The notes beneath the pieces are model-generated. The model was not told where the DNA came from. It did not search any database and saw nothing but the letters and a program-made list of their open reading frames with translations. Shown piece after piece: positions 1 through 64,000 of a stretch of DNA of 64,000 nt. Within the stretch, counting starts at the first letter, position 1; each line of letters starts with the position of its first letter. This stretch comes from Marivivens sp. (lineage in GTDB: Bacteria > Pseudomonadota > Alphaproteobacteria > Rhodobacterales > Rhodobacteraceae), in assembly GCA_017643845.1 (NCBI GenBank), contig JAEPMR010000007.1, forward strand, positions 20,964-84,963, read 5' to 3'. Made by a program: the position numbers and the translations under genes.

Positions 1-30
1 ACAATCGCGAATCTGTAAAGGGAAACCCCT

Positions 31-660
31 TTATCTTGTGCCGAAAATGCGATCTCCCGCATCCCCTAGCCCCGGGACAATATATCCATTGCTATTTAGT
101 TTCTCATCTACAGACGCTGTGATGATAGCAACATCCGGATGCGCCTGAGTCATCCTCTGGATCCCTTCCGGCGCAGCGAGCAAACAAATGAACTTAATGC
201 TCTTTGCTCCTGCCTGTTTGACAAGATCGATTGCAGCGACAGCCGAATTCCCCGTGGCAAGCATCGGATCCACCACGAATACGCTTCTATCCTCGAGCGC
301 AGGTGGGACCTTGAAATAATATTCTACCGGCTCAAGCGTGTCTTCGTTTCGGTACAGACCGACAAAACCGACCCGTGCGGTTGGAAGAATGCTCAGGAAG
401 CCGTCCAACATTCCATTTCCCGCCCGCAAGATCGAAACAAGAGCAGGCTTGCGACCGGAAAGGATTGGCGCTGCCATTGTCGCGAGTGGCGTATCGATCG
501 TTGTTTCTTCAACAGGCAAATCGCGGGTGGCTTCGAAGGTCAGGAGCTGCCCAATTTCGCCGACAATCGCACGAAATTGTACAGTCGGTGTCGTGCTTTT
601 TCTCAAAAGTGACAGCTTATGCTGAACCAATGGATGATCGACGACGATAACCTCAGCCAT
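31..660 (-). CDS. upp: Uracil phosphoribosyltransferase
   Basis: Translation from internal Met ([21 protein letters not shown]...) with PRPP-binding segment [14 protein letters not shown]; last gene of the salvage operon, overlapping the add stop. Confidence 0.95.
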
Positions 661-1645
661 TTTGCACCTGCAATTTCTGAATAATGTCAGTGCGGGTTTC
701 GTCATCACAGAAGGCGGCATAGATTGCCGTGGTGTTCACCTGATGGAAGTCCTCCTGTCTCCAACCGAATGTCTGCGCAAGCTTCTCATACTCGTTTACC
801 ATCGTGGTATGGAAGAAAGGCGGATCATCCGTCGAAACTGTCACCTTAACTCCGGCTTTGCGCAGCGCATCGATTGGATGGCTCGGCCAATCGCCGCTCG
901 CCCGCAACACAACATTCGAACCGGGGCAGACTTCCAAAACCGTCCCGCGATCGTGAAGTTCATGAACAAGGTCCGGTTCCTTTATCGCATTTATCCCATG
1001 GCCGATCCGTTCGACACCGAGCGCGCGCACCGTTTCGCGCACCATATCGGGCCCACCCCACTCTCCTGCATGACAGGTGAGGCGCAGCCCCGCCTCACGA
1101 GCTAAATCAAAGGAATAAGCAAAATCGTTGGGACACCCATGCAACTCAGCGCCCGCCATCCCAAACCCCGTCAGAAATTTCGACTTTGTTTCTGCAGCAC
1201 ATAGGGCTGCCTTCTTGGACTTCTCTGGCCCGAAATGGCGGATACAAGTCACGATCCCGCGTAATGTAATTCCAAAAATACGCTGTGCTTCGTTCGCTGC
1301 GTCTTCGATCGCGGCAAGATAGTCTATCCAAGCTGACAGGTCCGCACCGCCGCAAAAGTCTGGACTTAGGAAAGTCTCCGAATAGATCACACCATTTTCA
1401 GCGCTCTGTTCCAGAACAGCGAGGGTGAGCCGCCGAAAATCTTCTGGGCTCTGTAATGTCGTGCAAGCTGCCTCATAGACGCTCAGGAAATGTTCAAAAT
1501 CACGATAGGAATAGTTTCCGCGCTCGTCGAAAATCCCGCTAATGTCTATTTTCTTTTCTTTAGCCAATCCCCGAATAAAGGACGGCGGTGCTGCACCCTC
1601 TAGATGCAAGTGTAATTCTACCTTCGGAATTTCGGAAAACGTCAT
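653..1645 (-). CDS. add: Adenosine deaminase
   Basis: Metal-binding HLHLEGA motif, HAGEWGG, GHGI and STDDPPFF motifs; overlaps deoB and upp ends. Confidence 0.93.
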
Positions 1646-2862
1646 AGGAAACTCCTTCCTTCCCCCTCATATGGGATGTCCAAGAAATCCGCGGCAGAGG
1701 CAGCAACGTCTACAAAGGCGCGCGCACCTATTGGCCCTTTGCCCGCTCCGAACACAAGCACGGGTACCTGCTCGCGCGTGTGATCGGTGCCAATCCACGA
1801 CGGGTCGTTACCATGATCTGCGGTCACTATAAGCAGATCATCCGGACGCATTGATTTTATTACCTTCTGCAAGACACTATCGAACCATTCGAGATGTCTG
1901 GCATAGCCAGCGATGTCGCGGCGATGGCCGTATTCGCTGTCGAATTCTACAAAATTCGCAAACACCAGCGAGCCCTCTTCCGCCTCATTGACCAAATCAG
2001 CCAGGTGATCGGCAAGTTGGCTGTCAGCGCCTTTTCGAACTTCAGAAATTCCTCTCATCGAGAAGATATCTCCAATCTTGCCAATGGCATAGACCTTTCG
2101 ACCGGCCGAATGCACCCAATCACAAATCGTTGGAGAGGGTGGTTCGATCGCGAAATCCTTACGATTTGGGGTCCGCCGGAAGGGAACATCGCGACCATTG
2201 CCGACAAAAGGCCGTGCGATAACCCGCCCAATACGCATTGGATGCACAACCGATGCACAATCCATGCATACGTTATAGAGACGTTCGAGCCCGAATAATT
2301 CCTCATGGGCAGCAATCTGAAGAACGCTGTCGACAGACGTGTAGCAAATCGGTTTTCCCGATGTGATGTGCTCAACACCGAATTTCTCGATAATCTCTGT
2401 CCCTGAAGCGTGGCAGTTCCCCAATATTCCATCGACGTCAGCAGACTTCATAATCGCTTCTGTGACGCGGCTCGGGAACGAGGGGACCGTGTTCGGAAAA
2501 TAGCCCCAGTCCCAAGGCACGGGCACACCCGCCAACTCCCAATGCCCGGAAGGTGTATCTTTGCCCTTCGAGATTTCGATCGCGGCTCCCCACTTTCCAG
2601 AAGGCTCAACTTGACGGTCGTTTGGAATATGCAGGCCGCTCGCCAATTCGAGGGCGCGATACAATCCGAGTTGCGCCAATGTCGGCACAGAAAGTGGACC
2701 CCTCCGGCCGATGTCGGCCTCTCCCTTCGCACAAGACTCAATGATGTGACCTAAAGTGTTTGCGCCGGTATCGGGCACTCCATCGTTCGCGAAATCACCG
2801 GCATCCGGCGCCCCTCCGATCCCAACACTATCCATAACAATTAGAAAAAGACGGCGATTCAT
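1642..2862 (-). CDS. deoB: Phosphopentomutase
   Basis: MNRRLFLIVMDSVGIGGAPDA..., IGRVIARPFVG, TADHGNDPSWIGTDHTREQVPVL; alkaline-phosphatase superfamily. Confidence 0.95.
   Translation of the reverse strand: MNRRLFLIVMDSVGIGGAPDAGDFANDGVPDTGANTLGHIIESCAKGEADIGRRGPLSVPTLAQLGLYRALELASGLHIPNDRQVEPSGKWGAAIEISKGKDTPSGHWELAGVPVPWDWGYFPNTVPSFPSRVTEAIMKSADVDGILGNCHASGTEIIEKFGVEHITSGKPICYTSVDSVLQIAAHEELFGLERLYNVCMDCASVVHPMRIGRVIARPFVGNGRDVPFRRTPNRKDFAIEPPSPTICDWVHSAGRKVYAIGKIGDIFSMRGISEVRKGADSQLADHLADLVNEAEEGSLVFANFVEFDSEYGHRRDIAGYARHLEWFDSVLQKVIKSMRPDDLLIVTADHGNDPSWIGTDHTREQVPVLVFGAGKGPIGARAFVDVAASAADFLDIPYEGEGRSFL
2242..2270. repeat. 11-bp-periodic ATGCACA array inside deoB, near-copy of 54413-54442
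   Basis: ATGCACA at 2242 and 2253, ATGCATA at 2264; 2241-2270 matches 54413-54442 at 28 of 30 positions. Confidence 0.85.
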
Positions 2863-4160
2863 TCCGACCTCGTACGGATCAGGGAATTCAGGCTCGGCTT
2901 CGGACCGATCTCACAAGCGGCCAGCACCCCCTCTACAGCCCGCTCCGCTTCCTCCGGCGATCGGGCATGGACACGACATATCAGATCGCCGGTCGAAAAT
3001 CGCGCACCCAAATCCGCGAAATCCGACAAACCAACCGAATGATCAATGCGGTCCGCTTCGGTCTTTCGCCCAGCTCCTAGAGCAACCACAACTTCGCCGA
3101 GAGCGCGGCCATCGATTGCTGCCAGATGGCCCGGTGCGTCAGCTGTTACATCCATGATAAGATTGGCGGTCGGAAGCTGCGTGCGCCAATTCTGGGAAAA
3201 ATCATTTGACCCACCCATCGCAGACAGCATGCCTTGGAAACGATCCATTGCATCGCCCGTATCAATCGCGCGGCCGATCTTAACCTCTGCCTCATCACCA
3301 GCGAGACCGACAAGCCGAAGTGCGATTGCACCCAATGTGACGACCAATTCACGCAAACGCGGCGCTGCTCCTCGGTCCCCCTCAAGAACACGCATGCAAT
3401 CGGCAATTTCCAATGCGTTTCCCAAGGACGGCGCAAGTGGCTGGGACATATCGGAAATGATCGCTTCCGTCTTACAGCCTGCGGAATTACCCGTAGTGGC
3501 AAGGGCGCACGCAAGCTCCTCCGCCTCGTCAAGGGACTGCATGAATGCTCCGCTTCCGCACTTCACATCCAGGACAAGCGCGTCGAGCCCGGCCGCTAGC
3601 TTCTTGGACAGGATTGACGCGCAGATCAGATCAATACTTTCGACAGTACCAGTGACATCGCGGACGGCATACAGGCGCCGATCCGCAGGGGCGATATCTG
3701 CTGTTGCACCCGCAATCACACAACCCTGCCGCGTTACAATTTCTCTCAGCTTGTCGATATCCATCGACGTTTTGACATTCGGGATTGCTTCCAGCTTGTC
3801 CAGAGTGCCACCTGTATGACCGAGACCCCGACCGGAGATCATCGGAACGAATGCGCCACATGCCGCCAAGGCAGGTGCAAGTACAATGGACACGCAGTCA
3901 CCCACCCCCCCTGTTGAGTGCTTGTCCACGACTGGACCCGGGAGATCCCACATTAAGCGGTGTCCTGAATCCCGCATAGCGGCTGTCAGCGCGGTGCGAC
4001 CACCTTCCGGCAACCCCCGAAGAACGACGGCCATCGCGAACGCGCCCGCCTGCGCATCACTCACCGCCCCGGAAGCAAGGCCATTCGCAAACCAGCGCAA
4101 CTCACTTTCGGCAAGCGGCACGCCATCCCTGACGGCTTGTATGATGGCACGTGCATCCAT
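2859..4160 (-). CDS. deoA: Thymidine phosphorylase
   Basis: DKHSTGGVGDCVSIVLAP and SGRGLGHTGGTLDKLEAIP signature motifs. Confidence 0.95.
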   Translation of the reverse strand: MDARAIIQAVRDGVPLAESELRWFANGLASGAVSDAQAGAFAMAVVLRGLPEGGRTALTAAMRDSGHRLMWDLPGPVVDKHSTGGVGDCVSIVLAPALAACGAFVPMISGRGLGHTGGTLDKLEAIPNVKTSMDIDKLREIVTRQGCVIAGATADIAPADRRLYAVRDVTGTVESIDLICASILSKKLAAGLDALVLDVKCGSGAFMQSLDEAEELACALATTGNSAGCKTEAIISDMSQPLAPSLGNALEIADCMRVLEGDRGAAPRLRELVVTLGAIALRLVGLAGDEAEVKIGRAIDTGDAMDRFQGMLSAMGGSNDFSQNWRTQLPTANLIMDVTADAPGHLAAIDGRALGEVVVALGAGRKTEADRIDHSVGLSDFADLGARFSTGDLICRVHARSPEEAERAVEGVLAACEIGPKPSLNSLIRTRSE

Positions 4161-4163
4161 GAC

Positions 4164-4577
4164 TTAGCTTCGGGCCATGTGCTCCGTCGAAAAAACACCG
4201 GGGAGCAATTCGCCAATCGTGGTTTCGAACACCAAACCATCAGTCGTGCAAAGGGTGACCTTGACACCTGCCTCACCGAATTCGGCCAGCTTTTGGCGGC
4301 ATCCACCGCATGGGCTGACCGGGACAGGACTATCCGCAATAACGGCGACTTCGGCTATTTTTAGTTCCCCCGCCGCGACCATAGCCGCGATCGCTCCGGC
4401 TTCCGCGCACGTGCCCTCGGGATATGCAACATTCTCGACATTGCAGCCCACATGAACCGCCCCACTGACCGTTCTGATCGCGGCACCTACTTTGAAGTTC
4501 GAGTAAGGGACATAGGCCCTCTCACGGACTTGAGCTGCGTCATCTATCAATGACATCATCACACCTTTTTTGACCAA
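4164..4577 (-). CDS. cdd: Cytidine deaminase
   Basis: YVPYSNFKVGAA, GCNVENVAYPEGTCAEAGAI, PVSPCGGCRQKLAEF zinc motif. Confidence 0.95.
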   Translation of the reverse strand: MVKKGVMMSLIDDAAQVRERAYVPYSNFKVGAAIRTVSGAVHVGCNVENVAYPEGTCAEAGAIAAMVAAGELKIAEVAVIADSPVPVSPCGGCRQKLAEFGEAGVKVTLCTTDGLVFETTIGELLPGVFSTEHMARS

Positions 4578-4714
4578 TTGCTCAAAGTTAAGAGGAATGC
4601 GCTAGGATAGACAAGCAGTATCAGCCATCTGCGAAAACAGTTAATTGAAACTATGGATCGCGATGCACCGGAAAGAACGTTAAATTGAAATCACTTTAAC
4701 TCGGATCGAGATTA

Positions 4715-4728
4715 GTTTAACGTTAAAC
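4715..4728. promoter_or_regulatory. Perfect 14-bp palindrome GTTTAACGTTAAAC in the cdd/maeB divergent intergenic region
   Basis: Sequence equals its own reverse complement; ends 9 bp before the maeB ATG (4738). Confidence 0.55.
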
Positions 4729-4737
4729 AATCTGGAT

Positions 4738-7029
4738 ATGGAGGCCGTTTTGACAGATCAATCGAGAGAGGCATTGCGCCAGGCTGCACTTGAGTACCAC
4801 CGCTCGCCGAAACCGGGAAAGCTGGAAATTCGGGCAACCAAGCCGCTGGCGAATGGTCGCGATCTGGCACGCGCTTACAGCCCTGGGGTTGCGGAAGCAT
4901 GTCTCGAGATCAAATCCAACGCGGACACCGCAAGGGACTATACAGCGCGGGGAAATCTTGTTGCCGTTGTTTCAAACGGCACAGCAGTCCTTGGGCTCGG
5001 CAACATCGGAGCACTGGCCTCCAAACCGGTGATGGAGGGCAAAGCCGTACTCTTCAAAAAGTTCGCCAACATCGACTGTTTTGATATCGAACTGGACGAA
5101 ACCGACCCCGAAAAACTGGCCGACATCGTGTGTGCGCTCGAACCGACGTTCGGCGCGATCAACTTAGAAGACATCAAGGCGCCGGACTGTTTCGTTGTTG
5201 AACGGATCTGTCGCGAAAGGATGAACATCCCCGTTTTCCATGATGATCAACATGGGACGGCGATTGTTGTAGGTGCGGCCGCACGAAATGCGATGGAAAT
5301 TAGTGGCAAGAGATTTGAGGACGTCAAAGTTGTCTCCACTGGCGGCGGCGCTGCCGGAATTGCCTGCCTCAATATGCTTTTGAAGCTCGGCGTTCGTAGG
5401 GAAAACGTTTTTCTCTGCGACTTGGAAGGCCTCGTCTACGAGGGGCGGGAAAAGGATATGACCCCGCAAAAAGCGGCCTACGCTCAGGGAACATCTCCGG
5501 CAAACTTGGGGGATGTAATCGAAGGCGCAGACCTCTTTTTAGGGCTATCCGGTCCTGGGGTGCTGACACAAGAGATGGTCCGAAAGATGGCAAAGCGCCC
5601 TATCATCTTTGCGCTCGCCAATCCGACTCCCGAGATTACACCGGAACTCGCCCGAGCAGTCGCCCCTGACGCAATCATCGCGACCGGACGGAGCGACTTC
5701 CCAAACCAAGTGAACAACGTGCTCTGCTTTCCGTTTATTTTCCGCGGCGCGCTTGATGTCGGGGCCACGGAAATCAACGACGAAATGAAAATCGCCTGCA
5801 TCGAGGGGATTGCTGCTCTGGCGCGGGCAACGACCAGCGCGGAAGCCGCCGCCGCATACCGTGGCGAGCAGCTGACATTCGGGGCCGACTATCTGATCCC
5901 GAAACCCTTTGACCCCCGTTTGATGGGGGTTGTGGCCAGTGCAGTGGCACAGGCAGCAATGGACTCTGGCGTCGCGTTGCGCCCGCTTGATGATGTTGCC
6001 GCGTACAAAGCACAACTGGACAGCTCAGTCTTCAAGTCCGCAATGCTGATGCGCCCAGTATTCGAGGCCGCTCGGCAATCTGCACGGCGCATTGTTTTCG
6101 CTGAAGGCGAGGACGAACGCGTGTTGCGAGCGGCGCAGGCGATTATGGAAGAAACCACCGATGCACCCATCCTAATCGGCCGCCCTGAAGTCATCGAAGC
6201 GCGATGCGAAAGGGCAGGTCTAAAGATCCGTCCGGGAATCGATCTGGAAATCGTCAACCCAGAGAATGACGCGCGGTATCGCGATTATTGGGGAACCTAC
6301 CACCAACTGATGGCAAGAAATGGCGTCACGCCTGACCTAGCGAAGGCGATCATGCGCACCAATACGACTGCCATTGCCGCGGTGATGGTTCATAGAGAAG
6401 AAGCAGAAAGCATGATTTGCGGCACCTTTGGGCAGTTCCTCTGGCACCTGAACTATGTATCGCAGGTGTTGGGAAGGGATGGTCGGCAACCCGTCGGCGC
6501 GCTCAGCTTGATGATCCTCGAAGATGGGCCGCTCTTCATCGCTGATACGCAAGTACATCCGAACCCAACGCCAGAACAAATTGCCGAAACCGTGACAGGT
6601 TGTGCGCGTCATGTGCGGAGGTTTGGCCTCACACCGGAAATCGCGCTTTGCTCTCATTCGCAATTCGGCAACCTCGACTGTGAAACCGGTCGGCGGATGC
6701 GGGCTGCGATTGATATTCTCGATTCAGCACCTCGTGATTACCATTACGAGGGCGAGATGCATGTCGACGCTGCGCTCGACGTCGAGCTTCGCGACAGAAT
6801 TTTTCCGGGTAGCCGCCTGAATGGTCCGGCGAATGTGTTGGTATTCGCGAATACTGACGCAGCTTCTGGTGTTCGAAACATCCTAAAAATGAAAGGGGGC
6901 GGACTCGAAGTCGGCCCCATTCTGATGGGAATGCAGAACAAGGCGCATATTGTGACACCCTCGATTACCGCACGCGGCCTGCTGAATATGTCCGCCCTAG
7001 CAGGAACGCCTGTCGCTCATTACGGCTAA
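4738..7029 (+). CDS. maeB: NADP-dependent malic enzyme (malic enzyme plus phosphotransacetylase-like domain)
   Basis: 763 aa; YSPGVAEACLEI, VFHDDQHGTAIV, C-terminal PTA-like domain. Confidence 0.95.
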   Translation: MEAVLTDQSREALRQAALEYHRSPKPGKLEIRATKPLANGRDLARAYSPGVAEACLEIKSNADTARDYTARGNLVAVVSNGTAVLGLGNIGALASKPVMEGKAVLFKKFANIDCFDIELDETDPEKLADIVCALEPTFGAINLEDIKAPDCFVVERICRERMNIPVFHDDQHGTAIVVGAAARNAMEISGKRFEDVKVVSTGGGAAGIACLNMLLKLGVRRENVFLCDLEGLVYEGREKDMTPQKAAYAQGTSPANLGDVIEGADLFLGLSGPGVLTQEMVRKMAKRPIIFALANPTPEITPELARAVAPDAIIATGRSDFPNQVNNVLCFPFIFRGALDVGATEINDEMKIACIEGIAALARATTSAEAAAAYRGEQLTFGADYLIPKPFDPRLMGVVASAVAQAAMDSGVALRPLDDVAAYKAQLDSSVFKSAMLMRPVFEAARQSARRIVFAEGEDERVLRAAQAIMEETTDAPILIGRPEVIEARCERAGLKIRPGIDLEIVNPENDARYRDYWGTYHQLMARNGVTPDLAKAIMRTNTTAIAAVMVHREEAESMICGTFGQFLWHLNYVSQVLGRDGRQPVGALSLMILEDGPLFIADTQVHPNPTPEQIAETVTGCARHVRRFGLTPEIALCSHSQFGNLDCETGRRMRAAIDILDSAPRDYHYEGEMHVDAALDVELRDRIFPGSRLNGPANVLVFANTDAASGVRNILKMKGGGLEVGPILMGMQNKAHIVTPSITARGLLNMSALAGTPVAHYG

Positions 7030-7060
7030 AGGGAATCACCCTTTCACCGACGTTGCGATA

Positions 7061-7127
7061 TTTGCAAAGCCCCGGCACCCTTTCGCTATCAAGGCGAACG
7101 AAAGTGGGATTTGCAAATATTTGCAAT
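7061..7127. promoter_or_regulatory. TTTGCAAA-type operator cluster upstream of prpE (PccR/ScfR-like)
   Basis: TTTGCAAA at 7061-7068 and 7110-7117, TTTGCAAT at 7120-7127; TTGCAAATATTTGCAA (7111-7126) is a perfect 16-bp palindrome. Confidence 0.6.
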
Positions 7128-7244
7128 TGCATCAGGCAAATTACTGCAAACTTATTGTCGCAGCCCCTCATCTTTCACCTCTGCACGCTTGCCCGATTGG
7201 ATGCGGCTCCTTAACACCAAGAGAGTAAAGAGGAGGATCTCATC

Positions 7245-9137
7245 ATGGGCTATAGGGACGTTTACGCCTCGTGGCAGCAAAACCCCGACGCATTCTGGAT
7301 GGAACAATCTAAATCGATTAGCTGGGACAGGGAGCCGTCGAAAGCGCTGTTTGACGAGGAAGCTCCGCTCTACGAGTGGTTCTCGGACGGCATGGTCAAC
7401 ACCTGCTACAATGCGGTGGACCGTCATGTAGAGAACGGACGCGGGGCTCAGGATGCAATCATCCATGACAGCCCAATCACCGGATCGAAATCCAAAATCA
7501 CATATGCCGATCTCAAGGACCGGGTAAGCAAGCTGGCCGGAGCACTCCGGGCCAAAGGCATCGAAAAAGGCGATCGCGTTATCATCTACATGCCAATGGT
7601 GCCCGAAGCGCTCATCGCCATGTTGGCAGTCACACGTATTGGTGCAATCCATTCAGTCGTCTTCGGTGGTTTCGCCGCAAATGAACTGGCTGTTCGCATC
7701 GACGACGCTCAACCAAAAGCAATCATCGCGGGTTCGTGCGGAATTGAGCCGGGGCGCGTGGTCGACTACAAACCACTGTTGGACGGCGCGATCGACCTCG
7801 CCAAGAGCAAGCCCGAATTTTGCGTAATCCTCCAGCGCGAACAGAAAGAGGCAGAGCTCATCGAAGGGCGTGACTTCGAATGGTCTGCCTTTCAGGAAAA
7901 TGCCGACCCTGCCGACTGCCTTCCCGTCGAGGGCAACCACCCCGCGTATATTCTTTACACATCTGGGACGACCGGCGCGCCAAAGGGCGTCGTCCGCCCG
8001 ACTGGCGGGCACCTGGTGGCTCTGAACTGGACCATGAAGAATATCTATAACGTGGAGCCGGGAGAGGTGTTCTGGGCTGCGTCTGACGTTGGCTGGGTCG
8101 TTGGGCACAGCTATATTTGCTATGCGCCGCTAATCCACGGAAACACCACTATCGTTTTCGAGGGCAAGCCGGTTGGCACGCCAGATGCAGGTACATTTTG
8201 GCGCGTCATCTCCGAATATAATGTCAAAGCGTTTTTCACCGCGCCAACGGCACTTAGGGCGATCAAACGCGATGACCCCAAAGGGGAGATGATCAAGGAC
8301 TACGATATCTCCCAGCTTCGTGCGCTCTATTTGGCTGGTGAGCGCGCCGACCCCGACACGATCGAATGGGCCCAGAGGGTCATGCAAGTGCCCGTCTATG
8401 ACCACTGGTGGCAAACCGAAACAGGCTATACGATTGCCGGAAATCCGGTCGGCATTGAAGCCCTTCCGGTGAAGATAGGCTCCCCCACGGTCGCAATGCC
8501 CGGCTACGATGTTCAAATCCTCGATGAGGGAGGAAATCCGGTTTCGAGCGGAGAGTTAGGCGCAATTGCTGTAAAGCTTCCCCTCCCTCCTGGAACGCTG
8601 CCCACACTTTGGAACGCGGAAGAACGTTTTAGGAAATCCTATCTAACGACCTTCCCCGGCTACTATGAAACTGGCGATGCGGGGATGATTGACGAAGATG
8701 GTTATCTTTACATCATGGCGCGCACCGATGACGTGATCAACGTCGCGGGTCACCGCCTATCGACTGGCGGCATGGAAGAGGTTCTGGCCGGACATCCCGA
8801 CGTGGCCGAATGTGCTGTGATTGGAGTCACAGATCAGCTCAAGGGCCAACTCCCCATGGGTTTCGTATGCCTGAACAAAGGATGTGACCGCCCCCACACT
8901 GAGGTCGTCGCAGAATGCGTCAAGCTCGTGCGCGAAAAGATCGGACCTGTTGCGGCATTCAAACTGGCCGTCGTGATAGATCGGCTACCCAAAACGCGAT
9001 CTGGAAAGATCCTTCGGGGGACGATGGTAAAGATTGCAGACAACGAAGACTTCAAGATGCCCGCGACGATTGATGATCCGGCCATACTTGATGAAATTCG
9101 CACAGCCGTCAGAACGCTCGGCTACGGAGGCGCTTGA
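7245..9137 (+). CDS. prpE: Propionyl-CoA synthetase (propionate-CoA ligase)
   Basis: AMP-binding motif YTSGTTGAPKGVVRPTGGH, C-terminal PKTRSGKILRGTM; AGGAGG SD. Confidence 0.92.
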   Translation: MGYRDVYASWQQNPDAFWMEQSKSISWDREPSKALFDEEAPLYEWFSDGMVNTCYNAVDRHVENGRGAQDAIIHDSPITGSKSKITYADLKDRVSKLAGALRAKGIEKGDRVIIYMPMVPEALIAMLAVTRIGAIHSVVFGGFAANELAVRIDDAQPKAIIAGSCGIEPGRVVDYKPLLDGAIDLAKSKPEFCVILQREQKEAELIEGRDFEWSAFQENADPADCLPVEGNHPAYILYTSGTTGAPKGVVRPTGGHLVALNWTMKNIYNVEPGEVFWAASDVGWVVGHSYICYAPLIHGNTTIVFEGKPVGTPDAGTFWRVISEYNVKAFFTAPTALRAIKRDDPKGEMIKDYDISQLRALYLAGERADPDTIEWAQRVMQVPVYDHWWQTETGYTIAGNPVGIEALPVKIGSPTVAMPGYDVQILDEGGNPVSSGELGAIAVKLPLPPGTLPTLWNAEERFRKSYLTTFPGYYETGDAGMIDEDGYLYIMARTDDVINVAGHRLSTGGMEEVLAGHPDVAECAVIGVTDQLKGQLPMGFVCLNKGCDRPHTEVVAECVKLVREKIGPVAAFKLAVVIDRLPKTRSGKILRGTMVKIADNEDFKMPATIDDPAILDEIRTAVRTLGYGGA

Positions 9138-9173
9138 TAATCTCGCTTTGGCCGCAAGCAGTTCCAGTATAGC

Positions 9174-9198
9174 CTGTCCCCACTGATAAAGGGGACAG
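9174..9198 (+). promoter_or_regulatory. Hairpin CTGTCCCC-actgataaa-GGGGACAG covering the SD of the next gene
   Basis: Perfect 8-bp stem with 9-nt loop; 3' arm contains the purine-rich SD and ends 2 nt before the ATG at 9201. Confidence 0.55.
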
Positions 9199-9200
9199 AC

Positions 9201-9623
9201 ATGGAAACATTATTAATGACACTGCATTTCCTATCGCTCGCGGTAGGGATCGGCGGAGGTGTTGCAAGCGCAATTGCCGGCGTTCAATCCGCAAAGGCGG
9301 AACCTCCCGGAGCAATGGCGCTGGGCAAACTTCAATCCCAAGTCGGAAACGTGGGCTATGGCGCATTAATCTTGCTATGGATCACCGGAATCTGGATGGT
9401 CTATGCAAAATACGGCGGGTTCGGAGATCTCCCGGCGAGCTTTAATTTGAAAATGCTCGGCGTTCTGGGGCTAACTGCTGCCCTGACTGCAATGCAGGTT
9501 GTGAAACGGAGGGCTATGGCTGCGGGCGGACCTCCGAATGCCAGCACGATGAAGATGCTGGGACAGCTGGCGCTTTTGTCAGCAGTCTTTTCGATCGTCA
9601 TGGCTGTTTTGACATTCAACTGA
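9201..9623 (+). CDS. Small polytopic membrane protein, function unknown
   Basis: 140 aa with about 4 hydrophobic segments; no catalytic motif recognised. Confidence 0.75.
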   Translation: METLLMTLHFLSLAVGIGGGVASAIAGVQSAKAEPPGAMALGKLQSQVGNVGYGALILLWITGIWMVYAKYGGFGDLPASFNLKMLGVLGLTAALTAMQVVKRRAMAAGGPPNASTMKMLGQLALLSAVFSIVMAVLTFN

Positions 9624-9637
9624 GGAAGAGGAACGGC

Positions 9638-10396
9638 TCAGGCAAATTGTTCTTGGATGAGCCGTTCTTCCAGACCGTGTCCGGGATCAAACAGTATTTG
9701 ATGTGCGATTGATGGCTCGGAGCGGATGGTGACAACCGCAACATTTCGGACGGACCGACTATCTGCATCCGCCATTACAGGGCGTTTTTCAGGGTTTATG
9801 ACCTCAAAGCGCACCTCCGCCGATTTGGGAAGGAGGGCGCCGCGCCAACGACGGGGCCGAAAAGCCGCCATTGCCGTAAGAGCGAGGACATCCGCGCCAA
9901 TCGGCAAGATCGGCCCGTGTGCAGAATAGTTGTAAGCCGTCGATCCAGCTGGGGTGGCGATAAGTGCACCATCGCAGACCAACTCCTGCATGCGCAAACG
10001 GCCATCGACATATATTCTCAGCTTCGCGGCCTGCGGGCCCTCACGCAACAACGATACCTCGTTAATCGCCAGCGCAGTGGCCTGCTCTCCGTCCACACAA
10101 ACGGCGTCCATCCGAAGGGGATTTAGCACCGCGGTCTCTGCCGCCTCCAGCCGATAGAGCAGGTCGTCCTCGTGATATTCATTCATGAGAAACCCTACAG
10201 TCCCACGGTTCATGCCGTAGACAGGCGTGCTGAAGGCTTCGGTTGCATGAAGGGTGTGCAGCATGAAGCCGTCCCCCCCTAATGCGACAATCACGTCGGC
10301 CTCGGACATCGGGCAATTGCCGTATCGGTTCGCGAGAACGTCATGCGCCTGCTGAGCAAGGGGCGTATCTCCGGCAGTGAAGGCTATTTTTTTCAT
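9638..10396 (-). CDS. nadK: NAD kinase
   Basis: [45 protein letters not shown] motifs. Confidence 0.95.
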
Positions 10397-10643
10397 GATA
10401 TTCCAGTCCTAGCCGAAAGTTGCCCTACGTTGTTGCTAGCAAATCTGACGAGATTTTCCACCAACCTTTCACCGATGCCGGCATGGGGGCAATGCATAAC
10501 ATCAGGCACAAATGTGACGCTTCGGAACACTGCGCGACAAATTGCTTCGTTTCTCAAGAAGAATATGACGTTTTCGAGGGTTCACCTCTACTGCCAATGC
10601 CCCTAATGATCCGGCAACGTAACACCTCAGGAGAGGACCAGAT

Positions 10644-11939
10644 ATGAACGCCACCACCCGCGACTCCGGCTTCTTCACTGAAAGCCTGGCTTCCCGAGAT
10701 CTCGAGCTTTTCGGTGCAATTCGCTCCGAGCTTGGCCGCCAGCGTGACGAAATCGAACTTATTGCATCCGAGAACATCGTCTCTGCGGCGGTAATGGAAG
10801 CCCAAGGTTCCGTGATGACCAACAAATACGCCGAGGGATATCCCGGTCGGCGTTATTACGGCGGCTGTGAATACGTTGACGTTGCGGAGAACCTCGCAAT
10901 CGAACGCGGATGCCAGCTCTTTGATTGCGCATTTGCGAATGTGCAGCCGAATTCTGGCTCGCAAGCGAACCAAGGTGTGTTTCAAGCACTTTTGCAGCCC
11001 GGAGATACGATTCTTGGCATGAGCCTCGACGCGGGCGGTCATTTGACTCACGGCGCGCGTCCAAACCAGTCAGGTAAATGGTTCAATGCCGTTCAATACG
11101 GCGTCCGCCAGCAGGATAGCCAGATTGACTACGATCAGGTCCAGGCGCTAGCCACCGAGCACCAACCAAAGATGATCATTGCAGGTGGTTCAGCGATCCC
11201 GCGTATTATCGACTTTGCCAAAATGCGCGAGATTGCGGACAGCGTCGGAGCCTATCTTTTGGTTGATATGGCCCACTTCGCTGGTCTGGTTGCCGCGGGT
11301 CTTTACCCATCGCCGTTCCCCCATGCGCATGTTGCCACGACCACAACCCACAAGACTCTCCGTGGCCCGCGGGGCGGCGCGATCTTCACCAATGACGAAG
11401 CGATATCGAAGAAGGTCAACTCGGCCATCTTCCCCGGCATCCAAGGCGGTCCATTGATGCACGTGATCGCCGCAAAGGCCGTTGCATTCGGTGAAGCGCT
11501 TCGCCCCGAATTCAAGCTCTATCAAGAGCAGGTGATCAAGAACGCGCAAGCTTTGGCTGATCAGCTGATGAAGGGCGGTTTGGATATCGTAACGGGCGGC
11601 ACAGATAGCCACGTTATGCTCGTCGATCTGCGCCCCAAAGGTGTGAAAGGCAATGCGACTGAAAAGGCGCTCGGCCGGGCACATATTACCTGCAACAAGA
11701 ACGGCATACCCTTTGATCCGGAAAAACCGACGATCACATCGGGTATCCGCCTCGGCTCACCGGCGGGCACCACTCGCGGGTTTACAGAGGCGGAATTCCG
11801 TCAAATCGCTGACTGGATTGTCGAGGTCGTTGATGGCCTGGCGGCGAACGGCGAAGATGCCAATTCCGAAGTTGAGGCAAAAGTCCGTGCCGAAGTTCAG
11901 GCGCTTTGCGATCAGTTCCCGCTTTATCCGACACTCTAG
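10644..11939 (+). CDS. glyA: Serine hydroxymethyltransferase
   Basis: [45 protein letters not shown]-lysine motif [14 protein letters not shown]. Confidence 0.98.
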
Positions 11940-11961
11940 TCGGGCAGAATCCAGACTTCCT

Positions 11962-11983
11962 GGGGCGCTTCGGCGCCCCTTTT
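11962..11983 (+). terminator. Rho-independent terminator after glyA
   Basis: GGGGCGC-ttcg-GCGCCCC followed by TTTT. Confidence 0.85.
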
Positions 11984-12028
11984 CATATCCACTGGAAATC
12001 AAGCCCATTGAAGCCTAGGACGGTAGCC

Positions 12029-12778
12029 ATGCTAAATATCATCAGCCAACCATCCAGCGGCCTTCCAAAGCTTCTAATCGCGCATGGTCTTTACGGCTCT
12101 GCCCGAAATTGGGGCGTTATTTCAAAACGCCTATCCGATATTCGTGATGTGAGCGCAGTCGACATGCGCAATCATGGAGCGAGCCCTTGGTACGACAGCC
12201 ACACCTATCCCGACATGGCGAGAGATTTGGCTTTGGTAATCGAGCACCTCGGCGGACCTGTAGATCTTATCGGGCACTCAATGGGCGGCAAGGCAGCGAT
12301 GACGCTCGCTCTCACACACCCCGAACTGATACACAAACTTATCGTCGCGGATATTGCGCCGGTCGCGTATACGCATAACCCTTCGAACAATATACATGCG
12401 ATGCGCCAGGTGGATCTGTCCCGCGTTGAACGGCGGGCCGACGCTCTTGAGCAGCTGCAGGATTTGGAGCCGGGTTTGGCAGATTTCTTTCTGCAAAGTC
12501 TGGACATGAAAGAAAAACGCTGGCGTCTGAATTTGAATGTGCTTGAAAAATGCATGCCAGAGATCGTTGGTTGGCCGTCACCGCCGGGGAAGTTCGAAGG
12601 AGATGCCCTTTTCCTATCGGGAGCCAAATCTGACTATGTCAGAACAGAACACAAAGAAACAATCCGGGAGAAATTCCCAAACGCCAAGTTTGCAAAACTC
12701 AAGGATGCTGGACATTGGTTGCACGCGGAAAAACCGCGAGAATTCGAAGCTGCTGTTCGTTCATTTCTGCTGATGTAA
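12029..12778 (+). CDS. Alpha/beta fold hydrolase (YbfF-like esterase family)
   Basis: Start MLNIISQPSSGLPKLLIAHGLYGSARNWG; nucleophile elbow GHSMGGKAAM; DAGHWLHAEKP. Confidence 0.85.
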   Translation: MLNIISQPSSGLPKLLIAHGLYGSARNWGVISKRLSDIRDVSAVDMRNHGASPWYDSHTYPDMARDLALVIEHLGGPVDLIGHSMGGKAAMTLALTHPELIHKLIVADIAPVAYTHNPSNNIHAMRQVDLSRVERRADALEQLQDLEPGLADFFLQSLDMKEKRWRLNLNVLEKCMPEIVGWPSPPGKFEGDALFLSGAKSDYVRTEHKETIREKFPNAKFAKLKDAGHWLHAEKPREFEAAVRSFLLM

Positions 12779-12863
12779 CGGCAATTGACCGAACACGACA
12801 AACTGCTGTTAATCTGAAATCGCATTTCTTTCGTATGCATTTAAGACCAATTTCGAGGAACAC

Positions 12864-13439
12864 ATGAAACTGAAAAGTCTTGGCATAGGCGCTCTGATCG
12901 CAACACTGGCTGGAGTTGTGCAGGCCCATACGCCGATTATCGACGACAGCGCAAAGACCGTCCGCGATCCTCTCGTAATCGACGACCCAGAACATTCTAA
13001 AGCCATTTTTTCGACTCTCAGTGGTGAACCACAATATTATCGGTTCAGCAGCACGGCCGCGTTTGACTTCTATGCGGGCATCACCGCGCCGAAGCTTGAA
13101 GCGTGCGACCTGCAACGCACGTTTTCTTTCGACCTTCTCAATGACCAGCTGGAAGTGATCGACAGTCGTGACGGTGATAAGTTTGAATGGTGGCCGTGGT
13201 ACGAGTCCTACGGCAAGACCTGGTATTGGGTGGGCCCCGAAATGGGCGAAGATTTCTATTCTACAGAGCAACTTCCTGCGGGAACCTATTACATCCGGGT
13301 CCAAAACAGGACGAACACCGGTGAATATGCTCTCGCTATCGGTGATCAAGAAAGCATGGGAATTGGAACGCTCCTCAAGCTGCCAGGCACCCTGAAAACA
13401 ATGCGCGATATTTATTGGGATGATAGCGAATGCCGCTGA
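12864..13439 (+). CDS. Secreted/periplasmic protein of unknown function
   Basis: N-terminal signal peptide MKLKSLGIGALIATLAGVVQA; Trp-rich FEWWPWYESYGKTWYWVGPEMG; own terminator. Confidence 0.75.
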   Translation: MKLKSLGIGALIATLAGVVQAHTPIIDDSAKTVRDPLVIDDPEHSKAIFSTLSGEPQYYRFSSTAAFDFYAGITAPKLEACDLQRTFSFDLLNDQLEVIDSRDGDKFEWWPWYESYGKTWYWVGPEMGEDFYSTEQLPAGTYYIRVQNRTNTGEYALAIGDQESMGIGTLLKLPGTLKTMRDIYWDDSECR

Positions 13440-13444
13440 CATGA

Positions 13445-13465
13445 GGGGGGTGTTCGCCCCCCTTT
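13445..13465 (+). terminator. Rho-independent terminator
   Basis: GGGGGG-tgttcg-CCCCCC followed by TTT, 5 nt after the stop codon. Confidence 0.75.
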
Positions 13466-13481
13466 CAAGCGAGTACCGCTC

Positions 13482-15281
13482 CTAATTATCCATTTTCAAA
13501 GCGCTGATGAACGCCTCTTGCGGGATTTCAACCTTGCCAAACTGACGCATCTTCTTCTTGCCGGCTTTTTGTTTATCGAGAAGTTTCCGCTTGCGTGTCG
13601 CGTCACCGCCGTAACATTTCGCCGTTACATCTTTGCGTAGAGCAGAGAGGGTTTCACGTGCGATCACCTTCCCACCAATCGCCGCCTGGATCGGGATTTT
13701 GAACATATGGCGAGGGATCAGATCCTTGAGTTTTTCGCACATTGCACGTCCGCGCATCTCGGCCCGCTCACGGTGCACCATCATTGACAAGGCATCGACC
13801 GGCTCGTCATTAACGAGGATCTGCATCTTCACTAGGTTATCCTGACGGTATCCGGTCAAATGGTAGTCGAAAGATGCATAGCCCTTTGTCACGGACTTCA
13901 AGCGATCATAAAAGTCAAAAACGACCTCGTTTAACGGTAGGTCATAGACGACCATCGCTCGGCTGCCAGCATAGGTCAGATCCTGCTGAATACCCCTACG
14001 ATCCTGACACAGCTTAAGCACATCCCCCAGAAACTCGTCGGGAACAAGAATGGTCGCCTTGATCCGTGGCTCTTCGATATGATCGACGTGAGTAAGGTCC
14101 GGCATATCAGCAGGATTATGGAGGTCAATCTTCGACCCGTCGCGCATATAGACATGATAGACCACCGAGGGTGCCGTCGTGATCAGCTCAATGTCATATT
14201 CGCGTTCAATGCGATCACGGATAACTTCCAAGTGCAGAAGCCCAAGGAAACCGCAACGGAAACCGAACCCAAGAGCCGCAGATGTTTCCATCTCGAACGA
14301 GAAACTCGCGTCGTTCAGCGCGAGCTTTTCAATCGCATCGCGGAGGTCCTCGAACTCGGCGCTATCGACGGGGAAGAGCCCGCAGAAGACCACTGGAATA
14401 GACGGCTTAAACCCGGGAAGCGGTTTTTCGGCGCCCTTCTTTTCATGGGTGATGGTGTCACCAACTTTCGTGTCGCGAACTTGCTTGATTGATGCAGTGA
14501 GAAAGCCGATCTCGCCCGGGCCGAGCTCTTCAACAACCTGCATTGCAGGACGAAAGACACCGATCCGGTCGACGCCATAAGCCGCACCGGTTTGCATCAT
14601 CTTGATCTTGTCGCCTTTTTTAAGAACTCCGTCCATAATCCGAACAAGAACCACGACGCCGAGATACGCGTCATACCAACTGTCAACGAGCATCGCCTTC
14701 AATGGGGCTTCGCGTTCGCCTGTCGGTGCCGGAAGTTTCTGGACGATCGCTTCCAGAGTTTCCCTGATCCCCACACCCGTCTTGGCGGAAACGCGGATGG
14801 CGTCGGTCGCTTCAATCCCGATCACATCCTCAATCTGCTCAGCCACACGATCACAATCGGACGCGGGCAAGTCAATCTTGTTGAGAACCGGTACGATCTC
14901 GTGATCGGCATCAATCGCTTGATAGACGTTCGCCAGCGTTTGCGCTTCGACACCTTGGGTCGAGTCGACAACGAGCAAAGATCCCTCAACCGCACGCATT
15001 GAACGGGAAACCTCGTAGGCAAAGTCAACATGGCCTGGGGTATCAATGAGGTTTAGCACATATTTTTCACCGTTTTCCGCGACGTAGTCGATCCGAACGG
15101 TATTGGCTTTGATCGTGATACCGCGCTCGCGCTCAATGTCCATCGCATCGAGAAGTTGCTCCTTCATGTCGCGGTCCTGCACAGTCCCGGTCGACTGGAT
15201 CAAACGATCGGCGAGGGTCGATTTCCCGTGGTCGATATGGGCAACGATCGAGAAATTTCTGATATGAGCGAGGTCGGTCAT
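13482..15281 (-). CDS. lepA: Elongation factor 4 (translational GTPase LepA)
   Basis: [42 protein letters not shown]-terminal [26 protein letters not shown]. Confidence 0.98.
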
Positions 15282-15379
15282 GTCAATCCGGTTGCTAGCA
15301 GGCGATTATCAGGCTGAATGCAGTGCAATTCGGTGCATTGCAAGTGGAATAGAGAGCATCAACCGCAAATGAGCAGCTC

Positions 15380-15811
15380 CTAGGCATAGGTGGCTGAGAG
15401 TCCCTCGATGCATTCTTCGATCAAGGTGATGCATCCTTGAAAATCACGAGTGTAATACGGGTCCGGCACTTCATTGACCGACCCTTCTGCAAAGTCTGTT
15501 AGCAATTTCAGCTTCGCCCCACCCTGATCCTGACGAAGCGCCTTGATCGTTGCAAAATTCTTTGCGTCCATCGCAAGGATCAAATCAAACTTCTTGAAAT
15601 CGGCCAATGAGAACTGGCGAGCGCGCAGATCCGCCATTTCAATACCGTGAGATTTTGCGGCTGCAATCATCGGGCCGTAGGGTGGCTCGCCAATGTGCCA
15701 GTCCGACGTCCCCGCACTGTCGATAGTCCAATCCGGACGGGCCTGACGTGCGACAGCCTCCGCCGTGGGCGAGCGACAAATATTTCCGAGGCAAACGAAC
15801 AGTAGACGCAT
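15380..15811 (-). CDS. Low-molecular-weight protein-tyrosine phosphatase
   Basis: FVCLGNICRSPTAEAV (CX5R) and VPDPYY motif. Confidence 0.93.
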   Translation of the reverse strand: MRLLFVCLGNICRSPTAEAVARQARPDWTIDSAGTSDWHIGEPPYGPMIAAAKSHGIEMADLRARQFSLADFKKFDLILAMDAKNFATIKALRQDQGGAKLKLLTDFAEGSVNEVPDPYYTRDFQGCITLIEECIEGLSATYA

Positions 15812-15820
15812 CGCGGCACT

Positions 15821-16345
15821 TTAATGGTCGTGCTTACTCATGTCATGGGCATCGTCATGATCGTGTGACATATGATCAGCCATAGCACCGTGCCCATTTC
15901 CTGCTGACGCCGCCATCACTTCGACATCGACTACCAACTCCGTCCCATCATCAAAAACGAGCGTGAGCGGGAAGGTCGTGCCTTCGCTATAGGCGTCGGT
16001 GATCCCCATAAACATCACATGATCGCCGCCGCGCGCCAGATCCGCCATTCCACCGGAGGCGACAGCAATGCCACCTTCGATCTGCCGCATGCGCATTACG
16101 CCGTTTTCATCTTCGATATTTGTGTGCAACTCGATACGGGCAGCAACATCAGCTCTGGCTTCAACGAGAGTACGGCTTTCCATGCCAGAATTATGGATGA
16201 CCATGAACGCGGCTCCAGACATTGCCATCGCGCCGGACGAAATTGCATAGGCATGATGGACGGAAAGGTCATGTGCTTCATCAGCCACAACTGCCATCCC
16301 TAAATTAGCAAGCAGGGCGAAGGTGAGAAATGATCTACGGAACAT
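15821..16345 (-). CDS. Periplasmic copper chaperone PCu(A)C with His/Met-rich C-terminal tail
   Basis: Start MFRRSFLTFALLANLGMAVVADEAHD; MVIHNSGMESRTLVEARADVAARIELH...VMRMRQI; tail GHGAMADHMSHDHDDAHDMSKHDH. Confidence 0.85.
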   Translation of the reverse strand: MFRRSFLTFALLANLGMAVVADEAHDLSVHHAYAISSGAMAMSGAAFMVIHNSGMESRTLVEARADVAARIELHTNIEDENGVMRMRQIEGGIAVASGGMADLARGGDHVMFMGITDAYSEGTTFPLTLVFDDGTELVVDVEVMAASAGNGHGAMADHMSHDHDDAHDMSKHDH

Positions 16346-16418
16346 TGAGGCCTCCAAGTTTACAAGAGGGTGGTATGACCTCTCCCTCTCAGTTGGGCGA
16401 TGACAAAACGTCACGCAA

Positions 16419-16453
16419 GAAAACAAAAAGCCCAACGCGATTCGGCGTTGGGC
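16419..16453 (-). terminator. Rho-independent terminator of rpmB
   Basis: Minus strand GCCCAACGC-cgaatc-GCGTTGGGC followed by TTTTTGTTTT. Confidence 0.9.
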
Positions 16454-16477
16454 TCTGTAAAGCGATAAGAAGACCGA

Positions 16478-16765
16478 TCAAGCGCCGGCTTGTGCCTTCG
16501 CGATTTCCTTCTTTACTTTCAACGCTGCAGCGGAAAGTTCGGCATCTTTCGCCTTCGTCAGAAACGCATCCAGACCGCCGCGGTGATCTACAGTCCGCAA
16601 CGCCGCGGAGGATACACGGAAGCGGAAAGAACGGCCCAGCACATCAGATTGCAGGGTAACATCTTGAAGATTAGGAAGAAAACGACGGCGCGTCTTGTTG
16701 TTAGCGTGGCTAACGTTGTTGCCGGTCATCGGGCCTTTGCCCGTAAGTTCGCATTTGCGCGACAT
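16478..16765 (-). CDS. rpmB: 50S ribosomal protein L28
   Basis: [34 protein letters not shown]. Confidence 0.98.
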
Positions 16766-16885
16766 GGGGTAATCCTTTTGTTTTTTCCAGCCACCTGGGC
16801 CGGTTCGTCAGTGGGTCAATGCCCAGCGTCCGCTGAGGTGCGACCGCTTACAGAGGCTGGGGCTTAGGGTCAAAACATCGCTTAG

Positions 16886-17875
16886 TCAAGCATTCTTGAG
16901 TCCGGCGAATTGCTCAACAATTCTAGATGCTGCCTGCGCGGGTGTCGTATCACCTCGCGCAACAGAAGCCTCTTCGATTTTAAGCTGCTGGGACAAGGCG
17001 GGGTCTGTCGAAATTTTTTCGAGGAGTTGTGTGCGTACCTCCTCGGAAAACCAATACATAGACTGTTTCTGGCGAGACTCGTCCCATATCCCCGATTTCT
17101 TCCGCCACTCCGAAAGAGACTGAATTTCAGACCAGACCTGTTCCAATCCCGCTTCTTCGATCGCGGAGACTGTAAGTGCCTTTGGAAATCCGTCTGGGTC
17201 TTGTGGCCGCTTCCGCAGGAGACGTAACGCACCGGAATAATCGGCACAGGTCCGCCGTGCCTGCGGCGCAAGATCACCGTCAGCTTTGTTCACTACAATC
17301 ATATCCGCGATTTCCATGATCCCTCTCTTCACCCCTTGCAACTCGTCCCCGCCCGCGGGCGCAAGCAACAGAATGAACAGATCCGACATATGCGCGACCA
17401 TCGTTTCGGATTGCCCGACGCCCACTGTCTCGATCAGGACGACATCAAAGCCCGCAGCCTCGCATAGATGAACTGCGTCCCGCGTCCGGCGCGCAACACC
17501 ACCGAGTTGAGCCTGCGATGGCGATGGACGGATAAATGCGTTTGGGTCGCGCGCTAGGTACGCCATGCGCGTCTTATCGCCAAGGATCGACCCACCACTT
17601 CTACTAGACGAGGGATCAACGGCAAGAACTGCCACGCGAAGCCCCATTCGGGTCAACATCAAGCCAAAGCTTTCAATAAAGGTGGACTTCCCTACCCCTG
17701 GCGTCCCGGAAAGACCAATCCTAAGCGCTTGCCGGTCTGTACCGCAGGCCTCGAGGAGTTCTAGCGCCCTCGAGCGGTGATCAGAGCGCTGGCTTTCAAC
17801 CAACGTTATTGCGCGCGACAGAGCGCGGCGATCACCGCCTCGAATTTTTTCGGCTGTTTTGGCAATATCATCCAT
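16886..17875 (-). CDS. meaB: Methylmalonyl-CoA mutase-associated GTPase MeaB
   Basis: GLSGTPGVGKSTFIESFG, VLAVDPSSSRSGGSILGDKTRM, VVNKADGD. Confidence 0.95.
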   Translation of the reverse strand: MDDIAKTAEKIRGGDRRALSRAITLVESQRSDHRSRALELLEACGTDRQALRIGLSGTPGVGKSTFIESFGLMLTRMGLRVAVLAVDPSSSRSGGSILGDKTRMAYLARDPNAFIRPSPSQAQLGGVARRTRDAVHLCEAAGFDVVLIETVGVGQSETMVAHMSDLFILLLAPAGGDELQGVKRGIMEIADMIVVNKADGDLAPQARRTCADYSGALRLLRKRPQDPDGFPKALTVSAIEEAGLEQVWSEIQSLSEWRKKSGIWDESRQKQSMYWFSEEVRTQLLEKISTDPALSQQLKIEEASVARGDTTPAQAASRIVEQFAGLKNA

Positions 17876-17959
17876 ATATGCTTCATATCGCTTGTCTGTT
17901 TGGTGTCCAGTCCAGCGGTTCTTCTTGACCTTATTGCCGGGGATTGCAGTTTATCGATC

Positions 17960-20359
17960 ATGCAAACGCTACCCCTCGCGATAACGAAGTGGTTCAAGGA
18001 CCAAAGATGGTCCCTCCACCCCCACCAGCAAGAGGTTTTCGAGCGCTCGGCTGAAAAATCCCTTTTACTGATCGCGCCAACGGGCGGGGGTAAGACTATG
18101 GCCGGCTTTCTTCCGACGCTTGCAGACCTGATGTGTGAGCGCTTTGAAGGTCTGCATACGATCTATGTCTCGCCACTAAAGGCGCTGACCGCAGACATCC
18201 GCCGAAATTTGATGCGACCAATTGAAGGGCTGGGCCTCAATATTCGTGTCGAGGATCGCACCGGCGACACATCACAGACGTTGAAACGACGGCAGCGAGT
18301 TGATCCGCCGCAAATCCTGTTGACGACTCCCGAAAGCCTCGCGCTCCTGATTTCTTACGAGGAAGCGCCAAAGATCTTCAGCGGGCTGCAACGGGTGATC
18401 GTTGACGAGGCACACGCACTCAGCGAAAGTAAGCGCGGCGACCAGCTGATGCTGGCACTTTCGCGGCTTGAAAGGCTCGCTCCGAATATGCGCCGAATGG
18501 CACTCTCTGCGACTGTGGATGACCCGCGTGCACTGGCAAACGAATTTGCGCCCCATCCAGCGACGACACATATCGTTTTGGCCGATCCTGGCCCGCCAGC
18601 CGATATCCGAATACTGAGCAGCGCCAATCGCGCACCTTGGTCCGGTGGTGGTGGACGTTATGCGATCCCTGATATTCTCAAAGAAATTGCGAACCACAAG
18701 ACGACACTGGTTTTCCATAATACACGTGCGCAGGCGGAGATCTTCTTTCACCACCTTTGGATGGAAAACGAAAGCGACCTCCCAATTGGCATCCACCATG
18801 GAAGCCTCTCGAAAGACGCCCGCGCCTCCGTCGAAAATGCAATGGTCAACGGAGAGTTGCGGGCCGTCGTTTGCACAGGCTCACTTGATCTGGGGATAGA
18901 TTGGGGAAACGTCGATCTGGTTATTCAAGTTGGTGCGCCGAAGAACGTGAAGCGTCTCGTACAGCGCATCGGGAGGTCAAATCATCGCTACAACGCACCG
19001 TCAAAAGCGCTGCTTGTCCCTGCCAACCAATTCGAGATCGTTGAATGTGTAGCTGCTCTGGAAGCCTCTGGCACATATGCGCTCGACAAGACGGAAAAGG
19101 CGGGGGAGCCGCTGGACGTATTGTGCCAGCATATCCTAATTCGCGCCTGCTCAGGTCCGTTCGACGCCGATGAGCTTTTTGAAGAAATGCGTACGGTCGG
19201 TGCATTCAAGGAAACGACGCGACGCACTTTCGATGAATGCCTCGATTTTTGCGCGACCGGCGGCTACGCGCTACGCGCCTACGACAAATGGCAGCGCCTG
19301 ACACAAAGGCCGGACCGCTTGTGGCAACTGAGAGACCCTCGGGCCGCCGCGCGAATTCGCATGAATATCGGAACCATTCAGGACACAGACACCCTCAAAG
19401 TAAAAATGCGCGGCGGCGGACGCACGCTTGGCGAAGTCGAGGAAGCTTTCGCTGCGACACTAACACCGGGTGAAACTTTCATGATTGGGGGGCAAATCGT
19501 CAAGTATGAGGCCATGAGAGAACTCACCGTACAGGTGAGCCGATCACAATCCAAAACGCCACGTGTCGCCGTATTCAGCGGGACAAAATTCGCGACGTCG
19601 CTTGAACTATCAGAACGGATTTTGCGAATTCTTAATAACCCGGAGCAGTATCGGCTGCCTGAGCAAGCAAATAGTTGGATTGACTTGCAGCAGTCATTTT
19701 CCGAAATCCCGAAAACAGATAGCATACTGATCGAATGCTTTCCTCATGACGGTCGATGTCACGCATGTCTGTACGGCTTTGCTGGGCGAAACGCCCAACA
19801 GACCTTGGGGCTGCTCGTCACCCACCGGATGGAGAAACTCGGCCTCGCGCCACTCGGTTTTGTTGCTACCGATTACGCGACCTTGATCTGGGGGCTCGAG
19901 CAAGTCGATTCCTGGCCGCAACTTCTTAACTCCTCAACACTGCGCGAAGACCTCGATGGCTGGCTGGCTGGAAATGCTGTTATGAAGCGCACATTCCGCT
20001 CGGTTTCCACAATTGCGGGGCTTATCGAGCGCAACAGTCCACAACACAAGAAAACAGGCCGGCAGGCGACGTTTTCCAGTGACATCCTTTACGACACATT
20101 GCGAAAATATGACCCCGATCATTTAATGCTCAAAATCACTCGGCGTGAGGCCTTGGCCGGGCTTGTCGATTTCGGGCGGATTGAAGAAATGTTGGAACGG
20201 ACGAAAGGCCGCATCAATGTCATATCGCTCGCCCATGTCAGCCCGCTTGCAGCACCAATGCTGCTCGAAGTCGGCAAAGTGCCGATATACGGAGAAGGAC
20301 GTGAGCGACTGGAGGCAGAGACCGCGCAGATTCTTCTCCGAACCGCGGGCCTGGAATAA
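17960..20359 (+). CDS. Ligase-associated DNA-damage-response DEXH-box helicase (Lhr-type)
   Basis: Start MQTLPLAITKWFKDQRWSLHPHQQEVFE; Walker A APTGGGKTMAG, VDEAH, QRIGRSNHR; about 800 aa. Confidence 0.9.
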   Translation: MQTLPLAITKWFKDQRWSLHPHQQEVFERSAEKSLLLIAPTGGGKTMAGFLPTLADLMCERFEGLHTIYVSPLKALTADIRRNLMRPIEGLGLNIRVEDRTGDTSQTLKRRQRVDPPQILLTTPESLALLISYEEAPKIFSGLQRVIVDEAHALSESKRGDQLMLALSRLERLAPNMRRMALSATVDDPRALANEFAPHPATTHIVLADPGPPADIRILSSANRAPWSGGGGRYAIPDILKEIANHKTTLVFHNTRAQAEIFFHHLWMENESDLPIGIHHGSLSKDARASVENAMVNGELRAVVCTGSLDLGIDWGNVDLVIQVGAPKNVKRLVQRIGRSNHRYNAPSKALLVPANQFEIVECVAALEASGTYALDKTEKAGEPLDVLCQHILIRACSGPFDADELFEEMRTVGAFKETTRRTFDECLDFCATGGYALRAYDKWQRLTQRPDRLWQLRDPRAAARIRMNIGTIQDTDTLKVKMRGGGRTLGEVEEAFAATLTPGETFMIGGQIVKYEAMRELTVQVSRSQSKTPRVAVFSGTKFATSLELSERILRILNNPEQYRLPEQANSWIDLQQSFSEIPKTDSILIECFPHDGRCHACLYGFAGRNAQQTLGLLVTHRMEKLGLAPLGFVATDYATLIWGLEQVDSWPQLLNSSTLREDLDGWLAGNAVMKRTFRSVSTIAGLIERNSPQHKKTGRQATFSSDILYDTLRKYDPDHLMLKITRREALAGLVDFGRIEEMLERTKGRINVISLAHVSPLAAPMLLEVGKVPIYGEGRERLEAETAQILLRTAGLE

Positions 20360-20385
20360 ATATCCTTTTCAATAGACCGACATTC

Positions 20386-21048
20386 ATGCACGTCGACCAA
20401 ATGAACACCTATTCATTCACCCTGAATAAAATCATTCTTCAGGCCCTTTCCAGCGGTGCTCTCTGGGTGGAAAGCGAAGGCCTTTTATGTGTGTCTGATC
20501 TTCACCTCGGGAAGTCAGACCGAATAGCCCGACGTCTGGGGCTGATGCTTCCCCCTTACGAATCCACCGAGACACTCAGCCGACTGGGAGAGATTATCGA
20601 ACAAACGAAGCCGCGCTTGGTCTTGTGTCTCGGTGACAGTTTCGACGACCTAGAGGCAGAGGCAAGTCTCAGCCAGGCTGAAAGAGATACACTCAACACG
20701 CTACAGGCCGGACGCGACTGGATATGGATCGCGGGAAATCATGACCCGTTGCCGTTGTCTGTTGGTGGTCAATGTATGAGAGATTTTTCGATAAACGGCT
20801 TGGTATTTCGCCATGAAGCAACAGACGCGCTGTTCGAAGTTTCAGGACATTATCACCCAAAACACCGGATCAAAAACGGCCGCAGCCGACCAGCGTTTAT
20901 TCACGACGAGAGGCGCGTCATCATGCCTGCGTTTGGGCTTTATACTGGAGGCCTCTCCGCAACTTCCTCGGAAATCCGGCATTGGTTTCCCAATCGAGCA
21001 ATTGCGGTGCTTTGCGGTGGAGCCACCCCTATGCCTGTTCCTCTGTAA
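20386..21048 (+). CDS. pdeM: Ligase-associated DNA-damage-response phosphoesterase (PdeM-type metallophosphatase)
   Basis: SDLHLGKSDRIARRLGLMLPPYES, CLGDSFDDLEAE, AGNHDPLP, GHYHPK; directly follows the Lhr helicase. Confidence 0.88.
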   Translation: MHVDQMNTYSFTLNKIILQALSSGALWVESEGLLCVSDLHLGKSDRIARRLGLMLPPYESTETLSRLGEIIEQTKPRLVLCLGDSFDDLEAEASLSQAERDTLNTLQAGRDWIWIAGNHDPLPLSVGGQCMRDFSINGLVFRHEATDALFEVSGHYHPKHRIKNGRSRPAFIHDERRVIMPAFGLYTGGLSATSSEIRHWFPNRAIAVLCGGATPMPVPL

Positions 21049-21901
21049 CTGCATTTCTATTAGCAGGAACCGCCGAAAGGACTTCATTCCGGTATTTCTT
21101 GCTTACGGGCACACGGTCGCCGGAGGTCAAAACAATCCAGACTTTGCCGTTGCGAGTTTCGAGGGCATCTACTCCGGATAAAGCGACCCAGTGAGATCGA
21201 TGTGAGCGGACCCCGGACACACCGTCCATCTCATCAATCGCATCGGTCAATCGCATCAAGAGTCTATGAGAAGTACCATCGCGCAGGCGTAAGACGACGT
21301 AGTGATCCTCGCTCTTGATGTGAATAACATCCGCGTCCGCCTCTCTTGGAAGTCGCAGCCGCAATCGGATCGGTGTCGGGGTTTTGTCTGAGACATCAAT
21401 TGGCCCCGAACGGTGCATGTCGAATATCACCACACGAGCGAGCGTCAGGCCTATGCCAACTAGACATACAAGCAAAAGAAGGCGTGGCAAACCAACTGCG
21501 TGAAACGACTCCTGAGGCAGGAATGCGCTGGTTCCTACATAAAGCAAAGGCGCGAAAGTGGCTGCAAATAAAGAGAGAGCGACTAGATCGCGCAACCATC
21601 GCGCCCTCGCCCGCCCCACGAGCATAGCAACCGTTACATGAACACCAAAGCCGAGCCCTGTAGCAACCAATGAAACTAGCGCCCAGTATGCAACCCTTAT
21701 TGGCCAGTCTAATGCTGTGTATGAACCAAACGGACCAGCCACCCCGACCAGAGCTCCGACAAGAGCGGCAGCGGCAAGTGCGCGCACAATACCCTCCTGC
21801 CGCGCAACGGACGTCATGACCCGCATGTATCGCCTGAACTGCATGACGCCTTTCGCCTTGACCATTTGCCGCCTTCTACACGTGAAGTGGCAAACGGACA
21901 A
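21029..21901 (-). CDS. Membrane-anchored LytTR-family DNA-binding regulator
   Basis: N-terminal hydrophobic helices; C-terminal LytTR domain (IHIKSEDHYVVLRLRDGTSHRLLMRLTDAIDEMDG..GVRSHRSHWVAL). True start uncertain. Confidence 0.8.
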   Translation of the reverse strand: MSVCHFTCRRRQMVKAKGVMQFRRYMRVMTSVARQEGIVRALAAAALVGALVGVAGPFGSYTALDWPIRVAYWALVSLVATGLGFGVHVTVAMLVGRARARWLRDLVALSLFAATFAPLLYVGTSAFLPQESFHAVGLPRLLLLVCLVGIGLTLARVVIFDMHRSGPIDVSDKTPTPIRLRLRLPREADADVIHIKSEDHYVVLRLRDGTSHRLLMRLTDAIDEMDGVSGVRSHRSHWVALSGVDALETRNGKVWIVLTSGDRVPVSKKYRNEVLSAVPANRNAVTEEQA

Positions 21902-21913
21902 ATCAATGAGCTG

Positions 21914-22807
21914 TTATGCGGTCAGCCCGTCCGGTTCAGGCAATCCATTGGCGCGGCAGCATGCGGTAAGGGTGTTCGCCAATAGGCAAGCAATGGTCAT
22001 TGGTCCTACACCGCCGGGGACTGGTGTAATTGCACCGGCCACCTCAGCGCAGCTTTCATAATGGCAATCACCAACCAGGCGGTTCTTGCCGTCCGCCGCT
22101 TCAATTCGGTTAATCCCAACATCGATCACCGTCGCGCCCGGTTTGATCCAGTCTCCAATAACCATCTCAGGCCGTCCAACAGCCGCCACTACAATATCTG
22201 CCTGACGGACGACGGATGGCAGATCTTTCGTACGGCTGTGGGCGATTGTCACGGTGCAGCTATCTCCCAGTAGCAGCTGTGCCATCGGCTTGCCGACAAT
22301 ATTCGAACGGCCCACAACGACTGCATTCAGGCCTGAGAGCGAGCCGTGATGATCTCGCAGCATCATCAGGCATCCCAGAGGTGTGCAGGGCACCATGGAT
22401 TTCTGACCCGTTCCGAGCAGACCAACATTCGAAATATGAAAACCATCGACATCTTTTGCAGGGTCGATGGCATTAATCACCAAGTCACTGTCGAGATGAT
22501 CGGGAAGCGGCAGCTGCACCAAAATACCGTGGACGGCAGGATCATTATTCAACTGGGCAATCAGCGCGAGGAGATCTTCCTCGGAAGTGTCGGCTTCGAG
22601 TTTGTGCTCGTATGAATTCATGCCAACTTCGACGGTTTGCTTGCCCTTGGAGCGCACGTAAACTTGGCTTGCCGGATCCTCACCGACCAGCACCACTGCG
22701 AGGCCCGGAGTAATGTTATTGTCTTCTTTCAGACGAGTGACGTGCTCTGCGACTTTCTCGCGAACACTGGCGGCAAATTCCTTACCGTTGATCACTGTGG
22801 CACCCAT
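21914..22807 (-). CDS. folD: Bifunctional methylenetetrahydrofolate dehydrogenase/methenyl-THF cyclohydrolase
   Basis: [10 protein letters not shown] (catalytic Lys), [35 protein letters not shown]. Confidence 0.95.
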
Positions 22808-22808
22808 T

Positions 22809-23690
22809 CTAGACCTCCGTATTGGCGTATGAGTCGCGATAGGCTTCCATCTGGAGGCGCGTCGCGTGAATTGCGTTTCGCATCAGAACAGCGACAGTCA
22901 CAGGGCCGACCCCCCCCGGAACGGGGGTCATCCAGCCAGCGACTTCAGAGCACGTCTCGAACTCAGCATCGCCTACCGTCTTCCCATCGACACGATTGAT
23001 TCCAATATCAATCAGCGCCGCACCGGGCTTGATCATGTCGCCGGTCACAAGCCCCGGCTTACCTACGGCGACGAATACGGCATCAGAGGCACGCGAATGC
23101 ATCGCCACCGAGCGTGTCATATGATGACAAACGGTGACAGTTGCCCCCAAACCCATCAGCAAGAACGCGATTGGTTTACCTACGATTTCAGAGTGGCCAA
23201 TAACTGTGACATCAAGACCTTCAATTTTCAGCGGAAGGGTCTTCAGGAGTTCAACCGCCGCAACGGCCGTACAAGGCCCGAGCTGCAAATCATTATAAAC
23301 GATATTGCCAATCGATGCAGGATGCATCCCTTCGACGTCTTTCAAAGGATGGACAGCTTTTTGCAGCGTTTTAACAGGGATATGGGCAGGGAGCGGTCTC
23401 TGAATAATGATCCCGTTCACGCGCGGGTCGGCGTTCAGACCCTGCAGCACGCCGACCAATTGCTCCATCGAAATATCGTCGGAATAGTTACGAGCTTCAA
23501 ACTGGACGCCCGCGCTTTCTGCACTTCGCTGCTGATTGCGGACATAGATCTCAGAGGCTGCGGTATCCCCCACCGATATGGAGACAAGCCGCGGCTGCCA
23601 CCCTTTTGATGCAAGCTCCGAAGCTTCCTTGGCAATTTCGCTCCGCAATTCGGCTGCGATAGATTTTCCGTCGATCAGTGCTGCCCGCAT
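22809..23690 (-). CDS. Divergent FolD paralog with substituted cyclohydrolase residues
   Basis: FolD fold motifs present, but [10 protein letters not shown] (Lys to Gln), [16 protein letters not shown] (Asp to Glu); [21 protein letters not shown]. Confidence 0.85.
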
Positions 23691-23703
23691 CTATTGTTCC
23701 TTT

Positions 23704-24000
23704 TCAAGAGTTGCCCAAGACACGCTCTTCACGAGCGATCGACCAGTCGATCAATTGACGCCAAAGCGTCTCAGCGAAGTCTGGGTCGAACCCTTTGTCT
23801 ATCGCCTGTTTCCGCACCAACGTAACCACTTCCTCTACTCTTTCGGTGATCCGAGCCGGAATGCCGTTCGCGCCCTTGATCTCTATTGCTCGGTCGATCA
23901 TCTCAGCTCGCTGGGCGAGCAATTTGATTAATCCCTCATCGATCCGATCAATCTCCGCGCGCAATTCCGTCATCGACGTGATCTGCTGAGAGCTTGTCAT
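23704..24000 (-). CDS. Chorismate mutase (AroQ type)
   Basis: 98 aa; LRAEIDRIDEGLIKLLAQRAEMIDRAIEIK pattern. Confidence 0.85.
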   Translation of the reverse strand: MTSSQQITSMTELRAEIDRIDEGLIKLLAQRAEMIDRAIEIKGANGIPARITERVEEVVTLVRKQAIDKGFDPDFAETLWRQLIDWSIAREERVLGNS

Positions 24001-24018
24001 GAGTTCCTCCAGAAATGT

Positions 24019-24044
24019 GCGGGCATGGAAGTGTCCATGCCCGC
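24019..24044 (-). terminator. Strong hairpin between fhs and chorismate mutase (attenuator/terminator-like)
   Basis: Perfect 11-bp inverted repeat GCGGGCATGGA-agtg-TCCATGCCCGC; weak U-tract. Confidence 0.5.
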
Positions 24045-24066
24045 TCGGAGGGAAGAGTGCAAGGGA

Positions 24067-25743
24067 TCAGAACAGCCCTTCGATGTCACCGTCTGCATTC
24101 AGCTTGATGTTTTCGGCCGACGGCACGCGAGGCAAACCGGGCATTGTCATGATCTCACCACAGATAACAACGACGAAGCCCGCGCCCGCAGACAGGCGCA
24201 CTTCGCGCACCGGCACAGTGTGACCGGTAGGTGCACCACGCCAGTTCGGGTCGGTAGAGAAGCTGTACTGCGTCTTCGCCATACAGATCGGCAGATTTCC
24301 ATAGCCCTGCTCTTCCCAATCACGGAGCTGATCACGGATCTTCTTGTCCGCGATGACTTCGTCTGCATGGTAGATACGCTTCGCGATCATGTCGATTTTC
24401 TGGAAGAGTGGCATATCGTCGGGGTACAGAGGCGCGAAATTCGACATGCCTGCATCTGCGATCTCAGCAACCCTTGTTGCCAACGCCTCGGTGCCCTCGG
24501 AGCCCTTGGCCCAGTGCTGACAGAGGATCGCCTCAGACCCCTGTTCTGCCACATATGCTTTTACCGCTTCGACTTCTGCCTCGGTGTCCGTTACGAAATG
24601 GTTTATCGCAACGACGACAGGCACGCCAAAGGATTTGACGTTTGCGATGTGGCGACCGAGGTTCGGGCAACCCTTTTTGACGGCCTCAACGTTCTCAGCA
24701 CCAAGGTCTGCCTTGGCAACGCCGCCGTTCATCTTCATTGCGCGTACGGTCGCGACCAGAACAACGGCATCGGGGGCAAGCCCCGCCTTGCGGCACTTGA
24801 TATTCATGAACTTCTCAGCCCCGAGATCGGCGCCGAATCCAGCCTCGGTGACCACGTAGTCCGCGATTTTGAGCGCGGTGGTCGTCGCTGTGACAGAGTT
24901 ACAACCGTGCGCAATGTTGGCGAAGGGCCCGCCATGCACAAATGCTGGGTTGTTTTCGAGGGTCTGAACGAGGTTCGGCTGCATCGCGTCTTTCAACAGC
25001 ACGGTCATGGCACCGTCCGCCTTGATATCGCGGCAGTAAACCGGGGTGCGGTCACGACGATAGGCGACGATCATATCCCCAAGACGACGCTGGAGATCTT
25101 CGAGGTCTTTGGCGAGGCAGAGGATCGCCATCACTTCGGATGCAACCGTAATGTCAAAGCCAGCTTCACGGGGGAAACCGTTTGCCACACCGCCAAGCGA
25201 CACATTGATCTGACGCAGAGCGCGGTCGTTCATGTCAACCACGCGACGCCAAGCAACGCGGCGGATATCGATCTCCAACTCGTTACCCCAGTAGATGTGG
25301 TTGTCGATCATGGCAGAAAGCAGGTTATGTGCCGAAGTGATCGCGTGGAAGTCACCGGTGAAATGGAGGTTCATGTCCTCCATAGGAACAACCTGCGCGT
25401 AGCCACCACCGGCTGCGCCGCCCTTCATGCCGAAGTTCGGCCCGAGCGATGCTTCACGAATACAGATTGCCGCTTTCTTGCCGATTCGGTTCAGACCATC
25501 GCCAAGACCGACAGTCGTAGTCGTCTTGCCCTCACCGGCAGGCGTCGGGTTGATAGCGGTTACGAGGATCAATTTCCCGTTGGGCCGATCTTGGACGCTG
25601 TCAATAAATGCCTGGCTTACTTTTGCCTTGTCATGGCCGTAGGGCAATAGATCGTCGCTACCGATCCCCAGCTTTGCACCGATTTCCTGAATCGGTTTCT
25701 TATTCGCAGCGCGGGCGATTTCGATGTCGGTCTTGAAGCTCAT
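24067..25743 (-). CDS. fhs: Formate-tetrahydrofolate ligase
   Basis: Start [61 protein letters not shown]. Confidence 0.97.
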
Positions 25744-25904
25744 TTTAATGATCCCTGTAAAGTGGCGGCACACAACACTGCGTTCGTATGCGTTGGCACA
25801 CGTTTAACGAGGGCAAAATACGACAGGCACGGCATTTCCGACATTTTCACCGCTGGAATCGTCGGCGACGTGTTATGTCGTTTCTGAAAGGAACGTTTTG
25901 TTGC

Positions 25905-26489
25905 CTAAGCGGTCCATTGGCGCTGGTCAGGGGCGAACAAACGAAGCGCCTGTCCGAGCTTCAACACACCGGGGCATTCCACCCATGCAGTTACCCCACG
26001 CAACTCTTTTGCAGCCGCTTTGAATTTTTTACCGGCACCGGGATGCGAGTCCTCTATCGTTCTGCCCGGAAAGTGGCATGGGCGGTTCTGCATATCAACG
26101 ACGAGCGTCGCGCCATCAGGTCCCTGCAAACGCGAGGATGGGGGAATATGCGAGAAATCGGGAATACCAGCTAAGACGATGGTCGCCCCCAGCCAGGCTG
26201 GGTCGATCCGATCAACCCCCATACGCTTCGCAATTTCCTGCAATTCGCTCTGGCAAACGACGGACAGCTGTCGAACATTGCGGATTTCAGTTCCTTTTTG
26301 AGGATAAAGGCCAACGACGCGGGAGCACGAAGGGCGGTTCTCTCCAGCATGGACGGAGCCTTCCGGCCCGGCGAATCCGAGGAAAAGTTCGCGACAGGGA
26401 TTGGTGGTGATTTCAGGCGTCAGCCGATCTGGCACGACGCCAAGCCATGTGATTGTCCCAAGAAACTCAGTCAACTTGAGTGCGGGCAT
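25905..26489 (-). CDS. MOSC domain-containing protein
   Basis: Start MPALKLTEFLGTITWLGVVPDRL; LFLGFAGPEGSVHAGENRPSCSRVVGLYPQKGTEIRNVRQLSVV. Confidence 0.8.
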   Translation of the reverse strand: MPALKLTEFLGTITWLGVVPDRLTPEITTNPCRELFLGFAGPEGSVHAGENRPSCSRVVGLYPQKGTEIRNVRQLSVVCQSELQEIAKRMGVDRIDPAWLGATIVLAGIPDFSHIPPSSRLQGPDGATLVVDMQNRPCHFPGRTIEDSHPGAGKKFKAAAKELRGVTAWVECPGVLKLGQALRLFAPDQRQWTA

Positions 26490-26530
26490 AAGTTTTCCGT
26501 ACTGGCAAACAACAACTTCATACAAACAGC

Positions 26531-26565
26531 ACAAAAAAGAGAACCGGCGCAATAGGCGCCGGTTC
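26531..26565 (-). terminator. Rho-independent terminator of ftsH
   Basis: Minus strand GAACCGGCGC-ctatt-GCGCCGGTTC followed by TCTTTTTTGT. Confidence 0.88.
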
Positions 26566-26579
26566 ATATCTCAACGTTT

Positions 26580-28499
26580 TTATGCCGATGGTTCCGGCTC
26601 AAGATCACCACCACCGGATTTCGGCTTTTTGGGCTTCGTCTTGGGGATCGACACGACAGAGGCCGTACCGCCAGTATCGGGTTTGTCACCACCGTCAGGC
26701 CCCGCCTGAGGCGGATCGCCTCGCATAACGCGCTCGATTTCCTCGCCAGTCAAAGTTTCATACTCCAACAGGCCTTCGGCAAGCCGCTCCCACTCATCAC
26801 GCTTTTCCGACAGGATTGTGAGAGCACGCTGATAGGCCTCTTCGATGAAGCGCTTCACCTCTTCCTCGATCAGTTCCTTGGTATGAGCCGACACGGAGAA
26901 ACCAGGCGTCTGGCCGGAATAGCCCTCATGGGCCTCGGAATAGTCGATATTCCCGACTTTGTCTGACATCCCCCAGCGCAGGACCATTGCCCTCGCCAGT
27001 TGGCTTGCCTGCTGGATATCTCCAGCCGGGCCGTTCGAAACTTCATCTTCGCCGTATTTCAGCACCTCAGCGGCCTTACCCGCCATCGTCATCGCAAGTT
27101 TTTCCTCGCACTCGGATCGGTGCCAGTTCAAACGGTCAATCTCGGGAAGGCTGACCACCATGCCCAGAGCACCGCCGCGCGGAATGATCGTGGCTTTATA
27201 CACGGGGTCACATTTGGGGAGCGACAATCCGACGACAGCATGTCCCGCCTCGTGGTAGGCGGTTTTTTCTTTCTGCTCCGGCGTCAGGACCATCGAACGC
27301 CGTTCGGCCCCCATCATGACCTTGTCTTTGGCATTTTCAAAATCAATCATGGTCACAAATCGGCGCCCAACCCGCGCGGCCATCAGCGCTGCCTCGTTCA
27401 CGAGGTTTGCTAGATCGGCCCCAGAGAAACCGGGGGTACCGCGTGCGATAATGCGAAGATCAACATTCGGCCCCAAGGGTGTTTTCCGCGCATGAACAGC
27501 GAGGATTTTCTCGCGCCCCTTGATATCGGGGTTGGGCACGGTGACCTGACGGTCAAAGCGACCTGGGCGCAAGAGAGCCGGGTCCAGCACATCGCGTCGG
27601 TTCGTGGCGGCGATAATGATGACGCCCTCATTGGCCTCAAACCCGTCCATCTCGACAAGGAGCTGGTTCAACGTCTGCTCTCGTTCGTCATTGCCGCCGC
27701 CGATACCGACCCCACGAGCGCGTCCAACAGCATCAATCTCGTCAATAAAAACGATACAAGGCGCGTTCTTCTTTGCCTGTTCGAACATGTCGCGAACACG
27801 GCTGGCGCCGACACCGACGAACATTTCTACAAAGTCGGAGCCTGAGATCGTAAAGAACGGCACTCCAGCCTCACCCGCAATCGCCCGAGCCAGCAACGTT
27901 TTACCGGTTCCCGGAGGGCCAACTAGCAACGCACCCTTCGGGATCTTACCGCCAAGGCGCGAAAACTTCTGGGGACTGCGAAGAAACTCTACAATCTCTT
28001 CCAGCTCTTCTTTCGCCTCATCAATGCCCGCGACATCATCGAAAGTTACACGGCCTTGTTTTTCAGTCAGCAATTTCGCCTTGGACTTACCAAATCCCAT
28101 GGCGCCACCGCGACCACCGCCCTGCATCCGGTTCATGAAATAGATCCACACACCAATCAGCAGGAGGAAAGGCAAAAGAGAAAGAATGAACGCCTGGAAT
28201 GTCGATGTTTCCTGACTTTCGGCGCGAACAGGAATCCCCTGATCGATCAGGGATTGCGTAAGTTCAGCGTCCTCAGGCTTGATCGTGACGAACGACCGGC
28301 CGTTCTCGTCGCGATATTCGACACGCTCGCCATCCAGCGTTACCTCCGCAACGTTGCCAGCCTCCAGAGCTGAAATGAACTGTGAATAAGTTCTGGAGGT
28401 GCTTTGCATATTGCTTTGACCACCGCTGAACACATTGAACAGCGCCAGAACAAGCAGGAACAAAACAACCCAGAAAACGATGTTGCGCGCATTACCCAA
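26580..28499 (-). CDS. ftsH: ATP-dependent zinc metalloprotease FtsH
   Basis: [42 protein letters not shown] zinc motif; two N-terminal TM segments. Confidence 0.98.
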
Positions 28500-28576
28500 G
28501 GGGAGCTCCTCATAATTCCGTTGCCCGCAGGGAGAGTCGCGGGCACCCCACTAAAATAGAGATCGAGCGAGGTTGT

Positions 28577-29830
28577 TCAATGCGCATCGAGAAACGAGCT
28601 GAAATTCGCGACAATCTGCGCCTCCCAGCCCGTTCCAAATCCAGCCACCGGCGCCGCGACTAAGGTCTCACCGATCCATACGGACGGCGATGCAATGAGA
28701 GACGCACGGGGAAGTCCGGTTTCGCGCCATTTCGGGCAGAGATTGATCCCGGTCTCTCCAAGAGCACGCACCTTGCCCCCCTGCGACAATGGACCCAAAA
28801 CATTCCAGCGAGTGTCCCAAGGGGCGTCGATCTCGCCGATAAGATCGGCAACGGCGGAAAATTCCCTTGTGACGCGTATGAACTGCTGGTCCGACGTGAC
28901 GAGACAACCACCAAGTGTCATGACAAATCTATAATCCGTGTTCCTCAAAATTTTTTCTGTAGCCGCGTGCCGAGGTGGATAGTGAGCGCTGGAAACATAC
29001 TGCAGCACACGCGTCAGCAATCGGCGGCGGAGTTCGAACGGCGCTTCATCAAACTCGCTTCGTGTTATCAAGACGTCGCCGGAGATCTCTGAAACAACAC
29101 GATCCGCGAGTTCTCTGGTACCGGTTTGCACCACAACACGGCTATCCCTGAGCGCGAATGCAGATGCCGAAATCGCATCAACACCGAGCCCAGCCTGCGA
29201 TAAGTCGCGGAGCAGCATCCTCATTTTGACACGATCGAAAGTGGGATCGTCATTACTCGGGTCTTCCATCCAATCAGCGCCACGCCCGACAAGATACCGG
29301 CGCAATGCCTCTCGCCGTTCATGCAACAAGGGCCGAACGAAGGTGATTCCATGTTGATGAAATTCAGCATTCATTGCCGACAATCCATCGATCCCAGCAC
29401 TTCGGGCGAGATTGAGAAGGAATGTCTCAGCGACGTCGTTAGCCGTATGAGCCAACATCACAACATCCAGAGAATGGTCGCGCGCCCACTCAGCTAGCAA
29501 CCGATAACGTGCTGACCGCGCCGCATTCTGCAGATTGCCAGACCGATCTGCGCGATCCCAAGTTAGCGTCTTGTGGGGAATTTTGGCATCGCGGCAAATT
29601 CGCCCAACGAATTCAGCCTCGGCCTTGGCTTCCGGGCGAAGTCCGTGGTCTACCGTCGCAACCCATAGCGACGTGCTATTCGACTGCCAGTTCACTAACA
29701 GCTTCAATAACGCGATTGAGTCGCCTCCGCCCGATACGGCGACCCCGATTCGCTTGCCAGAAAAAGGCTGAAAATAGTGTTCGCAACGCACCTCGAATGA
29801 GCCGCTCTGCCGCGCCTGGTCCTTGCTCAC
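28577..29830 (-). CDS. tilS: tRNA(Ile)-lysidine synthase
   Basis: IGVAVSGGGDSIALLKLL PP-loop; VMLAHTANDVAETFLLNLARSAG. Confidence 0.93.
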   Translation of the reverse strand: MSKDQARQSGSFEVRCEHYFQPFSGKRIGVAVSGGGDSIALLKLLVNWQSNSTSLWVATVDHGLRPEAKAEAEFVGRICRDAKIPHKTLTWDRADRSGNLQNAARSARYRLLAEWARDHSLDVVMLAHTANDVAETFLLNLARSAGIDGLSAMNAEFHQHGITFVRPLLHERREALRRYLVGRGADWMEDPSNDDPTFDRVKMRMLLRDLSQAGLGVDAISASAFALRDSRVVVQTGTRELADRVVSEISGDVLITRSEFDEAPFELRRRLLTRVLQYVSSAHYPPRHAATEKILRNTDYRFVMTLGGCLVTSDQQFIRVTREFSAVADLIGEIDAPWDTRWNVLGPLSQGGKVRALGETGINLCPKWRETGLPRASLIASPSVWIGETLVAAPVAGFGTGWEAQIVANFSSFLDAH

Positions 29831-30651
29831 TGGCAGCCGAGAGCCTGCATTGCCGCCCGCGCGTCTCCAACTGCAGGATGGTTCGGAAAACGCAGTTCAA
29901 CTTCGGATAGCGTGAGGCATGCATCCTGTGATTGACCGATTTGCCCCAACATGAAGCCAAGCTTGAAGAGCGCATCAGGCGCGATGTCACCAGCCGGATC
30001 AGACGAGAACGCCGACAGATAGGCGCGCGCCGCGTCTGTCGCCCGACCGAGAGCTTCCAACGCTTCACCTTTTAGATAATCTGCTCGGGGCGTGAGCGGC
30101 CCACCGGGATAGGTCTCGACGAAGGCTGTGAACGCCTTAGCAGCTTCTTCAAGTTTTCCCTGATCCAGCATTTGTTGAGCTACATCGAAATCCGCTTGCT
30201 CACCGACCGCCAATGCAGGCGAGCCATTATCGACCTGCGGCGACGGGACGGGAACCTCAGCTGCGCTGTCTACGCCACCTAATGACGGAGTTTCTCCAAG
30301 CGAACCGATATCGCAATTGGCCTCAAGTTCGCACAACCGGAATTCCAAATCTCCGATTCGATTGGTTCCATCGACGGTGATACGGTTGATGCGCAGCTCA
30401 AGGCCCTCAATTTTTGCGGTCAACCTTTCGACCTCGGTCTGTATGGAATTCAACCGAGCCAGTGGTGAACCTGTGCCCGTAGTCGCTGCCGCTCCGCCCG
30501 TGGTGGACAATTCCGTTTTAAGGCGCTGCAATTCCACGAATAGAACGGTCAGCTGCTGCCGGATGTCAGCGAGGGTCTCATCTCGCGACTGCGCAAGTGC
30601 GGGCTGCACGAGTGAGAGCAAGACAGCGATAATGAGAGAGCGGAAAAGCAT
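29827..30651 (-). CDS. cpoB: Tol-Pal system protein YbgF/CpoB
   Basis: Signal peptide, coiled coil, TPR C-terminus (YLKGEALEALGRATDAARAYL...); next to pal. Confidence 0.92.
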   Translation of the reverse strand: MLFRSLIIAVLLSLVQPALAQSRDETLADIRQQLTVLFVELQRLKTELSTTGGAAATTGTGSPLARLNSIQTEVERLTAKIEGLELRINRITVDGTNRIGDLEFRLCELEANCDIGSLGETPSLGGVDSAAEVPVPSPQVDNGSPALAVGEQADFDVAQQMLDQGKLEEAAKAFTAFVETYPGGPLTPRADYLKGEALEALGRATDAARAYLSAFSSDPAGDIAPDALFKLGFMLGQIGQSQDACLTLSEVELRFPNHPAVGDARAAMQALGCQ

Positions 30652-30660
30652 GCCGGTCGA

Positions 30661-31173
30661 TCAGCCCAGAGATGCGATCGAAATCACTGTGACAGCTCGT
30701 CTGTTCTGCGTGTAGCAGCTTTCCTCGGAGCAGACAGCAATCGGGCGCTCTTTGCCGTAAGACACGGTCTGAATTCTTGATGCCGCAATTCCGCCAGTAA
30801 TAAGGTACTCGCGAACGGCATTCGCCCGACGCGCACCAAGCGCGAGGTTATATTCCCTTGTTCCCTGCTCGTCTGCATGGCCTTCAATGACGGCCGCATA
30901 ATCTGGGTTTTCCATCAGCCAAGAGATCTGCCCGTCGAGAACTACCATCGCTTCAGCAGAAAGCGTCGACTGGTCCACAGCGAAGAGCACCCTGTCGCCG
31001 ACGCGCTCGTTGAAAAAAGCAGGACTGCTTGGATCATCGACTGACCCCAACGGGCCGAAGCCTCCGGTGCTGTCATTGAGGTCAACCGAATTGCCGCCAA
31101 AACGATTGGGGCTAGTACACGCGGCCGCAGTCAGTGCCACGACGAGAAAGGCGATTTTGGTCAGGCTATTCAT
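30661..31173 (-). CDS. pal: Peptidoglycan-associated lipoprotein Pal
   Basis: Lipobox LTAAAC; OmpA-like VIEGHADEQGTREYNLALGARRANAVREYL. Confidence 0.96.
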   Translation of the reverse strand: MNSLTKIAFLVVALTAAACTSPNRFGGNSVDLNDSTGGFGPLGSVDDPSSPAFFNERVGDRVLFAVDQSTLSAEAMVVLDGQISWLMENPDYAAVIEGHADEQGTREYNLALGARRANAVREYLITGGIAASRIQTVSYGKERPIAVCSEESCYTQNRRAVTVISIASLG

Positions 31174-31250
31174 GGGTTTTGTCCTGTAGGTTTCGATGCC
31201 CTTTAGATAAGTCTAGCATCGTTTCACTCATTGGGAAATGCAGAGGTCGC

Positions 31251-32564
31251 TTAGTTCTGTAGCGGCCCCCATGACGGGTCAGAGGCAGCGGTAGGGGTTG
31301 GAACTTGACGCAAGTTCCTGCCGCTCACGTCCACAGAATACAGCGCCGGAACACCTTGTGCACCGCGTGTTTCGCGGAAGAACATGATCACCCGACCGTT
31401 AGGGGACCATGTCGGCGCCTCGTCCAAGAAGGAAGCCGTCAACAGCCTCTCTTCACTGCCATCGGTGCGCATCACCCCAATATGGAAGCGTCCTGCGTTT
31501 TGCTTTGTAAATGCGATCAAATCTCCGCGCGGGGACCAAACCGGAGTTCCGTATCGGCCCGCACCCGACGATATCCGGCGGGCTTCGCCGCCCTCGGCGC
31601 TCATAATGTAGAGCTGCGGAGAACCAGAGCGGTCTGACTCGAACACAATGCTTTGACCATCAGGCGAAAAACTCGGCGCCGTTTCAATGGAGGGCGCTGC
31701 TGTCAGACGGGTGTGCCGTCCGGTTGCCAGATCTGTGCGCCAGATGTCGGTATTGCCTCCATTCGCGAGGCTATAGATTACCTGCCGTCCGTCGCGGGAA
31801 AAGCGGGGAGAAAACGCCATTTCCCCAGCCTGCGTCGCCAACTGGCGCGGCGCAACATTTGCCACTTCCAGAACATTGATGCGAGGGAAACCGCTTTCGA
31901 AGCTGGTGTAGAGCACACGATCGCCCGTTGGAGAAAAACGGGGCGCGAGAACCAGACCGACATTCCCTGTGAGGTACTGCACATTGGCGCCATCATAGTC
32001 CATAATCGCCAGTCGTTTCTGGCGATTGTCCTTCGGACCTGACTCGGCAACATAGACGACGCGGCTGTCAAAATAGCCGCTCTCCCCGGTGATACGTGCA
32101 TAGACCTGATCAGCGACCCGATGCGCCAAACGCCGCCAGCCAGACACAGACGAAACAAGCTGCATACCGCTGCCCATTTCCTGTCCTAAAAAGACGTCAT
32201 AGAGCCGGAACTTAACCACGACCTGATCGCCATTCACCGCAACCGCGCCAATCACCAAAGCCTGCGCATTGATCGCGCGCCAATCAGGGAAAGCGATCGC
32301 TTGAGTGAATGTTTCCTGCTGACTGATGAAGGCAGAAGACGGTATCTGCCGGAACAAGCCCGTACCCGTCAGATCATCCGCGATCACACGGCTGATGTTC
32401 TGTGCCATCTCAACCGAGGCGACGCTTTCAGCTTGAAAAGAGGGAAGTGCGAACGGGAGCGGCTCGATTACACCGTCGGTGATGGTCAATCGTAGCGGGC
32501 CGTTTTGCGCCATTACCGGAACTGCGGTGCAGATCATGATAAGGACGACCAATAATCTTTTCAT
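31251..32564 (-). CDS. tolB: Tol-Pal system beta-propeller protein TolB
   Basis: Start [20 protein letters not shown]; repeated beta-propeller motifs ([23 protein letters not shown]). Confidence 0.95.
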
Positions 32565-32680
32565 TCTTACTGCTCCCGTCTTTATGGGTTTGGACATCCT
32601 ACTGCCGGAAACCCGTCTGATATTCGATAACACGGCGCGTGTTTTCATGCATTTCCGAATTTCTGGATATGTCATCTTCA

Positions 32681-33763
32681 TTACCTCAACCGCATTGTGG
32701 AAGGATCAAAGGTCACCTCCACCTCTCGCCAGCGATCATATTTGTCGGCAGGCAGATCATACCCAGATGCCCCACAACGCAGCACAGCACGCCTCGCGGC
32801 CTGAAATGCTGCATTCGATTGAGTTTGATCACCGCCCTGAGCATTAACGAGCCTGATTTCACCGTCAACGCGCCCCTCGCGTGTCAGCGAGAAACCAATT
32901 GTAACGGTGACACGGGTCCACTCAGCACCTACGTCAACATTCCAGCACTGCGCGATGGACCGACGGAACGCGTCTTCCTCCGCGCCCGACATTGGCGGTC
33001 CGGATGGGATAACTGGCGCATCCTCCGCATTATCGGACACTGCATCGGCGACAGCATTGGAGACCGCATCTTCTTCGACTGTTTCCGTTGGTTGCGGTTG
33101 TGGGCTCGGGCGAACCGGGCGTGCTCGGGGGCGAATTGTGGTTTCAGGGGCACCCGATGGGGTTTCCGCCTCTGTCACAATCTCGGTTGTTGCTGCCTCG
33201 GGCGCTGTTGCCTCCACCGGCTCGGCCTCAGCCTCTGCCTCGGAGACGTCAGAAGGCTCGCTGCTCTCCTGAACCAAATCATCAATCGCCGTATCCTCGG
33301 GTGGTGGCGCAATCGGTTCGGGCGCGACGCGCGGCGCTTCGCGAGGGGTCGGGGTGTCCGACGGCGGCAGATCAGGCGCAGATGGTGGTTGGAAGTCGGG
33401 AAGAACTGGCACCGTATCTGATACATCGACCTCTTGATCCGGAGGGACGAGCGGTTGAGGTGGCGGCGTTTCTTCGGTGGGGGTCGGCGCCACCTCCGGC
33501 TCGACTATTCGCACCGTTTCCTCGGTTTGTTCGGGTGGAGCCGGTGAATTCTCCTCTACTACGGGATCGGCGATCATTTCAGGTGCATCTGTTATCGCGT
33601 CCGGCGAGGTTGCACGGACTAGTGCTTCAAACTCCTCACCAGAAACAACGGAGACCTCAGTCACTTCGAACGGCAAGGGATCGTGCTGCAAACCCCAGCC
33701 CACGATAAGCCACAGCAAAAGTGCTGCGTGCATGAAAGCAGAAATATAGGTGCCAATGCTCAC
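32681..33763 (-). CDS. tolA: TolA-like cell envelope protein
   Basis: N-terminal TM, Pro/Glu-rich linker, C-terminal CWNVDVG...[13 protein letters not shown]; between tolB and tolR. Confidence 0.88.
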
Positions 33764-33772
33764 TCGGAGCCC

Positions 33773-34258
33773 CTATTCCTCAGATGCCACCGGCTCGCCA
33801 TTCAATGCCGGACCACCAACATCCGTAACCAAGCCGATATTCGAAAAGCCACCCGCGTTCAGTGCTCCCATAATCTGAGCAACCCGATCCCAGACATTCT
33901 GCCCATCGGCCCGCAGATAGATCCGGTCGCTTGAACGTTCTGCTGCGATAGCACGAAGCTTGGCGACCAATTCATCCTCTGAGGTTTCGGTATTCTGAAT
34001 CAAAACTGAACCATCGCCAGCGATCGTTACCGTTAATGGCTCCTCTTCGTCGGTCGGCAATGCATTTGCAGCAGTTTTTGGAAGCTCTACAGGAATACCG
34101 ACAGTCATAAGCGGCGCAGCAACCATAAAGATGATCAGCAGAACAAGCATTACGTCGACAAACGGCGTCACGTTAATCTCCGCCATAGGCTGAGCGCGGC
34201 TGTGCCGACGGCGACGGCTTCCTCCGCCACTCTCCTTTTTCATGACCCCCGCACCCAT
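33773..34258 (-). CDS. tolR: TolR (ExbD/TolR family)
   Basis: PMAEINVTPFVDVMLVLLIIFMVAAP. Confidence 0.95.
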   Translation of the reverse strand: MGAGVMKKESGGGSRRRRHSRAQPMAEINVTPFVDVMLVLLIIFMVAAPLMTVGIPVELPKTAANALPTDEEEPLTVTIAGDGSVLIQNTETSEDELVAKLRAIAAERSSDRIYLRADGQNVWDRVAQIMGALNAGGFSNIGLVTDVGGPALNGEPVASEE

Positions 34259-34259
34259 C

Positions 34260-34934
34260 TTAGCTGTCCAGCTGACGGGAAAGAATGGTGTGGAATTCGT
34301 CGGCAAACGCCTCGTAGCCTGCAATCACCCGGTCACTGTCTGCTGACAACTTGTTGTAGAAGATGACCGCTGGAATAGCGGCTAAGAGGCCAAGCCCCGT
34401 GGCCAAAAGTGCCTCAGCAATCCCTGGCGCAACAACAGCAAGATTTGTATTTTGTGCTTCTGCGATTTCGATGAACGCGTTCATGATCCCCCAGACTGTC
34501 CCGAAGAGACCAACGAATGGTGCCGTCGAGCCAACCGTTGCAAGCACTGGCAGGCCCTTCTGAAGGGTGGACGCTTCCTTGGCGATTGCCACATCCATCG
34601 AACGGTCAATTCGCGCCTGTGCTCCCGGGATTAAGGCACCGTCCTGACGGTGGCTCCTCCGCCACTCAAGCATCCCGGCCGCGAAAATCCGTTGCGATGG
34701 GCCAGAGGGCGATGGTCCGATTTCTTCAAACAGCTCATCCAGAGGCTCACCCGACCAGAACGCACGATCGAAAATAGCCGCTTCAGCGCGCGCTTTTCGG
34801 AACTGCATCACCTTGTCGACGATCACCGCCCAGCACCAGACCGATGCGAGGAGCAATAGGATCATGACCAGTTTTACGATAATCGTGGCGCGGGCAAACA
34901 GGGCCCACATTGTGTAGTCGGTTGCGACGTCCAT
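34260..34934 (-). CDS. tolQ: TolQ (MotA/TolQ/ExbB proton channel)
   Basis: GLPVLATVGSTAPFVGLFGTVWGIMNAF; ATGLGLLAAIPAVIFYN. Confidence 0.96.
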   Translation of the reverse strand: MDVATDYTMWALFARATIIVKLVMILLLLASVWCWAVIVDKVMQFRKARAEAAIFDRAFWSGEPLDELFEEIGPSPSGPSQRIFAAGMLEWRRSHRQDGALIPGAQARIDRSMDVAIAKEASTLQKGLPVLATVGSTAPFVGLFGTVWGIMNAFIEIAEAQNTNLAVVAPGIAEALLATGLGLLAAIPAVIFYNKLSADSDRVIAGYEAFADEFHTILSRQLDS

Positions 34935-35042
34935 TGATCTGCTCTTTGTAATGGCGTTTCCCGCCTCTTATCACCGGAATATCCCAGCTTGATCCAGAAA
35001 TCCACGGAAACGCTCATCACATCGGCGTTTCAACGTGAAATC

Positions 35043-35432
35043 TCACCCCAGCTGTGAGCGGAGAACCGCCGGTATTCGGGCGGGAAGGCCATCGCCGGAA
35101 ATGGCGACGAGCGTGACAAGTGCGGTAAACAGTGTTTCGTTGTCGCGCAGAACCGCCTGACGCAGTACAATTCGTGCGCCGGTAGCCTTTTCGACGCGAG
35201 TTCGGACTTCGATATCGTCATCGAACCTGGCCGGAGCTAGGTAGTCCGCCTCGACACGCCTCACGGCAAAAACAATGCCTGTGTCGGCTTTCAATGCTCC
35301 CTGATCCACACCGATTTCACGCACCCACTCAGTGCGCGCTCGTTCGATGAATTTCAGGTAATTCGCATAGTAGACAATACCGGCCAGATCGGTGTCTTCA
35401 TAATAGACGCGGCAAGAAAACGAATGGATCAT
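35043..35432 (-). CDS. ybgC: Tol-Pal-associated acyl-CoA thioesterase
   Basis: RVYYEDTDLAGIVYYANYLKFIERARTEW. Confidence 0.95.
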   Translation of the reverse strand: MIHSFSCRVYYEDTDLAGIVYYANYLKFIERARTEWVREIGVDQGALKADTGIVFAVRRVEADYLAPARFDDDIEVRTRVEKATGARIVLRQAVLRDNETLFTALVTLVAISGDGLPARIPAVLRSQLG

Positions 35433-36052
35433 TGGCGCGGTCCAACCCGCGCAAACACACGGTAGGAATGCGCATTGTCCCGTGCCACCGCGGGAAGTAA
35501 CGGATCATAACTTGCCCGGATGATATCCGCGACCTCGGGCTTCAAAACCGCGGCACCCGAAGCAATGGCAAGCGGTGAGGCATCCTGAAAAGCCGTGTCT
35601 GACCACAATAGGATCATCTGGACAGCCTGATTAAGAGCGACTGTATCGGCGGGGACTTTGGACATCTCCGCATCCATGCGCACGAACACAAAGCACGCAC
35701 GAATTGCACCATCGGGATCAAATCGGAAAACACGATATTGGTTGGCATCCGCCTGCTCTAGCCGTCCAACTAGCGGATGAAGGTCTGAAACCAGTTGATC
35801 CAAGTTGGGCACACTGAGAAGTTCGCCCCATTCCCGAAAAAAGAAAACCATCAGATTGGCACCCAATTCCGGATCAGTTTCTGCCATTTTATGATTTGCA
35901 AGCGAGACAACCGCCTCAACTGCACCCTTGACTGTTTTCAGGGTCTCATCCTCGACGCCGAATACGACCGGCACGATCGGGCGGCCCCAGCGGGCAAATA
36001 GATATTGCCCGTCTGACCTCGTAAAATATCTCTGGATTTCTTCGGGTGACAT
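35429..36052 (-). CDS. Conserved hypothetical protein in the ruvCAB-ybgC-tol operon
   Basis: 207 aa; 4-bp overlap with ybgC; no recognised motif. Confidence 0.75.
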   Translation of the reverse strand: MSPEEIQRYFTRSDGQYLFARWGRPIVPVVFGVEDETLKTVKGAVEAVVSLANHKMAETDPELGANLMVFFFREWGELLSVPNLDQLVSDLHPLVGRLEQADANQYRVFRFDPDGAIRACFVFVRMDAEMSKVPADTVALNQAVQMILLWSDTAFQDASPLAIASGAAVLKPEVADIIRASYDPLLPAVARDNAHSYRVFARVGPRQ

Positions 36053-36126
36053 ACGCGCCTCCTGCCCTCATGACCTTCTGATCCCACAGCCCCCTTACCA
36101 AAGACAACCCGGAGCGATGAAAGCAA

Positions 36127-37149
36127 CTACTCGAACAGGTCACCGTCACCGCGTTTCGGAGCTGAGAGACCAAGGTGACGCCAGGCATCTCTTGCCAACA
36201 TTCGGCCGCGAGGAGTGCGCTGTATCAATCCATTCTGCAATAAGAAAGGCTCGATTACTTCCTCCAGCGCGTCACGGCTCTCGGATAGCGCAGCCGACAA
36301 TGTTTCAATTCCGACCGGCCCGCCTGAATAGCTTTCGGCGATAAGCGATAGGTAACGGCGATCAGCGGCATCGAGCCCGAGGTGATCAACTCCCAACCGG
36401 GTCAATGCACGATCTGCGATTTCACGGGTGACACGTCCGTCTCCCTCCACAATGGCAAAATCGACGACGCGGCGCAGCAGCCGCCCCGCGATCCTCGGCG
36501 TGCCACGGGCACGACGCGCAATCTCCATCGCACCGTCATCATCAGCAGGACAACCGACCAACCGCGCTCCCCGCGTAACGATTTCATGCAATTCTGCGAC
36601 AGTATAAAATTGGAGCCGCGTTGGAATTCCAAAACGGTCTCGCAATGGTGTGGTCAGAAGGCCAAGGCGGGTCGTCGCGCCAACAAGTGTGAATGGCTGC
36701 AGTTCAATCCTGACAGTTCGCGCGGCCGGACCCTCGCCGATTACCAAATCCAGTTCGAAATCTTCCAGCGCTGGATAGAGCACTTCCTCAACGGCCGGAT
36801 TGAGGCGATGTATTTCGTCAATAAACAAGACGTCGCGCGCCTCGAGGTTGGTGAGGATCGCTGCAAGGTCGCCTGCTTTGGCAAGAACCGGCCCTGACGT
36901 CATCCGAAAATTCACGCCAAGTTCGCGCGCCATGATTTGCGCCAGGGTCGTCTTCCCCAATCCCGGCGGCCCGTGGAATAATGTGTGGTCCATGGCCTCG
37001 CCACGACGCCTGGCGCTTTCAATGAAAACCCTCAGGTTTGCACGAGCTTCAGCCTGACCAATGAATTCATCAAGGCTTTGCGGACGCAATGCACGGTCCG
37101 TATCTTCTGGTTGTCTCTCTGGGCGGAGGGTTTGATCCGGCTGGCTCAT
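36127..37149 (-). CDS. ruvB: Holliday junction DNA helicase RuvB
   Basis: [52 protein letters not shown]. Confidence 0.98.
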
Positions 37150-37158
37150 GACGAAGCC

Positions 37159-37827
37159 CTACCCCTTTGGCGCAAGGAGGCGCAAGGCGGAACGGATCAA
37201 AGCCGAAGTGCTGGCGATAGCATCGTTGTCTAACGCCTCAGCAACTGCCGATGCCGCCTCCCCAGGTGCATAGCCGAGGTTTTGCAGAGCTGAGAGGGCT
37301 TCGGCTTGGGCCGAGCTTCGTGCGGCTTGAACCGGTTTCGGTGGCGTGGCTCGCACCTCAACGTCGCGTTCGTCCTCAATAACAACTTCGCGTTCTGTCC
37401 CCACAACTTCCGCCATCGACATGACGGATGGCGCCTTATCCTTGAGTTCCATCGTGACTCGCTGCGCTGTCTTCGGCCCGACACCCTTCGCTTTCGCTAC
37501 CGAATTCCAGTCACCGAGGGCTATTGCGCGACTAACACCGTCGGCACCAAGCGCCCCAAGTATGGACAGCGATGCTTTCGCACCAATCCCTTGCACTCCG
37601 GTCAATAGTCGGTGCCATTCTTTCTCTACCAATGTTGAAAACCCGAAGAGCTGCATCAAGTCTTCGCGGACGAGGAGATCCGTGTATATCGTGACGGCTT
37701 CGCCCTCTCGCGGCAACGCGGCGCGTGTCCGCTCGGAGACATAAACGATATACCCGACGCCCCGCACATCAATCATTACATGATCATGCGATTTGTAGGC
37801 GACTATGCCACTTAACCGACCGATCAT
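37159..37827 (-). CDS. ruvA: Holliday junction DNA helicase RuvA
   Basis: [31 protein letters not shown]; helix-hairpin-helix [17 protein letters not shown]. Confidence 0.97.
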
Positions 37828-38333
37828 CCCGCTGCCCTTTTGACGGCATCAGCCAAATGACCTGCGGATTGGCAATGATGTGCATGGCAGATCGCAATTG
37901 CGAGCGCATCGGCGGCATCTGGTCCTTTGATCTCGATGCCCGGCAACTGAAGACGAACCATATGTTCTACCTGTTGTTTTTCGGCATGGCCGACGCCGAC
38001 GACGGCCTTCTTCACTGCATTGGGAAGATACTCTCCGACAGGGACTGCAAACTGGGACGGAACAAGAAGGGCTATCCCCCGCGCCTGCCCGAGCTTCAAA
38101 GTGGCGACTGCATCCTTATTGACGAACGTTTGCTCAACAGCCGCGAGATCTGGACCGAATGCCTCAAAAACCTCTGTCAGAGCGCAATGCAGCCTTAGGA
38201 GACGCTGCGCAAGGTCAGCCCCACCATCGCTTGTGATCGTCCCGTTGGCTACGTGTGAAAGCCGCGACCCCCGCGATTCGATAATGCCCCACCCCATCTT
38301 TCGAAGGCCCGGATCGATGCCAATTACTCGCAT
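37824..38333 (-). CDS. ruvC: Crossover junction endodeoxyribonuclease RuvC
   Basis: [31 protein letters not shown]. Confidence 0.97.
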
Positions 38334-38645
38334 GGATGCCCCAATTTTTATATTTGCGTATCACGCCTAGCACAAAACGCGAACATCGGCCAAGTTTTAA
38401 TTGCTTAGCTTATCAAATCAATTGTGCGCAGGTTTGGATGAAATCCGCCACCACACAATCTGAAAACGACAGTTTTGAGGTCGCCAAAGCCCCTTTTTTC
38501 TAAGCCTCTCAGAGCATTTCTGCGACATGCTTTTGACGCATATGACCTATGCAAAAACGACACTGGCTTTCGCTCTGCAACGCCCCTAATTGCGCCGCAG
38601 AACGTCAACTGCTGCATCGCAGCGCGCACTGAAAAGGATACGGCC

Positions 38646-38855
38646 ATGGTTGCCATCGACACCACCCGCTCCCCGGCGCCGCACATCGCGGGCCGCATCA
38701 TCTCCAGCATTTATGAGACGGTTCACGTTGTTACTTCGTGGAACAATGCTCGCGTTACGCGCAATGCACTCTCGAAACTCACGAATCGCGAACTCGAAGA
38801 CATCGGTCTTTCGCGCGGCGATATCGATAGCGTTGTCGACGCTGTTCGCCGCTAA
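38646..38855 (+). CDS. DUF1127 (YjiS-like) small basic protein
   Basis: 69 aa; C-terminal WNNARVTRNALSKLTNRELEDIGLSRGDID. Confidence 0.9.
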   Translation: MVAIDTTRSPAPHIAGRIISSIYETVHVVTSWNNARVTRNALSKLTNRELEDIGLSRGDIDSVVDAVRR

Positions 38856-38856
38856 A

Positions 38857-38873
38857 GTCTGAAGAAATCAGAC
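38857..38873 (+). ncRNA. 3'-UTR hairpin 1 of the DUF1127 transcript
   Basis: GTCTGA-agaaa-TCAGAC, perfect 6-bp stem, 1 nt after the stop codon. Confidence 0.45.
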
Positions 38874-38880
38874 GAAAGTA

Positions 38881-38917
38881 AGCTGCGTCCCTTCTCTCCC
38901 GGGGGCGCAGCTTTCTT
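38881..38917 (+). terminator. Terminator hairpin with C/U-rich loop after DUF1127 gene
   Basis: AGCTGCG...CGCAGCT stem enclosing TCCCTTCTCTCCCGGGGG, then TTTCTTATTT. Confidence 0.75.
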
Positions 38918-38939
38918 ATTTCCAGCCAGTGGCGGTGGA

Positions 38940-39281
38940 TTACAGGTAAGGACGAAGTTCCCTAACGATCAAGTCAGTGACCGGATCTACCTGCATTACC
39001 CAAGCGCCGACTTTCTCTGCAGCCGAGCCTGCAGCAAGACGATTAACGCGTTCTTGATAGTTTCCGTCTCCAAGGTAACTGATCAAGAATACCTTAAATG
39101 CCAGCAACGCAGCGACGAGTATCAAACTACCCCGCAGCGGAAATACATGACGGCGCCTAACCGATTTGCTGACGATCAAACCACGATCATCAACAATCAT
39201 TACACGCGCACGCCCGCTTGCATTCGGATCGGAGGTAATCGCCTGCAGCCGGCGATCAAAGTCAAATTGTGACTGGGACAT
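38940..39281 (-). CDS. Single-pass membrane protein, function unknown
   Basis: 113 aa with one central hydrophobic segment (GSLILVAALLAFKVFLISYL). Confidence 0.7.
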   Translation of the reverse strand: MSQSQFDFDRRLQAITSDPNASGRARVMIVDDRGLIVSKSVRRRHVFPLRGSLILVAALLAFKVFLISYLGDGNYQERVNRLAAGSAAEKVGAWVMQVDPVTDLIVRELRPYL

Positions 39282-39368
39282 AACACTTCCCCAAACAGAG
39301 CCCCCACTCCGTCATGACTTTTATGCCGCAGAATTGTGTCGAGATTATGGCAAACGCGAAGATTTGCC

Positions 39369-40244
39369 TCAACTTTTCCTTCTAAGGGTCAAGTTGCTCC
39401 ATTCACCAATTTCCTCACTCTGAACGAGCATGAAACCAAGATGTGTATAACACGTGATGATTTCTTCGGCCTGATCGTTCAGCAGCCCCGACAAAATGAC
39501 GAAGCCCCCTGCCGCCGTATATCTTGCCATATCTGGCGCAAGCATTAGAAGCGGCGGCTTCAGGATATTGGCGAAGACGAGATCGAAGGGTGCAGCTTGT
39601 CTGAGCGGTTCAGTATCGAAGCCTGCCGCCTCGACGCAGGAGATCGCGCCTCCCATCCCATTGGCCTCCAGATTTGCCTCGGCAACTTCAACAGCTACCG
39701 GATCGATGTCAGAGGCGAAATGGGTCGCGTCCGGCCAAATTTTTGCAGCAGCCATAGCAAGGACGGCAGTTCCGCAGCCTATATCGGCTGTCTTTCTAGG
39801 ATGGAAACCAGCTTCAATAAGCCTGTCGAGGGCCTTCAGACACCCGAGTGTAGTCCCATGATGCCCTGTCCCAAACGCCATCGATGCATCAATGAGAAGC
39901 GGCACAACGTCCTCGGGCACATTTTCGGCGTCGTGGCTTCCATATACAAAAAATCGCCCCGCACGAACCGGCGACAACTCACGCCGCACCTTTGCAACCC
40001 AATCGGTCTCCGGAATTTCTGAAATCACGAATTCCCGAGCACCGTGCATGTTTGACAGCAAGGCAAGCCCCGCCCGATCCGGCGACTCCGTGAAATAGGT
40101 TGCCACCTCGTAGAGACCGGACCCATCCTCGATCTCATATGTTCCGACGCCAACTGGCTCGGGCACAAGCGCTTCACAAGAAGAAGCAAGTCTCTCCGCA
40201 GCTTCGAGGCTATCAATGACCGCGATGGCTGAAAATGTTGTCAT
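39369..40244 (-). CDS. prmA: Ribosomal protein L11 methyltransferase
   Basis: AFGTGHHGTTLGCLKAL, DIGCGTAVLAMAAAKIWP, FDLVFANILKPPLLML. Confidence 0.93.
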   Translation of the reverse strand: MTTFSAIAVIDSLEAAERLASSCEALVPEPVGVGTYEIEDGSGLYEVATYFTESPDRAGLALLSNMHGAREFVISEIPETDWVAKVRRELSPVRAGRFFVYGSHDAENVPEDVVPLLIDASMAFGTGHHGTTLGCLKALDRLIEAGFHPRKTADIGCGTAVLAMAAAKIWPDATHFASDIDPVAVEVAEANLEANGMGGAISCVEAAGFDTEPLRQAAPFDLVFANILKPPLLMLAPDMARYTAAGGFVILSGLLNDQAEEIITCYTHLGFMLVQSEEIGEWSNLTLRRKS

Positions 40245-40253
40245 GTCGATTTC

Positions 40254-41483
40254 CTACTCTGCGGGCATTGGAAGTGTACGGTTAAAGATTGTCTCCCGGC
40301 CCGGCACAGGGTGGCGCGGGATCATCAGTGCAAGCACCAGTGAAATCGCCGCCATTCCAGCGGCCAGGGCAAAGACACTCGCGGGGGATGCAAGCCACAA
40401 ATACCCCAAAAGCGCGGGGAGAAAGACCGCCGCGATGTGATTGATTGTGAAAGCAACCGCAGCGGTCGGGGCAATATCTCTCGGGTCAGCGATCTTCTGA
40501 AAATAGGTTTTCAGGGCGAGAGCCAGAGCGAAAAAGATATGGTCCACCACATAAAGAACCGAGGCGATAACAACCCCCCAGCCAAACCAGTAGATGCCGC
40601 CATACGCAACGAATACAATGATTAGACCGACATACTCGAAAGCAAGCGCACGTCTTTCACCGAAAACGGTCACTAGCCGCCCCATCAATGGCGCGAAAAT
40701 CATGTTTGCGACCAAGTTGATCAAGAATAGCGCGGTAATCTCATGAACTTCGAACCCGAAACGCTCAACCATCATGAACCCAGCGAAGACCACAAAAATC
40801 TGGCGGCGGGCACCGGACATGAACTGTAGCGCGTAGTAAAGCCAATACCGCCGCCGAAGGATGATCCTCTTGATCTGCGGCTCTGGAGATTCGAACTGCG
40901 GGTAGAGGAAATAGCATGCCACTGCGACTACCGCTGTGACCCCGCCGGACACCCAGTAAACGATGTCAAACGACAGCTCAAAAGCGCTCCATGTCAATAC
41001 GATCAGAAGATAAGCAAGCAAGGTTGCAGCCGAACCTGCAGCCAAAATCCAGCCAAGGGTCTGCGGAGCACGGAGTTTGTCGATCCATTGCAGTTGTAGC
41101 GACTGGTTCACCGTCTCGTAGAAATGAAATCCGATCGACGACAACATCGTAATCGTGAGAATTCCACCCAAGCTCGGGAATTGGGCAGTGAGGGCAGTAG
41201 CCACTCCCAGCAAAGCCAGAGATACAAGCCCCAACACCTGTTCGCGCATGAAAAGCAAAATTCCGATAACACCGATCGCGAAAAAACCGGGGATTTCACG
41301 AACCGTGTGCAGCCAACCAATGTCAGAGCCGTCAAACCCGACGACTTCGATCACGAAATTATTCAGGAGCGCTGACCATGTCGCAAACGCAATTGGCATC
41401 GCCGCCGCAAGCACGAACAACAGTGCCACGGGCCGGCGCCAAACCGGCAGCGGTCCGGTCTCTGAGAGCTGAACAACCTTCAT
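40254..41483 (-). CDS. MFS transporter
   Basis: 409 aa, about 12 hydrophobic segments. Confidence 0.85.
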   Translation of the reverse strand: MKVVQLSETGPLPVWRRPVALLFVLAAAMPIAFATWSALLNNFVIEVVGFDGSDIGWLHTVREIPGFFAIGVIGILLFMREQVLGLVSLALLGVATALTAQFPSLGGILTITMLSSIGFHFYETVNQSLQLQWIDKLRAPQTLGWILAAGSAATLLAYLLIVLTWSAFELSFDIVYWVSGGVTAVVAVACYFLYPQFESPEPQIKRIILRRRYWLYYALQFMSGARRQIFVVFAGFMMVERFGFEVHEITALFLINLVANMIFAPLMGRLVTVFGERRALAFEYVGLIIVFVAYGGIYWFGWGVVIASVLYVVDHIFFALALALKTYFQKIADPRDIAPTAAVAFTINHIAAVFLPALLGYLWLASPASVFALAAGMAAISLVLALMIPRHPVPGRETIFNRTLPMPAE

Positions 41484-41524
41484 GACGGTTCCTTACGCCC
41501 AGCTCGGGCCTGTTTCCAGAGAAA

Positions 41525-43714
41525 CTAGTAGAAGCTCTGTGGGTCGATATCGATTGTCAGCCGGACGGACGCAGGAATCCGTACCTGCCCGACCCACTTT
41601 GCTATTGCGGCCTGCAGTGGCGCAGTTTTCGATGTTTTTATTAGAAGACGAACACGATGCCGGCCCCTAATGCGCGCGATTGGTGCAGGTGCAGGACCGA
41701 ATAGCTGAGCCCCAATCCTCAGGAGAGGATCCTGTTTTCGCGCAAGAAGTCCTCCAATATCAAAGACCTCCTGTATATCCGGCGATGACAAAATAATGCC
41801 TGCCATCCGGCCATACGGCGGCACCTCTGCAGCGCGGCGCTCGGCAGCCTCGGCGAGCCAAAATCCGTCTTCGTCGCCTGAGAGAATTGCCTGCACGACA
41901 GGGTGTTCGGGCTGAAAGGTCTGCAAAACCGCCTGCCCCGGAATATCAGCTCGCCCAGCCCGCCCCGATACCTGCCGCATCAATTGAAATGTCCGTTCGG
42001 CGGCGCGCAGATCGGAGCCTTGAAGCCCCAAGTCAGCATCAATCACACCAACCAGCGTCAGCAGAGGAAAATTATGCCCCTTGGCGACAATCTGCGTACC
42101 GATAATCAAGTCGGCCTCACCATCCGCAATGGATTTTATGTGCTCTTTCAAAGCACGAGCTGACCCGAAACGATCCGATGACAATAACGCTATGCGTGCT
42201 TCGGGAAACGCTTGTTCCGCTTCCTCCGCCAACCGTTCGACACCTGGCCCGACGGCAGCCAGGCGACCCTCCTGCTCGCAACTGGGACAAACTTCAGGGA
42301 TCGGTTTGGTTTCTCCGCACTGGTGGCACATCAGCCGTTTGAGAAAGCGGTGTTCGACCATTCGCGCGTCGCAGTGGTCACAAGCAATCTGGTTTCCACA
42401 CGCTCGGCAAATTGTCACTGGGGCATAGCCGCGCCTGTTAAGAAACAGAAGAGACTGCTCCCCTTTCGCCAGTCGCGCTAGAACCATCTGCCGTAGGCTC
42501 GGAGAAATCCAGGTCCCGCCCGGCAAGTCTTCGGCACGCATATCAATAGCCGACATTTCCGGCATCACCGCCGCACCAAACCGTTCATTCAGGACGAGTT
42601 TGTTATATTTGCCAAACTCGACATTGGCCCAGCTTTCGAGGGAGGGCGTGGCCGATGCAAGAACGACATCGCCGCCAAGAATTGAAGCGCGAAGGACGGC
42701 CATATCCCGCGCATTATAAAGAACGCCATCTTCCTGTTTGTAGGACGTATCATGCTCCTCATCGACGACGATGACACCAAGATCGCGAAATGGGAGAAAC
42801 AGAGCCGAACGCGCCCCGACGACAATTTGCGCGTCACCTGTTGCCACCATTTTCCAACATCTTCGCCGCTCCGTCATGGTGACGCCTGAATGCCATTCGG
42901 CGGGTGTCGCGCCAAATCGCGCCTCGATCCTCTTGATAAATTCCGCGGAGAGCGCGATTTCCGGCAAAAGCACCAGTGCTTGTCGGCCGATACGCAGAGC
43001 TTCGGCGACAGCTTCAAGATAGACTTCGGTCTTGCCGGAGCCTGTCACGCCTTTGAGAAGCGTCGCGTGATAGTCGGCGGAACGAATCTGAGTCTTGAGC
43101 GCATCAACAGCCGCCGTTTGCTCGTCATTGAGGTCGTTGCTGCGGAAATCGGGATCGAGCCAAGGATAAGGCTGATCACGAGGTGCTTCGCGTTCCTCAA
43201 CAGCGCCTAGCTTTGCCAATCCTTTCACAACGCCGGTGCCTACGCCTGCCAGTTCAGCAAGTTCTCCCAGCGTGAACGGCAATCCACCGTGCTCCTCCAG
43301 GACAGCTAGAACCCTCCGGCGCGCATCGGTCATCTTGTCTGGTCTTTTCGCCCCAAGAGCATACACTTTCCGCGCGCTGGGGGAGTCCGTTAGCCCTGGT
43401 ACGCGGGTCGCGAGGCGCAGCATCGCGTGAAGTGGGGTCAGAGTGTAGGCTGCCGCCCTTTCCAGGAACTCCTGCATCTCATCCCGCATCGGCGGCACGT
43501 CCAGAACGCCGCGCACGGAACGGATTTTCGATGGGTCATAGCCCCCTGCCCCTGCGCCCCAGACGACACCGATCACGGTTCTGGGTCCGAGTGGGACTTC
43601 GACATAAGAACCTTGGAAACACCCGCCCTCAGGTGCGCGATAATCGAGAAAGCGGTCCAACGGCTGAGCCGTCAGTACCGACACCAACTGACCGTGTGAA
43701 AAATAGTCCGGCAA
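41525..43714 (-). CDS. priA: Primosomal protein N' (replication restart helicase PriA)
   Basis: GVTGSGKTEVYLEAV, VDEEHD, zinc motifs CRACGNQIACDHCDARM / CHQCGETKPIPEVCPSC. Confidence 0.97.
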   Translation of the reverse strand: MPDYFSHGQLVSVLTAQPLDRFLDYRAPEGGCFQGSYVEVPLGPRTVIGVVWGAGAGGYDPSKIRSVRGVLDVPPMRDEMQEFLERAAAYTLTPLHAMLRLATRVPGLTDSPSARKVYALGAKRPDKMTDARRRVLAVLEEHGGLPFTLGELAELAGVGTGVVKGLAKLGAVEEREAPRDQPYPWLDPDFRSNDLNDEQTAAVDALKTQIRSADYHATLLKGVTGSGKTEVYLEAVAEALRIGRQALVLLPEIALSAEFIKRIEARFGATPAEWHSGVTMTERRRCWKMVATGDAQIVVGARSALFLPFRDLGVIVVDEEHDTSYKQEDGVLYNARDMAVLRASILGGDVVLASATPSLESWANVEFGKYNKLVLNERFGAAVMPEMSAIDMRAEDLPGGTWISPSLRQMVLARLAKGEQSLLFLNRRGYAPVTICRACGNQIACDHCDARMVEHRFLKRLMCHQCGETKPIPEVCPSCEQEGRLAAVGPGVERLAEEAEQAFPEARIALLSSDRFGSARALKEHIKSIADGEADLIIGTQIVAKGHNFPLLTLVGVIDADLGLQGSDLRAAERTFQLMRQVSGRAGRADIPGQAVLQTFQPEHPVVQAILSGDEDGFWLAEAAERRAAEVPPYGRMAGIILSSPDIQEVFDIGGLLARKQDPLLRIGAQLFGPAPAPIARIRGRHRVRLLIKTSKTAPLQAAIAKWVGQVRIPASVRLTIDIDPQSFY

Positions 43715-43862
43715 GATGTTCCCGTGACAGTGGCTGCGCTATCCCTGAATGACTATCCCGCAACAGCCGCCGCGCCAACCCAAAGAAGCCGAGGAAAATC
43801 CTTCCGGTAAATGCTACACTTCTGTTATAGACCTCGGAAAAGGTCGCCTAAAGAGGACCAGA

Positions 43863-44570
43863 ATGACGAGCAGCCCAGCAATTGACGACTCACTCAGAAA
43901 AATCATTTTGAGCGACCCCGAGACGCTTCTTGATGACGCGGACATCATGAATGCATTGGTTGCGGCCAATGAGAAAGCGTTGGGAGGCAATATCGTCGAT
44001 CTGCGTGGAATTGCGATGCAGCGGCTGGAAGCGCGCCTCGACCGACTTGAGGATACGCACCGTTCGGTCATCGCTGCGGCGTATGAAAACCTAGCCGGAA
44101 CAAACCAAATTCACCGGGCTGTCCTTCGGCTGCTGGAGGCCACCCGTTTCGACTCTTTTCTGAATGATCTCGGTGGAGATGTAGCCAATATCCTGCGCGT
44201 GGATTGTGTGCGCCTCGTTCTGGAAACGGAGTTAGAGAGCGAAGATCCAGTGATCCGCAAAGTGGGCGACGTGCTGGCCATGGCCGAGTCAGGCTTTGTG
44301 AACGCCTACCTGGGGCGTGGCCGGAACGGACCTATTCGGCAGGTGACATTGCGACAGATTAAGCCGGACGAAGGCAGTGTTTACGGTGAAAAAGGCGGCT
44401 ATATCCGCTCCGAAGCCTGCCTGAGATTGGACCTTGGCGAGAAACGGCTACCTGGCATGCTCCTCTTGGGTGCCGAGGATCCGCATCTCTTTACACCACA
44501 ACAGGGAACGGACCTTTTGACCTTCTTTGCGGGCGTGTTCGAACGGTCCATGCGGCGCTGGCTTGACTAG
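43863..44570 (+). CDS. DUF484 family protein
   Basis: Start MTSSPAIDDSLRKIILSDPETLLDD; GAF-like fold; precedes xerC-like gene. Confidence 0.88.
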   Translation: MTSSPAIDDSLRKIILSDPETLLDDADIMNALVAANEKALGGNIVDLRGIAMQRLEARLDRLEDTHRSVIAAAYENLAGTNQIHRAVLRLLEATRFDSFLNDLGGDVANILRVDCVRLVLETELESEDPVIRKVGDVLAMAESGFVNAYLGRGRNGPIRQVTLRQIKPDEGSVYGEKGGYIRSEACLRLDLGEKRLPGMLLLGAEDPHLFTPQQGTDLLTFFAGVFERSMRRWLD

Positions 44571-45489
44571 GCCGCATATCCCGCCGCAGCTGACCCAAAC
44601 CCTGGAAGACTGGCTCCGTCACCAGTCCGCATTGCGCGGGATTTCCGGGAACACTCGTGACGCATACCAGCGCGACCTCTTGGGCTTCTTCGGCTTTCTG
44701 ACAGAGCATTTCGGCAACGGCTTCGGGCTGCGCACGCTGAGGCGACTTTCGACAACGGACATGCGGGCATGGATGGGGCATGAACGGCGGCGAGGTGTGC
44801 AGCCCCGTTCTTTGGCGCGAAGTCTTTCGGCCGTAAAATCCTTTTACCGCTGGCTTTCCGAGCGCGATGCGTTTGATGCAACGCCTGTACTGTCCGTTCG
44901 GGCTCCTCGCTTCAAAAACTCACTTCCCCGCCCGCTCGACATCCAAGGTGCACAGGCCGTTCTGAACGAGGTGGCAAATCAGACCTCAGAGGAATGGGTG
45001 ACCGCCCGCGACGTGGCAGTCGTGACTTTGCTCTATGGATGCGGGTTGCGGATATCGGAAGCGCTCGGTCTACGGGGGAGCGATGTTCCTCTCACGGAGA
45101 GTTTGCGGATCAAAGGCAAAGGCGGGAAGGAACGGCTTGTCCCCGTGCTTCCTGCGGCACAAGAGGCCGTCGCTACATACGCGAAACTGTGCCCTTTCAG
45201 GCTTTCAAATGATGAGCCGTTATTTCGCGGCGTCCGAGGCGGGGCGCTCTCTGCCCGCCAAATACAAAAGGTGATGCAGGTCACGCGCCAACAGCTCGGC
45301 CTTCCTGCGACGGCTACCCCCCATGCGCTGCGCCACAGTTTTGCGACGCATCTGCTCACGGCAGGTGGAGATCTACGAGCGATTCAAGAGCTGCTCGGTC
45401 ACGCGTCCCTTTCGACGACCCAAGCCTATACGGCGGTGGACACGGCGCACCTCCTTGAAGTTTACAGGAAATCACACCCGAAAGCCTGA
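44527..45489 (+). CDS. xerC: Tyrosine recombinase XerC
   Basis: LLYGCGLRISEALGLRGSD, HALRHSFATHLLTAGGDLRAIQELLGHASLSTTQAYTAVD. Start could instead be TTG at 44563. Confidence 0.93.
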   Translation: MRACSNGPCGAGLTRPHIPPQLTQTLEDWLRHQSALRGISGNTRDAYQRDLLGFFGFLTEHFGNGFGLRTLRRLSTTDMRAWMGHERRRGVQPRSLARSLSAVKSFYRWLSERDAFDATPVLSVRAPRFKNSLPRPLDIQGAQAVLNEVANQTSEEWVTARDVAVVTLLYGCGLRISEALGLRGSDVPLTESLRIKGKGGKERLVPVLPAAQEAVATYAKLCPFRLSNDEPLFRGVRGGALSARQIQKVMQVTRQQLGLPATATPHALRHSFATHLLTAGGDLRAIQELLGHASLSTTQAYTAVDTAHLLEVYRKSHPKA

Positions 45490-45531
45490 TTGCGGGTTTT
45501 CATTCATGTGCTAATCGGACATCAGAGAAAT

Positions 45532-46227
45532 ATGAAGATACAAACCAAAGCCTTGGCCGTCCATCTTTTGACTGGAAGCGGAGCGGTATTTGCCATGCTT
45601 GCTATGCTGGCGGCCGTTCAGGAGGCTTGGAGTTTGATGTTTCTCTGGCTGGTCGTGGCGTTTTTTGTCGATGGGATCGACGGCCCACTGGCGCGCCGCT
45701 ACCACGTCAAGACGAACGCTCCGATTTTTGATGGCGTTCTTCTCGACCTGATCATCGACTATCTGACCTACGTATTTATCCCCGCCTATGCGCTCTTTGC
45801 TTCGGGGCTGTTGCCCGGATGGACAGGATGGTTCGCGATTATCGTCATTACTTACGCCAGTGCGCTCTACTTTGCCGATACTCGCATGAAAACAAAGGAT
45901 AATTCATTTTCCGGCTTCCCCGGCTGCTGGAATATGCTGGTGCTGGTTCTCTTCGCGCTGCAACCGAATATCTGGGTGATCATCGGGCTGGTAACCATCC
46001 TCGCTGTGGCGATGTTCCTTCCTGTCAAATTCGTGCATCCCGTTCGCACAAAGCGTTGGCGGATCGTTACGCTCCCCGTGGCGCTGATCTGGACGGCGCT
46101 TGCGGGATGGGCGGCATGGATCGATTTCCACCCAGAAAGCTGGGCACATCTTGGACTGATCTTTACCTCGGTTTATCTGGTGTTTGCAGGTGCGTTGCAG
46201 CAATTGATCTATGGAATGGATGGCTAA
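45532..46227 (+). CDS. pcs: Phosphatidylcholine synthase
   Basis: CDP-alcohol phosphotransferase motif DGIDGPLARRYHVKTNAPIFDGVLLDLIID; multiple TM segments. Confidence 0.88.
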   Translation: MKIQTKALAVHLLTGSGAVFAMLAMLAAVQEAWSLMFLWLVVAFFVDGIDGPLARRYHVKTNAPIFDGVLLDLIIDYLTYVFIPAYALFASGLLPGWTGWFAIIVITYASALYFADTRMKTKDNSFSGFPGCWNMLVLVLFALQPNIWVIIGLVTILAVAMFLPVKFVHPVRTKRWRIVTLPVALIWTALAGWAAWIDFHPESWAHLGLIFTSVYLVFAGALQQLIYGMDG

Positions 46228-46230
46228 GCG

Positions 46231-47067
46231 CTAGACCCGCGAGAGCACAAGACCGGCAAGCACCATTCCGGCTGCGGCCAGTTTCGTTCGGTTGATTTTT
46301 TCCGAGAAGAACAGCCAGCCAAAAAATACGGCAAAGAGGATCGAAGTTTCCCGCAGTGCGGCGACAAGTGCAATCGGAGCCTTGGTCATCGCCCAGACCG
46401 CAATTGCATAGGCTCCGTAGGAGGCCGCGCCTGCGAGCGCGCCCAGAAGCCAATCACGACTGGTTGCGACCAGGATGGAGCGGCCACGCAACATCAGACA
46501 GATCGGCGTGAAAATCATAACGTCAAAAACAAAAAGCCACGCCACGTAAAACAAAGCATCGCCTGACACCCGAGCGCCCATTCCATCGACGATCGAATAA
46601 CCTGCTGTCGCAGCAGCCGAGCCCAGCGCGAACGGGACCAGCCGAAGGTTTTCGGAATCCGAGACGACACCGCGGGCCATGGTGAGAATGCCAACCCCCA
46701 ATAACAAGATCGCGCCCCCTTCTGCCCATGTCAAAACGTCGGGCAGGAACGCAAGGGTGACGACAAACACGATCAACGGAGCCGCACCACGGGCGATCGG
46801 GTATACGCGACTGAGATCGCCGTGCTGATAGGCGTATGAGAGGAACAGTTTGTAGGCGGAGTGAAACGCGCCCGAGGCGAGCAACCAGGGCCAAACTGCG
46901 CGGGCAGGCAGCGGGTTGGTGAGCACAACCGGCAAGGCAATGGCCGCCTGGGACATCGTAAGGATCAGCATTCCGGTCAGACGGGAGCCGCCGAATTTGA
47001 TCAGCGCGTTCCAGCCCGCATGCAGAAAAGCCGCGAACAGAACCGCAAGGAAAATCGCCAGAGACAT
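46231..47067 (-). CDS. EamA/DMT-family transporter
   Basis: 278 aa, ~10 TM; duplicated EamA-like halves. Confidence 0.88.
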   Translation of the reverse strand: MSLAIFLAVLFAAFLHAGWNALIKFGGSRLTGMLILTMSQAAIALPVVLTNPLPARAVWPWLLASGAFHSAYKLFLSYAYQHGDLSRVYPIARGAAPLIVFVVTLAFLPDVLTWAEGGAILLLGVGILTMARGVVSDSENLRLVPFALGSAAATAGYSIVDGMGARVSGDALFYVAWLFVFDVMIFTPICLMLRGRSILVATSRDWLLGALAGAASYGAYAIAVWAMTKAPIALVAALRETSILFAVFFGWLFFSEKINRTKLAAAGMVLAGLVLSRV

Positions 47068-47173
47068 TTTGGCTCAACATCGCAAAACTAAAAACAGATG
47101 AGCGATAGTTTGCACAATATACCCAATTTCCTTAGCAAAAAGTTACGGCTGCGGTCGGAAATGTCTGGGAGCC

Positions 47174-47200
47174 GACCGGAGCCTTTATACAGCTCCGGTC
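47174..47200 (-). terminator. Hairpin downstream of ileS
   Basis: 9-bp inverted repeat GACCGGAGC / GCTCCGGTC, 9-nt loop; no clear U-tract. Confidence 0.45.
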
Positions 47201-47214
47201 CAGTTCAATGTGAT

Positions 47215-50130
47215 TTAGCCAAGGGCGCTGTCACAGCGGCCACAGACTGCGGCGTGGTCATGGCTGCCGACCTCAGGAAGGATCTTCCAGCATCGCTGGC
47301 ACTTCTCGCCATCTGCTTTCTCGAAGACCACACCAATTCCCTCGACCTCGGGCAAGCGGAATGCTTCGGCAGGGGCCGGATCGGTCGAAACAGAGATTGC
47401 TGACGTGATGCAGATGTCTTCGAACGCGACGGTTTTGAGCACGTCGGCCGTTTCGACATCCACGTGGACCACGGGTGCGGCTTCCAGCGACGCTCCAATG
47501 ACCTTCTCCGTGCGCTGAACCTCGAGCGCGCCAGTGACGACGCGGCGCGCGCGGCGCACCTTGCCCCATTTCGCAGCAAGGGTGGCATCGAGCCAGTCGC
47601 TTGGTGTTTCGGGGAAATCGACCAGGTGAACCGAGCTGTCGTTGCCGGGGAAGCGCTCCAGCCAGACCTCTTCCATTGTGAACACCAGAACTGGCGCGAG
47701 CCATGTGGTCAGCCGGTGGAACAGAAGGTCCAACACCGTGCGCGCAGCACGGCGGCGCGGCGTGTCGCCGTCGCAATAGAGCGCATCCTTGCGGATATCG
47801 AAGTAGAAAGCCGATAGATCGACCGTCGCGAAGTTGAAGATCGCTTGGAACACGCCTTGGAAATCATAGGCGGCGTAACCCTCGCGCACGATCTTATCCA
47901 ACTCGGCCAGACGGTGGAGCACCCAACGCTCTAGCTCGGGCATATCTGCCGCATCCACACGATCCGCTTCGGAGAAGTCGGCTAGGCTGCCGAGCATGAA
48001 GCGCAGCGTGTTGCGCAGACGGCGGTAGCTATCAGCGGTGCCTTTGAGGATCTCCGGCCCGATGCGCTGATCTGCGGTGTAATCGGCCTGAGCCACCCAC
48101 AGGCGCAGGATATCGGCACCGTATTGTTTGATAACCTGCTCGGGGACGATGGTGTTGCCTAGCGATTTGGACATCTTCATGCCCTTTTCGTCGAGCGTGA
48201 AGCCGTGTGTCACAACGTTGCGATACGGTGCGCGGCCCGTGGTGCCAACCGATTGCAGAAGCGAGGAGTGGAACCAACCACGATGCTGATCGGTGCCTTC
48301 CATATACACATCCGCGATGCCGTCCTCGGACCCGTCCTCGCGATCCCGCAGGACGAAGGAGTGGGTAGAGCCGGAATCGAACCAGACATCAAGGATGTCG
48401 AAGACCTGATCATAGTCATCGACATTCACGATACCGCCGAGGAACCGCTCCTTCGCGCCGTCCACATACCAGCAATCGGCGCCTTCGGTCTCGAAGGCCT
48501 CAGCAATGCGGGCGTTCACCTCCTCGTTGCGCAGAAGGAAATCCGCGTCGGTGGGCAGTGCGCCTTTCTTGGTGAAGCAGGTGAGCGGAACGCCCCACGC
48601 ACGCTGGCGCGAGAGAACCCAGTCGGGCCGTGCCTCGATCATTGAATAGAGGCGGTTACGACCGGATTGCGGGGTCCACTTGACGTTGTCGATCTCGGTC
48701 AGCGCCCGCTCGCGGATGGTTTTGCCGTGCTGATCCTGACCGTCGCCCACTGGCTTGTCGATTGCGGCGAACCATTGTGGCGTGTTGCGGAAGATGACCG
48801 GCGCTTTCGACCGCCATGAATGCGGGTAGGAGTGGGTGACACGGCCGCGCGCGATGATACCGCCTGCCTCGACAAGCTTTTCGATCACGGCAGCGTTGGC
48901 CTTGCCTTCCTTGCCTTTGCGGTCAAACACCTGAAGCCCCGCAAAGAACGGCACATGGGGGAGGAATTCGCTTTCCTCGCCCACGTTATGGGTCATGCGG
49001 TCCATCCAGTTCCGTTTGACAAAGGCTTCGTAGTCGTCCGCACCATGGCTGGGCGCGGTGTGGACAAAGCCGGTGCCGGCGTCGTCGGTGACATGATCAC
49101 CGTCGATCATCGGGACATCATAGTCCCAGAAGCCTTCTGCGCCTTCGATGCCGTTGAAGGGGTGATCAAGCACCATACCTTCGAATTCGCTGGCGGCCAC
49201 GTCGCGCACGCGGGTGAATTCGGTAACGCGGGACTTGCTGAGTGCATCCTCGGCCAAGGCATCGGCAAAGAGATACAGCTCGCCCGGCGCGGTCCAGCTT
49301 TCGTCCTGCGTCGCGTCAACGCGATAGAGACCGTAGGAGATCGACGCGTTATAGGCGACCGCCTTGTTGGATGGGATCGTCCATGGCGTGGTCGTCCAGA
49401 TCACGACGCGGGCATTTAGTAAGTCTTTGCTAACTAATTTTTCGTCGTCTCCAGCGACAATACGCACTTTAAACGGCACCCAGATCGTGTGGCTCTTGTG
49501 ATCGTGGTATTCGATCTCGGCCTCTGCCAGCGCGGTTTTCTCGACCGGCGACCACATGACGGGCTTGGAGCCCTGATAGAGCGTGCCGTTCATCAGGAAC
49601 TTCATGAATTCCTGAGCGATCACCCGCTCGGCATGGAAATTCATCGTCAGGTACGGATCGGCCCAGTTGCCGGTGACGCCGAGGCGCTTGAATTCCTCGC
49701 GCTGGATATCGACCCAACCTTCGGCGAACTTGCGGCATTCCTGACGGAAATCGACGACGTTCACTTCGTCCTTGTTCTTGCCCTTCTGGCGATATTGCTC
49801 CTCGATCTTCCATTCGATGGGAAGACCATGACAATCCCAGCCGGGGATGTAGCGGGCGTCAAAGCCCATCATCTGGTGTGAACGGACGATCATGTCCTTG
49901 ATCGTCTTGTTCAGCGCGTGGCCGATATGCAGGTGGCCGTTGGCGTAGGGAGGGCCGTCATGGAGCGTGAACCTTTTGCGGCCGGACTTTTCGCGCAGGC
50001 GGTCGTAGACGCCGATCTCCTCCCAGCGGGCCAGCCAGTCGGGCTCGCGCTTGGGCAATCCGGCGCGCATCGGGAAATCGGTCTTCGGCAGGTTGAGCGT
50101 GTCTTTGTAGTCGGGAGTGTCGGCGCACAT
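47215..50130 (-). CDS. ileS: Isoleucyl-tRNA synthetase
   Basis: HIGH-type PPYANGHLHIGHALNKTIKD, KMSKSLGN, C-terminal zinc motif CQRCWK...CGRCDSAL. Probable start MCADTPDYKDTLNLPKTDFPMRAGLPKREP. Confidence 0.97.
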   Translation of the reverse strand: MCADTPDYKDTLNLPKTDFPMRAGLPKREPDWLARWEEIGVYDRLREKSGRKRFTLHDGPPYANGHLHIGHALNKTIKDMIVRSHQMMGFDARYIPGWDCHGLPIEWKIEEQYRQKGKNKDEVNVVDFRQECRKFAEGWVDIQREEFKRLGVTGNWADPYLTMNFHAERVIAQEFMKFLMNGTLYQGSKPVMWSPVEKTALAEAEIEYHDHKSHTIWVPFKVRIVAGDDEKLVSKDLLNARVVIWTTTPWTIPSNKAVAYNASISYGLYRVDATQDESWTAPGELYLFADALAEDALSKSRVTEFTRVRDVAASEFEGMVLDHPFNGIEGAEGFWDYDVPMIDGDHVTDDAGTGFVHTAPSHGADDYEAFVKRNWMDRMTHNVGEESEFLPHVPFFAGLQVFDRKGKEGKANAAVIEKLVEAGGIIARGRVTHSYPHSWRSKAPVIFRNTPQWFAAIDKPVGDGQDQHGKTIRERALTEIDNVKWTPQSGRNRLYSMIEARPDWVLSRQRAWGVPLTCFTKKGALPTDADFLLRNEEVNARIAEAFETEGADCWYVDGAKERFLGGIVNVDDYDQVFDILDVWFDSGSTHSFVLRDREDGSEDGIADVYMEGTDQHRGWFHSSLLQSVGTTGRAPYRNVVTHGFTLDEKGMKMSKSLGNTIVPEQVIKQYGADILRLWVAQADYTADQRIGPEILKGTADSYRRLRNTLRFMLGSLADFSEADRVDAADMPELERWVLHRLAELDKIVREGYAAYDFQGVFQAIFNFATVDLSAFYFDIRKDALYCDGDTPRRRAARTVLDLLFHRLTTWLAPVLVFTMEEVWLERFPGNDSSVHLVDFPETPSDWLDATLAAKWGKVRRARRVVTGALEVQRTEKVIGASLEAAPVVHVDVETADVLKTVAFEDICITSAISVSTDPAPAEAFRLPEVEGIGVVFEKADGEKCQRCWKILPEVGSHDHAAVCGRCDSALG

Positions 50131-50230
50131 GGGTGGCGTCCTCTTACATCTCGTGGAATCTGTGAGCGAGTGGCGGTGCGAAAAGTCAGACACCTTTGCC
50201 CGGCGTCCCTGATATCAAGGCGCCGGGTTA

Positions 50231-50244
50231 ATAATTCGAATTAT
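50231..50244. promoter_or_regulatory. Perfect palindrome ATAATTCGAATTAT in the ileS/globin divergent intergenic region
   Basis: 14-bp self-complementary AT-rich sequence in otherwise GC-rich DNA. Confidence 0.5.
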
Positions 50245-50379
50245 GATCGCGCGGATCCGTAGCATGCGCGCCTTATAGGACGGGACATCGGAAGGGTAAA
50301 GCGTGCAGCGGTTGCGGCGCTTTGTCTGATTGGAAATCCGGGCGCCATATGCAACTATAAGAATATTGGAGGTTGGGCC

Positions 50380-50847
50380 ATGCACTCAAAACCGCGCTTT
50401 CCGATTACGCGGGATGAGATCGCGACCGTGGTTGCCCATTTTTATGGGAAGGTCGCGGACGATCCTATTTTATCACCCATCTACCTGAGACATATCAAGG
50501 ATTGGGATACCCATGTGGCTCGGCTACGGGAATTCTGGGAAAATATGATTTTCGGGGATGGATCGAAAGGCGCAGATACATTCCTGATCCATTTGCGAAC
50601 CGGTGAAATCAGACCCGAGCATTTCGAGCGGTGGTGCGCGATCTTTCGCGAGAATGCGCAGAGCTTGCTCTCTCCTATGGCGGCGTCTGCATGGGGGTTG
50701 ATTGCGGAGCGTCTATCCGAGGCCTACCAGGAGAGCGCCCGCCACAATCTGAGTGCCATGGCCTTTGGTCATCGGGATGATTTGGAGAACAGCCCGCTGA
50801 CAGAACGGCCGATGATGCCGGACACCGAAGGCCGCGCACAGGACTGA
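50380..50847 (+). CDS. Group III truncated hemoglobin
   Basis: FYGKVADDPILSPIYLRHIKDWDTHVARLREFWENMIFG...FLIHLRTGEIRPEHFERWCAIF. Confidence 0.88.
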   Translation: MHSKPRFPITRDEIATVVAHFYGKVADDPILSPIYLRHIKDWDTHVARLREFWENMIFGDGSKGADTFLIHLRTGEIRPEHFERWCAIFRENAQSLLSPMAASAWGLIAERLSEAYQESARHNLSAMAFGHRDDLENSPLTERPMMPDTEGRAQD

Positions 50848-51776
50848 AACGGCAAAGGGCGGCAAACCTCCATTGCGGCAACGCCGACGCGGGCTGTGAG
50901 TGCCCCGTTAATGACACCCTCACCAAAGCGCCGAGAGACCTTTGACAGCAGGCTCCCCCCTGCAACGGAACCGATCAGATCATCACCTATGGCAATCGCG
51001 CCCGTCGCAACGAGGTGCGAAAACACCGCGCGAAAGAGGCGCCAGCTGCCGATAACGCCTGCCCGACCGCCATAGATTTCTGCAATACGCCGGATCATCG
51101 ACAGGTTGGTCACCATTGCAACCAGAACATCAGCGAAGGCGAGCGGAACGAGGGCCGTCGCGGCGGCGACCTTGCGCGCTGCATCTTCGATTTCAGTGCG
51201 AGCAAGTACATCCAGCGGCGCCATGTAGCCGCGCTCCGCCGCGATGAGAATTGCATCGGCATCAAGTGCCTCGGCGATTGCCTCCTCTGTCTGCGCGCGC
51301 TGCCAGCCCAAATCAGCGCGGCTTCGGTAAAGTCGCGCCAGTCGCGAAGCCGTTTCGCGGGCAGCGGTGGTATCAGACAGGGTAAGGGCTTCCTCCGCGC
51401 TGTGGCGAAGGCGATCGACTCTGCGCAAGCGTCCGATGGCTGCGACCTCTCGCAGAGACACCGCGAGGAGTGCAACGCTTACGACGGCGACCAGCACAGC
51501 GACAACCGCGCCAAGAACGGGCGAGCGCGCAAGTGACGCGAGTAGAAAATCCCATGTCCATAATCCTATCGCGAGGCTGACCAGACCACCCAGCGAACCA
51601 GCCAGAACTGCGATCATTCGGCTACGGGGGCGGGCCGCTTGCATGGCGAGGCGGGGGAGTTGCCCATCGGATCCGACATCGGTGTCCACAATCGGATCAG
51701 CCTGCGACGGATCGACCGTGTCAGCCGGATCGAGGTCATGGAGCAAAGGGCCACGCGCCTGTTTCTCATCCGGCAT
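50769..51776 (-). CDS. YcjF/TIGR01620-type membrane protein
   Basis: TM segments, LFRAVFSHLVATGAIAIGDDLIGSVAGGSLLSKVSRRFGEGVINGALTARVGVAAMEVCRPLPF; downstream of ycjX-like gene. Confidence 0.85.
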   Translation of the reverse strand: MPDEKQARGPLLHDLDPADTVDPSQADPIVDTDVGSDGQLPRLAMQAARPRSRMIAVLAGSLGGLVSLAIGLWTWDFLLASLARSPVLGAVVAVLVAVVSVALLAVSLREVAAIGRLRRVDRLRHSAEEALTLSDTTAARETASRLARLYRSRADLGWQRAQTEEAIAEALDADAILIAAERGYMAPLDVLARTEIEDAARKVAAATALVPLAFADVLVAMVTNLSMIRRIAEIYGGRAGVIGSWRLFRAVFSHLVATGAIAIGDDLIGSVAGGSLLSKVSRRFGEGVINGALTARVGVAAMEVCRPLPFQSCARPSVSGIIGRSVSGLFSKSSR

Positions 51777-51818
51777 GGCGTGCTCCTATCTGATGTGGCG
51801 GGTATGACAGTGAGAGGG

Positions 51819-53264
51819 TCACAAGCGGTCTCCGAGCAGGAATTCACAAGCCTTATCGAGCCGGATATGGGGTGGCCCACCGTTCGCCGTGCGAGTGAGC
51901 GGGGCCGGTGCGAATTGAGCATTGGTGAATGTGTATCCGACCCAACTGTCTGCGCGACGGGAAGCCTCGCTCAGCAAAACTTGCGGATTTACAGGCAAAT
52001 CACCCGCGTGAAAGGCAACTTGCTTGCCGCCGGAGGTCAGCCGTCCCTTGACCACAGGCACTGGCTGGCCGGAGGCATCATTGACAGTATCTTCAACCGT
52101 CGTTCGCAGCGCAGCGATGGAAAGGGATGCGGTGCCCGCACCGGCAAACCTGGCGCGGGATCGGGCGTCTTCGAGGAGTGCCTCCCCGAGCGATGTCAGG
52201 GCAGGATGCTGGCTGTGATGAAGGTGGTCTGCCTTGGTCACGGCGAAAAGGATTTTCTCGACGCGACTGATGCCGATCAGACGGGCAAGGCGTCCGGCCC
52301 GTCCGGGGCGGAAGGCCGTTAGAACCTTGCCCATGGTCTGACGCAAATCGTCCAGCGCAGCGGGGCCCTGTCCAAGAGCGCCGAGAACGTCAATCAAAAC
52401 AATCTGCCGGTCGATCCGCGAGAAATGATTCCGGAAGAAAGGCTGAACGACCTTCTTTTTATAGCCTTCGTAGCGCCGCTCAAACTCGCGGTAGAGTGAG
52501 CTGCGCGGGGCATTTGCGACCTCTGGCAGCGGCGCGAAGCTGAGCATGGGGGAGCCTTCGAGATCACCGGGAAGCAGGAGGCGCCCGGGGCCGCAATCCG
52601 CAATTCCCGCTGCCTGAAGCGCTTGCAGATGGTGCTGGAACGCGGTGGCAATTTCGGAAAGACGATCCTCTGTGGGACAGGGATCGTCGGGCAGGAGACC
52701 ATTCAGAATGCGCTCAAACTCCCTGCCCGGCTGCGTGCGGGACAGACCTGCGATGACATCGGACGACCATTCCGCGTAACTGGTTGAGAGAAGCGAGAGA
52801 TCGAGCAGCCACTCGCCCGGGTAGTCGATAATATCGATATGGACGGTGCGGGGCGCTGAAAGACCGGATAGCAGGCCGCGCGGCTGAACCTTGAGCGAGA
52901 GGCGCAGCTCACTGATCCGGCGCGTACCTTCGGGCCAGTCGGGGTGGTCGCCCGTCAGTGTTGCCAAGTGATCTTCATAACGGAAACGGGGCACAGAGAC
53001 CGCAGGGCGCGGTTCCAGATAAGCCGCGAGGATACGCCCTTCGGCAGCGGAAATCAGCTGCGGCATACGGCCGGTATTGAGGAGGTTCGAGACCAGTGAC
53101 GTAATAAATACGGTCTTTCCGGCACGCGAAAGGCCTGTCACGCCAAGGCGAATTGTATTGGAGGAGACACGCTCTGTCGCGGTTTCGGCGAGATGCTCCG
53201 CGCGGCGGAGAATATCGTCGGCCAGTTCGGTAAATCTCACTTCGGTCTCCTTTGTCGTTTCCAT
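51819..53264 (-). CDS. YcjX-like stress-associated GTPase/ATPase
   Basis: Start METTKETEVRFTELADDILRRAEHL; P-loop GLSRAGKTVFITSLVSNLL; YPGEWLLDLSLL. Confidence 0.9.
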   Translation of the reverse strand: METTKETEVRFTELADDILRRAEHLAETATERVSSNTIRLGVTGLSRAGKTVFITSLVSNLLNTGRMPQLISAAEGRILAAYLEPRPAVSVPRFRYEDHLATLTGDHPDWPEGTRRISELRLSLKVQPRGLLSGLSAPRTVHIDIIDYPGEWLLDLSLLSTSYAEWSSDVIAGLSRTQPGREFERILNGLLPDDPCPTEDRLSEIATAFQHHLQALQAAGIADCGPGRLLLPGDLEGSPMLSFAPLPEVANAPRSSLYREFERRYEGYKKKVVQPFFRNHFSRIDRQIVLIDVLGALGQGPAALDDLRQTMGKVLTAFRPGRAGRLARLIGISRVEKILFAVTKADHLHHSQHPALTSLGEALLEDARSRARFAGAGTASLSIAALRTTVEDTVNDASGQPVPVVKGRLTSGGKQVAFHAGDLPVNPQVLLSEASRRADSWVGYTFTNAQFAPAPLTRTANGGPPHIRLDKACEFLLGDRL

Positions 53265-53339
53265 TAGATAGGATGTGCAGGCGCGGGTTTGTAGGCTTGT
53301 GATCTTGATGCGGCGGCGCGGGTGCGATACCGGCAGGCT

Positions 53340-54110
53340 ATGCCCAGATACGCGCTGAAAATCGAATATGATGGAACCCCCTTTGCCGGATGGCAGAGAC
53401 AGGCGGATCAGCCTTCTGTGCAAGGCGCGATCGAAGCGGCGCTGGCGAAGCTTGAGCCACGTGAGCACACCATTGCGGCAGCTGGGCGGACGGATGCGGG
53501 CGTGCATGCCACGGGACAGGTTGCGCAGTGCGATATGGAGAAGGACTGGGATCCGTTCCGGCTTTCGGAGGCGCTGAACTTTCACCTCAAGCCGGAGCCT
53601 GTCGCGATCCTCGATTGTGCGCGGGTAGCGGACGACTGGCACGCGCGGTTCAGCGCGGTCGAGCGGCGCTATATGTTCCGGCTGATCAGCCGCCGCGCAC
53701 CGCTGACCCACGATCGGAAACTGGCATGGCGGGTGAACCATATGCTGGATGCGGACGCGATGCGGGAAGGGGCGAACCATCTGATCGGAAAGCATGATTT
53801 CACCACGTTCCGGTCGTCGATCTGTCAGGCGGACAGCCCTGTAAAAACGCTTGATGCGCTGGAGGTGGAGACACATCGCGGCGCGGATCAGACCGAGTTC
53901 AGATTTCACGTTCGGGCGCGGTCGTTCCTGCACAATCAGGTGCGCAGCTTCGTCGGCACGCTGGAGCGGGTGGGCGCGGGAGCCTGGGCGCCGGAGGATG
54001 TGAAAACGGCGCTGGAGGCGCGGGACCGTGCGGCCTGTGGGCCGGTCAGTCCACCGGATGGGCTATACCTCGTCGGGGTGGGATACGCCGACGATCCATT
54101 CGCCCGATAA
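53340..54110 (+). CDS. truA: tRNA pseudouridine(38-40) synthase
   Basis: [21 protein letters not shown]...; [19 protein letters not shown]. Confidence 0.97.
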
Positions 54111-54401
54111 GCCGGAAATTTACCTTTTCTTAATCACAAAACGCACCTTTCACGGGAGCCATGCATATCGTTTCGAATGCGGGATTTTCGTGCGGTATTC
54201 GTGAGGTCAGTATCGCAAGGGGTGGATAACAAATTCTTGTGCCTGCGGTGATGGGCAGGGAATTCGGTGTGAGGAACCCCGTAAAACCAATAAAGATCAA
54301 GATATTAGACACCCAATGCCATGACAAAAAACTATGTTCGGCAATTCCGCGCCGATTGCGTTTCTGCCATTCAAGCCCCGCCGGAAAGGGGCTAGATTGG
54401 G

Positions 54402-54445
54402 GATGCACAACCTATGCACAACCGATGCACATTCCATGCATATCG
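54402..54445. repeat. 11-bp-periodic ATGCACA array upstream of tamA
   Basis: ATGCACA at 54403, 54414, 54425 and ATGCATA at 54436; start positions exactly 11 bp apart. Confidence 0.85.
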
Positions 54446-54475
54446 CAGGTGCAGAAACGTTAACGGAACCTTGAC

Positions 54476-56338
54476 GTGACAACGCGCCCGAACGACCGCC
54501 GATTCAGACCGATAGCAACGCTCGCGCGTGCCGCGGCCTGCGCTTTGTTGCTGGGAAACACGGCAGGACAGATGCAGGCCCAAGACCTGCTTTTTGACAT
54601 TCGGGCCGGAGATCAGAGTGTGGAGACCACGCGTGAATTACGCGGACGGCTGGAGCGGGCGTCGCTCCTGTCCAGCACATTGGAGGGCGCGGGGGGAGAC
54701 CCCGCCCTGCCGCAAGACGTGATTGCCGCCGCCCGCGCCGATTATCAACGGCTGATTGCGGTGCTCTACGAGGCGGGTCATTTCGGGGCGAGCTTGTCGA
54801 TCACGCTGGATGGGCGGGAAGCGGTGACGCTTTCGCCGCTGGACCGGCCCGATGGGATTGAGACCATTGCCGTGCGGATCGAGCCGGGACCGGTCTACCG
54901 GTTTGCGACTGCCGAAATAGGACCTCTGCCCGACGGCACGGATATCGCGCTGCCGGAGGCGTTCCGCTCCGGCGCCGTGGCCGGAACAGCGATGATCCGC
55001 ACAGCGGCCGAGGCCGGTGTCGCGGCATGGCGGGCGGCGGGGCATCCGCTGGCCCAAATCGCAGCGCAAGACATCACGGCGCAACATGACAGTGAAAGTC
55101 TGGACGCGCGGCTGGTGATCGAACCGGGGCCAGTGGCCGATATCGCGCAGCCGAGCATCGGCGGAAACACCGCCACCCGCAGCACCCGCGTGGCGCAAAT
55201 AGCAGGGCTGAAGGCGGGGACACGCTATAGCCCGACCGCGCTCGATGCGGCGGCAAAACGCCTGCGGGACACCGGGACTTTCGGCACCGTGGTGATCCGC
55301 GAGGGCGATGCGCTCGACGGTAACGGACAGCTGCCAATCGACATTCAGGTCAGCGAGCAACTGCCCCGCCGCTACGGATTCGGCGCCGAAGTTTCGACCA
55401 CCGAGGGGCTGACCGTCAGCGGCTTCTGGATGCACAGGAACCTGTTGGGCGGCGCCGAAAACCTGCGGATTAATGCCGAGGTTGCGGGACTGGCGGGAGA
55501 GACCGGCGGGATCGATACGACGCTGGACGCGACATTGCGGCGGCCCGCGACGTTTACATCGAAAATCGACATGGTGGCGACGGCGGAATTGATGCGGCTT
55601 GACGAGCCGGATTTCCGGCTGGACCAACTGCGCGCCGGCGTCAGTTTCGAGCGCGATGTGACGCGGACTCTGACGCTCTCGGGCGGGGTATCGGCGGCGA
55701 CGGCGCGCAGCGAGGAAGGCGCAGTTACCCGCAGCTACAGCTATGCCGCATTGCCGATCACGGGTGAATGGGAGCGGCGCGACGATCCGAACGCACCGAC
55801 GCGAGGCAGTTTCGCGCGGCTGGAACTGACCCCGTTTGCCGGTGTCGGCGATCTGGACAGCGGGCTGCGCGCACGGGCCGAGGGGCGCGGCTATATTCCG
55901 GTGGGCGACGGCGACAGTCCCAGCATCCTCGCGCTGCGTGGACAGGCAGGGACGGTCATCGGGGCGAGCGCGACGCGGGCACCGGCGGATTTCCTTTTTC
56001 ACAGTGGCGGGGGCGATACGGTGCGCGGCCAGCCCTATCAGGCGCTGGGGGCGGACCTTTCCGGCGACGGGGCGAGCGGGGCGGGCGCTTTTGCGACGCT
56101 CAGTGCCGAATGGCGGCAGCCGCTGCGCGGGGCGTTCGGGATGGTGGCCTTTATCGATGCCGGATGGGTCGCGGCGGATATCACCGGCGCCGACAGCGAC
56201 TGGCACGCAGGCGCGGGACTGGGACTGCGCTATGAAACGGGCATCGGCCCGGTAAGGCTCGATATCGCGACGCCACTCGGCAATGGCGAGACCGGCGACG
56301 GTGTGAGCCTCTATGTGGGGATCGGGCAGGCGTTTTGA
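54476..56338 (+). CDS. tamA: Omp85-family outer membrane protein TamA
   Basis: GTG start, signal peptide, POTRA-like repeats, C-terminal beta-barrel ending YVGIGQAF; overlaps tamB by 4 bp. Confidence 0.9.
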   Translation: MTTRPNDRRFRPIATLARAAACALLLGNTAGQMQAQDLLFDIRAGDQSVETTRELRGRLERASLLSSTLEGAGGDPALPQDVIAAARADYQRLIAVLYEAGHFGASLSITLDGREAVTLSPLDRPDGIETIAVRIEPGPVYRFATAEIGPLPDGTDIALPEAFRSGAVAGTAMIRTAAEAGVAAWRAAGHPLAQIAAQDITAQHDSESLDARLVIEPGPVADIAQPSIGGNTATRSTRVAQIAGLKAGTRYSPTALDAAAKRLRDTGTFGTVVIREGDALDGNGQLPIDIQVSEQLPRRYGFGAEVSTTEGLTVSGFWMHRNLLGGAENLRINAEVAGLAGETGGIDTTLDATLRRPATFTSKIDMVATAELMRLDEPDFRLDQLRAGVSFERDVTRTLTLSGGVSAATARSEEGAVTRSYSYAALPITGEWERRDDPNAPTRGSFARLELTPFAGVGDLDSGLRARAEGRGYIPVGDGDSPSILALRGQAGTVIGASATRAPADFLFHSGGGDTVRGQPYQALGADLSGDGASGAGAFATLSAEWRQPLRGAFGMVAFIDAGWVAADITGADSDWHAGAGLGLRYETGIGPVRLDIATPLGNGETGDGVSLYVGIGQAF

Positions 56339-59300
56339 TGCGGATCGTCCAAAAACCCCTCGTTTTGTTTTGTATCATGCTGCTGCCGTTCATGGCTGCA
56401 GCTCAAGAGGCCGAGGACAAAGGCTTTCTGACACGGCTCATCGAGGGAAGCCTCTCGGGTGACGGGCGCGATGTGGAAATCACGGGCTTTGCCGGTGCGC
56501 TGAGCGCGCGGGCGACGATCACGCGGCTGAGCGTTGCGGATGCAGATGGCATCTGGCTGGATATGCACGATCTGGTTCTGGATTGGGACCGTGCTGCCCT
56601 GATTTCCGGGGCGCTGGTGGTGCGGGAACTCTCGGCCGCGCGGATCGACCTGCTGCGCCGCCCCGTGCCCCCGCCCGGCGCATTGCCGGATGCAGAGGCG
56701 CGGGCGTGGCGTCTGCCGGACCTGCCGGTGAGCGTAGACATTGGCGCAGTGCAGGCCAAAGAGATCACGCTGGGGGCGGATTTGTTGGGAGAACCCGTCG
56801 CGCTACGGCTCGACGGGCGGGGCACATTGGCGGACGGGGTGCTCGATGTGGCGCTGGAAGCTGACCGCAGCGACGGAGCCGAGGGAGCGCTGAGGCTCGC
56901 GCTAAGGCGCGACGAGCTGGACGACCATCTGGAGGTGACTTTGGCCCTGCGCGAAGGTGCCGGCGGGATCGCGGCGCGAGCGCTTGACCTGCCCGGCCTG
57001 CCGCCCGTGGCGCTGGAGGTGCGTGGCACGGGGCCGGTGGCCGATTTTGCGGCCGATATTGCGCTGGAGACCGATGGTGCGGCGCGGCTGACCGGATCGG
57101 TAGGAGCACGGGCGACGGATGGCGGCGCGACGCGCTGGCGGCTGGACTTGAAGGGCGATGTGCGGGCGCTGGTGACGGCGGACTATCATCCGTTCTTCGG
57201 CGCGGAGAGCGGAGTGGAAGCGCTGGTGACGCGCACGGCGGAGGGCGGAACCGAAATCGAGCGGATCGCGGTGGCAACCGGAGCCCTACAGATCAACGGC
57301 GCTGGCGCACTCGATGCGGACGGCTGGCCGCGCCGGATGGCGCTGAGCGCGACGCTGGACAGCGAAAACGGCGCACCGCTGCGCCTGCCGGTCGCGGGGG
57401 CCGAGACCTCGGTCGCGGGCGGGCGTCTGGAACTGGCGTTCGATGCTGCGCGGGGAGAGCGCTGGCGGCTGGACGCAGCGCTGAACGGATTGACGCGCGG
57501 CGGCATGGTGCTGCCCGAGCTGACGCTGGCAGGCGGTGGGCGGATCGCGGGGCTGGAAAGCCTGGATGCGGCGGATCATCTCTTTACCGCCGATCTGAAA
57601 ATGGCCGCGCGGGAGATGCGTTTTGATACTGCGGCGCTCTCGGATGCGCTGGGATCGGAACTGGCCGGACAGCTGACGTTGGAACGGCAGGGCGACGGAC
57701 CGCTGCGCGTGACGCGGGTGGATGTCACTGGGCCGGATTTGCGGCTCGACGGCGCGGCGGAGCTGGGATTTGCCCCGTTTGTGATCAGCGGCTCTCTTGC
57801 AGCTGGGACCGACAATCTGGGCCGGTTCAGCGCGTTGGCGGGGCGGACACTGGGTGGGGCCGGTGATCTGGAAGTCCTTGCACGCTACGCGCCTGCAGAC
57901 GGGGCGCTGCGGCTCGACCTGCGCGGCGACACGACGGATCTGACGCTGGACCAGCCGGAGGTCGACGCGATCCTTCGGGGAGCAGGCACAGTGCGGCTGG
58001 CGCTTGAGCGGGACACCACCGGCACGCGGCTGGAGACGCTCGACCTGCGAACCGCAAACGGATCGGTGGCTGCGTCAGGCGCGATTTCGAGTGCCGAGGG
58101 GCAGGCCGAATTCCGCGCGCGCGTGGCGGATATCGGACTGTTGGTGCCAGAGCTGCGCGGCCCTGCGGAGATCAGCGCGGAGGCGCGCAGACCGGCGGGG
58201 CGCAGCGATTGGGATATCCGCATCGACGGCGAGGGACCGGGCCAGATCACGCTGGCGGCGGAGGGCAGTCTGGCCGAAGACATGAGCCGCGCACGCGGCA
58301 CGCTCAGCGGGACTGCGCCGCTGGGCCTCGCCAATCCGCTGATCGAGCCGCGACGGATCGGCGGGCTGACACGCTATGACCTGCGGATCGACGGACCGGC
58401 GCGGCTGGAAGCGCTGCGGGGGACGATTTCGATTGCTGACGCACGGCTGACCGCGCCGACCTTCGGGCAGGCACTGGAAGCGATCGGCGGCACGGTCCGG
58501 CTGGAGAACGGGGCGGCGACGATCGATCTGGGTGCGACTCTGGCGCCGGAATCAGGCGCGGTCCGGCTGACCGGGCGGCTGGGTCTGGCACCACCGTTCG
58601 ACAGCACCCTGACCGCCGCACTGGACCAACTGATCGTGCGTGATCCAGCGCTCTACGAGGCCACGGTGAACGGGACTTTGACGCTCGGGGGGCCGCTGGC
58701 GCGCAGTCGGTTGAGCGGGGACATCCAAATTCCGACGGCCGAATTGCGTGTGCCGTCCTCTCCGATTGGGGTGGTGGGGAATCTGCCGCCAATCCGCCAC
58801 CGCGCAGCCGACAGCGCAATCCGGCAAACGCTGGAGCGTGCCGGTTTGACACTGGACGGGACCGAAGCCGACAGCACCGGCGGACCAAGCACAGGCGGCG
58901 GTGTCGCTGTCGATCTGAGGATCGACGCGCCACAGCGGATTTTCGTACGCGGACGGGGGCTGGATGCAGAGCTGGGCGGACAACTGACGCTGACAGGTCA
59001 GGGCGGCAATATTGTCCCGCAGGGGCAGTTTGACCTGATACGTGGGCGGCTGGATATTCTGCAGCAGCGCTTTACCCTCACCGAAGGCGCGGCACGGGTC
59101 GAGGGTGATTTCGTGCCGGTTCTGCGATTGGTCGCGAGCACGACGACGCGAACGGGGCTGGATGTGAACATCATCATCGAAGGCCGTGCCGACGCACCGG
59201 AAATCCGGCTCACATCACTGCCGGACCTGCCCGAGGACGAAATTCTCGCACAGCTCATTTTCGGGCGGGATTTTTCCGAGATCACGCCGCTGCAAGCGGT

Positions 59301-59595
59301 GCAACTGGCGAGCGCCGCCAGCACGCTGGCGGGCCGCGACAGCGGTCTGCTCAACCAGATCCGCAGCGGCATCGGGCTGGACGATCTGGATGTGGTCACG
59401 ACAAGCGAAGGCGCGGCAGCGGTCAGGCTGGGACAGTATCTGGGGGAAAACCTCTATACCGGCGTGGAGATCGGCAGCGACGGACGCAGCGCGATCACGC
59501 TGAACCTCGATATCGCGCCGGGGGTGACAGCGCGGGGCAGTACGGCAAATGATGGCGAGAGCAGCCTCGGGATTTTCTTCGAGAAAGACTACTAA
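56335..59595 (+). CDS. tamB: Translocation and assembly module protein TamB
   Basis: 1086 aa, N-terminal signal/anchor, C-terminal DUF490: LVASTTTRTGLDVNIIIEGRADAPEIRLTSLPDLPEDEILAQLIFGRDFSEI. Confidence 0.93.
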   Translation: MMRIVQKPLVLFCIMLLPFMAAAQEAEDKGFLTRLIEGSLSGDGRDVEITGFAGALSARATITRLSVADADGIWLDMHDLVLDWDRAALISGALVVRELSAARIDLLRRPVPPPGALPDAEARAWRLPDLPVSVDIGAVQAKEITLGADLLGEPVALRLDGRGTLADGVLDVALEADRSDGAEGALRLALRRDELDDHLEVTLALREGAGGIAARALDLPGLPPVALEVRGTGPVADFAADIALETDGAARLTGSVGARATDGGATRWRLDLKGDVRALVTADYHPFFGAESGVEALVTRTAEGGTEIERIAVATGALQINGAGALDADGWPRRMALSATLDSENGAPLRLPVAGAETSVAGGRLELAFDAARGERWRLDAALNGLTRGGMVLPELTLAGGGRIAGLESLDAADHLFTADLKMAAREMRFDTAALSDALGSELAGQLTLERQGDGPLRVTRVDVTGPDLRLDGAAELGFAPFVISGSLAAGTDNLGRFSALAGRTLGGAGDLEVLARYAPADGALRLDLRGDTTDLTLDQPEVDAILRGAGTVRLALERDTTGTRLETLDLRTANGSVAASGAISSAEGQAEFRARVADIGLLVPELRGPAEISAEARRPAGRSDWDIRIDGEGPGQITLAAEGSLAEDMSRARGTLSGTAPLGLANPLIEPRRIGGLTRYDLRIDGPARLEALRGTISIADARLTAPTFGQALEAIGGTVRLENGAATIDLGATLAPESGAVRLTGRLGLAPPFDSTLTAALDQLIVRDPALYEATVNGTLTLGGPLARSRLSGDIQIPTAELRVPSSPIGVVGNLPPIRHRAADSAIRQTLERAGLTLDGTEADSTGGPSTGGGVAVDLRIDAPQRIFVRGRGLDAELGGQLTLTGQGGNIVPQGQFDLIRGRLDILQQRFTLTEGAARVEGDFVPVLRLVASTTTRTGLDVNIIIEGRADAPEIRLTSLPDLPEDEILAQLIFGRDFSEITPLQAVQLASAASTLAGRDSGLLNQIRSGIGLDDLDVVTTSEGAAAVRLGQYLGENLYTGVEIGSDGRSAITLNLDIAPGVTARGSTANDGESSLGIFFEKDY

Positions 59596-59642
59596 GGCGC
59601 ACCGCTGTTGGCGCGCGGCACCAAATCGGCCTATGCTGGGCC

Positions 59643-60128
59643 ATGCAGAACCTCCGCACCGCCCACCCCGACGACGCCTACCACTGCTTTGCCATTGAGC
59701 AAGCGGCCTATGAGGGGGACGAGGCCGCGACACTTGCCAAGATTGCCAAACGGATCGCGGACTACCCGGAGGGGTTTCTCGTTCTGGAGGATGGCGGGGA
59801 GATCGCCGGATTTATCAATTGCGGCTGTGCGCAGGTGGTCGATATGGCCGACGAGGCATTCAAGGAGCTGCGAGGGCATGACCCTGACGCGCCGAATGTG
59901 GTGATCCTGTCGGTCGTCGTGGACCCTGCCCGGCAGGGGCACGGCCTCGCGCGGGTGTTAATGGAGGCGTTCATCGCGCGGATGCGGGAGATGGGAAAGC
60001 GCCGCATTTACCTGATGTGCAAGGATCAGCATGTGCCGCTTTATGAGAAGTTCGGCTACGGCTACCTGCGCCCGTCGGCCTCGGACCATGGCGGGATGCG
60101 CTGGCATGAGATGGCGATGGCCCTGTAG
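59643..60128 (+). CDS. GNAT family N-acetyltransferase
   Basis: VVDPARQGHGLARVLMEAFIARMREMGKRRIYLMCKDQHVPLYEKFGYGY. Confidence 0.9.
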   Translation: MQNLRTAHPDDAYHCFAIEQAAYEGDEAATLAKIAKRIADYPEGFLVLEDGGEIAGFINCGCAQVVDMADEAFKELRGHDPDAPNVVILSVVVDPARQGHGLARVLMEAFIARMREMGKRRIYLMCKDQHVPLYEKFGYGYLRPSASDHGGMRWHEMAMAL

Positions 60129-60137
60129 TGACGGGTG

Positions 60138-60530
60138 CTAGGCTTTGGCGTCGATGATGTCGTGATCCCAAGGCTGCGCCGATCCGGTGAAGATGGAGCG
60201 CGACGGGGTATAGGCTGCCGGATCATCGAGCGAGGCGGCATGGACGAACACCTTACCTGCAAGCACATCGAACCGGCGGGTGAGTTGCGACCCGCAGTCG
60301 GGGCAGAAACCGCTGAAACTGCGGCCACCGGAATCGCCCGTCATTTCAAAGACCTTACAGGCGTCGCTGATTTTGAACGTCGCCTCATCCAAGGGCATCA
60401 TTTCGGCATGGCCGGTGCCGGTGAGTTGCTGGCAGTCGCGGCAATGGCAGCGGACCATGGGAAATTCGGCTGGCGTACCGCTGTAGCGGACCAAACCGCA
60501 TTTGCAGCCACCTGATAAATGCTCTGTCAT
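60138..60530 (-). CDS. GFA family (glutathione-dependent formaldehyde-activating-like) protein
   Basis: GGCKCGLVRY, RCHCRDCQQLTG, SGFCPDCGSQL zinc motifs. Confidence 0.9.
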   Translation of the reverse strand: MTEHLSGGCKCGLVRYSGTPAEFPMVRCHCRDCQQLTGTGHAEMMPLDEATFKISDACKVFEMTGDSGGRSFSGFCPDCGSQLTRRFDVLAGKVFVHAASLDDPAAYTPSRSIFTGSAQPWDHDIIDAKA

Positions 60531-60595
60531 GTTCGCGCCTCCCCTCCGAGCAGACTAGGCCGGTGGGAGGCGGTTGTCAGCATCTAACGCGGCGC

Positions 60596-61608
60596 TTACG
60601 CCTGCACCGCGAGAACCTCTTCGACCTCGTGGAACGGACAGGCAACCGTGTGGGCGTTGCCGAGATCGAGCATTTCGGGGCGGGCCTCGGCGCAGGAGGC
60701 TTGCGCCTTCGGGCAACGGGTGCGGAACACGCAGCCGGAGGGCGGATTGAGCGGTGAAGGCAGCTCGCCTTCGATCACCATGCGGGGGCGAGCTTTTTCC
60801 AGAACCGGATCAGGGACCGGCACGGAAGAGATCAGCGCCTGGGTATAGGGGTGCTGCGGGCGTGTGGTGAGGGTGCGGGCATCGGCCTGTTCCATCACGC
60901 GGCCCAGATACATCACCACGATCTGATCGGAGATATGCTTCACCACCGACAGATCATGCGCGATGAAGATCATCGACAGGCCCATGTCGCGCTGCAACTC
61001 CATCAAGAGGTTCACCACCTGCGCCTGCACCGAGACATCGAGCGCGGAGACAGGTTCATCACAGATCAGGAGCTTGGGCTTGAGGATCAGCGCGCGGGCG
61101 ATACCGATGCGCTGGCACTGGCCGCCGGAGAACTCGTGCGGGTAGCGGTTGATCAGGTTGGGAAGGAGGCCCACGCGCTCCATCAGCTCGGCGACGCGGC
61201 GCTTCACCTCCTTGCGCGGGGTCTTTGGCTCGTGGGTGATCAGCGGCTCGGCGATGATTTCGCCCACGGTCATGCGCGGGTTGAGCGCAGCGAGCGGATC
61301 CTGAAAGATCATCTGAACGTTGCGGCGGTGGCGGCGGCGGGCCTCGGGCGACATGGTGGCGAGGTCTTGGCCCTCGAACACCGCAGAACCGCCAGACATC
61401 GGCACGGTGCCGACGATGGCGCGGGCCAGCGTTGATTTGCCGGAGCCACTTTCGCCGACGATGCCGACGCACTCACCGGCGGGGAGATCGAAGCTGATGC
61501 CGCCGACGGCGTGCAGCTTCATCGGCGGGGTCCACGGCCATGCACCCTGACGGCGGATGTCGAACGTGACCTGAAGATCGCGGACAGAGAGGATCGGATC
61601 GGTGGCCA

Positions 61609-61609
<1 letters not shown>
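60596..61609 (-). CDS. oppF: Peptide ABC transporter ATP-binding protein (OppF-type)
   Basis: GESGSGKSTLARAI, HEFSGGQCQRIGIARAL, LLICDEPVSALDVS; CVFRTRCPKAQ C-terminus. Confidence 0.9.
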
Positions 61610-62577
<968 letters not shown>

Positions 62578-62578
62578 G

Positions 62579-63505
62579 TCAGCGGTCCTTCGGGTCGAGT
62601 GCGTCGCGCAGACCGTCACCTACGAAGAAGAAGGCGAAGAGCGTGACGAGGAAGAAAAAGAGCGGGAAGTAGAGCTGCCAGATGACACCGTATTGCATCT
62701 GGCCCGCACCTGCGGAGATCAGCGCGCCGAGCGAGGTGTTCGGCTCCTGCACGCCGAGGCCGAGGAAGCTGATGAAGCTTTCGGTCAGGATCAGGCCGGG
62801 GATCAGAAGGGTCGCGTAGACCACCACGATGCCCAAGAGGTTCGGCACGATGTGGCGCAGGATGATCGTGAAGGGGCGGACGCCTGTGGCGACGGCGGCT
62901 TCGACGAATTCCTTATTCTTGATGGTCAGGGTCTGACCACGGGCGATGCGGGCCATATCAAGCCATGAGATCAGGCCGATGCCGACAAACAGCATGAAGA
63001 TGGAGCGCCCGAAGATGACCAGCATCAGGATCAGAACAAACATAAAGGGGATCGCCATAAGGATATCGACGATGCGCATCATGATATTGTCGATCCGTCC
63101 GCCGAAATAGCCCGCGACCGCGCCGTAGAGCGTGCCGACCACAACGGCGATGACGGAGCCGACGACGCCGACCATGATCGAGATGCGGGTGCCTTGCACC
63201 GTGCGGGAATAGAGGTCGCGGCCCAGTTCATCGGCCCCGAAATAGTGACCGTTGGCTATCGAGGGTGCGCCCTTCTGGGCGATCTGGCCCATGATACCCC
63301 AGTCGATCTCCTCATTGTTCCAGACGGCGATCAGGTCGCCAAAGAGGGCGAAGATACCGATCAGGATCAGGGTGATCAGGGCGCCAACGGCGGCCTTGTT
63401 CTTGAGAAACCGATCAACGGCATCGCGCCAGAGGGAGCGGCCGCGGACCTCGGCCACTTGCGCGGCTTCGAGGAGGGTATCGGTGGTTTGCTTATTCGGA
63501 AACAT
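62579..63505 (-). CDS. oppC: Peptide ABC transporter permease (OppC-type)
   Basis: DLYSRTVQGTRISIMVGVVGS..., EFVEAAVATGVRPFTIILRHIVPNLLG. Confidence 0.9.
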   Translation of the reverse strand: MFPNKQTTDTLLEAAQVAEVRGRSLWRDAVDRFLKNKAAVGALITLILIGIFALFGDLIAVWNNEEIDWGIMGQIAQKGAPSIANGHYFGADELGRDLYSRTVQGTRISIMVGVVGSVIAVVVGTLYGAVAGYFGGRIDNIMMRIVDILMAIPFMFVLILMLVIFGRSIFMLFVGIGLISWLDMARIARGQTLTIKNKEFVEAAVATGVRPFTIILRHIVPNLLGIVVVYATLLIPGLILTESFISFLGLGVQEPNTSLGALISAGAGQMQYGVIWQLYFPLFFFLVTLFAFFFVGDGLRDALDPKDR

Positions 63506-63520
63506 CTGCGCGCCCTCCCC

Positions 63521-64000
63521 TTAGTACCGGATCTTCGGGTCGATCCACGCATAGAGGATATCGACCACGAGGTTGAAGAAGATCGTCAGCACACCCACGA
63601 GGATGGTGATGCCCATGATCACCGAATAATCGCGGTTGAAGGCGGAGTTGACGAAATACTGACCGATGCCGCCAGTGGAGAAATAGATATCCACCACCAC
63701 CGAGCCTGTAACCATGCCCACGAAAGCTGGGCCGAGGTAGGAGAGCGTCGGCAGGAGCGCCGGTTTCAGCGCGTGGCGCAGAACGATGCGGCTCATGGGC
63801 AGGCCTTTCGCGCGGGCGGTGCGGATAAAGCCGGAGTTCATCACCTCCAGCATAGACGAACGGGTGATCCGCGCGATTGAGGCCATGTAGGAGGTGGAGA
63901 GCGCAATCACCGGCATGACAACGTAATTCCATTGGCCGCCGTTCCAGCCGCCACCGGGTAGAAGGCCGAGCCAGAGGGTAAAGACGAGGATCAGGATCGG
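63521..64000 (-). CDS. oppB: Peptide ABC transporter permease (OppB-type), 5' end beyond the window
   Basis: RSSMLEVMNSGFIRTARAKGLPMSRIVLRHALKPALLPTLSYLGPAFVGMVTGSVVVD; reading frame runs to the window edge. Confidence 0.88.
   Translation of the reverse strand, partial: PILILVFTLWLGLLPGGGWNGGQWNYVVMPVIALSTSYMASIARITRSSMLEVMNSGFIRTARAKGLPMSRIVLRHALKPALLPTLSYLGPAFVGMVTGSVVVDIYFSTGGIGQYFVNSAFNRDYSVIMGITILVGVLTIFFNLVVDILYAWIDPKIRY

Follow-up and report, generated by a model that had tools for sequence, protein, structure and literature searches.

The Array Upstream of tamA

What could be the role of four almost identical words, set head to tail at intervals of exactly 11 bp, a few dozen nucleotides before the start codon of tamA? 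In the window, by which we mean the whole 64-kb stretch of DNA analysed here (genome G000), three copies of ATGCACA, beginning at 54403, 54414 and 54425, are followed by ATGCATA at 54436, so that the array spans 54403–54442. The initial annotation had described this array exactly, and TRF also detects it independently. It ends about 33 bp 5′ of the GTG at 54476, and the downstream gene had been correctly named: it encodes an Omp85 and POTRA protein and is followed by TamB. Rfam gave no match over 53900–54900 at E values up to 1. The features of the locus, together with a second array in the window, are as follows.

54403–54409, + strand: array unit 1, ATGCACA; the unit under the least constraint (G000 against its congener G001: 0.065 substitutions per site)
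54414–54420, + strand: array unit 2, ATGCACA; cores 2–4 jointly 0.004 substitutions per site
54425–54431, + strand: array unit 3, ATGCACA; from the sequence and the G000/G001 comparison
54436–54442, + strand: terminal unit ATGCATA; a distinct last word common to the arrays of the genus
54443–54454, + strand: conserved 3′ tail TCGCA-NNN-GCAG; in most G000/G001 arrays, 0.08 substitutions per site
54460–54474, + strand: CtrA-box-like word TTAA-N7-TTGA; present 3′ of many of the genus's arrays, though not of all
54476–56338, + strand: tamA, a mere neighbour; Omp85 and POTRA domains, then TamB
56335–59595, + strand: tamB, a mere neighbour; TamB, directly after tamA
about 2241–2270, + strand: second array, GATGCACAACCGATGCACAATCCATGCATA, that is, ATGCACA twice and ATGCATA; a degenerate unit ATACGCA at 2231; antisense within a deoB-like gene

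Since its roughly four direct units, set 11 bp apart on the same face of the helix, close with a modified last one and a tail, the array has a direction. A CtrA-box-like TTAA-N7-TTAA lies 3′ of many G000 and G001 arrays, and at three loci of G377 (L115, L116 and L119) TTAA-N6-TTAA takes its place.

A Dispersed Set of Conserved Copies

The arrangement recurs throughout the genome. The pattern ATGCAYA-N4-ATGCAYA, with up to one mismatch, has 79 matches in the window's own genome and its reversed-pattern control none; with three units the numbers are 46 and 0. Thus, the 11-bp arrangement is far more frequent genome-wide than its controls, a check that the initial annotation had proposed. When merged, the matches resolve into about 25 arrays in the 3.19-Mb genome. 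In the sole congener compared, G001, where a single 2.97-Mb contig holds the chromosome and the assembly has a second contig besides, there are 26 arrays and none in reversed-pattern controls; here the array upstream of tamA is retained, as a binding platform shared by close relatives had been expected to be. Single ATGCACA words occur in the window at chance frequency (8 observed, 8.8 expected), so the signal lies in the arrangement and not in the word. Nearly all arrays of the two genomes share one anatomy, with ATGCACA three times, then ATGCATA and usually TCGCA-NNN-GCAG. A literature search on the array word returned only unrelated papers, mostly on primers, and none on such arrays, within a partial coverage of the literature that does not prove absence.

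Twenty-four arrays occupy orthologous gene junctions in G000 and G001. Between these, cores 2–4 differ at 0.4% of positions, compared with 6.5% in core 1, 8% in the tail, 27% (0.274) in the spacers and approximately 34% in the 5′ flank. The 11-bp phase is intact throughout; the letters of the spacers are of little weight and the words matter. Because the cores are near-invariant while spacers and flanks diverge, the arrays are under selection, and for the cores this is strong purifying selection at a fixed helical repeat. The earlier suggestion of a multi-site binding platform is supported by these observations.

Mobile elements deserve consideration for any set of dispersed repeats. Some transposons (Tn7-like, IS200/IS605) show a replication-related strand bias and a spacing of tens of kb, and the arrays, which display both properties (see below), could derive from transposon-end-like or REP-like elements with an insertion bias set by the direction of replication and with target immunity keeping them apart. 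However, REP or MITE copies would be non-orthologous and evolve like their flanks, whereas here the cores are kept at fixed orthologous sites amid diverging flanks, and junctions are shared between genera even when the cores differ. No second end or cargo was noticed, and a 64-bp consensus had no BLAST match among 72,556 plasmid and 50,697 phage records. We consider a mobile origin improbable. A phage or plasmid origin was rejected, as the IMG/VR matches are unrelated DnaA-box-like or simple repeats and the plasmid and phage records yielded no BLAST match.

Orientation, Spacing and Gene Context

Taking GC skew as a proxy for the leading strand and the direction of replication, which is itself inferred from it, the strand of ATGCACA-type arrays equals the local skew sign in 26/26 cases in G001, 26/27 in G344, 7/7 in G274, 8/8 in G377 and 6/7 in G104; in G342 the skew is followed in just 3 of 6 arrays. 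With a different core, the agreement is 17/17 in G172 and 6/8 in G050. At loci where the genes oppose the array, the skew still agrees in 14/14, 16/16, 6/6 and 2/2 cases. A plain two-replichore split of G001 accounts for 22 of the 26, and the four exceptions lie where the skew is locally reversed. In the G344 chromosome (CP051231), the skew sign flips many times between adjacent arrays and the array strands flip along with it, which suggests a mis-ordered MAG scaffold; array strands could therefore help to check assembly order.

The arrays are also mutually over-dispersed, with a separation of at least ~20 kb in G001 and G344. The coefficient of variation of the G001 gaps is 0.525, where random placement gives 0.948 ± 0.166 (P = 1e-4), and the smallest gap is 21 kb; among 55 arrays of G344 the minimum gap is 19.6 kb (P about 2e-7).

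Do these arrays regulate the genes beside them? Direct repeats with an 11-bp period are typical of the sites bound by OmpR/PhoB-type response regulators, and the arrays might be operators of one large regulon, on which a factor of this type would oligomerise at ~25–60 genes including tamA. The head-to-tail 11-bp units on one helical face resemble such operators; the arrays are mostly intergenic, some stand right before a start codon, as at tamA, pgl and livH, and the CtrA-like TTAA-N7-TTAA is often found 3′ of the array in the genus. OmpR/PhoB operators, however, are positioned relative to promoters, whereas the arrays ignore gene orientation. The 26 G001 junctions, as typed with a simple mechanical gene caller, comprise 9 convergent, 6 divergent and 11 codirectional cases, 8 of the latter antisense to the array; all four junction types are present, and no fixed orientation or position relative to target genes was found. 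The strands of neighbouring genes relative to the array are equally mixed in G001 (upstream 12+/14−, downstream 9+/17−), and the majority coding strand matches the array strand in only 12/26 loci of G001 and 11/27 of G344. Neighbours include gltB/gltD, leuC/leuD, zwf/pgl, xthA, tamA, rpsP-ffh and arfB, names that except for tamA were assigned by eye from the proteins, and they have no function in common. Near-perfect tracking of GC skew and an exclusion of ~20 kb are likewise unexpected for a regulon, which we regard as an unlikely explanation.

The reading as a tamA promoter or regulon site was rejected because the strand of the genes does not predict that of the arrays and the neighbours lack a shared function. 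The array upstream of tamA is not a tamA promoter element, and a regulator of tamA, as initially proposed, finds no support as the general role of a set whose strand is independent of genes and of which 9/26 members in G001 lie between convergent genes; any influence on tamA would be local and secondary. Since array strand is blind to gene orientation and matches GC skew, the arrays follow replication.

The same independence bears on an element acting at the RNA level, such as an sRNA or a leader within the transcript. Some arrays do lie in short gaps inside operons (livG-livH, gltD-gltB), but array strand is independent of transcription, many of the arrays run antisense or lie between convergent genes, and Rfam has no match at the locus upstream of tamA. 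We give this explanation hardly any credence.

No gene for a DNA-binding protein recurs beside arrays across several genera among the loci listed, and autoregulation by an adjacent reader gene was rejected on this basis. As a separate observation, one array of Oceanicola sp. m2 (CP051231; L200:4978-5313) lies just 3′ of ftsK, ~120 bp after the codons of the FtsK gamma domain.

Relation to DnaA Boxes

The initial annotation had suggested a DnaA-like binder, in which case the arrays would be low-affinity DnaA-box arrays serving as titration sites or helicase-loading platforms. The arrays on which DnaA oligomerises at oriC of E. coli have 9-bp boxes with a head-to-tail spacing of 2 bp, and DnaA-box arrays (oriC, datA, DARS) resemble ours in the ATNCACA part of the word and in the 11-bp head-to-tail period. 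ATGCACA fits positions 3–9 of TTATNCACA, and in marine phage contigs genuine TTATGCACA occurs three times at 11 bp next to TGTGGATAA. The Rhodobacteraceae units, in contrast, all lack TT: none of the 66 in G001 matches TTATNCACA, the dinucleotides before the core being mostly TG, CC and CG and never TT, and TTATNCACA is absent from 208 kb around the G001 arrays. The G at position 5 is invariant in array units, where DnaA accepts any base. DnaA itself is ordinary, with one copy in 23 of 24 genomes and equal HMM scores in array-rich and array-free ones (G342 has a second, weaker match). The arrays differ further in their many dispersed copies and in a core that becomes ATGGAAT in relatives, as in G172. 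A word at 54221, one mismatch from TGTGGATAA, had been cited in support of DnaA and belongs to the background, given nine such near-matches in the window and no exact one. With no unit fitting TTATNCACA, no lineage-specific DnaA and a different core in G172, the DnaA reading was rejected, and we hold it to be very improbable.

Several IMG/VR contigs (L243, L245, L246, L247, L250, L255, L258 and others) carry TTATGCACA three times at 11 bp with repeated TGTGGATAAC flanking it. These are viral DnaA-box arrays with the same period, unrelated to the chromosomal ones.

Same Places and Changed Words in Other Genera

A relaxed four-unit search found the ATGCACA type in 23 of 397 genomes of the family, ten of them with 17–68 matches and the others with single copies or remnants. 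Carriers include Harenicola maris, Paenihalocynthiibacter styelae, Actibacterium atlanticum, Thalassobius sp. I31.1, Thalassovita taeanensis, Vannielia and Oceanicola sp. m2. Across a scan of 84,980 species, every named locus among the matches listed belongs to Rhodobacteraceae.

When the gap 3′ of gltD was compared in 30 genomes, period-11 arrays with another word appeared in G172 (TATGGAATCCG type, three units) and in G024 (GTTCATGC type). G172 has about 20 arrays of the ATGGAAT type, with a distinct last unit of their own, ATGGCAA; the core of G050 is ATGGAAA, and G108, G247 and G020 have a few ATGGAA-type arrays each. Two ATGCACA-type arrays amid the main type of G172 (C114:119338 and C180:37307) are possible relics of a word switch. 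G024 lacks both ATGCACA and ATGGAA arrays and carries a third type, GTTCATGCRNN at 11 bp, in at least two copies (C11 892408; L362, in the gltD gap).

Thirty-three junctions are common to more than one genus, and 12 of these carry arrays of both core types, which mostly agree in side and strand. An array stands at leuC-leuD in both G001 and G050, whose cores differ, at gltD-gltB in G001, G377, Paracoccus, Actibacterium and G172, and downstream of tatC in G377, G344 and G172. About 6 of the 8 arrays of G050 are at junctions of the ATGCACA type, where about 0.5 would be expected by a rough estimate of the chance that a junction is shared (p = 0.07). Only ~28 of 396 sampled genera have either core, ATGCACA or ATGGAA, in searches that cover these two core words and would miss any arrays built on other words in "negative" genera; G004 has no arrays in 400 kb, its TATGGAAA words being single and never arrayed. 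The set is therefore dispensable or replaceable.

A Chromosome-Wide Set of Polar Sites

The features to be explained are the dispersion of the arrays, the selection on their cores, their co-orientation with GC skew independent of genes, the distance of at least ~20 kb between them, the conservation of their positions and the core words that differ by lineage. A polarity tied to replication, the independence from genes and the spacing suggest that the factor involved acts on the chromosome. We find it somewhat probable that the array upstream of tamA is one of a chromosome-wide series of polar signposts, putative protein-binding sites that are read by a protein of drifting specificity and act at the level of the entire chromosome. 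In this view, a DNA-binding protein with a specificity that has shifted from genus to genus would occupy adjacent units, one per helical turn, and form an oligomer with a direction; the resulting filament could be capped by the modified last unit. Such a complex would most likely mark where a DNA motor or a segregation factor is loaded or oriented, comparable to KOPS for FtsK or TRS for TraB; a polar replication-fork barrier, comparable to Ter/Tus, seems less likely.

More tentatively, and with chances that we place slightly below even, the arrays may belong to an undescribed chromosome-maintenance system of Rhodobacteraceae, whose site set has switched its word at least once (ATGCACA to ATGGAAT, and others) with the sites remaining in place. 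As part of that proposal, and just as tentatively, the switch in place may be a bacterial case of concerted evolution of sites and reader. Such a switch without a change of position amounts to a natural experiment, in which a whole site set follows a changing DNA-binding protein. MatP, SlmA and Tus are not known from Alphaproteobacteria, so how chromosome domains and direction are marked there is largely open. With some 25 to 60 copies in each genome, at exactly known positions, the arrays are a defined and selected set of polar sites that makes this question testable.

KOPS resemble the arrays in being polar, leading-strand sites spread round the chromosome, with a motif that may differ by lineage; judged by the skew proxy, the same strand preference is found here (26/26, 26/27, 7/7, 8/8 and 17/17). 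KOPS, however, are single 8-mers at high density, whereas here arrays of ~40 bp (~4 × 11 bp) were mapped at 26–55 per chromosome, at least ~20 kb apart, and no short single motif at high density was found. FtsK itself is probably not the reader, since its canonical gamma domain is near-identical, with the same recognition helix, between array-rich G344 and a genome with hardly any arrays of this kind, G024 (two sequences compared). FtsK gamma was disfavoured as reader on this unchanged helix and on the skew of canonical GGGNAGGG in G001 (33:9), which does not exceed that of other G-rich words.

Ter sites are single sites of ~20 bp around the terminus, unlike the arrays, which are repeats over the entire chromosome. 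The likeness is in the polarity: Tus-bound Ter sites form a polar fork trap whose direction is linked to that of replication (PMC4999828). A further analogue is the short TRS/clt repeats recognised by TraB of Streptomyces, an FtsK-like hexameric translocase; clt-like sequences are also reported from the chromosome (PMC4170104, citing Vogelmann et al. 2011). These repeats differ from the arrays in their 8-bp units, their link to a conjugative plasmid and their phylum.

The Second Array in the Window

The array within the deoB-like gene lies in the same 64-kb window as that of tamA and had gone unnoticed in the initial annotation. It runs against the local GC skew and has no partner in G001 within the set of arrays. 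Its distance to its neighbour in G000 is 16 kb (C115:7112 and 23205), below the ~20 kb seen in G001 and G344. This copy may be a recent or non-functional outlier. Positions 2231–2270 code for CMDCASVVHPM in the deoB-like protein, an apparent variable loop.
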